From NCBI GenBank assembly GCA_019359715.1, contig JAHHGS010000116.1, positions 1 to 36,548 on the forward strand: a stretch of 36,548 nucleotides of DNA, in the 5' to 3' direction. Positions 1 through 36,548 of the stretch are shown here, piece by piece. The position numbers and the translations under genes were made by a program. Source of the stretch: Aphanocapsa sp. GSE-SYN-MK-11-07L. GTDB lineage: Bacteria; Cyanobacteriota; Cyanobacteriia; Thermosynechococcales; Thermosynechococcaceae. Each line of letters opens with the position of its first letter. Within the stretch, counting starts at the first letter, position 1. Below the pieces are notes generated by a model. It was given only the letters and a program-made list of their open reading frames with translations. It was not told the DNA's origin and did no database searches.

Positions 1-143
1 TCTACTCCCTAACTTATCTCCCAAAAAATATATACATGACACTCAAATCCGGCCCCTAGACAAGATTATTTACTAAAGTGCCTGTTTTTTCGTAATGTTT
101 TGTTACCTCAAAAGAGCCGCACCCATCAGAAATCTTGCTGGAT

Positions 144-308
144 CTAGTAATCGGTTGTGCGATGATCGACAAACTGCAAACTATCTGTCTGCCCTTTAAC
201 GGTATCAATTTGAGCGTTGGTGAGCATGTTTAGGCCAAGGGCTGCAACCAGATAAAACATGGCAAGCATTCCCAACTTGGGCCAATTGTGAGAGAGAAAA
301 CGCAACAT
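144..308 (-). CDS. Small single-helix membrane protein, unknown function
   Basis: A 54-residue open frame on the minus strand beginning MLRFLSHNWPKLGMLAMFYL and ending HRTTDY. Residues about 12-31 are hydrophobic enough for one membrane segment or an uncleaved signal anchor. The remainder is polar. A strong ribosome binding site (AGGAG, 7 bases before the ATG) supports translation, which is the main reason to call so short a frame. It is divergent from rimO and separated from it by about 470 bases. I do not recognise the family. The length and topology fit the many small thylakoid or plasma-membrane proteins of cyanobacteria, but that is inference. Confidence 0.6.
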   Translation of the reverse strand: MLRFLSHNWPKLGMLAMFYLVAALGLNMLTNAQIDTVKGQTDSLQFVDHRTTDY

Positions 309-781
309 CGGCTAACTCCTAATTTAAGCAAACCAATTAATTTAAATCACAAAAATCTGGCACTGACACGGCATCTCAGCTAGAAAACGAAGCTCTGCGA
401 TCACGGAGACAGAACTTCATTCCCCCCAAACCCAACGAAATTACTGAGGAAAGCGGTAGGAAATAGGAAAACACATTACTTTGTACCTATACATTAAAGC
501 TTTTTGGGGAACCTAAGGTCATCTTTGCGACAATTTCTACATATCTTTAAAATCATTGACAGCTAGATTATTCTAATCAGCAGCAGCGATCGCCAGAATC
601 TAGCTTTTGGCGGATATACAGGGGTTTGGCATCGCTGAGATGGCAAGTTTAGAACTGAGTAAACTTGTTTAGATTCCGGCCGCCATAGCAGCATGACTGT
701 TTTTGAGTTAGGCTAGACAAGCACTTTCGACGGTTGTGGGTCTATTGCTTGGCCATCAACCAGGTTTGATAACAGCCAACA
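309..781. other. Non-coding divergent region between the small membrane protein gene and rimO
   Basis: This 473-base stretch should hold the divergent promoters of the 54-residue gene (-) and rimO (+). It contains a HIP1 site near 587. A TTGACA at 556-561 has no -10 hexamer at an acceptable distance, so I do not call a promoter. No tRNA, stable hairpin or convincing small ORF was found by eye. Confidence 0.4.
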
Positions 782-2152
782 ATGAACCCGAAACCCACGA
801 TCGCCATTTCTCATTTAGGCTGCGAAAAAAATCGCGTTGATACTGAGCATATGCTGGGCTTGCTGGTAGAAGCGGGTTATGGCGTGGATGCCGATGAAGC
901 GTTAGCCGATTATGTGATTGTCAACACCTGTAGCTTTATTCAGGCTGCCCGTGAAGAGTCAGTCCGCACATTAGTCGAGTTGGCAGAAGCCGATAAGAAA
1001 ATTGTGATTACCGGCTGCATGGCTCAGCATTTCCAAGCGCAATTGCTAGAAGAACTGCCGGAGGCGGTGGCCTTAGTTGGCACTGGCGACTATCACAAAA
1101 TTGTCGATGTGATCGAGCGGGTAGAAGCTGGGCAACGAGTGACAGAGGTTAGCTCGGAATCAACCTACATTGCCGATGAAACCGTTCCTCGCTACCGCAC
1201 CACGACTGAGGGTGTAGCTTATTTGCGGGTGGCCGAGGGCTGTGACTATCGGTGCGCCTTTTGCATTATTCCTCATCTGCGGGGCAATCAGCGATCGCGC
1301 AGCATTGAGTCGATTGTGGCCGAAGCCAACCAACTGGCGGCGGAAGGAGTGAAGGAAATTATTTTAATTTCCCAAATCACGACCAACTATGGTTTAGACC
1401 TTTACGGCAAACCAAAGCTGGCGGAACTACTGCGGGCGCTTGGCCAGGTAGATGTGCCCTGGATTCGGATCCACTATGCTTATCCAACTGGGTTAACCCC
1501 AGCGGTGATCGAAGCAATTCGTGAAACCCCGAACGTGTTGCCCTACTTAGATTTACCTTTGCAGCATTCTCACCCAGAAATTCTGCGGGCAATGAATCGT
1601 CCTTGGCAGGGTCAAGTCAACGATTGGATCATTGAGCAAATTAAAACGGCGCTGCCCGAAGCGGTTTTGCGAACCACCTTTATTGTTGGGTTTCCGGGCG
1701 AGACAGCAGCGCAGTTTGAGCATTTGTGCGAGTTTGTCCAGCGACATCAGTTTGATCATGTCGGCGTGTTTACTTTTTCCCCAGAAGAAGGGACTCCTGC
1801 CTACAGCTTGCCCGGTCACTTACCTCAGGAAGTGATGGAGGCGCGTCGCGATCGCCTGATGAGCCTACAGCAACCGATTTCTTTGCACAGAAATCGGCAG
1901 CAAATCGGCAAGGTAATTAACGTGCTGATTGAACAGGAAAATCCAGAGACGGGGGAGCTAATCGGCCGCAGCGATCGCTTTTCTCCCGACGTAGACGGCT
2001 TAGTTTACGTGCAGGGCAGCGCTGCCCTCGGCAGCATGGCGCTGGTTAAGATCACAGATGCTGATCCCTATGACCTTTATGGTCAAGTGGCGATCGCAGC
2101 CGACTTGATCGGGTGGCCTAAGATGGCGCTCCCCGCTGTGCCAGCAAATTAA
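782..2152 (+). CDS. rimO: Ribosomal protein S12 methylthiotransferase RimO
   Basis: Radical-SAM methylthiotransferase that adds a methylthio group to the conserved aspartate of ribosomal protein S12. The N-terminal UPF0004 domain has its three cluster cysteines at C14, C50 and C79. The radical-SAM motif CxxxCxxC is at C154, C158 and C161 (CDYRCAFC), followed by IIPHLRG. The C-terminal part (about residues 375-445) fits a TRAM domain. The start [10 protein letters not shown] is typical of RimO rather than MiaB. At 456 residues it is slightly longer than the usual 430-445. No Shine-Dalgarno sequence precedes the ATG, which is common in cyanobacteria. It is probably monocistronic, since the next gene has its own long leader. 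Confidence 0.93.
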
Positions 2153-2158
2153 TTTTGG

Positions 2159-2175
2159 CTAAATCCCCCATTTAG
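2159..2175 (+). terminator. Weak hairpin after rimO
   Basis: CTAAAT-CCCCC-ATTTAG lies 7 bases after the rimO stop, with a TTTTGTT stretch a few bases further on. The six-pair AT-rich stem is weak, so this is only a possible terminator or mRNA end. Confidence 0.3.
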
Positions 2176-2388
2176 TTACGTTTTGTTGCAAGATATTAAA
2201 AGACTGAAAAGTTTGCAAGCTGATTTAAGGTCAGACCATAGAACTTACAAATTTTTTCAGGGCTGCTGCTCCTTGGCATCGACTGGGTGCGAGTGGGTGA
2301 GTAACATCTCTCCCCAGGTTTCAAGTCTAAATAGGCTAGGGATCTCCAGAGTGGCGGCACAGCTTTCACGACCTTTTCAGGAGATTTC

Positions 2389-3795
2389 ATGACTGCCTCA
2401 TTTAGCCAACTTGGCCTTTCAGATGCCCACGCTCAACATTTAGAGAGCTTAGGGTTTACTGAACCAACCCCGATTCAAATTCAAGCCATTCCACCCCTGC
2501 TGGCGGGGCGAGATGTGATTGGGCAAGCTCAAACCGGCACAGGTAAAACTGCTGCCTTTGGCTTGCCAATGCTAGAGCGGATTGATCCCCAATCCTTTGA
2601 TACTCAGGCTTTGATTCTTACACCTACCCGCGAACTAGCGGTGCAGGTGAGTCAGGCGATTTTCAACCTAAAATCTGACCCCAACATCCGAGTTTTAGCG
2701 ATTTATGGTGGTCAGCCGATTGAGCGGCAAATTGATCGGCTGAAGCGGGGCGTGCAAGTTTTGGTCGGCACGCCTGGGCGAGTCTTAGATTTAATTAAGC
2801 GGGGAGCGATGCCCCTCAGCACTCTCACCTGGTTCATCTTAGATGAAGCAGATGAAATGCTGAATATGGGCTTTATCCCTGATGTGAAGCAGATTTTGAC
2901 TCAGGTGCCGGCCCAGCGCCAAACCGCCTTTTTCTCGGCCACGATGGAGCCGGCCATTTATCGGTTGGCAAAACAGTTTTTGCAGTCGCCTGTCACCGTT
3001 AGCGTTGAGCAAAGCCAGGCTGCACCAACCAAAATTGAGCAAGTTGCCTACAAAATGCCGCGCGGTGCTTCTAAGCCCCGCACCCTGCAAATGATTTTGG
3101 AGCTGGAAGACCCAGAATCAGCCTTGATTTTTGTTCGGACTCGGCGAGCTGCGGCTGAACTGACGAACCTGCTTCAGTCGGAAGGCTACAGCGCTGATGA
3201 ATACCACGGCGACCTCAGTCAAAGCCAGCGAGAGCGATTAATTAATCGGTTCCGGCAAGGACAAATTCGCTGGGTAGTGGCGACAGATATTGCGGCGCGT
3301 GGCTTACACGTCGAAGACCTGACGCACGTGATTAACTATGACCTGCCGGATAGCCTGGAAAGCTACGTGCACCGGATTGGTCGGACGGGTCGAGCCGGTA
3401 AAACTGGGATTGCTGTTACTCTAATTCATCCCCTCGATCGCCATAAGCTGGGTCAAATTGAGCGGCACGTTCAGCAAAAGCTGACGCTGTTAGAAGCGCC
3501 TAGCCGGGCTCAAATTGAAGCCCGCCGCTTAGAGCGGATGAAAGACCAGGTAAAAGCCGCGCTGATGGGAGAACGGATGGCTTCTTTCTTGCCAATTGTT
3601 TCCCAGCTCAGTGAAGAGTATGACGTGCAAGCGATCGCTGCTGCTGCCCTCCAGATGGCCTTCGATCAAAACCGCCCTCTGCCTAACCAAACTGAAGCGA
3701 CTCCCACCCCTAGCGGAAACTCAGAGTCAGAACGCAGCCGCAAGCCAGTTCGTAATCTCAATCGGCAAAGAGATCGAGCAACCAACCAGCGTTAG
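2389..3795 (+). CDS. crhR: DEAD-box ATP-dependent RNA helicase, CrhR-like
   Basis: RNA helicase with every core motif: Q motif (TPIQIQ, about residue 27), Walker A AQTGTGKT (47-54), DEAD (152-155), SAT (183-185), ATDIAARG (about 298) and HRIGRTGR (328-335). After the core, the stretch GERMASFLP...LSEEYDVQAIAAAALQ matches the C-terminal extension of cyanobacterial CrhR, the redox- and cold-responsive helicase of Synechocystis, as I know that family. The tail (last 30 residues) is basic and low-complexity, suited to RNA contact. At 468 residues it is a little shorter than CrhR. AGGAG sits just before the ATG. The 236-base gap after rimO implies a long leader, consistent with the post-transcriptional control described for such helicases. 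Orthology to crhR rather than a paralogue is likely but unproven. Confidence 0.88.
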   Translation: MTASFSQLGLSDAHAQHLESLGFTEPTPIQIQAIPPLLAGRDVIGQAQTGTGKTAAFGLPMLERIDPQSFDTQALILTPTRELAVQVSQAIFNLKSDPNIRVLAIYGGQPIERQIDRLKRGVQVLVGTPGRVLDLIKRGAMPLSTLTWFILDEADEMLNMGFIPDVKQILTQVPAQRQTAFFSATMEPAIYRLAKQFLQSPVTVSVEQSQAAPTKIEQVAYKMPRGASKPRTLQMILELEDPESALIFVRTRRAAAELTNLLQSEGYSADEYHGDLSQSQRERLINRFRQGQIRWVVATDIAARGLHVEDLTHVINYDLPDSLESYVHRIGRTGRAGKTGIAVTLIHPLDRHKLGQIERHVQQKLTLLEAPSRAQIEARRLERMKDQVKAALMGERMASFLPIVSQLSEEYDVQAIAAAALQMAFDQNRPLPNQTEATPTPSGNSESERSRKPVRNLNRQRDRATNQR

Positions 3796-3831
3796 CACTC
3801 GGTTCTACGGTTTCCTGGGGTTTGACAACAG

Positions 3832-3868
3832 AAAATCTGGATGTTCTGACAGGAGCATCCAGATTTTT
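3832..3868 (+). terminator. Rho-independent terminator of the helicase gene
   Basis: Perfect 12-pair stem AAAATCTGGATG (3832-3843) and CATCCAGATTTT (3856-3867), with a 12-base loop. The T run is part of the 3' arm. It lies 36 bases after the helicase stop codon and separates that gene from the chemotaxis operon. Confidence 0.8.
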
Positions 3869-3964
3869 GTTGCAAGCGATTCAAAGCACGAAGCCGCTTT
3901 ACAGCAATTGTCTGCCAGCTAAAATTTGGTAAAGCTGAGATTTAGTATTCTGTAAATTATATGA

Positions 3965-3999
3965 GATAGTTCAAAATTATCTATTATCTGAAAACTATC
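3965..3999 (+). promoter_or_regulatory. Inverted repeat upstream of the chemotaxis operon
   Basis: GATAGTT (3965-3971) and AACTATC (3993-3999) form an inverted repeat with a 21-base spacer of AT-rich sequence, ending 36 bases before the first gene of the operon. It could be an operator or a leader hairpin. No regulator can be named. Confidence 0.3.
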
Positions 4000-4035
4000 A
4001 GAGATGGTTTGAGCAAATGGAGAATGGCTGGCTAA

Positions 4036-5277
4036 ATGCAGGGAGCATTAACAGAAATTGATATTAGCAGTATTTTTCAACTGCTGGCGTTGGGTCAACG
4101 TACAGGGACTCTCTACATTGAAGCGACCTCGAATTGGGCCTGGTTATTTTTTTTACATAATGGAGAAATTTATTACGCTCTCAACCTCAGCCATTCAGCC
4201 TTAACCCGGCTCCAAGATTACCTGCGATCTCATCAGCCTCAGATTGACTGGGAATCCCTCTCGGTAGAGCTTGAAGGCGTTGATGCAGAATATAGCTGTC
4301 TATGGTTACTGACCCAAAAGCAAATTCTCTTGCCTCAGAAGGCACGGTTCATCTTACAAAGTATGGTGCAAGAAACTTTGTTTGATGTGCTTAGTCTGTC
4401 TCAGGGGCATTTTTGGTTTGCTGCCGAGCAATCGATTACGCCCATCCTGGCAACCTACGATTCTGTTGCTTTGTCAAAAGATTTGTTAACCAAACTACAG
4501 GAGTGGAAGCGTTTTTTTCCCTACATTCGCTCTCCAGAGCAGTTCTTGCATATTCCCTACCCAGACCGGCTGCAAACGCTCCTGCCTGCTAAAGCCTTTC
4601 ATCGTTTGCAGGCTTGGGTGCAAGAGCATACTTCCATTCGCCGACTCGGACGAATTTTAAATAAGGATAGTCTGGCTGTAGCGAGGGCTATTTATCCCTA
4701 TGCTCAGCAAGGGCTAGTCAGGCTTTATGTTGCTGATGCTTCAGTCGGTAATTCAGTAATTTTAAATCACCAGGTTGCCAAAATTGTTTGGATTAGTGAG
4801 GCAATGTCAAGTCAAGAATTAGTTGAGGGTACGCTAAGGACAAGCGGTTATGAGGTGACGGCGATCGCCCATCCTCTGAGCGCTTTGAGCCTAATCTTTC
4901 AAATTAGTCCCAACTTTATTTTTTGTGACATCACTTTGTCCGAGCTAAATGGCTACGATGTTTGTGCAATGCTCCGCTCTACCTCTTTATTTCGTTACAC
5001 TCCAATTGTGTTGCTAACAACCGAAATTCATTGCGTTGATCGCTCCAGAGTCATTTCCTCCGGTGCGACAACTTGCCTCCGTCAGCCCTCAAGTGCAGCG
5101 GAGCTTCTGTCTTTAATTGGTCAATATGTTAACCTTGGTAGTTCTTTCGCCTCTAGTCAGCTTGACTATGGCAAGTGCTTAGAGCAGCAACCGCAGACAG
5201 TTGATCAGGTTGCAAATCGTCCAAGTGCTCTCCTCTCAAAAACTGAAGGCTATCCCATCGCAGGTATCTCTTTATGA
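4036..5277 (+). CDS. pilG: PATAN (DUF4388)-REC protein, PatA/PilG/HmpA type
   Basis: First gene of a chemotaxis-like operon. The N-terminal ~230 residues form a PATAN/DUF4388 module (MQGALTEIDISSIFQLLALG, then TGTLYIEA and HNGEIYYALN). Residues about 245-365 form a receiver fold. The receiver is degenerate: it keeps the acceptor-like Asp D298 (FCDIT), but the acidic pair is replaced by S254-E255 and the invariant Lys-Pro by R349-Q350-P351. Normal phosphorylation and Mg binding are therefore doubtful. In cyanobacteria such proteins open Tax/Pil/Hmp loci and are thought to act as output regulators beside a CheY. The gene overlaps the following cheY by four bases (ATGA). The PilG-like assignment rests on gene order; PixG is the main alternative, but the receptor here lacks GAF domains. 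Confidence 0.82.
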   Translation: MQGALTEIDISSIFQLLALGQRTGTLYIEATSNWAWLFFLHNGEIYYALNLSHSALTRLQDYLRSHQPQIDWESLSVELEGVDAEYSCLWLLTQKQILLPQKARFILQSMVQETLFDVLSLSQGHFWFAAEQSITPILATYDSVALSKDLLTKLQEWKRFFPYIRSPEQFLHIPYPDRLQTLLPAKAFHRLQAWVQEHTSIRRLGRILNKDSLAVARAIYPYAQQGLVRLYVADASVGNSVILNHQVAKIVWISEAMSSQELVEGTLRTSGYEVTAIAHPLSALSLIFQISPNFIFCDITLSELNGYDVCAMLRSTSLFRYTPIVLLTTEIHCVDRSRVISSGATTCLRQPSSAAELLSLIGQYVNLGSSFASSQLDYGKCLEQQPQTVDQVANRPSALLSKTEGYPIAGISL

Positions 5278-5639
5278 GCAAGGTTTTGGTTGTTGAAGAC
5301 AGCGCCCCTCAACGGGAAATGATCAGCGAGCTTTTGCAGAAAAGCGGCTTGACCGTTGATATCGCTAATGATGGCGTGGAGGCCCTAGAGCGAATCCAAA
5401 CGCTGCAGCCTGACATTGTAGTTTTAGATATTGTCATGCCTCGAATGAATGGTTACGAACTTTGTCGCCAGATCAAATCTGATCCACAAACCCAAGGGGT
5501 GCCGGTTGTGATTTGTTCGGCCAAGGGAGAAGACTTCGATCGCTATTGGGGCATGAAACAAGGGGCCGATGCGTATATCGCCAAGCCCTTCCAGCCGAAA
5601 GAACTGGTTGGAACCGTCAAGCAGCTACTCCGAGGTTAG
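5274..5639 (+). CDS. pilH: CheY-like single-domain response regulator (PilH/HmpB type)
   Basis: A stand-alone 121-residue receiver domain with an intact active site: acidic pair E8-D9, phosphoacceptor D52 (VVLDIVMPRMNG), S82 and K104 (AKPF). It is the likely phosphate acceptor from the CheA encoded at the end of the operon. No output domain is present, so it should signal through protein contact, as CheY/PilH proteins do in twitching motility. The start overlaps the previous stop (ATGA), implying translational coupling. The intact site contrasts with the degenerate receiver encoded just upstream. Confidence 0.9.
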   Translation: MSKVLVVEDSAPQREMISELLQKSGLTVDIANDGVEALERIQTLQPDIVVLDIVMPRMNGYELCRQIKSDPQTQGVPVVICSAKGEDFDRYWGMKQGADAYIAKPFQPKELVGTVKQLLRG

Positions 5640-5644
5640 TCACT

Positions 5645-6175
5645 ATGATCAGCAGTCCCGATTTTCTGACCGACGATCGTTCCGAGCCAGGGATTGGCTT
5701 TCAGAGCTTGGAAAGCCCGGAAGGCGATTTGCACCTCAAGTTCTATACCGCTTCCGGCACTGAATTAGCGCTGCCTGCCGTCGATGTGCGGGAAGTTGTT
5801 GCCCCTGCTCCCAGCCGGATTACGCCTGTCCCCAATTCGTCTCCCTTACTCTTAGGCATTCTCAACTTGCGGGGACAAGTGATTTGGGTGGCAGATATTG
5901 GTCAATTTCTCGGAGATAGCCCGCCACTTAACACCGACCGTTCCGAAATTTCCGTGATTGCGATCGAGCAAGATGAAGTCGTGGTCGGCTTGGCGGTTGA
6001 TCAGATTATTGGCATGGACTGGCTGAACCCAGACAAGCTAAGACTGTCTACGGATGCACCAGATAGCATGGCTCCCTACCTACAGGGAGAGTGGTTAATT
6101 GACCCGGAAACTAATCGGTGTTTACGGCTTCTTGATCCTGTAGCCATTTTACGTTCGGCCCGCTGGGCAGGATAG
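5645..6175 (+). CDS. pilI: CheW-like coupling protein (PilI/HmpC type)
   Basis: A CheW domain protein of 176 residues that should link the MCP to the CheA kinase. The core reads LPAVDVREVVAPAP, then ITPVPNSSPLLLGILNLRGQVIWVADIGQFLG and VVVGLAVDQIIGM, all typical CheW strands. The frame stays open upstream into cheY, but the real start is the ATG at 5645, five bases after the cheY stop, preceded by GAGG. The first 25 residues are a variable lead. It is co-transcribed with its neighbours. Confidence 0.88.
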   Translation: MISSPDFLTDDRSEPGIGFQSLESPEGDLHLKFYTASGTELALPAVDVREVVAPAPSRITPVPNSSPLLLGILNLRGQVIWVADIGQFLGDSPPLNTDRSEISVIAIEQDEVVVGLAVDQIIGMDWLNPDKLRLSTDAPDSMAPYLQGEWLIDPETNRCLRLLDPVAILRSARWAG

Positions 6176-6264
6176 ACAGACATTGCAGTTTAGATTACCC
6201 AGTTCAGACCCATTGGCAAGCTTAGAGAGCCTGTATTTAAGAGCATTTCGATAGGAGTACATTG

Positions 6265-9006
6265 ATGGCACCAAGTACCAAATATACCGAAGAATATCAG
6301 CAAGCCCTAAGCGCCTACATGAACGGTGGTTACGAAGAAGCGGCGGCAATTTCTGACCGTTTGGTTAAAAGCTATCCTGATGACCCAAATCTCCGCTTGC
6401 TGCGCGGACACATTCATTGCTATCAAAATCAGTATGAAACGGCTCGTGAACAGTACCAAATCGTGCTGAGCCTGACTTCTGATCCTGAATTAATTGACTG
6501 TGCGAACACCAGCTTGGATAATGCTAGCCAATATATGGCTGAACCTTCAGTGGCGCCGATTGCAGCAGAGCGCCTTAGCGAATGCAATCCTGACAAACCA
6601 GAAGATATTACCGCCTTTCAAGGAGGTGAAACCAGTTTTAATCTGACCGGATCGCGTGGAGCAGATTTAGAGCAGTTTACCTATATTCAGACCGATAACC
6701 TGACTGAAGATGCCACACCATTTGCTGACCCTTTTACCCAGAATCCTGTCAATCCCCCAAGTCCTATGATAGACCCCAAAGCTACCGCGTCCGAAGACCC
6801 CTTTTTCAATCAAGAAACCCCAGTTGAGCGGAATAGTAGCTTCTCTCTAGAAGACTTAGATGAGGAAGCGACTCTACTGATGCATGGTGGGCCCTCGATT
6901 AATGGTGCTCCAGCCGATGCCGCCGAGCTACGCAATCAAATTGACTCTAATGCCCCAGAGGATCAGCGATCGGCAGCAGAGGATGAATCTCTGTTTGATG
7001 ACTATTCAACTCCTGAACCGGCGTCGGCTGAGCCTAGTCTTGCCGATCTGAGCCTGGAAACCCAAAATCTTTGGCTATCTGAAGATGCACCCTCTGAGGA
7101 ATCTTTATTCGGCGATTATTTTAGTAGTGCCTCTACGCCTAGTGCAGGTGTACCTGCTCCAGAAGCAGAGAACTTTGATGTTGAGGAGATGGAGTTGCTA
7201 GATGAAGCAGACGATCTGACTCTATTCATGGGTGGACAAAGCACTGCATCGAGTTTAGGGGCTGAGAGAGGCACAGTCTCCCCACTTGAACAAGACACAT
7301 TTCAAGATCAAAATGTTGGCTTAGGTTCATCGAAAACCTTTGGGCTTAACAATACCAATTTTGGCTTCGCAGGTGATCTCGGTGATCCAGAAGACCTAGA
7401 CGATGACTTAGACATGGGCACGGAGCTATCGGGTTATGTGCCTAGCCCGCGTCAAGAGCCACCAGAACCAGTGGCGTTGTTAGACGATATTTCTGGGTCG
7501 TTGGCGGGTGTGCCTTCCTTAATTAGCGACGATCGCCGAGAGTCGTCCTCGACGGCAGCCCCCCTAGCAACTCTGCCGAGCGCTGAACTAGCCTCGCCTC
7601 CGGCAGCGGTAGTTCAGCCTTTTTCTCTAGCAAAAAGCAACTTGGTCAGCGCGATCGCAACCGGAGCCATTTCGGCCATTGTGGCTGGGGCTGTCTCTTT
7701 AGCGGTGGCCCAACCCAGGAGTAACCAAGGAGCGCTTTTAGCCGCCTTGGGAGCCGGCCTGGCCGGGGGTGGCACGACGTTTGTGATGGGGCAAAAAAAT
7801 CTGGCTCACATCAAGCGCTGCACCAATGATTTACAGAACCAGTTTGGCGCCGTTGCCCGAGGCGACCTGACTGCCAAAGCCACAGAATACTCTCAGGACG
7901 AATTTGGTCAGTTGGCCAGCGGCTTTAACAAAATGACCAGAGTGATCTACGCTGTCACTAGTGAGTCTCAGCAAAAAGCGGAAGAAAACGAAAAGTCAAA
8001 AGAAGACCTGCAACGGCAGGTGATTCGGCTGCTTGACGATGTGGAAGGCGCAGCCAGAGGCGATTTGACGGTGCAAGCTGAGGTGACGGCCGACGTGCTG
8101 GGCGCCGTGGCTGACTCGTTTAACCTGACGATTACTAACCTGCAAAAGATTGTCCAGCAGGTGAAAGTGGCGGCTCGCCAAGTCAATAGCGGTGCGGCAG
8201 AAAACGAAATCTTTGCCCGTAACCTCTCTTCAGATGCCCTGCGGCAAGCGGAAGAACTGGCGGTAACCCTAAACTCAGTCCAAATGATGACCAACGCGAT
8301 TCAGCGGGTGGCTGAGAGCGCCAAAGAAGCAAATGAAGTGGCTCGCTCGGCTTCTGCGATTGCTCTCAAGGGCGGAGATGCGGTGGAACAAACCGTGAAG
8401 GGAATTCTAGCTATTCGTGAAACGGTGGCAGAAACCACCCGCAAGGTGAAGCGGCTGGCCGAATCGTCCCAGGAGATTTCCAAAATTGTTGGTTTGATTT
8501 CGCAAATTGCCTCGCGGACGAATCTGTTAGCCCTCAACGCTAGTATTGAAGCAGCCCGCGCCGGTGAGTCTGGACGGGGGTTCGCGATCGTGGCGGACGA
8601 AGTGCGGCAGTTGGCGGACCGGGCGGCCAAGTCTTCGAAAGAAATTGAGCAAATCGTGCTGCAAATTCAAAGCGAAACTGGCTCTGTGATGACGGCGATG
8701 GAAGAAGGCACCCAACAGGTGATTGAGGGGACTAAACTAGCTGAACAAGCCAAGCGATCGCTGGAGGATATCATTCAAGTGTCAAGTCAAATCGATACCT
8801 TGGTGCGATCCATTACCACTGCCACAGTTGAACAGACTGAAACCGCCCGCTCGATGGCTCAGGTGATGCAATCGGTAGAATTAACTGCCCAATCCACCTC
8901 CCAAGAAGCCCAGCGCGTTTCTGATTCTCTGCAAAACCTAGTCACGGTTGCCCGCGACCTCCAAGGGTCGGTAGAGAAGTTCAAAGTTGACGGTGCAGAG
9001 GCTTAG
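6265..9006 (+). CDS. pilJ: Methyl-accepting chemotaxis protein with N-terminal TPR and long acidic linker (PilJ/HmpD type)
   Basis: Receptor of the operon, 913 residues from the ATG at 6265 (AGGAG 7 bases upstream; the in-frame TTG just before is less likely). Order: TPR-like helices (about 7-75, including [20 protein letters not shown]), a very acidic Ser/Asp/Glu-rich linker (about 90-445), two closely spaced hydrophobic segments (about 460-484 and 488-510), two HAMP-like regions (about 512-640) and an MCP signalling domain whose tip is near 745-790 ([23 protein letters not shown]). The membrane hairpin leaves almost no periplasmic domain, so input probably comes from the cytoplasm through the TPR and linker. 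No GAF domain is present, which argues against a PixJ-type photoreceptor. No CheR or CheB is encoded nearby. Confidence 0.87.
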
Positions 9007-9082
9007 CCGCTAGCGATCGCAAGACTGGTTACTTCGTTTAGACATTGATTTTCAGCAAAAGAGCCATCCGAGGGAAACTGCC

Positions 9083-12000
9083 ATGCAGCCGGAACAACAG
9101 AAGCGAATTTTAGGCTACTTCATTGAAGAAGCAAAAGAGCATCTGGAGACAATTGAGCATAGTCTACTCAACCTGCAAACGGTTGTAGAAGACCAAGAAT
9201 CGATGAATGAGGTCTTTCGGGCGGCTCACTCCGTTAAGGGCGGTGCCGCGATGCTTGGTATTTATAGCATTCAGCAAACAGCCCACAAGCTGGAAGACTA
9301 CTTCAAAGTTTTAAAGGAAAATCCGATCCAGGTTGATCAAAAGCTGGAGACGCTTTTTTTGCAGAGCTTTGATACGCTGAACGAACTGCTGGAAGAACTG
9401 CAAAGTCCCTTCGGTTTGTCGGATGAGGTTGCAGAGAAAGCCCTCCAACAGGTAGAGCCAGTATTTGCTGACCTGCAAACCCACTTGACCCGCCTGGTTC
9501 AGCAGGCAAATGGTCTACCCGTCGAGTTTGAAACGCCCGTCGCCGCCGCTCCGTCAGAGCGCAGCCTACAGGAAGCTTTTCAAACCAGTATTCCGCAGCA
9601 GCTCCGGGAGATGCTGCAACTGTTTAGGCAGGGAGATAGTCCTGCCCATCGCCAACAGCTGGCAGCAACCTGCCAGCAGCTCTCTCAACTGGGCAGCCAA
9701 TTTAAACTGGAGGCCTGGAATAATCTGATTGGGGCGGCTCGGCAAGCGATCGCCAACCCAGGTGCTTCCTATGCTGCGATCGCGTCTGTGGTAATTAGAG
9801 AAATTAAAATTGCTCAAGACTTGGTTTTATCTGGACGTTCGACTGACATTCAGCCCAGTTCCAATCTAACGGCTCTCACAACTGCAACCACAACCCAATC
9901 GGCTCAACTCGATCTATCAAATCTTGATCCTGATTTGCTAACTGCGCCGACGTTGCAGGAAGAAGAAGATTTAGTTGAATTTTTGGCTGGCTTGCAGTCT
10001 GAGTCTGAAATGGCGATTCCCTTGAGCAGCGAGTCCTTAGCGTCTCTGGATGCTCTCTTAGCCAACGGCGCAGATACCAGCGAACTAGATGATCTATTTG
10101 CTGCCCCGACTGCAAAATCTGAGTCGCTGACCGATGCGATTCCGCTCGAAGATCCCTGGACAGAAAATGCCGATTTCTCTTTGCCGGAACCTGTCTCCAG
10201 TGGCTTAGAAGCCTATGTTGATAGCGCAGACTTTGAGTCTCTGGAAACTTTGCTTAACGATGCCCCTGAGCTAACCACAAGTCAGCAAACTGAGTTTGAT
10301 GCCCTTGATGCTCTGCTGGATCAATCGGCCGCGGATAAAGACGATATCACTGCCGATTTGGAGCGGTTTATTAACGATCAGCCTCGCCCATCCTATGTGC
10401 CGCCCCGCCCCCGCACAACTCGTCGCACGGTTGCTTCTGGCTTTGAGCAAACGATGAAAGTGCCGGTCAAGCACTTAGATAGCTTGGGCAACCTGGTTGG
10501 AGAACTGGTTGTTAACCGGAACAGCCTGGAAGACAGCCAAGATCGGCTGCGGCAGTTCCTTGATAACCTGCTTTATCAGGTACAGCAATTGGGTGATGCG
10601 GGTCAACAGATGCAAGACCTGTATGAGCGATCGCTGCTAGAAAGCTCACTGCTTTCTATTCCCAGTATCCGCAACAGTTCTAGTCAATCGAATGGCTCAA
10701 GCTACACCGGCAGCAATGAGTTCGATGCCCTCGAAATGGATCGGTTCACGGGTTTTCATACGCTTTCTCAAGAGATTATTGAGCGGATTGTCCGAGTCCG
10801 AGAAGCCGCTTCTGACATTGAATTTGTGGTGGATGAAACCGAGCAAACTGCCCGCATGTTCCGGCAAGTCACTACCCAAGTCCAAGAGGGCTTAAGCCGA
10901 TCGCGGATGATGCCGTTTTCACAAATTGCCGATCGCCTGCCGCGCGCCGTGCGAGACTTGTCTCTCAGGTGTGGTAAGCAGGCCAAACTAGAAATTGAAG
11001 GGCGAGAAACCCTGGTCGATAAAGGCATCTTAGAGCGTCTTTACGACCCAATGACTCACTTAGTCAACAATGCGATCTACCACGGGATTGAGTCCCCCGA
11101 AATTCGCCGGGCCCTGGGTAAACCACCGGAAGGGACAATCAAAATCCGGGCGTTTTACCAAGGCAGCCAAACCATCATTGCGATTACCGATGATGGGGCG
11201 GGGATTGACCCCGAAAAAGTTAAAGCCAAAGCGCTCCATGATGGGCTAATCACTCCAGCGGAAGCGGAAGCGATGACTCGCCAAGATGTCTATGGACTCT
11301 TGTTCCGGTCTGGTTTTAGCACCCAGGAGCAAGCGGATGAACTGGCTGGACGGGGCGTCGGTATGGATGTTGTCCGAGCCAGCATAGAAGAAATTCGCGG
11401 CGTCATTACGACGGATTCGACGATTGGCAAAGGCACAACCTTTACGATTCGCTTGCCGTTGACCCTGAGCATTGCCAAAGCGCTCTGCTGTGTTGATAAC
11501 CACTGTCGGATTGCCTTCCCGATCGATGGCGTCGAAGACATGGTCGATATTTCCGAGAATCGGCTCCACGTGACTGATTCTGGCACGGTGCTGCCTTGGC
11601 GCGATCGCCTGCTGTCTTTCCATCGGTTGTCTGAGCTATTGCCCTATCAACGCCAAATTAGCCGCGGCAACGTTTACGCGGCTGCCTCGGATGAGGATGT
11701 CCTGTCTGTGGTGATTCTCCGCAGTGCTGATGACCTGATTGCGATCCAAGTTGATCACGTACTGGGTGAACAAGAAATTGTGATCAAGCAACTAAGTGGG
11801 CCGGTGCCGAAGCCAGTCGGAATTGCCGGTGTGACGGTTCAAGGGGATGGGCGGGTGATGCCGATCGCCGATGTCCTAGAGTTGATTGACCTCTCCTTCG
11901 GTCGCCTCCAAGTCAGCAATAACCTTTGGACTGATGGATCCGTTAAAGATAAAGCTCCCAGCAAGACGGAACCACTAGTACTGATTGTGGACGACTCAAT

Positions 12001-12364
12001 TACCGTTCGCGAACTCCTGTCCTTGACCTTCAATAAGGTTGGCTATCGAGTTGAGCAAGCCCGCGATGGGCAAGAAGCCTGGGAAAAACTCCGCTCTGGC
12101 TTACCCTGCGACCTTGTGTTCTGCGACATTGAAATGCCCCGCATGGATGGCTTAGAGCTGCTCTCGCGAATTCAAAAAGACCCAGAACTAAATCGGCTCC
12201 CGATCGCCATGCTGACCTCCCGTGGCGCTGATCGGCACCGGCAGGTCGCGGTTCAACTCGGTGCCAAAGCGTACTTCACAAAGCCCTACCTCGAAGAATC
12301 CTTACTGGATGCCGCCAACCGAATGCTGAATGGTGAAGTTTTAATTACTGCTAAACCCGGCTAG
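9083..12364 (+). CDS. pilL: Hybrid CheA histidine kinase with C-terminal receiver (PilL/HmpE type)
   Basis: Kinase of the chemotaxis-like operon, 1093 residues. The N-terminal HPt domain has the phospho-histidine at H49 (FRAAHSVKGGA). A long acidic linker (about 270-440) follows, with repeated LDALL-like motifs. The dimerisation helices start near 452, and the HATPase domain near 600-780 has N box HLVNNAIYHGIE and DDGAGID. A CheW-like domain follows, then a receiver with DD about 968, phosphoacceptor D1015 (FCDIEMPRMDG) and K1067 (TKPY). All catalytic signatures look intact. In Synechocystis the equivalent PilL is split into two genes; here it is a single reading frame. It lies 76 bases after the MCP gene, with GAGGG before the ATG. 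It ends 15 bases from a convergent ATPase gene. Confidence 0.92.
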   Translation: MQPEQQKRILGYFIEEAKEHLETIEHSLLNLQTVVEDQESMNEVFRAAHSVKGGAAMLGIYSIQQTAHKLEDYFKVLKENPIQVDQKLETLFLQSFDTLNELLEELQSPFGLSDEVAEKALQQVEPVFADLQTHLTRLVQQANGLPVEFETPVAAAPSERSLQEAFQTSIPQQLREMLQLFRQGDSPAHRQQLAATCQQLSQLGSQFKLEAWNNLIGAARQAIANPGASYAAIASVVIREIKIAQDLVLSGRSTDIQPSSNLTALTTATTTQSAQLDLSNLDPDLLTAPTLQEEEDLVEFLAGLQSESEMAIPLSSESLASLDALLANGADTSELDDLFAAPTAKSESLTDAIPLEDPWTENADFSLPEPVSSGLEAYVDSADFESLETLLNDAPELTTSQQTEFDALDALLDQSAADKDDITADLERFINDQPRPSYVPPRPRTTRRTVASGFEQTMKVPVKHLDSLGNLVGELVVNRNSLEDSQDRLRQFLDNLLYQVQQLGDAGQQMQDLYERSLLESSLLSIPSIRNSSSQSNGSSYTGSNEFDALEMDRFTGFHTLSQEIIERIVRVREAASDIEFVVDETEQTARMFRQVTTQVQEGLSRSRMMPFSQIADRLPRAVRDLSLRCGKQAKLEIEGRETLVDKGILERLYDPMTHLVNNAIYHGIESPEIRRALGKPPEGTIKIRAFYQGSQTIIAITDDGAGIDPEKVKAKALHDGLITPAEAEAMTRQDVYGLLFRSGFSTQEQADELAGRGVGMDVVRASIEEIRGVITTDSTIGKGTTFTIRLPLTLSIAKALCCVDNHCRIAFPIDGVEDMVDISENRLHVTDSGTVLPWRDRLLSFHRLSELLPYQRQISRGNVYAAASDEDVLSVVILRSADDLIAIQVDHVLGEQEIVIKQLSGPVPKPVGIAGVTVQGDGRVMPIADVLELIDLSFGRLQVSNNLWTDGSVKDKAPSKTEPLVLIVDDSITVRELLSLTFNKVGYRVEQARDGQEAWEKLRSGLPCDLVFCDIEMPRMDGLELLSRIQKDPELNRLPIAMLTSRGADRHRQVAVQLGAKAYFTKPYLEESLLDAANRMLNGEVLITAKPG

Positions 12365-12379
12365 GGCACGGTGAATTGA

Positions 12380-14251
12380 TCAGTAGTGGATAGCCGAGTC
12401 GTTAATCTTCAAAGCTTGTCGCAGAATTTTGCGCTCTTCTGCTGGCAGTTTTAGCAAAACCCGTGGGTCATTGGGAGTTTGCTTATAGTGCAGAGCAGTG
12501 TTGAGTAACCGGAGCGGGATCTCAAATTCTGGTTTATTTCCAACTACTGCTTTCCAGGCATCTCGCCAGGCAGCGGCTTTGGTTAAGCTGATCAGCTCTG
12601 ACACGAGTTCATCAATAGTGTTCACCAGCGCCACGCCCAATTCAGTTAGGAGTGAGCGTTTTTCAAGCAGGTTGACTAGCTTAACAACATTGGGTTGCCA
12701 TTGTTGAGGATCTTCAATTGTTCGGAATAAGCTCCAAACGACTGGTTCTAAAACCTCGTAATCGATGGATTTTTCCTCGTTCAGTAATACCTCTAAAGCC
12801 TTATAGTTTTCAGCCCAACTGTTCAAAGTTCTCAACACGCTAAAGCGCAGAAATTTAACAAGCTTATTTTCTGGATTAATTTTGAGGGCTTGATCAAAAC
12901 AGGCGATCGCTTCTTCATAACGATTTAAATCAAGCAAATCATCACCCCGACTTTCCCAAGCTTTGTAATAAGTAGGATGTGGATCTTCATCAGTTATTGC
13001 TTCGTGGTTGATTGCCTGATCTAAATAGCGGCAGATCAGAGCAGACTGTTTGGGAGCCATTAGTAACGCCTGTCGCATTGCTTGCAGCTCAGTTTGTGGA
13101 TACCAGACCCGCAAGAAATCAACGATTAACCGCAGCGGTTCACCCCGCTCCTTTTTTACACCCAGACAAATTCGCATCAGCGGTTCAGCAATGTCGTAAA
13201 ATGCTTCTCGCCCGATCGCCTCAACTTTGACATAGCCCTTCTCTTTTAATTCTTTGAGCTGGCTGGAAGCGGTTTGAGCGCTCATGAAGCAGCGCTGCGC
13301 GATCGTTTTAACCAATTGAGGAGACTTTTTCTCGCAGAGCAGTTCGACAATTTTGCGCTGTTGCGGCGATAAAAACTGCATCCGCGACTGGTAGTAGGGG
13401 GTCAGCACATCCACCAAACTCATAAATGGTGACACCAATTCTGCTAGGGATTGCTGAGTCAAAAAATCGGCAAAAATCATATAAATGCGTGGGTTGCCTC
13501 CGGCTAAGTGCTGCACGGCTTGGACTCGTGTTTGGCCGGTTGAAGTTTGTAAAAATTCGGTTAAATCTGTTTGCTGTCGCAATCTGGCAATATTGACTAA
13601 CAGTTGTTGAGCTTCCGCTGCCGTTAGCTCACTCAAATGCACCGGACGGAAAAACCCATAAAACGGAGCTGTCCGCCGCTGTACGCCATTAAATAATCTG
13701 GATGACGTGGCTAAAATCGTACAGTTGGCATAGGTCTGTAAAAATGCCCGCAGATGCTGCTGCCCTTGTTCGCCTAAACCACTAAACAAATCGTCGAGGT
13801 TTTCAACAATCAACAACAGCGTCCGCTTGCCAATCAATTCATTCAGCAGTTTTTGCCCAGCCGCTTCAGCCTCTGCTGCTGAAAGATCGAATAACGCTTC
13901 TGTTTGCTCTTCAATCGTTGGGTCGTTCTCCCCCAATGCTCGAAAAATCCGCAGCAGCAGGTCTAAAAATGAAGTAACTCCCCATTCTTCTTCCCGCAGC
14001 CAAGCAATTAATTGCTTCTCCTTCAGGTCAGACATTTTTTGGACACGGTGATAGACCAATGACACAAGATGGGTCTTGCCCATCCCTCGCGCTCCAATCA
14101 TCAGCGTGTGCAGTTTCGTTGGTGTTAAAACGCTTTCCCGAATCCGCTCCACTAAATCCGCCGCTAGTGCTTCGCGCTGGACAAAAATCGCTTCTAAGGT
14201 TTCCCCAGCCATCAAACTAGGCGTAAAGGAAAATAAATTTGCTCCATCCAT
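12380..14251 (-). CDS. P-loop (STAND/AAA-like) ATPase with winged-helix and TPR regions
   Basis: Second gene of a two-ATPase operon, 623 residues. Walker A is GARGMGKT (53-60) and the Walker B-like strand is LLLIVENLDDLF (acidic pair D153-D154). Sequence near 310-365 (KTIAQRCFMSAQTASSQLKELKEKGYV) looks like a winged helix, as in archaeal-type ATPases. A TPR-like unit (YEEAIACFDQALKINPENK) lies near residue 445, followed by a helical C-terminus. This arrangement fits signal-transduction NTPases that combine nucleotide switching with a protein-binding repeat. The start lies 3 bases after the upstream ATPase gene and has only a weak ribosome binding site, so coupling is likely. Function is unknown; regulation or defence are both possible. 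Confidence 0.78.
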   Translation of the reverse strand: MDGANLFSFTPSLMAGETLEAIFVQREALAADLVERIRESVLTPTKLHTLMIGARGMGKTHLVSLVYHRVQKMSDLKEKQLIAWLREEEWGVTSFLDLLLRIFRALGENDPTIEEQTEALFDLSAAEAEAAGQKLLNELIGKRTLLLIVENLDDLFSGLGEQGQQHLRAFLQTYANCTILATSSRLFNGVQRRTAPFYGFFRPVHLSELTAAEAQQLLVNIARLRQQTDLTEFLQTSTGQTRVQAVQHLAGGNPRIYMIFADFLTQQSLAELVSPFMSLVDVLTPYYQSRMQFLSPQQRKIVELLCEKKSPQLVKTIAQRCFMSAQTASSQLKELKEKGYVKVEAIGREAFYDIAEPLMRICLGVKKERGEPLRLIVDFLRVWYPQTELQAMRQALLMAPKQSALICRYLDQAINHEAITDEDPHPTYYKAWESRGDDLLDLNRYEEAIACFDQALKINPENKLVKFLRFSVLRTLNSWAENYKALEVLLNEEKSIDYEVLEPVVWSLFRTIEDPQQWQPNVVKLVNLLEKRSLLTELGVALVNTIDELVSELISLTKAAAWRDAWKAVVGNKPEFEIPLRLLNTALHYKQTPNDPRVLLKLPAEERKILRQALKINDSAIHY

Positions 14252-14254
14252 ACC

Positions 14255-15427
14255 CTATAGCCCCCGAAGCTGCCAGTAGCGTTGAATTAGCCCAAACTTA
14301 AACCTGTAGGTGCTGTCTGGCTGCTGCACAATGTAATGATCACGCCGAAGTAAATCTAGGAGCTTGCGGACTGCTTCTGCTTCTGCTTCTGGTTCTGATA
14401 CGACCTGTTGCAGATTGAGTCGCTCCAGTAATTCACGCAGCAACAAGGGCGTACCTGTCGCTGCTAACTCGTCTAGGATGCCTAATACTAGCGGCTGTTC
14501 TACTGCTGAATAGTATGTATTTATCCGTACTCGAAAATGGGCTAGATCCCAGCGATTCGCATCGTCGCAAAGGCTCATTTGGACAATTTTTGCTACGAGA
14601 TCAGCCGTCTGCGGTTCGTCTGTCCATTTCAGCGCATCCACAACATGGTGGATATAGAACGGAAAACAGTCCACAGCTTCTGCGATCGCCTGAGCCAGCA
14701 CCCTTTCATCTACAACTCGAATCTGTTCTCCGCGCAAGAGCTTTTCTGCCAAATCGCAGGCATCTATCAGCGCTAATGGAGCCACATCCTCCACAAACAT
14801 GTCGTTGATAGGGGAATTGGCATAGCCTGTCTCCTTCAGGCGAGCTATGACATGATGTAGCCCAATCGAGCCAGTAAACACCATCCGCAGATTAGGGATC
14901 ATTTGGCGCAGCGATCGCAAGACATCCAACACTTCCATCGCCAGAGATTCGCTCTGATCCCGCTTGATGTTGTCGAGCATCATCGGCATTTCATCCCAGC
15001 AAAAAACAATTAATCCCGCTTGCTGCTCCGCTAAATCTTCGATTGTTTTGGTCAGCAGAGTTTTCCAATGAGGTGCAACTGTTTGAGGCAACTTTACCCC
15101 CAGAGCCTCCCCGCCACTGACTTGCTCAAAAAATATCCGAACTCGCTTCATCGTTTGCTGTTTGCGGCTCAGATCTGCCCACACATCCTCAAACACGCAG
15201 TTCACAAACTCCAAAGGAGTTCGTAGTGCTTCCACGTCCCGAAAAAATACACGCATCCCAAACTGCGGCTGTGCTGTCATTTTTTTGATAATGCTGGTTT
15301 TACCGATCCGGCGCTCAGCCGTCAGTACCAAGCTTTGTCGCTCTAGAATCCGCCAGAGCTTTGCAATCAAGCGATCACGCCCCACTACCTCATCTGGCGC
15401 AAGTTGCCCACCAGGATTTGTCTTCAT
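14255..15427 (-). CDS. P-loop ATPase with C-terminal winged helix
   Basis: First gene of the operon, 390 residues. It opens with a short lead and VVGRDRLIAKLWRIL, then a Walker A TAERRIGKTS (GK at 42-43) and a hydrophobic Walker B strand IVFCWDEMP (D145-E146). The segment VFTGSIGLHHVI fits a sensor-1 strand. The C-terminal ~90 residues (LLRELLERLNLQ and LLDLLRRDHYIVQQPDSTYRFKFGLIQRYW) read as a winged helix. It belongs to the broad AAA/ATPase_2-like group often annotated only as ATP-binding protein. It is transcribed from a strong promoter region with repeated ACGT cores and sits directly upstream of a second, unrelated-looking ATPase. I cannot name its function. Confidence 0.78.
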   Translation of the reverse strand: MKTNPGGQLAPDEVVGRDRLIAKLWRILERQSLVLTAERRIGKTSIIKKMTAQPQFGMRVFFRDVEALRTPLEFVNCVFEDVWADLSRKQQTMKRVRIFFEQVSGGEALGVKLPQTVAPHWKTLLTKTIEDLAEQQAGLIVFCWDEMPMMLDNIKRDQSESLAMEVLDVLRSLRQMIPNLRMVFTGSIGLHHVIARLKETGYANSPINDMFVEDVAPLALIDACDLAEKLLRGEQIRVVDERVLAQAIAEAVDCFPFYIHHVVDALKWTDEPQTADLVAKIVQMSLCDDANRWDLAHFRVRINTYYSAVEQPLVLGILDELAATGTPLLLRELLERLNLQQVVSEPEAEAEAVRKLLDLLRRDHYIVQQPDSTYRFKFGLIQRYWQLRGL

Positions 15428-15438
15428 CCGCTTGGTTG

Positions 15439-15482
15439 ATTATACGTTAAAATTATTGTACGTCAAAAATAACGTATGTCAA
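15439..15482 (-). promoter_or_regulatory. Two overlapping sigma70-type promoters for the ATPase pair
   Basis: Read on the minus strand, TTGACA (15482-15477) is followed after 16 bases by TACAAT (15460-15455). TTGACG (15466-15461) is followed after 16 bases by TATAAT (15444-15439). The first pair would give a leader of about 20 bases. The second would start almost at the ATG. Both hexamer pairs are close to consensus. Confidence 0.55.
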
Positions 15483-15491
15483 ACCCGACGT
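15444..15491. repeat. Four ACGT cores in a symmetric 16-12-16 array
   Basis: ACGT occurs at 15444-15447, 15460-15463, 15472-15475 and 15488-15491, so the start-to-start spacing is 16, 12 and 16. Each is flanked by A/T-rich sequence. The array overlaps both predicted promoters of the ATPase pair and could be an operator for a multimeric repressor, possibly autoregulatory. Confidence 0.45.
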
Positions 15492-15651
15492 ATTTTTGAG
15501 AGCGAATCTGACGGCTGACTGTTACCTAAATCATCTTAAAATCCAGTTTTGATAAGGTTCGTGGCAAGCTAGAGAAACTGTGATCGGGGAATGGCAATGC
15601 TTGAGAGATTGACCAGAAGTCAATTCTGTTTCAGATCGCGTCTGGGAATGA

Positions 15652-16821
15652 ATGCAAGCGCAAGGCATGTTGGAAATGAGCTTAAGCACTGATGTGTTGG
15701 TCATAGGTGGGGGGGCGATCGGTCTGGCTACCGCCCTCGAACTGGCCGGGCAGGGTGCCAAAGTAACGGTGCTGAGTCGCAATTTTGCGGAAGCTGCCCT
15801 GCACGCTGCTGCCGGAATGCTGGCCCCGCAAGCGGAAGGACTGCCGCCGGGGCCAATGCTCGACCTTTGTTTGGGCAGTCGCAGTCTGTATCCAGCCTGG
15901 ATTGAGCGCCTAGAAATCCTAACTGGAATTGATTGCGGCTACTGGAACTGTGGGATTCTAGCCCCAGTGTTTTCGGCTGGGAGTGACTCCCCTTCGGAGA
16001 AGTTCTCTGCGACATCAGCTACCCCTAGCCTGTGGCTGGACTCAAATTCTATTCGACAGCAGCAGCCAGGACTAAATCAGCAAATCACTGGCGGCTGGTG
16101 GTTTCCGGCCGATGGACAGGTTGACAATCGACGTTTAGCTAAAGCATTACGGGTGGCAGTTGAACAGGTAGGCGTGACGATTCACGAAAACTTGATTGTT
16201 CAAGCATTGCAGTGTTCAGGACAGCAAATAACTGGCGTCAGCACTACGGCTGGCGAGTGGCAGGCCGCCACCTATGTTTTAGCGACCGGGGCTTGGTCAG
16301 GGCAAATCTTGCCGATTCCCGTGGTGCCTCGCAAGGGTCAGATGCTCTCGGTGCAGATGCCTTTAGGGGATGAAACGACTCAAAGCTTGCATCAAGTTAT
16401 TTTTGGCGATCGCACGTATTTGGTGCCCCGCCGAGATGGGCAAGTGATTGTGGGGGCGACCAGCGAGCCGGTGGGGTTTAGTCCTGGCAACACGCCAGAG
16501 GGGATGCGATCGCTGCTAGAAGGGGCAATTAACCTCTATCCGCCCTTGCGAGATTGGCCGATTCAAGAATGTTGGTGGGGATTTCGCCCCGCTACCCCAG
16601 ACGAGTGGCCAATTTTGGGCCCGAGTCCCTACCAAAACCTAGTCTTAGCAACGGGGCATTACCGGAACGGCATTTTGCTCACTCCGATCACTGCCCGCTT
16701 GATTGCCGATTTAATTGTCCACAAAAAACATGATCCTCTCCTAGAAGACTTTCACTGGAGTCGGCTAGAGGCACAACCTGGGGCTAGCAACTTTGAAACG
16801 TCGGCTGCGCTTAGAAAATAA
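15652..16821 (+). CDS. thiO: Glycine oxidase ThiO (FAD-dependent)
   Basis: FAD-dependent oxidase of the DAO family that oxidises glycine to the imine used in thiazole synthesis for thiamine. The dinucleotide fold GGGAIG is at about 19-24, and AAAGMLAPQAE matches ThiO. WWGFRPATPDEWPILGP and LATGHYRNGILLTPITA are the conserved C-terminal FAD and substrate segments. In many cyanobacteria ThiO is fused to ThiG, but here it stands alone at 389 residues. The ATG at 15679 (residue 10, MSLSTDVLVIGGG), with AAGG about 10 bases upstream, is an equally good or better start than 15652. An extra, low-complexity stretch around residues 113-128 is discussed as a finding. The gene converges on narB with only 19 bases between them. 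Confidence 0.88.
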   Translation: MQAQGMLEMSLSTDVLVIGGGAIGLATALELAGQGAKVTVLSRNFAEAALHAAAGMLAPQAEGLPPGPMLDLCLGSRSLYPAWIERLEILTGIDCGYWNCGILAPVFSAGSDSPSEKFSATSATPSLWLDSNSIRQQQPGLNQQITGGWWFPADGQVDNRRLAKALRVAVEQVGVTIHENLIVQALQCSGQQITGVSTTAGEWQAATYVLATGAWSGQILPIPVVPRKGQMLSVQMPLGDETTQSLHQVIFGDRTYLVPRRDGQVIVGATSEPVGFSPGNTPEGMRSLLEGAINLYPPLRDWPIQECWWGFRPATPDEWPILGPSPYQNLVLATGHYRNGILLTPITARLIADLIVHKKHDPLLEDFHWSRLEAQPGASNFETSAALRK

Positions 16822-16840
16822 GGGTCTAGCGATCGCCTCT

Positions 16841-19036
16841 CTAGATCGGTGTCAGGTTAGATGCGGCTGCGATTGCTGGTGATGCCGCTAACTTGGGCAA
16901 TCGTTCGAGCTGGACAGCGCAGGCCTTCAACTCCGGCTGCTGAGATTGCGGGCAGGCCTGGGGATGGGTCAGGTTGTTGACTTCAGCTTGGTCAGCCCAC
17001 AGTTGCCCCCAATGCATCGGCGCAAAAACCGTGCCAGGGGCGATCGCCGCCGTAATTTTGGCTGGAAAGTGGGCTGATGATCGCGGCGATCGCACCTTGA
17101 CCCAATCTCCAGCTTCCAGATTCAGCTTGGCTGCGTCTCGCGGGTGAATTTCTAAAAACGGATTCGGGTGCATCTGGCGAATTTTGGCAATCCGGCCGGT
17201 GCGGGTTTGGGTGTGCCAGTGCCCATACAGCCTGCCATTCGTAAACACAAACGGATAATCGGGGTTGGGGGGTTCAGCCATGCCTTGGGGATGATAAGCC
17301 ACAAATTGGGCCCGCCGATCTGGGGTGTGAAATTGCAAATCGGTGTAGAGGCGCTTAGTGTTGCTGGTGCTGAGATCACCCTCTGGGCAGGGCCACTGTA
17401 ACGGCCCCTCCGATCGCAGCCGATCGTGGCTAATCCCAGTCTGGTCACAGGGGCGATCGCGGGTTAATTGGCTAAATTCAGCAAATACTTCGGCGGGCTC
17501 CGTGAACCAAAACTGCGACTCAAACCCTAAGCGACGACCGACTTCGGCAAAAATCATCCAGTCGGGGCGCACCTCGCCAGGGCGATCGCGAAACTGCTGG
17601 CAGAGGGTGACTACGCGCTCTGAGTTAGTCGTGCAGCCGGTCGCTTCTCCCCACTGGGCGGCTGGCAGCAGCAGGTGGGCATACTCGCAGGTTTCGGTTG
17701 GGTAGTAGGCTTCTTGGTAGACCGTGAACGGCGATCGGCGCAGCGCTGCCTGCACCCGTTTGAGGTCAGGCAGACTGACCGCTGGATTAGTAGCCGCAAT
17801 CCAGAGAAATTGCACCTCTCCAGTTTCTAACCCCCGGATCATGTCCCAGACGACTCGACCCGGCGTGGCCGAAATTTGTCCTGCTGCTAAGCCCCAAAAC
17901 TGTTCCACTTCGGCCCGGTGCTGAGGGTTTTTAATCGATCGATAACCGGGCAGCAAGTGGGCTAGTCCGCCTGCTTCTCGCCCGCCCATTGCATTGGGTT
18001 GTCCGGTTAAAGAAAACGGCCCTGCCCCCGGTTTGCCGATCTGCCCCGTCATTAAATGCAGGTTGATCAGCGTGCTTACCTTGGCAGTGCCCTCGCTGGA
18101 CTGGTTGACCCCCATTGACCACAGGGACAGAACTCGCTTTGCTTTCGCCCAGTAGCGAGCCGCTTGCTCTAAGTCTGCTAATTCGATGCCGCACTCACGG
18201 GCGACTGCTTCCGGCGAATAGTGACGCACAAGTTCGGCATAGTCACTCCAGCCAGAGGTACATTTAGCCATGAAGTCTGGGTTGATCGCTCCCCACTTTA
18301 AGAGCAGGTGAGCCATCCCATGCAGGAGATGAATATCAGTGCCGGGGCGAATCGCTAAATGTAAATCTGCCACCTCAGCGGTTTGGGTACGGCGGGGGTC
18401 AACCACAATCATTTTGACGTCGGCATTTTTTTTGTGGTGCCGCCGCAGGCGATTAAAGATAATCGGATGGCATTCGGCTGTATTCGTGCCGATCAAAAAC
18501 GCACAGTCGGTTAAATCCAGGTCTTCGTAGCAGCAGGGTGGGCCATCTGCCCCCAGACTTTGGATGTAGCCCGACACGGCGGAAGACATACAGAGGCGAG
18601 AGTTGGCATCAAAGTTATTGGTGCCCAAGCAGCCCTTGAACAGCTTTTGGGCGACATAGTAATCTTCGGTGTTAAACTGCCCTGAACCATACATGCAAAG
18701 GGCATCCACCCCGAAGTTAGCCTGCACTGTTTGGATTGCTTGAACAATTCGATCCAGCGCTTGATCCCAGCTCACCTGCCGGAAGGGCTGGTCAAGGGAG
18801 TCTCGCAGCATGGGGTAGAGCAGTCGGTCTTTGTCGAGAGATTCAGCGATCGTTGCTCCCTTGACGCAGACCATGCCCTGGCTAGAAGGATGAGCGCGAT
18901 CGCCCCGCACTTGCCAAATCGGGTTGTCTGCCTGATCGCCAAGTTTGCCTTGACTGGCGGACAAGACTTCCAACCCGCAGCCCACCCCACAGTAGGGACA
19001 AAGGGTTTTAGTCGGTGAATCAGTCGGAATACTCAT
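16841..19036 (-). CDS. narB: Ferredoxin-dependent assimilatory nitrate reductase NarB
   Basis: Molybdopterin enzyme reducing nitrate to nitrite with electrons from ferredoxin. The N-terminal 4Fe-4S ligands are C13, C16, C20 and C57 ([12 protein letters not shown] and MVCVKG). [21 protein letters not shown] and [21 protein letters not shown] fit the molybdenum bis-MGD cofactor domains, and the C-terminal molydopterin-binding barrel begins near [19 protein letters not shown]. At 731 residues it has the usual cyanobacterial length. It is the last gene of the nir operon and overlaps the upstream DUF1830 gene by 17 bases. NarB acts in the cytoplasm, and its nitrite product is used by NirA. Confidence 0.95.
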
Positions 19037-19307
19037 TATGGCTGGGTTCGATCTCGCTCACTTTCAAGTGGTTACAGGCAATCTGACGGTGTAACAATGG
19101 CCCGGCTTGCGACTGGGCATAAACTTCCAAAATACCCTCTGAAACCGCCTCAAACAGCAAAGTTTGTCTTGGAAAAATCACCCGCTCGAAGTGCCAATCT
19201 GGCACATTGGTAATCCGGGCAACTTGAGTTTGCTGACTCGGATTTTGATAGCAACACAGAAATCTCTGCTGCTGCTCTGGGATTGGACAAGAGAAAGGTA
19301 GCATCAT
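19020..19307 (-). CDS. DUF1830 family protein in the nitrate operon
   Basis: A 95-residue protein whose core ([37 protein letters not shown]) matches the cyanobacterial DUF1830 family as I know it. The family has no assigned function. It begins with two adjacent ATG codons preceded by AAGG. It lies between nrtD and narB and overlaps narB by 17 bases, so it should be translated together with the nitrate reductase. The position suggests a role in nitrate assimilation or in regulating NarB, which is inference from context only. Rich in Cys and His near the ends, but no clear metal motif is present. Confidence 0.8.
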
Positions 19308-19358
19308 GATTGCCTTGCTCAGTATGCCTTGACTGATTCAGACTTGCTTGAGGGCGAC

Positions 19359-20186
19359 TCAGTGGGCTGGCTCCATGCCGCCAAACAAGAAGTCAAGGGC
19401 ATGATTCCGCAGGGTGTAATACTGCGGGTCTTCCATCAGTTGGGCTCGGTTGCGGGGGCGGGGGAAGGGAACGGTTAAGACTTCACCAATTTTGGCTGCC
19501 GGGCCATTGGTCATCATCACAATGCGATCGGCTAAAAACAAGGCTTCATCAATGTCGTGGGTAATCATCATCACTGTCACCTGATGCTTCGTCCAGATTT
19601 GCAGCAGTTCTTCTTGCAGTTCTTCTTTGGTGATTGCATCCAAAGCGCCAAAGGGTTCATCCAAGACCAGGACTTGGGGGTAAATTGAGAGGGCGCGGGC
19701 GATCGAAACCCGCTGCTTCATCCCGCCTGAAAGCTGATGCGGCTTTTTATGAGCTGCCTGTTCCAAACCGACCATTGCTAAGTGCTGCTGGACAATTTCG
19801 ACCTTCTCGGCTTTCGATTTTTCTGGATAAACCGCCTTCACGGCCAGGTAAATGTTTTCAAAGGCAGTCTTCCAAGGCAGCAGACAGTAGTTTTGAAACA
19901 CGACCATCCGGTCTGGCCCAGGCTGCGTGATTGGCTTTCCTTGCAGTCTGACTTCGCCCTGAGTCGGCTGATTAAAGCCAGAAACCATGTCTAGCAAAGT
20001 GGACTTACCACAGCCAGAATGCCCGATCACACAGACAAATTCGCCTTCTTCGACCGTTAAATCAACTCCTTCCAGAACGGTGAAGGAACCGTGGGGCGTC
20101 GGGTAAATTTTAGAAACATTGTCGATCGCCAAAAAAGGCCCAGGCATAGCTTCAGCGGACTGTTGAGTGGTAAGGGTCTGTGTCAT
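19359..20186 (-). CDS. nrtD: Nitrate ABC transporter ATP-binding protein NrtD
   Basis: ATPase subunit of the nitrate/nitrite importer. Walker A GHSGCGKST (about 55-63), signature LSGGMKQR, and Walker B LVLDEPFGALDAIT are all intact. The frame is open to a TTG at 20213, but the ATG at 20186 (MTQTLTTQQS) gives 275 residues, the normal NrtD size, and is chosen here. It lies 46 bases downstream of nrtC. NrtD pairs with the ATPase half of NrtC on the NrtB membrane dimer. Unlike NrtC it has no C-terminal sensor domain. Confidence 0.93.
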   Translation of the reverse strand: MTQTLTTQQSAEAMPGPFLAIDNVSKIYPTPHGSFTVLEGVDLTVEEGEFVCVIGHSGCGKSTLLDMVSGFNQPTQGEVRLQGKPITQPGPDRMVVFQNYCLLPWKTAFENIYLAVKAVYPEKSKAEKVEIVQQHLAMVGLEQAAHKKPHQLSGGMKQRVSIARALSIYPQVLVLDEPFGALDAITKEELQEELLQIWTKHQVTVMMITHDIDEALFLADRIVMMTNGPAAKIGEVLTVPFPRPRNRAQLMEDPQYYTLRNHALDFLFGGMEPAH

Positions 20187-20232
20187 GGTTAGCTCAATTA
20201 AACAACGGCTCAAGGGCGCTTACGCTTCATCA

Positions 20233-22275
20233 TCAACGAGAGGGATTGGGGAGGGTTTCCATCGAATTGTCCATACTCAATTCATCAACGCAAATCGGTC
20301 GCTGAATCGTCGAGCGATGGATATAGCCCACCGGATCGTTGGGGTCAAAAACAACGCCATCAAACAGCGCAAAAGGCTTGGCGTCAGGCTCACTGTCGAA
20401 TAATCCCAATTGACGGGCGGCTTCACCGTAAAGGTCAACCCGGCGGGTGCGCTCAATCACTTCTACCCAGTTTTTAGGAAAGGTGGTAATTCCCCAGCGG
20501 GCGAGTTGAGTCAGCACCCACAATCCTTCAGCCCGTTCTGGACAGGCACTCCGGTTGACAAAGAACTGGTTGTAGCGCAACAGCGGCTGTGGCTCTCCGC
20601 CTGGCACTGATAGATAAGGGTCAATCAGTCCTGGTCGGATATGTTCTAGGGCTGCTCCCACATACTGGGGTTGAGCCAGCAGTTCAGCAATCTCGGCTCG
20701 GTTGCGGCGATCATCACAGTATTCGCAGGCATCCAGCAGCGCTTTGACTAGGGCAATATGGGTTTGCGGGTATTGGTTCACCCAATCTTCTCGCACCCCC
20801 AACACCTTTTCCGGATGCCCCGGCCAGATGTCAAGGTCAGTGGCGATCGCAAACCCTAATCCCTCTTGAATCGCCCGCGTGTTCCACGGTTCACCGACGC
20901 AGTAGCCGTCAATGTTGCCTGCCATCAGGTTGGCCACCATCTGAGCAGGTGGAATCACGATCAAATTTACGTCTAGGTCGGGGTCAATCCCGCCGGCTGC
21001 CAGCCAGTAGCGCAACATCAAGTTGTGCATTGAGGCGGGGTGAACAATCCCCAGCGTATGCACTTTGTCAGGGGTTTGCTCAATCACGGCTTTGAAGTCA
21101 GCCAGCGATCGCACGCCCTGGTCGTAGAGCTGCTTGCTGAGGGTAATTGCATTGCCATTCCGAGACATCACCAGCGCCGTCACAATTGGCAGTGGGGCGG
21201 GCACCCCTAGTCCGAGAGTCATTGACAGGGGCATTCCAGCCACCATCTGAGCAGCGTCCAGTCGCTGGCTGGCCACGCCCTCCACAATTGCCTTCCAACT
21301 GGGTTCCCGATGCAGAGTCACTTCTTCTAAGCCGTAGGCCGCAAAGATACCCTTTTCTTTGGCCACCACCAGTGGAGCGCAATCGGTGAGGGGAATAAAG
21401 CCGAGGTCGAGGTTGATTTTTTCTAGCCCATGCCGAGCGATCGCCAATGGCTTGCTCTCGATCGCCGCCACAGCCTGCTTGCTCTTGCGCTGCTTGTCTC
21501 GCTTTTGCTGGTTCAAGAAGTAAATCATCTCACCCCGGAGTGCGTAATAGCTGGGATGATTGACGACTTCTAAGCGCAGGCGCGGGCGGGGAATTGGCAC
21601 CGCTAAAATTTGTCCAATGTGCGATTCTGGGCCGTTGGTCAACATCACAACCCGATCGGAAAGCAGCAGCGCCTCGTCTACATCGTGCGTTACCATCAGG
21701 CACGTCACTTTGCTTTCCTGGCAAATTTGCATTAACTGAGCCTGCAGGTGTCCCCGCGTCAGGGCATCCAAGGCCCCAAACGGTTCATCCAGCAGCAGCA
21801 GTTTGGGACGGAGGGAGAGGGCGCGGGCGATCGCTACCCGCTGTTTCATGCCGCCAGATAGTTCGTGGGGTTTTTTGTGGGCGGCGGCTTTGAGACCGAC
21901 CATCTCAATGTGATGGTCAACAATCTGTTTTCGCTCGGCGGCTGGCAGATCCTTTAAGACTTTGTTTACCCCCAGAGCAACGTTTTTCTCGACCGTCAGC
22001 CAGGGCAAGAGCGAGTAGTTCTGAAACACGACCATCCGATCGGGGCCAGGCTGCTTCACCTGCCGCCCTTCCAGCACGATTCCACCCTGAGTGGGCTGGT
22101 CTAGGCCAGCCACAATATTCAGCAGGGTGGACTTGCCGCAGCCAGAGTGACCAATCAGGGTGACAAATTCCCCTTGCTTAATGTTGAGGTCAATACTCTT
22201 GAGGGCGGTATAGCTTTTGCCACCCCCCAATGGAAAAACCTTATCAATGTGGTCGATTTCGACAAAGACTGACAT
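20233..22275 (-). CDS. nrtC: Nitrate ABC transporter ATPase fused to an NrtA-like domain, NrtC
   Basis: A 680-residue fusion typical of cyanobacterial nitrate importers. Residues 1-255 form an ABC ATPase (Walker A GHSGCGKST at 42-50, signature LSGGMKQR, Walker B LLLDEPFGALDALT). Residues about 285-660 resemble the substrate-binding protein NrtA (IPLTDCAPLVVAKEKGIF, then VGEPWNTRAIQEG and HPEKVLGVREDWV). In the known system this cytoplasmic domain mediates inhibition of uptake by ammonium. Here it aligns with the NrtA in the same operon without gaps around SACPERAEGLW. The start is 8 bases after nrtB. Confidence 0.95.
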   Translation of the reverse strand: MSVFVEIDHIDKVFPLGGGKSYTALKSIDLNIKQGEFVTLIGHSGCGKSTLLNIVAGLDQPTQGGIVLEGRQVKQPGPDRMVVFQNYSLLPWLTVEKNVALGVNKVLKDLPAAERKQIVDHHIEMVGLKAAAHKKPHELSGGMKQRVAIARALSLRPKLLLLDEPFGALDALTRGHLQAQLMQICQESKVTCLMVTHDVDEALLLSDRVVMLTNGPESHIGQILAVPIPRPRLRLEVVNHPSYYALRGEMIYFLNQQKRDKQRKSKQAVAAIESKPLAIARHGLEKINLDLGFIPLTDCAPLVVAKEKGIFAAYGLEEVTLHREPSWKAIVEGVASQRLDAAQMVAGMPLSMTLGLGVPAPLPIVTALVMSRNGNAITLSKQLYDQGVRSLADFKAVIEQTPDKVHTLGIVHPASMHNLMLRYWLAAGGIDPDLDVNLIVIPPAQMVANLMAGNIDGYCVGEPWNTRAIQEGLGFAIATDLDIWPGHPEKVLGVREDWVNQYPQTHIALVKALLDACEYCDDRRNRAEIAELLAQPQYVGAALEHIRPGLIDPYLSVPGGEPQPLLRYNQFFVNRSACPERAEGLWVLTQLARWGITTFPKNWVEVIERTRRVDLYGEAARQLGLFDSEPDAKPFALFDGVVFDPNDPVGYIHRSTIQRPICVDELSMDNSMETLPNPSR

Positions 22276-22283
22276 GGCGCTAA

Positions 22284-23117
22284 TTACTTCTCTGAAACAA
22301 TGAGTGAACCGACAAAACCAACCAATTTGTCCAACAGCAGACCCACCACACCGACATAGATAATCGCTAGGATAATCTGGCCATTGCCGCTATCACCGCC
22401 GCTGTTGTAGGCATCCCAGATAAAGAAGCCAATTCCCCCATCCGACTTGAGCATCTCTGCTGCCACGATCGCCAGCCAAGCCAAACCAATCCCAATTCGC
22501 AAGCCAGAAAAGACATAGGGCACGGTCGAGGGTACCAAAATATTCAGCACATACTCCAGCTTCGACAGGCGCAGCACCTTGGCGACATTGTTGTAGTCTT
22601 TGGGAATTTGCTGTACCCCCATGGCCGTATTGATCACAATTGGCCAGACCGCCGTAATGAAAATCACGAAGATGGCAGCCGGATTGTTATCTTGAAACGC
22701 CCCTAAGGAAATCGGCAGCCATGCCAGGGGAGGCACGGTGCGCAGGATTTGAATCAGCGGATCAAATCCGCGGCGCATAAACGTGCTCATGCCAATCACA
22801 ACCCCGGCGGCAATGCCAACCACTGCGGCAATGCCATAGCCAACGGCCACCCGCTGGAGACTAATTAAAATTTGCCAACCCAGACCTTTATCGGTGCCGC
22901 CATTATCAAAAAATGGATTGATAATGTAGTTCCAAGTTTGTTGCACAACCTGAATTGGCCCTGGCATCAGAGACTCAGGACTTAAACAAAGCAATTGCCA
23001 GATCAGCAGCACAGCTCCTGTGCAGAGCAGGGGCGGAAACAGCAGTTTTCCTTGCTTGCCCAACCTGGGTAAAATTTGAGCCGATGTATCTGAGCGAATG
23101 GGTGAGTCGATGGTCAT
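22284..23117 (-). CDS. nrtB: Nitrate ABC transporter permease NrtB
   Basis: Inner-membrane channel subunit of the nitrate importer, with about six hydrophobic helices. The cytoplasmic EAA-like loop appears as YNNVAKVLRLSKLEYVLNILVPSTVPYVFSGLRIGIG. The frame extends to a TTG at 23147, but the ATG at 23117 (MTIDSPIRSD) gives 277 residues, close to the usual 279. AAGGA lies 11 bases before it. It follows nrtA after 128 bases that contain a strong hairpin, which may lower nrtBCD expression relative to nrtA. Confidence 0.93.
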   Translation of the reverse strand: MTIDSPIRSDTSAQILPRLGKQGKLLFPPLLCTGAVLLIWQLLCLSPESLMPGPIQVVQQTWNYIINPFFDNGGTDKGLGWQILISLQRVAVGYGIAAVVGIAAGVVIGMSTFMRRGFDPLIQILRTVPPLAWLPISLGAFQDNNPAAIFVIFITAVWPIVINTAMGVQQIPKDYNNVAKVLRLSKLEYVLNILVPSTVPYVFSGLRIGIGLAWLAIVAAEMLKSDGGIGFFIWDAYNSGGDSGNGQIILAIIYVGVVGLLLDKLVGFVGSLIVSEK

Positions 23118-23191
23118 GGTGGAGGATTTCCTTGCATCAGTGGCCAAGATCAGGAGTCTAATTGCTTTAGACTTAACGTTATAAAATCTGA

Positions 23192-23229
23192 GCTTTGAGT
23201 TCTGTTCTCTACTGAACAGAACTCAAAGC
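23192..23229 (-). other. Perfect hairpin in the nrtA-nrtB gap
   Basis: GCTTTGAGTTCTGTTC (23192-23207) and GAACAGAACTCAAAGC (23214-23229) are exact 16-base inverted arms around a 6-base loop. On the nrtA transcript it starts 17 bases after the stop codon and is followed only by a short T-containing stretch. It is better read as an mRNA-end stabiliser or partial terminator than as a full stop. Confidence 0.75.
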
Positions 23230-23245
23230 CAAGCATTCAGGCAGG

Positions 23246-24574
23246 TCAGGCCGTCTTAATCTTGAGGCTCTTTAAGTAAGCGGCTGGGTTAGCCGGATCA
23301 AATTTGACCCCATCAAAGAAGGTTTCGACTCCTCGCGAGTCGCTTTTCGGAATCACTGCTTCCTGCCCGATCGCCTTAGCAGCTTCTTTCCAGAGGTCAG
23401 AGCGATTGACCGTATCGACCAGCTTTTTAACATCGGTATCAGCAGGCAGTTTGCCCCAGCGAATGTTTTCGGTCATAAACCAGGTGTCGTGGCTCTTGTA
23501 AGGGTAGGAGGCCGTATCGCGCCAGAACTTCATCAGTAGGGGGCTATTTTTGAGCGTGCGCCCGTCACCAAAGTCAAAGTTGCCTTTCATCCGCTCGACA
23601 ATATCTTTGGCTGGCACTTTCAGGTACTTATCAGCCGAGATAATCTCACACATTTCTTGCTTGTTGGCATTGTCATCGCACCAAATCTGGGCTTCCTGGA
23701 CGGCCATCAGCAGCGCTTTGGCGGCTTTCGGGTTTTTATCAACCCAATCAGCCCGCATCGTAAAGGCTTTTTCTGGGTGATCTTTCCAAAGTTCACCGGT
23801 GGTAATGGCAGTGTAGCCGAGCTTTTTCGTCACTAATCGCTGCGGCCAGGGTTCACCCACACAAAAGGTGTCCATCGTCTTAGTTTCCATATTCGACACC
23901 ATTTGAGGCGGCGGAATTACAACGATATCGGCTTCATCGTCTGGGTTAATTCCACCCGCCGCTAACCAATACCGCATCCATAGGTCGTGAGTGCCGCCAG
24001 GAAAGGTGACAGCGGCTTTAAATTTCTCGCCAGCCGCTTTTGCTGCATCTATTTTTTTCTTCAGGACAGCGGTATCAGCGCCTACCTTCAAATCAAGATA
24101 TTCATTCGAGAGCGAAATACCTTGGCCATTCGTGTTGAGGCGAGCCAAGATGTACATCGGTACCGGTGTATTACCCTTGGTAATTGTGCCAAGGGCCATG
24201 AAATAAGGCATGGGCGACAGAATATGTGCCCCATCAATGCCGCCCTTATCTGCACCTAACTCTAGGTTATCGCGTGTGACTGCCCAAGACGTTTGCTTGA
24301 CCACTGACACATCCTTCATCCCGTACTTCTCGAAGTAGCCCTTCTCCTTGGCAATAATTAATGGGGCAGCATCGGTGAGGGCAATAAAGCCCAGCTTGGC
24401 GGTCGCCACTTCTGGCGCTTCGCCCGTGCTAGCGGCTGGAGACATTGCGGGTGAGCCAGCCGGAGATTCAGCCGTGGTTGGGCCACTCCCAGAACTACAG
24501 CCGTGAATCACCAGGGTACTTGCTGCGGCTGCTCCAGCCGTGATCATGAACTTCCGTCTTGAAAGATTACTCAT
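23246..24574 (-). CDS. nrtA: Nitrate/nitrite-binding lipoprotein NrtA
   Basis: Periplasmic substrate-binding component anchored to the plasma membrane. The N-terminus has a twin arginine (R6-R7 in SRRKFM), a hydrophobic stretch and the lipobox VIHGC, with the lipidated cysteine at C26. A Ser/Pro/Ala-rich tether (about 27-55) precedes the binding domain (KLGFIALTDAAPLIIAKEKGYF). FPGGTHDLWMRYWLAAGGI, VIPPPQMVSNM and CVGEPWPQRL are typical of the NrtA/CmpA family. The 442-residue length is standard. CmpA (bicarbonate) is the close alternative, but the nirA and narB neighbours settle it as nitrate. Confidence 0.94.
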   Translation of the reverse strand: MSNLSRRKFMITAGAAAASTLVIHGCSSGSGPTTAESPAGSPAMSPAASTGEAPEVATAKLGFIALTDAAPLIIAKEKGYFEKYGMKDVSVVKQTSWAVTRDNLELGADKGGIDGAHILSPMPYFMALGTITKGNTPVPMYILARLNTNGQGISLSNEYLDLKVGADTAVLKKKIDAAKAAGEKFKAAVTFPGGTHDLWMRYWLAAGGINPDDEADIVVIPPPQMVSNMETKTMDTFCVGEPWPQRLVTKKLGYTAITTGELWKDHPEKAFTMRADWVDKNPKAAKALLMAVQEAQIWCDDNANKQEMCEIISADKYLKVPAKDIVERMKGNFDFGDGRTLKNSPLLMKFWRDTASYPYKSHDTWFMTENIRWGKLPADTDVKKLVDTVNRSDLWKEAAKAIGQEAVIPKSDSRGVETFFDGVKFDPANPAAYLKSLKIKTA

Positions 24575-24655
24575 TCGTTCTTTATCCAGTTCCCAAAATT
24601 AAGAGTTGATTGAGCGTCAAGCCCGCAAGCTTGAGCAGTGAGGAGTAGACTCGCT

Positions 24656-26224
24656 TCAAGTGGCGATCGTGATGCCAGCGGACAAAGTGTCACCAGCTCT
24701 GGGTTGAGCGCCAAAGTGCTGAATCAACAAATCCCGCAGGACGGGCTGTAGCTCATCACAAACGATCGCCTTCATTACACAGGTGCCTAGTTCAGCGTCT
24801 TTGCCGACTTTGCCTCCCATGTAGATGTCTACGGCATCCAGGGTTTGCCCGTCACGGCGGGTTTTTGTCCCCATTAAGCCAATGTCAGCCACTTGGGGCT
24901 GCCCACAGGAGTTGGGGCAGCCAGTCCAGTGAATCCGGACAGAACGACTCGTCACTAGTTCTGCGTCCAGGGCTTGCGTCATTGCCACCGCACGATTTTT
25001 AGTCTCGACCAGGGCAAACTTGCAAAACTGCGCGCCTGTGCAGGAGACTAGCCCCCGCATCAAGGGGTCAGGATTGATCGAAAACCGCTGGAGCAGTGGC
25101 TCTTTCAGCAGGGGAGCAATTCGCGAGTCTGGCACATCAGGAATGATTGCGTTTTGCTCAACCGTAAGGCGAATTTCACCACTGCCGTAAATTTCCGCAA
25201 TCCTGGACAAATCGAACATATCGGGCGCATACAAGCGACCGACCGGAATATGTAGCCCAACATAGTTCAGACCGGGCTGCTTTTGAGCGTGAATGCCAAT
25301 GTGATCGCGCTTATCCCACAGCAGTTCGTCTTTGGCGGCCGCAGGTTGGAAGGAATAGCCCAGTTGTTTTTCGACTTCAGCCCGAAATTTATCAAGACCC
25401 CACTCATCGATCAGCCACATCAGCCGCGATTTTTGCCGATTGGCCCGCAGCCCGTGATCTCGATAGACCAGCAGCACCGCTTCACAAACGGCCACAACAT
25501 CGCGGGGATCGACCCAGGCATTGAGCGGAATCGCCGCATCACAGCGCTTGGCCGAAAAGAATCCGCCCACCAAAACATTAAACCCTAGCCGATCGCCTTG
25601 GTAAGCTGGCACAAAGGCAATATCGTTAATTTCGGCGTGAACCGAGTTGTCTCGACAGCCGGCGATCGCAATATTAAATTTACGGGGCAGGTTACTAAAC
25701 GAGGGATTTCCCTCGCCATTGTTAGTAATCATGTCCTGGACTTTGCGGGCAATCCCACGAGTGTCAATTAGCTCATCGGCATCAATGCCTGCCACCGGAG
25801 AGCCGGTAATATTCCGCACATTGTCCATGCCCGACTGGATGCTGGTCAGCCCCGCTTGCTCAAAGGCATCAAAGATGTCAGGAATATCCTCTAAGTGAAT
25901 TCCCCGCAGTTGGAGATTTTGACGGGTAGTAATGTCAGCATTGCCATCTTCGCCATAGCGCTGGACGGTTTCAGCCAAGACCCGCATCTGCCCACTGGTC
26001 AGAATGCCGCTGGGAATCCGCATCCGCAGCATAAATTTACCGGGCGTAACCGGCCGAAAAAATACCCCCAACCATTTAAGTCGGTGGTCGCGATCTTCCT
26101 CTGATAGCGCTTCCCAGCCCTTGGGGGCAAATTCAGCGATCTCAGACTTGAGTTCCAAGCCATCTTTCTCGGCTTTCAGCTTTTCAAACTTGTTCAGACT
26201 GGGTGCAGGAGTGGCGGTAGTCAT
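24656..26224 (-). CDS. nirA: Ferredoxin-nitrite reductase NirA
   Basis: Six-electron reduction of nitrite to ammonium using ferredoxin. Two nitrite/sulfite reductase repeats are visible. The siroheme and 4Fe-4S ligands are C395, C401, C436 and C440 (SCTGAQFC and GCPNSC). Siroheme-contact sequence ITTRQNLQLRG and NVRNITGSPVAG are present. At 522 residues it has the usual length, without the long C-terminal ferredoxin extension found in a few cyanobacteria. It is the first gene of the nir operon. No clear Shine-Dalgarno site precedes the ATG. Expression should depend on NtcA through the upstream box. Confidence 0.96.
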   Translation of the reverse strand: MTTATPAPSLNKFEKLKAEKDGLELKSEIAEFAPKGWEALSEEDRDHRLKWLGVFFRPVTPGKFMLRMRIPSGILTSGQMRVLAETVQRYGEDGNADITTRQNLQLRGIHLEDIPDIFDAFEQAGLTSIQSGMDNVRNITGSPVAGIDADELIDTRGIARKVQDMITNNGEGNPSFSNLPRKFNIAIAGCRDNSVHAEINDIAFVPAYQGDRLGFNVLVGGFFSAKRCDAAIPLNAWVDPRDVVAVCEAVLLVYRDHGLRANRQKSRLMWLIDEWGLDKFRAEVEKQLGYSFQPAAAKDELLWDKRDHIGIHAQKQPGLNYVGLHIPVGRLYAPDMFDLSRIAEIYGSGEIRLTVEQNAIIPDVPDSRIAPLLKEPLLQRFSINPDPLMRGLVSCTGAQFCKFALVETKNRAVAMTQALDAELVTSRSVRIHWTGCPNSCGQPQVADIGLMGTKTRRDGQTLDAVDIYMGGKVGKDAELGTCVMKAIVCDELQPVLRDLLIQHFGAQPRAGDTLSAGITIAT

Positions 26225-26372
26225 GGCTAGTTAGAAGTAAGGGTGCGAGGAATCTTCAGAAGCGCGACGAGCTTGCTAGTGCATCACCTTGCGTACCAAA
26301 AAGGGAATGAACAGAAGCTAACTGCCTCTGCTCGTCAACGACAAATCGCAGAATTAGCAATCAATTAAGCAC

Positions 26373-26414
26373 AAGATATGCGGGTATCTGAGCAGAAAAT
26401 GTATAGTTTGTAAC
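26373..26414 (-). promoter_or_regulatory. NtcA-activated promoter of the nirA operon
   Basis: On the minus strand GTT-N8-TAC (26414-26401), one base off the NtcA consensus GTA-N8-TAC, is followed after 22 bases by the -10 element TATCTT (26378-26373). This is the classical NtcA class-II spacing. With a start about 7 bases after the -10, the box is centred near -41.5 and the leader is about 140 bases. Confidence 0.75.
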
Positions 26415-26430
26415 AAATGATTAACTGGTG

Positions 26431-26445
26431 ATGCGTTTGCAACAT
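26431..26445 (-). promoter_or_regulatory. LysR-type box upstream of the NtcA site (possible NtcB site)
   Basis: ATGTTGCAAACGCAT has the ATG-N9-CAT symmetry and T-N11-A core expected for LysR-family regulators, and lies about 72 bases before the inferred start. NtcB is a LysR activator of nir operons in several cyanobacteria. Assignment to NtcB is inference. Confidence 0.35.
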
Positions 26446-26480
26446 ATTGATCATGCTAAAAACGCATTTAATGCCTTGGC

Positions 26481-27182
26481 CTAGCGCCAAAGCCGCTCCA
26501 ACCCAAAACAAAGGAAGGCACTGGCGAGGGGCACCGTTAAGTTGTCAATCCCAAACTTAGAAAATGCTTCTAACCCAGTTGCTACTAGCGCCACCACGAT
26601 CGCAATCACCCAGGTTTGCCAAAGATTCCCCTGCACGTAGAACAAAATTGAGCTAGTTACTAAGGCACTGGCGATCGCCATGGCGATCGATCCTTCCCAA
26701 CTCTTGGCGATCGACCAGATCGTGTAAGTATGACACCCAAATTTTTGCCCTACCAAGGCCGCTAGCCCATCTCCCCAGGTCATAATCAGTACCCCGATGG
26801 CGGCGTATTCCGGTAGATTTTGCGTCCAGAAACAAGCAATCAAGGTTCCAATACTCAGGGCATAAAAAAAGGTGCCCCAACTTTTGCGCCCGACTCCGCT
26901 CACGCTGGGCAAAATTGGGTAACGATAGGAAATCAGCGTTAGTACACAGAAAAAAGCTGAAGCTGCAACTCCTATCCAGGCAGGAATTCCAAACCACCAA
27001 GCCAATAAAATCACTTGTCCCGTGCCAATGTGGACAATTTTGCGCGAAATTTCCACCCCTAACTTTGTGTAGCGATTGACTAGTTCTGCTGCCAGAACGA
27101 CAATGCCCAACCAGATGGCGACCATCAGGCTAGCGATCGCCAATCCAGGAGAACTATCCAACCCAGTCCAGTCCGTTAGCAA
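26481..27182 (-). CDS. Phytol/polyprenol kinase-like membrane protein (VTE5/SEC59 type)
   Basis: A 233-residue protein with about six membrane helices. LGVEISRKIVHIGTG and MTWGDGLAALVGQKFG...AKSWEGSIAM are the conserved motifs of the CTP-dependent phytol/dolichol kinase and CDP-diglyceride synthetase-like superfamily. In cyanobacteria such proteins phosphorylate phytol (VTE5) or phytyl phosphate (VTE6) to recycle chlorophyll side chains into tocopherol and phylloquinone. The two activities cannot be told apart here. The start is a TTG, since an in-frame stop lies just upstream and the first helix would be cut by the next ATG, so the true start is uncertain. It is not part of the nir operon, being upstream of the NtcA promoter. 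Confidence 0.75.
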   Translation of the reverse strand: MLTDWTGLDSSPGLAIASLMVAIWLGIVVLAAELVNRYTKLGVEISRKIVHIGTGQVILLAWWFGIPAWIGVAASAFFCVLTLISYRYPILPSVSGVGRKSWGTFFYALSIGTLIACFWTQNLPEYAAIGVLIMTWGDGLAALVGQKFGCHTYTIWSIAKSWEGSIAMAIASALVTSSILFYVQGNLWQTWVIAIVVALVATGLEAFSKFGIDNLTVPLASAFLCFGLERLWR

Positions 27183-27279
27183 GGCTCAAGTGAAAAAGCT
27201 GTATGTTGCTGATTCTACAATCCCGAATCGGTTCTACATATAAAAGTTTGCCAGCGATTATTTTCGCTTCAATCTCGAA

Positions 27280-27309
27280 TTGTAGGCTGCGACTCCCCTG
27301 TGATAAAAT
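27280..27309 (+). promoter_or_regulatory. Probable promoter of the tRNA-Tyr/tRNA-Thr unit
   Basis: TTGTAG (27280-27285) is followed by TGTGATAAA, an extended -10 type element with GATAAA at 27302-27307 after 16 bases. It ends about 20 bases before tRNA-Tyr. Confidence 0.4.
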
Positions 27310-27328
27310 CAGAGCCTGTGGATAAAAA

Positions 27329-27409
27329 GGGTCGGTGCCCGAGTGGTTAATGGGGGCGGACTGTAAATCCGCTGGTTATCCTACGCTGGTTCAAATCCAG
27401 CCCGGCCCA
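27329..27409 (+). tRNA. tRNA-Tyr (GTA)
   Basis: An 81-base type II tRNA. Acceptor GGGTCGG pairs with CCGGCCC, with discriminator A and no encoded CCA. The anticodon arm is GCGGA-CTGTAAA-TCCGC with anticodon GTA at 27363-27365. A long variable arm is present, and the T arm is GCTGG-TTCAAAT-CCAGC. All stems are intact. Confidence 0.95.
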
Positions 27410-27421
27410 TCCTCAGAATTT

Positions 27422-27493
27422 GCCCGTGTGGCTCAGTGGTAGAGCACACCCTTGGTAAGGGTGAGGTCACGAGTTCAATCCTCGTCACGGGCT
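27422..27493 (+). tRNA. tRNA-Thr (GGT)
   Basis: A 72-base tRNA 12 bases after tRNA-Tyr. Acceptor GCCCGTG pairs with CACGGGC. The anticodon arm is CACCC-TTGGTAA-GGGTG with GGT at 27454-27456, and the T loop is TTCAATC. CCA is not encoded. The accessory element with its integrase begins directly after this gene, so its 3' end is the probable attachment site. Confidence 0.95.
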
Positions 27494-27620
27494 TTGGTTG
27501 GGGAACCAAGAATTAGTAAGGCTTTTGGGGATGTTCCAGACATCTCCTAAAGTCTTTGTTGTTGTCAATAAGCCAATGAAGATAGGTCGTTAGGGCTGTC
27601 TGGGGTTGTAAAACTACCCC
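27494..27620 (+). other. Candidate attachment region with three inverted repeats
   Basis: Between tRNA-Thr and the integrase are three hairpins: TTGGTT-GGGG-AACCAA (27494-27509), GGGGATGT-TCCAG-ACATCTCC (27527-27547, one G-T pair) and GGGGT-N9-ACCCC (27602-27620). None has a T run. They may be integrase arm or excisionase sites at an attL. The matching right end is not in the window, so the att core cannot be defined. Confidence 0.4.
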
Positions 27621-27634
27621 GGAATTTACCCCGC

Positions 27635-28747
27635 ATGAAATGCACAATCGAAAACCATAATGGCAGGCTACGACTGCGCTGGCGCTCTCAAGAGGGCAAA
27701 CGCTACACGATGGGCTGTGGTGTGAATGATCATGCCAGCGGACGCGCGATCGCCAAACTGAAAGCGGCCCAGATTGAGAAAGACCTGCTCAATGACTACT
27801 TTGATCCGACCTTGCTCAAGTATCGACCGCGCATTCTGGGCAAGAATGCGACTGAAATCAGCGCTCCTGAACTGTTTGAGCGCTATGCAGTGGCGATGAA
27901 ACGTGAGAAGCGACTGACCCCCAATGCCTATCAGAAGTATAGGGCGACCCTTTCCCACCTGAAGCGGTTCTTTGGTGAGGTTAATGCCCTGTCCATTGGC
28001 TCTCGCCGTGCAGGTGACTTTACCGCCTATCTTTTGGAGCGAATGGCTGGGCAAACCGCAAAGCCCTACCTGTTCCTGCTGCGAGGCTGTTGGAATTGGG
28101 CGCAAGGGAAATACCACACGACTCCTGAGAACCCCTGGTCTGATGAAATCGCCAAAGTAAAACCCCAACCCCAGCAACGCACCAAGCCTTTTGCTAGGGC
28201 TGAAATTACCGCAATTCTGAACGGGTTCAAGAGCGATCGCCATTACAGCCACTATGCTGATGTGGTAGCTTTCCTATTTGGTACAGGATGTAGACCCGGT
28301 GAGGCGTTCGGGTTGCGATGGCGCAACGTTGCTGATGATTTTGGGACGGCTCAAATCTGTCAGACCGTTAGCCGTGGGCACCATCGCAACCAAACTAAAA
28401 CCGGGAAAAGCCGAACTATTATTTTTAATCCATCCATCCAGGCAATGCTGAAAACCCGCTATTTGCAGCAGCAGCCACAGCCCGATCGTTTGGTGTTTGC
28501 CAGCCCTACGGGTAAACCCATTGATGATAAACGGTTCAATCAAAGAGCCTGGAAAACGGTTCTTGAACGGTTAGGAATTGACTACAGAAGACCTAACACG
28601 ATGAGGCATTCAGCGATTAGTCATGCCCTAGCTAATGGTGTGAACCCCATCGACCTAGCAGAGCAGACCGGGCACGATAAACGAGTGCTGCTCTCAACCT
28701 ACGCTCATGCGATCAGCCAGCAGTCCCTGTTTGTGGAGTTTGAATGA
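27635..28747 (+). CDS. Tyrosine recombinase (integrase) of an integrative element
   Basis: Site-specific recombinase of 370 residues. The N-terminus (MKCTIENHNGRLRLRWRSQE) matches the DUF3596-type arm-binding domain of cyanobacterial and phage integrases. A SAM-like core-binding domain spans about 75-165. Catalytic residues are R220 (GTGCRPGEAFGLRW), probable K258, R324 in NTMR (Asn replaces the first His of HxxR), H347 (TGHDKR) and the nucleophile Y356 (STYAH). It lies 142 bases from tRNA-Thr, the usual position beside the attachment site. The following gene overlaps its stop codon, suggesting an operon. Confidence 0.92.
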   Translation: MKCTIENHNGRLRLRWRSQEGKRYTMGCGVNDHASGRAIAKLKAAQIEKDLLNDYFDPTLLKYRPRILGKNATEISAPELFERYAVAMKREKRLTPNAYQKYRATLSHLKRFFGEVNALSIGSRRAGDFTAYLLERMAGQTAKPYLFLLRGCWNWAQGKYHTTPENPWSDEIAKVKPQPQQRTKPFARAEITAILNGFKSDRHYSHYADVVAFLFGTGCRPGEAFGLRWRNVADDFGTAQICQTVSRGHHRNQTKTGKSRTIIFNPSIQAMLKTRYLQQQPQPDRLVFASPTGKPIDDKRFNQRAWKTVLERLGIDYRRPNTMRHSAISHALANGVNPIDLAEQTGHDKRVLLSTYAHAISQQSLFVEFE

Positions 28748-29613
28748 TGCCTATCTTGCAAAACAAATATTCCAAAATGCATGGATATGTAGCTGTCGTC
28801 CCATGGCCGCCATCTACAAAAGATGCTGAATGGGACAGGGTTCTTTCTCTTCTCTGTGCCCCACATTGTCTGATTGAAGGTGATTTATACGATCGCTCAC
28901 AATCCCTTAGTCTGCAAGGTTACGTTGCAATAGCGGTTCACTGGCTTTATCGAAAGGGCTGGAAATCAGGACATCGACTAACGGGGGGTTGCCCTGAACT
29001 TTGGCGAGGAATTGAACCGCTCGGAGATTTACTGCTAGTCATTCTGAAGGTTGCTGAAGCAGTCTTTAATAGCCAAGAAAAGGGCTTCCCGCAGTGCAAC
29101 CCGCCAGTTAGCCACCCGGCTCAGGTCTTCCTTCCCGCCGCTGTTCAGATGATGTTGATTGCCCTAGTGTCTCGTGAGGGAAAGTGTGGCAAAAGTGACC
29201 ACATCAAGGAATTAAGGGAACTGACTAGAATACTACGCAACAAGGCAAACCAGGATTCGGATGAAGAGCCGCAAAACCCATTTTCAAAACTGCACGAACC
29301 TGAGCTTTGGCAACTAATAGAAGCCGCTTGCTACATCAATCGAGAGATTGCTACACCAATCCCCTTTGACCTTTTGCTGCACGGTACGCCCAAGAAGAAA
29401 GGGCTGCTTTTCGCTCTAACCGGATGGATTGAACGGCTTGAAGTTAAAGGCAGCAATTGGCAAGTTGTGATCCGAGATCCTGACTATGTGGCACTAATTC
29501 GAGCTTTTGGAAGGGGCAACAGCCTTCGGCAGATTCCGATTATTGACCTAGAAACACTCGTTTCAAAAACACATTTTTTGAAACGCTCTCCTAGCAAGGG
29601 TTTTGGGCGGTAA
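28744..29613 (+). CDS. Hypothetical protein downstream of the integrase
   Basis: A 289-residue soluble protein I do not recognise. It starts at an ATGATG overlapping the integrase stop, with GGAG 5-8 bases before, so it is translationally coupled to the integrase. It has a hydrophobic/helical middle (LGDLLLVILKVAEAVF and VFLPAAVQMMLIALVS), a charged region (HIKELRELTRILRNKANQDSDEEPQN) and a Phe/Lys-rich C-terminal tail. No enzyme motif or clear HTH is visible. Coupling to the integrase suggests a role in recombination, element control or host benefit, but nothing in the sequence decides. Confidence 0.65.
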   Translation: MMPILQNKYSKMHGYVAVVPWPPSTKDAEWDRVLSLLCAPHCLIEGDLYDRSQSLSLQGYVAIAVHWLYRKGWKSGHRLTGGCPELWRGIEPLGDLLLVILKVAEAVFNSQEKGFPQCNPPVSHPAQVFLPAAVQMMLIALVSREGKCGKSDHIKELRELTRILRNKANQDSDEEPQNPFSKLHEPELWQLIEAACYINREIATPIPFDLLLHGTPKKKGLLFALTGWIERLEVKGSNWQVVIRDPDYVALIRAFGRGNSLRQIPIIDLETLVSKTHFLKRSPSKGFGR

Positions 29614-29779
29614 ATTGGAGCCAGAATTCAAGGTGGCTTTTGAGGGTTTAATGCCTCTTAAGCCCAAAAGTTTTGTTAACTCAAAGCCGATCGCTACTCG
29701 TTCCCCAACGCACCAGCGATCGGCTTACCCCAACCGACAAACTCGCAAATTTACAAATTTACCGGAGGTTTCCCCAATT

Positions 29780-30043
29780 ATGGCAAAGACGATCGCCCCC
29801 AAACAGCAATTCATGTTCGTTGGCTCCGCAGTTCTCGAAGCCCGGCTCGACCTACGCAAAACCCAGCGTGTTGAACTCCAAAAGCAATTGCCTTGTCCTC
29901 TCTACTGGTTTCAGTTTCCCGGCGGCCGCAAGGTTTTTTGGAACTGGGAATTAGTGCAGGATTACCTGATCAACGGCGACGGCCCCAACCATCAGCGATT
30001 GGTTGAGCAATATTTAGCAACCCTGCCCAATCCCGCCGCCTAA
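29780..30043 (+). CDS. Small winged-helix-like protein, possible excisionase
   Basis: An 87-residue protein starting at the ATG at 29780 (MAKTIAPKQQ), with GGAGG 11 bases upstream. The frame is open further upstream, but that part is low-complexity and has no signal. The middle LYWFQFPGGRKVFWNWELVQDYLI resembles the wing and recognition part of excisionase/MerR-like small DNA-binding proteins, in which a short basic hairpin precedes a tryptophan-containing helix. Position near the integrase fits a recombination directionality factor. The family assignment is inference and moderately weak. Confidence 0.6.
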   Translation: MAKTIAPKQQFMFVGSAVLEARLDLRKTQRVELQKQLPCPLYWFQFPGGRKVFWNWELVQDYLINGDGPNHQRLVEQYLATLPNPAA

Positions 30044-30049
30044 AAAATA

Positions 30050-30080
30050 GCGATCGCCCTCTACCACGGAAGGCGATCGC
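30050..30080 (+). terminator. HIP1-based hairpin between two element genes
   Basis: GCGATCGCC (30050-30058) and GGCGATCGC (30072-30080) are exact inverted arms, so each arm is itself a HIP1 palindrome. A TTTTT run follows 8 bases later. It may end the upstream transcript, or be an incidental HIP1 pair. Confidence 0.4.
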
Positions 30081-30124
30081 CATTCAATTTTTCCAAAAAT
30101 TACCGCGCAAAGGACGCGACTAAC

Positions 30125-30331
30125 ATGAGTTTACCAAAAAATCACTGTCTCAAAACAGATACACCTCCACCCCTGACCCAGACACTCAATCGCCTCGAAA
30201 CGCTGTACGCGATTGCCCACTCTCCCCAGTGGTTGCTAGGCGCATTCAGCCGTGAGGCGGGCCATCTGGGCGTATCGCCCTCATTGGTCTGGCACCTTTG
30301 GCAAACCTACGAACAGTGGGGGCGGCGCTGA
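30125..30331 (+). CDS. Small hypothetical protein before the replication gene
   Basis: A 68-residue protein with AAGGA about 10 bases before the ATG. Residues about 28-64 (AHSPQWLLGAFSREAGHLGVSPSLVWHLWQTYEQWG) form two or three helices with the look of a small helix-turn-helix, but the match is not to a family I know. Its stop codon overlaps the start of the replication protein by one base (TGATG), so the two are coupled and it may be a replication accessory or regulator. Confidence 0.6.
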   Translation: MSLPKNHCLKTDTPPPLTQTLNRLETLYAIAHSPQWLLGAFSREAGHLGVSPSLVWHLWQTYEQWGRR

Positions 30332-32859
30332 TGGCGTACGATATTCGCTTATTCGAGGAACTACTGGACACCACCAGAGAGAAAAACCGCTACGTTTGCC
30401 CTGCCTGTGGCGATCCGAATCTCACGATCAGCCCCAAAACTGGGGCGTACCGTTGCCACGCCAACCTTTGCGATAGCGATGCGATTCGAGATGCGATCGA
30501 TAAATTGGCCGGTAAAATTCCCTACAAGACGAATGGCAGGCGTAGGAGAAAACTAGAGCCAGGAACCCTTGAGGCTAGAGTGATCACTCGCAAAGCAGCA
30601 GCGCTAGGGGCGTTTAACGGCCCAGAGGCTTGGATGCCTGACCGTGATGAGATTGCAGCCAAAGAACCTGAGCCAGAGCCAGAGAGTGCAGTGGAACCTG
30701 AGCCAGAGTGCTCTAGCCCGGTTCAGTCACCCTCAGATAGCGCTGTAGAGGGTGAGTCACAATCTCCCCACTATGAAACCAGTCCAGAGGGCGGGCTGTA
30801 CTGGGTTAGTCACGAAAAAACCAGCAATGGCAGTTTGACTAAGACCCAAACCAAGGTCGGAAATCACCTGGCAGCGATCGCCTACGTCGCTTCACCCGAT
30901 GGCGATGGAGCTGGCATTCTGCTAGAACTCAAGACCCAGCAAGTCCATCTCCAGCGCTGGACAATGCCCCGTCGAGCGCTGGGAGGTGATTCAGCAGTGC
31001 TGATCGGTGAATTGCTCGATCGCGGCTATGGTCTGGTGTTTGACCAGAAACGCAAATTGGCCCGCTACTTGACCGAGTTAGGCACTGAACTCAGCCAGAC
31101 CTACACCATCAGCAACGCCACTGGCTGGGTAAACGGTTCGTTTTTATTGCCTAACCTGACAATTGGCGATCAGTCTCTCAAATACCGCGATGTTGAACCG
31201 TTGCCCGACTGCCCTATTGAGTTAAAGGGCACAGCCCAGAGTTGGCAGGATACGGTTGGCAAACTCGCTAGTGGCAATAGCAGGCTGATTTTTGCGATCG
31301 GGGTTGCCCTGGGCGCTCCCCTAGCCCCGTTGCTGGACATTGAATCGGGTGGGTTCCACTACGTCGGATTAAGCTCCACTGGCAAAACGACTGCCCTGTG
31401 TGTTGCTGGTTCAGTGTCAGGGCTGAAAAAACTCTCATCTTGGAATAGCACAGTGAACGGCTTAGAGGCAGTGGCAACCGCTCATAATCATCTGCTACTG
31501 CCATTAGACGAGATTGGTGAGGCCAATCCCCGTGATGTGGGAGCTGCCGCCTACATGCTGGCCAATGGTCAGGGCAAACAGCGGATGAGCCGGGACTTGG
31601 TGGGGCGAAAGCGGCAGCAGTGGCAATTATTAACCCTTTCCAGTGGTGAGCTGAGCATGGCTGACTATCTCCGAACCGCTGGCATTAATCAGCGTGGCGG
31701 TCAGGAGGTGAGAATGCCCGATATTCCTGCCTGTCCCCATAACGGTCAGTATGGCGTTTTTGAGGAGATTCACGGGTACGCGACGGCGGCTGAGTTTGTC
31801 AGAGATCTAGAGGCAGCTTGCCGTGAGAATCGCGGCGCTCTGTTGCAAGCATTCCTGACTCAGCTAGTGGCGGATCAGGCTAACTCTGAGTGGTTGATTA
31901 GCCAGCGACGGCGATTACGGGCGATCGAAAACGAGCTGATGGGAGAGATTCAGGATGCGGTAATTGGTCGAGCTGCCAAACGATTTGCTTTAGTGCAGGT
32001 TGCTTTAGAGCTGGCCCACAGCTACGGGTTGCTCCCCTTTCCTTTAGATCAAATCCCCTGGGCAGTCTCAACCCTGTTCACTGATTGGCTGAATTTCAGA
32101 GGTGGAACTGGCTCAATTGAGGTTAAACAGTGTCTAGAGCGGATCGAGTCCGAGTTTGTTAAAAACGAGTTCAGCGATCGCATCTATAACGTTGACAAGC
32201 CGCCAACTGATTCTATTCGCAACTTGTTGGCCTACAGGAAGGTTGATTTCAGTAATCGGGCTGAGTTCTGGGTTCCACCGGCGGTTTTTAGAGAGTTGAC
32301 CCAGAGCGTTGACCGTGACCTAGTGACGGCTGAAATGTTGAGGCGGGGCTGGCTGCTGGGGCCAGATTCCGAGGGGAAAACCTCTACCGTGCGACGACTG
32401 GAAAATAAAACCATGCGAGTCTACGTTTTTACCCAATTTTGGCAAACCGAGGACGAGCCAACTCAAAAACCGTTTCCCCCTCTCTCTAAAACTGGTGTAA
32501 CGGGTGTAACAGGTGTAACGCCAACCCAGAACACAGGCATAGAGGGAATCTCAGCCGTTACACCATCTGTTACACCAGAAAATCCAGGGTGTAACGGTGT
32601 AACAGAACCAGGGTCAGAGAAAAATAATCAGGCATCAGCCATAGATGTAAACCTATCATCTGTTACACCTGTTACACCGGGGGATTTGAGGTGTAACACA
32701 AATACTGAGGCTCAAAACCCAGACACAGAGGCGGTTCCAGAAACCGTTACACCCGTTACACCTGTTACACCCAAAAACGAGAGAGAGGGAAATAGTTTTC
32801 AGGTTGGTGATTTCAAAACAGAAGATTTAGGGGAGGTGATCGATGTCGGGGATTTTTAA
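30331..32859 (+). CDS. DUF927-type replication protein: zinc ribbon plus P-loop helicase
   Basis: An 842-residue protein from the ATG at 30331 (the upstream frame from 30298 overlaps the previous gene). An N-terminal CHC2-like zinc ribbon has C23, C26, C42 and C47, as in phage and plasmid primases. An acidic Glu-Pro repeat linker (about 112-130) follows. The central region matches DUF927, a helicase-like family of mobile elements, with Walker A GLSSTGKTT (346-354) and Walker B LLPLDEIG (D393-E394). The last ~130 residues are low-complexity with GVTGVTGVT and VTPVTPVTP repeats, encoded by an iteron-like DNA array. No Toprim domain is obvious, so primase activity is inferred from the zinc ribbon only. 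It is the probable replication initiator/helicase of the element. Confidence 0.82.
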   Translation: MAYDIRLFEELLDTTREKNRYVCPACGDPNLTISPKTGAYRCHANLCDSDAIRDAIDKLAGKIPYKTNGRRRRKLEPGTLEARVITRKAAALGAFNGPEAWMPDRDEIAAKEPEPEPESAVEPEPECSSPVQSPSDSAVEGESQSPHYETSPEGGLYWVSHEKTSNGSLTKTQTKVGNHLAAIAYVASPDGDGAGILLELKTQQVHLQRWTMPRRALGGDSAVLIGELLDRGYGLVFDQKRKLARYLTELGTELSQTYTISNATGWVNGSFLLPNLTIGDQSLKYRDVEPLPDCPIELKGTAQSWQDTVGKLASGNSRLIFAIGVALGAPLAPLLDIESGGFHYVGLSSTGKTTALCVAGSVSGLKKLSSWNSTVNGLEAVATAHNHLLLPLDEIGEANPRDVGAAAYMLANGQGKQRMSRDLVGRKRQQWQLLTLSSGELSMADYLRTAGINQRGGQEVRMPDIPACPHNGQYGVFEEIHGYATAAEFVRDLEAACRENRGALLQAFLTQLVADQANSEWLISQRRRLRAIENELMGEIQDAVIGRAAKRFALVQVALELAHSYGLLPFPLDQIPWAVSTLFTDWLNFRGGTGSIEVKQCLERIESEFVKNEFSDRIYNVDKPPTDSIRNLLAYRKVDFSNRAEFWVPPAVFRELTQSVDRDLVTAEMLRRGWLLGPDSEGKTSTVRRLENKTMRVYVFTQFWQTEDEPTQKPFPPLSKTGVTGVTGVTPTQNTGIEGISAVTPSVTPENPGCNGVTEPGSEKNNQASAIDVNLSSVTPVTPGDLRCNTNTEAQNPDTEAVPETVTPVTPVTPKNEREGNSFQVGDFKTEDLGEVIDVGDF
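32494..32771. repeat. Array of 13 exact GGTGTAAC octamers in both orientations (iteron-like)
   Basis: GGTGTAAC is at 32494, 32503, 32512, 32588, 32596 and 32690. Its complement GTTACACC is at 32557, 32569, 32662, 32671, 32746, 32755 and 32764 (first bases). Eleven copies lie in one reading frame (Gly-Val-Thr or Val-Thr-Pro), while those at 32588 and 32690 are shifted and encode Cys-Asn. Copies come in twos and threes spaced 8, 9 or 12 bases. The stretch 32604-32661 between clusters is AT-richer. Confidence 0.85.
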
Positions 32860-33178
32860 TGCGATCGCGATTGGTAAATCCGGCACTGCCTACCCTGTGG
32901 CGAGGGTTGAGGGCAACCGATTGGTTCTAGCTACTCCTAAAGGGGCGATTAGGGTTCCTCGCAGTGCGATCGCACGGCTAGAGATTCCAGCATCACCTCA
33001 CCATTGGATGCCTGTGCCGGGTCAGCGAGTGGCAGAACTTGAAACGAGCCAAAGCGCGACCGTTAATCGCATTGACCCCGATGGCAGTATCGTTTTGTAT
33101 GCAACTCAGTCCCAGGATGCGATCGCTGGCAGATTTTATGCCTCCGAACTGCGGCCAGCAGTGGAGGATGCACCATGA
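32843..33178 (+). CDS. Small beta-rich hypothetical protein
   Basis: A 111-residue protein overlapping the end of the replication gene by 17 bases, with GGAGG 6-7 bases before the ATG. Alternating hydrophobic residues (YPVARVEGNRLVLATPKGAIRVP and VNRIDPDGSIVLYATQ) suggest two small beta-barrel or Tudor/SH3-like units, which are common in DNA-associated phage proteins. No family is recognised. Its position and coupling suggest a replication-linked accessory role. Confidence 0.65.
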   Translation: MSGIFNAIAIGKSGTAYPVARVEGNRLVLATPKGAIRVPRSAIARLEIPASPHHWMPVPGQRVAELETSQSATVNRIDPDGSIVLYATQSQDAIAGRFYASELRPAVEDAP

Positions 33179-33393
33179 CCGAGCAAATCGCCAGATCCTT
33201 TAGCGATTCCGGCAGCTACAGCGCCGACCCAGCCCAGCAGCGAGATAGCTTGCGGTCAGAGTGCCACAAACTGATCGAGGTGATTGCCCGTCGCCCTGGC
33301 TGCCTGAAGCTGCTGATGGGTGCCGTGTACGCCTTGGAGGTTTTCGCTGACTACAAGCGCGATCGCAGCATTCGCAAACCTCCCGGCCCCTAG
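33175..33393 (+). CDS. Small hypothetical protein
   Basis: A 72-residue protein whose ATG overlaps the previous stop (ATGA), so it is in the same operon. Residues about 24-60 are helical (SLRSECHKLIEVIARRPGCL and GAVYALEVFADYKRD) with a basic end. No known family or motif is seen. The reading frame contains a HIP1 site near 33360. Confidence 0.6.
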   Translation: MTEQIARSFSDSGSYSADPAQQRDSLRSECHKLIEVIARRPGCLKLLMGAVYALEVFADYKRDRSIRKPPGP

Positions 33394-33447
33394 AAGTGCA
33401 GCGTTTTTCCACAGGCACACCTAAAATGTTGAAAACCAGGAGAAAAA

Positions 33448-34011
33448 ATGAGTCAAATCTTACAGACCGATTCGATTAGCGACCTTGAAACCGAGCTAAA
33501 CCAAGCTCAAAGCCTGTTGAGCCAATTGCTCTTACAGTTGGCTGAGTCTGAGGCAGTTCAGCCGGAATTTGGTGGAGATGTGGGCGATTTAGCCGATCAA
33601 CTGACGAACAAGGTGATCAAAGAGAATGCCCTAAGAAGTGCGATCGTCCAAACTCAAAGCAAAGTTTCTGATCTGAGAGCAGCCCTTGACGCGGCAATTC
33701 TGAAGCAAGAGCAGAGGGTCGCCGAAGGAGAAACCGTCATCTTGCTTGATGAATTAAAACTTCTGGCTGAAACCTTTAATCAGAAGCAGCTTGAGTTGAT
33801 TGAAACCATGAAGCAAATCAATCAAACGGCTAACAAATATTCCAACCATTACGCCATCGCTCATGGCGACTATCGCAGCCCCCTAAACGTTCCACAGCTT
33901 GACTACCGCGCTTCTCTGTTCTCAAAAATCGACACCAGCGTGATTTACTTTTTCGGGCTGCAAGACCCGGAACACGGCGGCAAATGGCTGTATTTATTAG
34001 GGGGCAAATAG
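33448..34011 (+). CDS. Coiled-coil hypothetical protein
   Basis: A 187-residue protein preceded by AGGAG. Residues about 8-130 show heptad-like hydrophobic spacing (DLETELNQAQSLLSQLLLQLAES, then LLDELKLLAETFNQKQLELIETMKQINQT) and should form a coiled coil. The last ~55 residues are a separate globular part (YAIAHGDYRSPLNVPQLDYR and IYFFGLQDPEHGGKWLYLLG). The family is not recognised. The next gene starts on the base after its stop codon. Confidence 0.65.
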   Translation: MSQILQTDSISDLETELNQAQSLLSQLLLQLAESEAVQPEFGGDVGDLADQLTNKVIKENALRSAIVQTQSKVSDLRAALDAAILKQEQRVAEGETVILLDELKLLAETFNQKQLELIETMKQINQTANKYSNHYAIAHGDYRSPLNVPQLDYRASLFSKIDTSVIYFFGLQDPEHGGKWLYLLGGK

Positions 34012-34440
34012 ATGAAGACAATTGCGGATTTGAGTGATAGCGAGATGCAACTTTTGGCATCCGTCCCTGCTGGCGATCGCAAGAACGTCTTAAAGGTGTT
34101 TGGAGTAGAGTTACAAGGTGCGATCGCTCAAGATGAACCCTCAGAGCTAAAGGCTAAGGATGACCAGGGGATGGGGGTACAGAGAGAGCCAAAAGCCGAC
34201 CCCTTAGAGGGTTTGCATGGAATGGATAAATTGGCGCAGGCTGAACGCTTGGGAATTGTTAGCCAGAATCTAAGACCCGACCGCCAAAGACGCGGGGCAT
34301 CAGAGCGAAAGGCTCAGAACATGAGCATGACCGAGAAATACAAGCAGCTAGAAGGGCTGCATGGGATGGATAAACTGAAGAAAGCTGAAGAGTTGGGATT
34401 GGTTAGCACTCCACCCCGCAAGCAAGGTAAGCGAGGTTAG
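34012..34440 (+). CDS. Hypothetical protein with a duplicated LEGLHGMDKL motif
   Basis: A 142-residue protein, charged and poor in large hydrophobics apart from an N-terminal helix (IADLSDSEMQLLASVPAGDRKNVLKVFG). A unit of about 20 residues occurs twice: LEGLHGMDKLAQAERLGIVS (65-84) and LEGLHGMDKLKKAEELGLVS (113-132), separated by a basic linker. The identical decamer is encoded by diverged codons. This suggests two copies of a short peptide that docks on a partner protein. Family unknown. It lies between the coiled-coil protein and the terminase-like genes. Confidence 0.65.
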   Translation: MKTIADLSDSEMQLLASVPAGDRKNVLKVFGVELQGAIAQDEPSELKAKDDQGMGVQREPKADPLEGLHGMDKLAQAERLGIVSQNLRPDRQRRGASERKAQNMSMTEKYKQLEGLHGMDKLKKAEELGLVSTPPRKQGKRG

Positions 34441-34446
34441 TCGATC

Positions 34447-34920
34447 ATGAGTAGACCTGGCAGACCCACTAAGTTAACCCCCCAAGTGCAGCAGAAAATC
34501 CTAGATGCAATCCAAAATGGAATGCACTTGGAAACCGCTTGTGAACTTGCCGGAATCGACTACTCGACGTTCCGAAGATGGATGCAAAAAGGCGCTGAAA
34601 GTCATCCTGCATCGAGTCCAAAGCGTGAATTTAGCGATTTTTGCGAGGATGTTACGCGCGCGATCGCGAAGAGTGAAGCTGCTCTGCTGGGCAAAATCCA
34701 AAGCAGTCCCGATTGGAGAGCGCAGGGCTGGATCTTAGAGCGGCGCTTCCCTGAGCGCTGGGCAAATAGTCATCGGGTGCAAATCCTGCTGCAAAGGGAG
34801 ATGGAAGCGATTCTCGACCAACTGGAACGAACGATGCCCAAGCAGGAGTACGCTAGCCTGTTCTACTACATCTCTGCCTTGGAGCAGACCGTTATTATCG
34901 AAAACGGCGCGAAACGATAA
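34447..34920 (+). CDS. Phage HTH protein, terminase small-subunit-like
   Basis: A 157-residue protein beginning with the GRPTKLTPQVQQKILDAIQNG motif, then ETACELAGIDYSTFRRWMQKG, a helix-turn-helix of the type found in phage terminase small subunits and related packaging or regulatory proteins. FSDFCEDVTRAIAKSEAALLGKIQ and WILERRFPERWA continue this family pattern. The C-terminal helices are unlike the standard. It sits directly before a second, more typical small terminase, so it could be a paralogous DNA-binding protein that redirects packaging or regulates late genes. Confidence 0.75.
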   Translation: MSRPGRPTKLTPQVQQKILDAIQNGMHLETACELAGIDYSTFRRWMQKGAESHPASSPKREFSDFCEDVTRAIAKSEAALLGKIQSSPDWRAQGWILERRFPERWANSHRVQILLQREMEAILDQLERTMPKQEYASLFYYISALEQTVIIENGAKR

Positions 34921-34927
34921 TAAGAAG

Positions 34928-35476
34928 ATGATGAACGCTAAACAACTGAGGTTTTGCCAAGAATACATGATCGATTTCAATGGCACTCAAGCGGCGATCC
35001 GGGCTGGGTATAGCAAGAAGACAGCTAGATTTATCGCAACTGAGAACCTAACAAAACCCAACATTCAAGCCAAAATCGCCGAGTTGGTTAGGATTCAAGC
35101 CGATAGGTTGGAAATTACCTCTGAGGCAGTCATGCAGGAATTAGCGGCGATCGCATTCTCCAGGATTGATGACGTGCTGACAGTAGAGGGCGGCCAGGTG
35201 ATCATTAAGCCCTCATCCCAGTGGTCGCCATCTGCAAGAGTAGCGATTCAAAACATCAAGCAGACCCAACATGGAATCAGCATCACGATGCATAGCAAAG
35301 TCGCAGCCTTAGAAAAGCTGATGATGCGCTTTGGGTTGAACCAGCCCGACCCAGATATCCCGACTGGAGCAGAGTTTGAGCTAGTATTGCCAACCGTGGT
35401 GAATATTGGAGTTGCCGATATGCGATCGCCAGAGATTGAAGCCGAGCTAGGGGAAAATGGGTGGCGGCTCAATTAG
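34928..35476 (+). CDS. Terminase small subunit (Terminase_2 family)
   Basis: A 182-residue phage DNA-packaging protein. The N-terminal MNAKQLRFCQEYMIDFNGTQ, then AAIRAGYSKKTARFIATENLTKPNIQAKI, is the classic DNA-binding domain of the Terminase_2 small subunit, which recognises the packaging site. Residues 50-150 (RLEITSEAVMQELAAIAFSRIDDVL) fit the oligomerisation domain. Two adjacent ATGs occur; the second (34931) is equally possible. In a phage the large terminase normally follows, but here the strand ends in two palindromes and convergent genes, with no large subunit in the window. Confidence 0.85.
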   Translation: MMNAKQLRFCQEYMIDFNGTQAAIRAGYSKKTARFIATENLTKPNIQAKIAELVRIQADRLEITSEAVMQELAAIAFSRIDDVLTVEGGQVIIKPSSQWSPSARVAIQNIKQTQHGISITMHSKVAALEKLMMRFGLNQPDPDIPTGAEFELVLPTVVNIGVADMRSPEIEAELGENGWRLN

Positions 35477-35480
35477 AGCG

Positions 35481-35505
35481 CTAAGTTTGAAAGTTTCAAG
35501 CTTAG
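35481..35505. repeat. 25-base palindrome just after the terminase gene
   Basis: CTAAGTTTGAAA and TTTCAAGCTTAG (one G-T pair) flank a central G, starting 5 bases after the terminase small-subunit stop. No T run follows, so a terminator is not certain. An operator or protein-binding palindrome is the alternative. Confidence 0.5.
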
Positions 35506-35553
35506 AGCAATGGTGAAACCGTTGGCTTCCATCGCAAGTGTTTTCGTTGTTTT

Positions 35554-35578
35554 GGTCGGTGACACGGTGTCACCGACC
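35554..35578. repeat. Perfect 12-base palindrome between convergent genes
   Basis: GGTCGGTGACAC (35554-35565) and GTGTCACCGACC (35567-35578) are exact inverted arms around one G. It lies between the + strand terminase gene and the convergent minus-strand gene. GC-rich arms without a T run on either side fit a dyad operator or packaging/resolution site as well as a bidirectional terminator. Confidence 0.6.
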
Positions 35579-35637
35579 TAAGAGGTTCTGGCGAAATTCC
35601 CAAATCGCGGGAGTCTCCGGCGATTGGGTCTGAGAAT

Positions 35638-35904
35638 TCAGTCAATATACAAGGGCGGCCAAGCTGAATCGATCAGGTTGTCAACCTCCGACAAGCTCAG
35701 CAATCCAGACCTAAAGGCATCATGTGCCCAGTCGCTCAGCAAGTCCCAGGTTTGATAGCGGGCTGCCAGCAGAACCGCCGCTTCGGTTGCAGCGTCTTGA
35801 GAAGGATAGCCCGACTGTTCATCCATGAAAGAATTGTCCACCGCGTCAAATAGCTCGAATCTCCACTCTCTACCGTCGTGGCGTACGGCAACATTGATTC
35901 TCAT
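35638..35904 (-). CDS. Small hypothetical protein
   Basis: An 88-residue protein with a beta-rich start (MRINVAVRHDGREWRFELFD) and a helical, acidic C-terminal half ending SAWPPLYID. Its ATG overlaps the upstream stop (ATGA), so it is co-transcribed with the 169-residue protein upstream. No known family is recognised. Both genes run against the rest of the element. Confidence 0.6.
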   Translation of the reverse strand: MRINVAVRHDGREWRFELFDAVDNSFMDEQSGYPSQDAATEAAVLLAARYQTWDLLSDWAHDAFRSGLLSLSEVDNLIDSAWPPLYID

Positions 35905-36410
35905 CTGGCTAACCCAAACTTCTGAACCGTGCCCAGATACAACGTTGTGGCAATGGTTCTAATACTGTCCTGGTCTTCAATCAGCCCATCAAACTTGCTG
36001 TGAGCCGTCAGATAGCAGAAGCGGTAGAGGTCAGCTTGTCCATCGATATAAGCAGCGATCGCCCGCTTGGTGTCAGCACTGATCGCACTAGTTTGAACTG
36101 GGGCGATGGTGCGTTGCTCATAGTCTTTGCTGACTTGGGATTGTGCTGGCTGAGTGACAACGATATTATGCTTAGTCTTGCCGTTCTTATCCTGGCCCGC
36201 TGGCACCAATTGAACGCGATCGCCCTGCATAATCTGACTCACTTCATCCCCACTCAGAGACTTCCATATCTTGGCTTCCTCAGAACCCTCTGGCTGAGAG
36301 AGGTCAATAAATAGGGTGGGGTAGTAAAAGGTATTGGGTTGATAGGCAGAGGGTTTTGGCTTGCCGATGACTTCAACCCTGGCACTAATCGGATTAACAA
36401 CTTTAGCCAT
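35901..36410 (-). CDS. Hypothetical protein, possibly a single-stranded DNA-binding OB-fold protein
   Basis: A 169-residue protein from the ATG at 36410 (MAKVVNPISARVEVIG). The frame remains open to 36449, but those extra residues are encoded inside the end of an insertion sequence, so 36410 is chosen. The N-terminal half is beta-rich (FYYPTLFIDLSQ and GDRVQLVPAGQDKNGKTKHNIVV), then a Gln/Ser linker and a helical C-terminus. This shape, with the neighbouring replication genes, would suit an OB-fold DNA-binding protein, but no diagnostic motif is visible. The IS end lies 14 bases before the start codon, so the native promoter and ribosome binding site appear displaced. Confidence 0.6.
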   Translation of the reverse strand: MAKVVNPISARVEVIGKPKPSAYQPNTFYYPTLFIDLSQPEGSEEAKIWKSLSGDEVSQIMQGDRVQLVPAGQDKNGKTKHNIVVTQPAQSQVSKDYEQRTIAPVQTSAISADTKRAIAAYIDGQADLYRFCYLTAHSKFDGLIEDQDSIRTIATTLYLGTVQKFGLAR

Positions 36411-36423
36411 GATTAGGGAACTC

Positions 36424-36548
36424 TGACCTTGCCCCGAAAAAGTGGACAATTCCCAAGAGTCGTCAACTCAGGAGAAAGTTCACATGACACAAAAACCCCG
36501 CAGGCTATTTACAGACGAGCAGAAAGCGGAGGCCGTCCGCATCGTCAA
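36424..36548 (+). mobile_element. Left end of an IS3-family insertion sequence (cut by the window)
   Basis: The terminus TGACCTTGCCCCGAAAAAG begins with TG and resembles IS3-family inverted repeats. A transposase OrfA reading frame starts 60 bases inside it. The right end and target duplication are beyond the window. Confidence 0.75.
36484..36548 (+). CDS. IS3-family transposase OrfA, partial (5' end only)
   Basis: The first 21 codons (MTQKPRRLFTDEQKAEAVRI) match the start of the OrfA helix-turn-helix of IS3-family transposases. AGGAG precedes the ATG by 9 bases. OrfA binds the IS ends and is normally joined to the DDE transposase OrfB by -1 frameshifting. The gene is truncated only because the window ends. 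Confidence 0.8.
   Translation, partial: MTQKPRRLFTDEQKAEAVRIV

Follow-up and report, generated by a model that had tools for sequence, protein, structure and literature searches.

The window analysed here, a 36,548-nt stretch that is an entire contig of Aphanocapsa sp. GSE-SYN-MK-11-07L, carries next to a tRNA-Thr gene what is probably a complete phage satellite that integrated into the tRNA, is laid out like PICIs and P4 and is packaged via helper particles. Judging from its gene content, the island most likely spreads in helper phage particles: it encodes its own integration and replication machinery and two packaging adaptors but no recognisable particle genes, and is therefore likely to ride in the particles of another phage. 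This would add a cyanobacterial family with Acaryochloris among its members to the range of phage satellites that bear TerS and replicate themselves; a single genome there holds several sister islands. The two classes of TerS in a single island provide a handle on helper range, and the Rep/iteron pairing provides another.

Island boundaries and sister islands

The integration site is an intact tRNA-Thr(GGT) gene identified by ARAGORN (27422-27493, plus strand). The attL core (27443-27495, plus strand) is a direct repeat, with 52 of 53 positions identical, of attR, which copies 53 nt of the tRNA-Thr 3' end and is located on the minus strand of another contig, C105 (L014 9460-9512). Insertion at the 3' end of the gene duplicated 53 bp and left the tRNA whole. 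In its final 125 bp (36424-36548, plus strand) the window runs into the left end of a multicopy IS, which interrupts the island and terminates the contig. The earlier note had recognised this IS, had given the gene order from tRNA-Thr through the small terminases correctly, and had proposed extending the sequence past the IS to the right att repeat, which was indeed found on C105. The two contigs were joined via the IS and its 3-bp flank, the triplet fitting only the island contig among those compared; the examined flanks comprised 10 left ends, 6 right ends and one rearranged copy on C91, with the copies on C53, C27, C11, C132, C40, C139 and C19 lying outside this comparison. We infer from the flanks that the island contig and C105 are connected across the IS.

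On the C105 side, 1,044 bp remain before the right att repeat, holding three small genes, and the island measures about 10.0 kb with the IS excluded. The satellite reading of the earlier note is supported by this segment, which contains no large terminase, portal or capsid gene. An ordinary prophage cut by the IS was rejected, since a mere 1,044 bp separates the IS from the right att and includes no gene for phage structure. In the island as a whole no large terminase, portal, capsid, tail or conjugation genes were recognised, and Pfam and PHROGs scans of ten window proteins and the three C105 proteins revealed no structural or lytic genes. The abundance of HIP1 sites, formerly taken as a sign of long residence, was discarded as a residence clock, because the density in the island (17 in 8.9 kb) does not differ significantly from that in the host part (32 in 27.4 kb; p = 0.13).

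Sister islands with the same layout occupy other tRNA genes in the same and in related genomes. A search for att repeats covered ten tRNA-flanked loci; five islands of 7.2-17.7 kb have precise repeats of 44-58 bp, while none was found at L012, L013, L023, L032 and L034, where the misses include contig ends and one remnant. The bounded islands, at five tRNA sites, again have the integrase, Rep and origin layout and no structural genes, and the 52 sister-island proteins from six loci yielded 0 structural-family and 2 TerS matches.

Integration and replication modules

The first gene of the island encodes a tyrosine integrase of 370 aa (27635-28747, plus strand; Phage_integrase 6.7e-20, phrog_1 1.5e-47), as originally proposed. 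It is followed on the same strand by a 289-aa protein (28744-29613) that matched no family in Pfam, PHROGs or PADLOC, and by an 87-aa protein (29780-30043) common to sister islands, including a relative in L037. The start of the latter gene was reassigned using an upstream GGAGG and an 87-aa relative on C107. A possible excisionase had been suggested for this region; the 87-aa protein is the best candidate by position, but its only match, to DUF5513, is sub-threshold, and the suggestion was not sustained. A further plus-strand gene (30125-30331) encodes a 68-aa protein of no recognised family and overlaps the start of rep. No Stl/Rpr- or AlpA-type master regulator was recognised in Pfam and PHROGs scans of the window and C105 proteins; candidates for a regulator are the small proteins encoded at 29780-30331 and, on C105, one of 65 aa.

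The rep gene (30331-32859, plus strand) encodes an 842-aa replication helicase with a DUF927 domain (5.7e-56) and a zinc ribbon, for which the matches are weak (residues 32-53); this agrees with the zinc-ribbon/helicase protein described before. The preferred start is the ATG at 30331, which overlaps the stop codon of the preceding gene. In the PDB it matches island helicases (8tch, 2.2e-12; 5dgk, 1.3e-9), and Rep is like the DUF927 replication helicases of staphylococcal islands.

The iterons noticed earlier proved to be strong. Inside the 3' end of rep, at 32494-32771, GGTGTAAC occurs thirteen times, in both orientations, and apart from one copy elsewhere in the 36.5 kb the word is confined to the final 370 bp of the gene. 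In 200 randomised versions of the rep end no 8-mer exceeded 3 copies, the randomised controls here and for the wider DUF927 set being first-order Markov resamples rather than exact dinucleotide shuffles. In PICIs an AT-rich stretch lies between two sets of iterons; those of the island form several clusters, and a 58-bp spacer (32604-32661) is 60% AT vs 49% island-wide. The repeat cluster is a candidate replication origin of P4/PICI style. Relatives have repeat words of their own at the same location, the rep end, so that between elements the word differs while its place is constant, and words related to that of the island occur in P4 and enterobacterial elements. The wider DUF927 comparison drew on 80 loci, of which 7 were omitted as short and 1 for lack of room; iterons were found in 39 of the 72 loci examined, which are not independent cases because many are close relatives.

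Downstream of rep, the plus strand encodes a 111-aa protein common to sister islands (32843-33178; relative in L032), a 72-aa protein with no Pfam match (33175-33393), a 187-aa protein with just weak coiled-coil type matches (33448-34011) and a 142-aa protein to which Pfam and PHROGs scans assigned no family (34012-34440). Beyond the terminases, two minus-strand genes absent from the earlier note encode proteins of 88 aa (35638-35904) and 169 aa (35901-36410), likewise of no recognised family. Defence cargo was considered and rejected: PADLOC reported nothing convincing among ten proteins, and its LmuB-type matches fall on the coiled-coil protein.

Two small terminases and the mode of transfer

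The 187-aa and 142-aa genes form a tight run with two small terminase genes, with gaps of 0, 6 and 7 bp. TerS1 (34447-34920, plus strand) is of the Shigella Sf6 type (phrog_4102 7.7e-33; Sf6 gp1 structures, E 0.007), and TerS2 (34928-35476, plus strand) is a full Terminase_2 protein of the SPP1/SF6 type (Pfam 3.5e-38; 3zqp 7.2e-11; structural model against 3zqq_C, 1.1e-4). The two terminase-like genes reported before are thus confirmed by phrog_4102 and Terminase_2, TerS1 being less certain as a terminase than TerS2, with nothing below E 0.001 in a fold search. Tandem small terminases of different classes are an unusual feature of the island.

Of 10 cyanobacterial loci fetched with a TerS2 relative, 7 have a large terminase next to it, which indicates that this family serves phage packaging in the phylum. 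Seven relatives of TerS2 were found in IMG/VR, and none was confirmed there for TerS1 or the integrase. As the TerS2 relatives at the fetched loci are mostly prophage genes, the island could be viewed as a decayed prophage whose particle genes were deleted and which retained integrase, replication genes and small terminases. Such an origin is highly improbable, given that the open frames of the island are intact, that the structure-free layout is shared by the bounded sister islands, and that one prophage is not expected to supply two TerS of different class.

Possession of TerS is not a constant of the island family, since it was not recognised in the sister islands L032, L033 and L037; in genome G017 a stop codon breaks the TerS1 copy on C2. 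Both observations, together with the self-contained replicon of Rep and iterons, would suit an integrative plasmid-like island that replicates independently of phages and in which the TerS proteins are acquired DNA-binding cargo or regulators. We consider this unlikely: the window proteins scanned revealed neither a relaxase nor a partition gene, two separate tandem TerS genes are hard to see as chance cargo, and phiAH14b (16.8 kb) and vB_Pae_U10 (10.2 kb), both deposited as phages, combine DUF927 Reps with an integrase and regulators. A search for plasmid relatives gave no near match.

For a satellite packaged in helper particles the following sequence of events may be proposed. Infection or induction of a helper would cause the island to excise, Rep would load onto the iterons and amplify it, and one or both TerS proteins would dock on the large terminase of the helper and direct island DNA into its particles; TerS is presumably what redirects helper packaging. 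The two classes might serve different helper types, or one might hinder helper packaging. A stronger form of the former idea, which we offer tentatively as a possibility, is a bispecific satellite, whose unrelated Sf6-type and SPP1-type TerS each fit a different helper motor so that one island rides two phage lineages, its family members having private origin words and occupying several tRNA genes per genome. The converse, that one TerS (more likely TerS1) counteracts the helper (it might, for instance, poison the helper terminase) instead of packaging the island, could account for two classes where a single helper does not need both, and for the weaker assignment of TerS1; it is nevertheless very unlikely, having no direct evidence and running against the link of PICI TerS to packaging in the sections drawn on from PMC6092414. 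A search of the same genome for a helper prophage with three families gave no TerL_nuclease (PF20441), no portal (PF04860) and one HK97 capsid gene, on C102.

Comparison with known satellites

Tycheposons of Prochlorococcus, known here second-hand through passages in PMC10872708 and PMC11389934, are cyanobacterial, tRNA-associated and equipped with a tyrosine recombinase. The island shares these three traits in a comparison by description only, but the tycheposons described in those passages are cargo carriers of 4-200 kb.

Like P4, the island has a tRNA-type integration and 8-base repeats in both orientations right where the replication gene ends; the crr repeats of P4 are mostly TGTTCACC, and those of the island are TGTTACACC and CGTTACACC. 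Proteobacterial DUF927 relatives are accompanied by Psu-like proteins and AlpA-type regulators. The island differs from P4 in that its Rep has no significant similarity to P4 alpha (best E 2.8 over 49 aa), in that no psu/sid/delta homologue was recognised in Pfam and PHROGs scans of the window genes, and in the presence of TerS.

According to PMC6092414, phage-inducible chromosomal islands (PICIs: SaPIs and their Gram-negative counterparts) have int at one end, TerS, short repeats after the replication helicase, and no structural or lytic genes; PMC7581432 relates the DUF927 helicase Cch to the Rep of SaPIbov1. PICIs are further characterised by a master regulator, by a helper phage that induces and packages them and with which they interfere, and by attachment sites that prophages are not known to use. 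The island resembles them in its integrase and specific attachment site (the 53-nt att repeat), in its replication helicase, in lacking recognised structural or lytic genes, in its SaPI-style iterons at the rep end and in a size near 10-15 kb, its roughly 10.0 kb being less than the ~15 kb of a typical PICI. Some PICIs carry a small terminase, whereas here there are tandem TerS of two classes. The iterons also fall within coding sequence, at the end of rep; scans recognised no Stl/AlpA regulator, and the host is a cyanobacterium. Formal PICI membership is unproven, and the element is best regarded as a putative satellite of PICI/P4 type in a cyanobacterial family to which Acaryochloris belongs.

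Boundaries of the island and its integration site

The source genome is 5.1 Mb in size, and the window is its contig C116 in full. Gene, tRNA and profile calls agree with the gene order proposed in the earlier note: tRNA-Thr(GGT) is followed by an integrase, small genes, a DUF927 helicase (Rep, 30331..32859, plus strand), small genes and two terminase-like genes, TerS1 (34447-34920) and TerS2 (34928-35476). Two minus-strand genes beyond TerS2 are additional to that order. Where TerS2 and the minus-strand genes converge, an almost perfect palindrome (35554-35578) has arms of 12 bp around a 1-nt centre; it may be a terminator or a site of another kind.

The right att repeat, which the earlier note had sought beyond the IS, is located on another contig of this genome, C105, near the end of which the 3' part of tRNA-Thr is copied (52 of 53 bases identical). 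C116 and C105 each stop about 125 bases into an IS, and the terminal inverted repeats match. Since the genome holds many copies of this IS (29 matches, of which 12 reach 90% identity or more across the full 125 bases), the triplets beside its ends were compared in a subset of copies. The 10 left ends read carry CTC (C116), TTT, TTC, ATG, ATG, TTA, TGC, AAC, AAT and TAG, and the 6 right ends CTC (C105), GTT, ATA, GGT, GCC and ATG. Because CTC occurs at one left end (C116) and one right end (C105) among those read, and because of the att repeat, the putative C116-C105 join across the IS is convincing, as a join inferred from sequence rather than assembled. The island would thus comprise 27496-36423, 1.04 kb of C105 and the IS, and would be about 10.0 kb long with the IS excluded; its C105 portion, between IS and att copy, is 1,044 bp long with three small genes, encoding 77-aa, 65-aa and coiled-coil proteins. 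Past attR, the sequence reads, by its motif, as the C-terminal end of a further tyrosine recombinase, suggesting an earlier insertion at the same tRNA-Thr. Locus L037 is similar, with an extra integrase N-terminal piece outside its attR.

An uncultured cyanobacterium (PMM_0072) has a sister island of 11.9 kb at the same tRNA-Tyr/tRNA-Thr site, with a 50% identical integrase. The tRNA pair gives an unbroken match in 11 further genomes of the order; of the 8 that have at least 1.2 kb downstream of the pair, none matched any of the three integrases tried there.

Two small terminases in tandem

The HTH terminase-like protein and the terminase small subunit of the earlier note are recovered as TerS1, matching phrog_4102 (terminase small subunit, 7.7e-33), and TerS2, matching Terminase_2 (3.5e-38). 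TerS2 also matches the structures of SPP1-like TerS (3zqp, 7.2e-11) and the Pam5 small terminase (0.0016); the best structural match of its predicted model (mean pLDDT 75, pTM 0.44) is full-length SPP1-like TerS (3zqq_C, E 1.1e-4). TerS1 weakly matches Sf6 gp1 (0.007), and its Foldseek search gave no match below E 0.001. The two genes end a compact run encoding 187-aa, 142-aa, TerS1 and TerS2 proteins, with spacings of 0, 6 and 7 bp.

Counting the source genome, TerS1 relatives (E 1e-8) occur in 3 and TerS2 relatives (E 1e-6) in 12 of the 388 genomes of the class. A large terminase adjoins the TerS2 relative in 7 of the 10 loci fetched (from 12 other places); in two of the remaining three (L217, L218, L225) a DUF3854-like primase is close by. 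No second TerS1-TerS2 tandem was seen among the loci examined, and a literature search on satellites showed no use of the phrase 'two small terminase' among the matches listed. In a contig of genome G349 (C11, locus L023, 5176-10102), a TerS1 relative has a large terminase and the central tail fibre protein J as neighbours, with neither portal nor capsid gene identified among the scanned proteins. The presence of two TerS classes may widen the helper range, or, less probably, one of them may act against the helper.

Rep and its iterons

The helicase part of Rep matches a pathogenicity island protein (8tch, 2.2e-12) and 5dgk (1.3e-9). In a paper on SCCmec, the DUF927 helicase Cch is described as akin to SaPIbov1 Rep, and the iterons recognised by SaPI Rep are placed directly downstream of the rep gene (PMC7581432). 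In the island, GGTGTAAC occurs in 13 copies within the 3' end of rep (32494-32771) and once in the rest of the window. A clustered rep-end 8-mer exceeds all 200 randomised sequences in 8 of 9 cyanobacterial elements, and the word differs from element to element: 12 copies of AGGTTCCA in G111, 13 of CGCTTCAC in Chamaesiphon and 7 of AGTGACCA in C149, another contig of the source genome. The C107 element of the same genome is marginal (4 copies of one word), and the same test revealed no clustered 8-mer at the rep end of L024. From a wider set of 80 fetched DUF927 loci, 72 were examined; in 39 of these a single word occurs five times or more (gene-body controls, 0/72). GGTGTAAC is also found in Yersinia and Pantoea DUF927 loci; in the Yersinia element (L067, 11660-11890) this same word is repeated directly after rep. 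Across phyla, the words repeated in this Rep family resemble variants of a single diversifying motif.

Rep relatives (E 1e-20) are present in 4 of the 388 genomes, the source genome included. The first 124 residues of the C149 Rep (L034, 10462-12684) are 74% identical to the window Rep and its helicase part is different, apparently by module swapping.

Sister islands and comparison with known satellites

The source genome has further integrases of this kind next to tRNA-Pro(CGG) on C107, tRNA-Ala(GGC) on C144, tRNA-Val(GAC) on C149 and, as a remnant, tRNA-Pro(GGG) on C22. The C107 island (L010/L011, 5037-22851) is bounded by a 50-bp att (98%) and spans 17.7 kb. It encodes a primase-helicase and, side by side, a phrog_645-type HTH protein and a large terminase (phrog_38, 1.2e-103), and type I restriction-like genes come after these; neither portal nor capsid was seen among five profiled proteins. 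At one end of contig C102 (L291, 12485-18127), a head protein of protease-capsid type, 605 aa long (phrog_617, 1.7e-109), adjoins a primase-helicase, and a ribbon-helix-helix relative is also present; this locus is either a prophage edge or a capsid-carrying satellite. Genome G017 contains sister islands at tRNA-Thr(TGT) (7.2 kb, with TerS1) and tRNA-Pro(CGG) (9.0 kb, TerS1 broken by a stop), and Acaryochloris one at tRNA-Arg (9.6 kb); G004, taken as Acaryochloris, presumably belongs to the same family as the source genome.

PHROGs and Pfam recognised no structural protein and two TerS among 52 proteins of six sister loci, counted without the integrases, the Reps and a small number of other proteins. 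Since some sister islands have no recognised TerS, the island could be a phage-independent integrative plasmid, which is unlikely; the best reading, and a probable one, is a PICI/P4-type satellite. The sequence itself supports integration at tRNA-Thr, a replicon with its own iterons and the identity of the TerS proteins; we infer that the island would excise, be induced and enter helper particles by way of TerS. The literature listings, which cover a minority of subscription journals, gave no report of such a phage satellite or PICI in this cyanobacterial family. PMC11389934 states that novel satellite types have recently been described in Cyanobacteria and Actinobacteria, and satellites in the phylum are therefore not new.

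Five proteobacterial DUF927 loci (55 proteins scanned) encode five integrases, three excisionase/AlpA-type regulators and two Psu-like proteins and therefore look P4-like. In P4 itself the crr repeats, mostly TGTTCACC, lie just past alpha, and alpha has no significant similarity to the island Rep. Two features of P4-like satellites were looked for: the island Rep is not of the alpha type, and PHROGs and Pfam scans of the window genes gave no psu, sid or delta family. Of the published PICI features (PMC6092414), the island has an integrase with a specific attachment site, a size near that of PICIs, a replication module with iterons at the rep end and small terminases, and no structural or lytic gene was recognised among the proteins scanned. 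No master regulator was recognised, the small proteins encoded at 29780-30331 and the 65-aa protein of C105 being candidates; as a possible AT-rich spacer between iteron clusters, the 58 bp at 32604-32661 are 60% AT, against 49% for the island. The island is accordingly described as working like a PICI/P4-type satellite rather than filed as a proven PICI.

Follow-up and report, generated by a model that had tools for sequence, protein, structure and literature searches.

A mirrored iteron array within the coding sequence of a cyanobacterial DUF927 rep gene, the probable origin or Rep-binding element of an integrated PICI/SaPI-like satellite

In the 36,548-nucleotide contig of Aphanocapsa sp. 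GSE-SYN-MK-11-07L analysed here, the whole of which we refer to as the window, a gene for a replication protein ends in a dense run of short repeats, and this locus raises the question of whether the repeats are kept for the peptide they encode or for the DNA itself and, if for the DNA, what that DNA does. The original prediction had described 13 exact octamers at positions 32494-32771 and interpreted them as an array of the kind bound by an initiator. A scan of the window recovered the same 13 copies, six reading GGTGTAAC and seven reading GTTACACC, all within the open frame 30331-32859. Outside the array the octamer occurs once in the window, at 19088 in host DNA, and dinucleotide shuffles of the entire window (n = 100) contained a mean of 0.42 copies and a maximum of 3. 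A search of the whole genome for further clusters, which that prediction had proposed, found 86 copies in 5.1 Mb (159 contigs) and no second cluster there or elsewhere in the mobile element described below, leaving the array as the sole one. The sites found by the octamer scan, and the spacer between them, are:

32494 to 32501, + strand: iteron L1, left outer triplet
32503 to 32510, + strand: iteron L2, left outer triplet
32512 to 32519, + strand: iteron L3, left outer triplet
32557 to 32564, - strand: additional iteron, alone in lacking a mirror counterpart (symmetry test)
32569 to 32576, - strand: iteron L4, left inverted single
32588 to 32595, + strand: iteron L5, left inner pair, codon phase 1 (Cys-Asn)
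32596 to 32603, + strand: iteron L6, left inner pair
32604 to 32661, no strand: central dyad spacer, candidate melting region (A+T content)
32662 to 32669, - strand: iteron R6, right inner pair
32671 to 32678, - strand: iteron R5, right inner pair
32690 to 32697, + strand: iteron R4, right inverted single, codon phase 1 (Cys-Asn)
32746 to 32753, - strand: iteron R3, right outer triplet
32755 to 32762, - strand: iteron R2, right outer triplet
32764 to 32771, - strand: iteron R1, right outer triplet

Recomputing the codon phases gave the result first reported, with 11 of the 13 octamers in phase 0, encoding Gly-Val-Thr or Val-Thr-Pro, and the copies at 32588 and 32690 in phase 1, encoding Cys-Asn. 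Third codon positions inside the octamer were identical in all 11 in-phase copies (GGT GTA, GTT ACA), an outcome with a chance of 1.4e-9 for any identical third-position choice under the codon usage of the window, whereas the third base of the Pro codon directly outside the octamer varied (A, A, T, G, C, T, C). Since the octamers occupy both strands and two reading phases, and since third positions are invariant within the octamers but not beside them, selection on the peptide was rejected, and these data support selection acting on the array as DNA. A tail selected as a Val-Thr-Pro linker, with the DNA repeats as its by-product, would account for the single phase of 11 of the 13 copies, and peptides of this sort do occur: viral contigs scanned for the spaced iteron pair yielded same-strand coding repeats as well as mixed-strand arrays, and contigs such as L155, L163 and L210 carry Val-Thr-rich coding repeats on one strand with multiple-of-three spacing. 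Same-strand GTTACACC repeats at multiples of three were seen on these three contigs and on L256; all four are probable Val-Thr coding repeats and serve as a negative control. Five of the mixed-strand viral arrays sit 10-40 nt 3' of a DUF927 gene, four of the five with a recognisable Cch helix-turn-helix domain, and in L174 a mixed-strand array follows an integrase gene.

A homologue that kept Val-Thr while the octamer drifted was named at the outset as evidence that would favour the peptide. In the L003 locus a neighbouring ORF does retain Val-Thr, with GTT in place of GTA; however, its five copies all read GGTGTTAC and lie in the next ORF, so that the expected pattern was seen only in part. 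Because all five copies changed together, we regard GGTGTTAC as a new iteron rather than as drift. Taken with the layout and the relatives described below, we consider a peptide repeat extremely improbable.

The gene in which the array lies has the following parts:

30331 to 32859, + strand: rep, DUF927 (PF06048, E 5.5e-56) self-loading helicase/initiator, 842 aa
30751 to 32452, + strand: conserved structured core, residues ~141-707 (pLDDT ~90; 5DGK Z 29.3, 8TCH Z 29.2)
32449 to 32856, + strand: C-terminal tail with the array, residues 707-842, predicted disordered
32843 to 33178, + strand: small ORF, 111 aa, overlapping the rep stop codon (ORF list)

The rep open frame begins upstream, at TTG 30298, the first ATG being that at 30331; the small ORF 32843-33178 had no Pfam or PHROG match. 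Searching for relatives of the window Rep found none above 45% identity, and viral contigs scanned with the window protein alone gave no match. Searched against the PDB, a profile of 44 relatives matched SaPIbov1 Rep (8TCH) with E 1e-41 and SCCmec Cch (5DGK) with E 3e-30, and an AlphaFold2 model built on the alignment of this profile matched both structures with Z ~29 over model residues 6-568, the next best matches, MCM helicases, reaching ~14. The SaPI-type Rep first proposed was thereby confirmed and refined to the SaPIbov1/Cch (DUF927) type. The region aligned with 8TCH and 5DGK reaches model residue 568 and so takes in the C-terminal DNA-binding domain; in the model, the core closes with a predicted small alpha/beta domain that superposes on the C-terminal, DNA-binding portion of SaPIbov1 Rep and Cch. 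The Cch helix-turn-helix domain, HTH_56, was matched in 4 of the 44 relatives and was not found in the window Rep itself. The model is confident up to residue 566, and the tail beyond (model residues 567-702) has pLDDT < 50, in keeping with the disorder predicted for it from the outset. This tail of about 130 residues is absent from nearly all homologues, in which the core ends close to the stop codon. Since the core match runs through the C-terminal DNA-binding domain and predicted disorder follows, the array starts right after this domain and encodes the tail only.

Similar arrays accompany most DUF927 rep genes. Loci drawn from genomes, IMG/VR, phages and plasmids were de-duplicated to 47, and an array was scored as at least 5 copies of one 7-mer within 350 bp at the rep 3' end. 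Arrays of 5-13 copies were found there in 33 of the 47 loci, a density reached by 0.1% of shuffles and by 14 of 338 other windows in the same loci; the other 14 loci had no array at this threshold. The search made the other way round, from the iteron pair to the gene, agrees with this placement. The iteron word is specific to the locus (GGTGTAAC, GGGGACA, GGGAACA, GGTACC and others) and nearly constant inside each one. In almost all array-bearing loci the protein stops near the core and the array lies past the stop codon, the window being the exception. Because most relatives' arrays follow the stop codon, burial in coding sequence is the unusual part of the window locus and the array itself is not; that such arrays are non-coding in most relatives also counts against a repeat selected as peptide. 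Across the 33 loci, similarity of the iterons did not covary with similarity of the Rep C-terminal domains (Spearman 0.05, Mantel p 0.23), probably because this set is too divergent. A different kind of repeat was seen in L006 (2067-2964, genome G048), where seven copies of the 22-nt repeat TGTCACTCGATCCTAGAGGTTT lie near a Zn-ribbon match, five of the seven within longer units ~180-215 bp apart.

The sites of the window array are arranged symmetrically. Twelve of the 13 form a mirror-image dyad, as symmetric an arrangement appearing in 0 of 300 shuffles, with two six-site modules, +++ - ++ on the left and -- + --- on the right, on either side of a central spacer that is ~60% A+T compared with 50% in the 350 bp upstream and 46% downstream. 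Two mirrored iteron sets flanking an A+T-richer spacer, a feature of PICI/SaPI origins, are thus present in the window. Together with the recurrence of like arrays at the rep 3' end, this dyad points to an array of the initiator type, as first suggested, and the mirror-symmetric layout is a further argument against the linker peptide. The same plan is usual among the other arrays: three sites at a spacing of 9, then one inverted site 30-57 bp off and a pair ~21 bp beyond, followed by the mirror image of the whole. Mirror symmetry had p < 0.05 in 14 of 23 arrays, neighbouring runs 26-62 bp apart were in opposite rather than the same orientation by 49 to 5, and the array of L011 has all 12 of its 12 sites mirrored. 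The A+T content of the non-iteron DNA in arrays exceeds that of the flanks. Gaps between triplet and single cluster at 29-36, 41-47 and 54-59, with a best period of 11-11.7 (p 0.004 overall and 0.03 with one per locus, for bins seen before testing), which is suggestive only of helical quantisation. No consistent switch of GC skew at the array was seen across complete circular plasmids.

Some elements have the two modules in swapped order, as in L120. In L266 they are separated in a P4-like manner, a CGGGACC half-module (+++ 55 - 23 ++) lying upstream of rep at 4180-4289 and its mirror half-module 3' of rep at 8568-8675, 4.3 kb from the first. Since a similar cluster in P4, crr, is a required cis element and not the start site, the window array might likewise be an accessory, crr-like element, or a copy-number or autorepression site bound by Rep, with strand opening elsewhere. 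P4, with iterons at ori1 and again at crr next to the alpha gene, and L266, with one half-module upstream and the other 3' of rep, would agree with such a role. However, the element in the window is without any other octamer cluster, its array holds both half-modules and the A+T-richer spacer, and a PICI rep-ori segment with the origin at the rep 3' end replicates alone (PMC6092414). We therefore regard an accessory or regulatory role as unlikely, and an origin as the better account of the array.

The same genome carries two more Rep genes with mixed-strand arrays at the 3' end, both of the DUF3987 family (contigs C149 and C44). On C149 (L264), a DUF3987 rep gene at 5451-7685 contains a mixed-strand AGTGACC/GGTCACT array at 7254-7454, inside the frame. 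The N-terminal 126 residues of this Rep share 73% identity with the window Rep, and since this is so despite helicase domains of different families, the sequences suggest domain swapping. On C44 (L302), a GTCACCA array with the polarity -----++++ occupies 3712-4059; the DUF3987 gene whose 3' end it marks is interrupted by stop codons, and L293 and L298 carry almost the same array in intact form.

Of 23 distinct DUF3987 loci sampled from cyanobacteria, 18 had an array, 12 of the 18 wholly within the ORF and 5 straddling the stop codon, and none was seen in the first 60% of the genes. Intragenic arrays use two to three codon phases, and are on both strands wherever every copy is in the ORF. By comparison, about one in ten comparable arrays in a sample around a Nitrosomonas genome, which was sorted by eye, was wholly inside (Fisher p 0.006 versus the cyanobacterial sample). 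In most intragenic cases coding continues for ~190-250 nt past the array, often from a GDxVRYxG-like motif. A short domain starting at GDxVRYxG after the array-encoded linker was seen in L269, L278, L282, L284, L293 and others; this segment may be a small SH3-like domain, and its counterpart in the window may be the separate small ORF 32843-33178.

As the window gene has no near relative beyond 45% identity, the direct drift test was made on these sister DUF3987 arrays. A comparison of L293, L298 and C44 gave 91-96% identity at the sites against 60% in the intervening DNA, and L298 retains its array although the frame ends early. The comparison of homologues put forward with the original prediction, carried out here on the sister family, thus gave conserved sites in drifting DNA even across a frame break; with the frozen synonymous sites, the two phases and the use of both strands, this bears out the claim that selection acts on the DNA, and is difficult to reconcile with selection for the peptide. 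Partition (parS-like) systems and transcriptional operators can likewise consist of short clustered sites in mixed orientation, and the window array might be one of these, unrelated to replication. No partition gene was recognised beside the window array, most small ORFs there being without a family match, and the arrays are constantly at the 3' ends of Rep helicase genes of different families, so that we give a partition or operator function a minimal probability relative to one in replication.

The rep gene lies within what appears to be an integrated mobile element, with these further features:

27443 to 27492, + strand: left attachment site, 3' part of tRNA-Thr (repeat on contig C105)
27635 to 28747, + strand: tyrosine integrase beside tRNA-Thr (PF00589, E 6.7e-20; phrog_1)
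34447 to 34920, + strand: terminase-small-subunit-like gene (phrog_4102, E 7.7e-33)
34928 to 35476, + strand: second terminase-small-subunit gene, Terminase_2 (PF03592, E 3.5e-38)

About 50 bp of the 3' part of tRNA-Thr recurs on contig C105 with a single mismatch, and ARAGORN found no tRNA there; this right site gives an element length of ~10 kb. Inverted terminal repeats CCCCGAAAAAGTGGACA and TGTCCACTTTTTCGGGG with a transposase start were observed in the window at 36430-36548 and at the end of contig C105. These look like an IS3-type insertion sequence in the element, whose inverted ends (CCCCGAAAAAGTGGACA) on the facing contig ends explain the break between C116 and C105. The frequent GCGATCGC words, and the groups to which its relatives belong, point to a cyanobacterial host.

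The order of genes is integrase, ORFs without an assigned family (28744-29613 and 29603-30043, which were examined for an AlpA- or Rpr-type regulator and had no confident match in Pfam or PHROG), rep with its array, small ORFs, and two different terminase-small-subunit-like genes in tandem, an order that, on gene content, is PICI-like. A terminase small subunit gene is found in some PICIs and not in others. Small terminases bind repeated sites near their own genes, and with the two TerS-like genes ~2 kb downstream the array could be a packaging (pac/cos-like) site for the element's own terminase small subunit. Arrays track the DUF927 gene, however, and, for example, in complete Legionella (L139) and Skermanella (L136) plasmids an array lies beside rep with no annotated terminase, which makes a packaging site very unlikely.

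Considering these lines of evidence together, the array is very probably the replication origin, or at least a Rep-binding cis element, of an integrated ~10-kb PICI/SaPI-like satellite at tRNA-Thr. Weighing against this are the lack of covariation between iterons and Rep C-terminal domains, the 14 loci with no array at the threshold used, the inconsistent GC skew and the crr precedent of P4. We infer that the octamers would be recognised by the C-terminal DNA-binding domain of the element's DUF927 Rep, and that the six left sites (+++ - ++) and six mirrored right sites (-- + ---) would seat two opposed Rep hexamers around the A+T-richer spacer, a stoichiometry that would suit two mirrored modules of six sites each. 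The seated hexamers would then melt the spacer and load for bidirectional unwinding. In this element and in many of its cyanobacterial relatives, rep stays open through the putative origin, so that the iterons double as coding sequence for a disordered tail of low complexity (GVT/VTP).

One possible joint reading, which we offer tentatively, is that cyanobacterial mobile-element Rep helicases of several kinds (DUF927, DUF3987) carry origins inside rep, the iteron array encoding a disordered linker; that a six-site module of fixed polarity and spacing seats one hexamer; and that two mirrored modules make an origin, whether close together as in the window or kilobases apart as in P4 and L266. 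If so, an origin lying within rep could not easily be parted from its initiator, and its firing could be coupled to rep transcription. The locus itself extends the PICI/SaPI replicon type to an apparent cyanobacterial satellite. It also provides a simple signature, mirrored +++ - ++ modules where a Rep helicase gene ends, for finding the origins of satellites and small plasmids, and the conserved six-site module makes the loading of SaPI-type Rep as two opposed hexamers directly testable. Intragenic arrays are also a clear example from nature of a single DNA segment carrying two codes, in which the origin shapes a protein tail. In the mainly openly accessible literature we found no account of DUF927/DUF3987 origins buried in coding sequence, or of the module rule, although the layout rule may be partly known already.

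Of the characterised systems, the closest are the origins of SaPIbov1-type and Gram-negative PICIs, which share with the window a DUF927-type Rep with the SaPIbov1 Rep fold and iterons at the rep 3' end. PICI origins at the rep 3' end have two iteron sets around an A+T-rich region, and one of them replicates a plasmid (PMC6092414); SaPI Rep binds its iterons via the C-terminal domain, apparently as two hexamers (PMC7581432). As in PICIs, integrase and terminase small subunit lie within one element, with the integrase at a specific attachment site. The window differs in that its array is inside the rep frame, ~88 nt before the stop, rather than after rep, and in its iteron (GGTGTAAC) and apparently cyanobacterial host. 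SCCmec Cch shares the helicase fold of the window Rep (5DGK). Cch2 binds iterons immediately 3' of its own gene (PMC7581432), but belongs to another helicase family, and its array consists of three short direct repeats outside the gene.

The alpha protein of P4 has been described as only a distant relative of PICI Pri-Rep (PMC6092414). Its type I iterons are TGTTCACC, whose octamer form GGTGAACA is related to the window octamer, and in both the sites are spaced ~9. The ori1 annotated for P4 (X51522) is built as one such module of six sites, with a triplet, an inverted single about 21-22 bp away and a pair about 43 bp further on; the crr repeats have five sites each, and crr adjoins the alpha gene (X51522). 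Unlike P4, in which the modules are split between ori1 and crr, the window has both half-modules in one intragenic dyad. Replication of P4 or SaPI type had been proposed for this locus, and the SaPI side of that proposal holds, given a DUF927 Rep with a 3' array, while the ori1/crr split of P4 has no counterpart in a single cluster. Iterons within the coding sequence of their initiator have a precedent in lambda, whose origin lies inside gene O and is bound by O (PMC5043065); there, four ~19-bp repeats are bound by dimers of a non-helicase initiator, whereas the window carries 13 octamers in the tail of a self-loading helicase.
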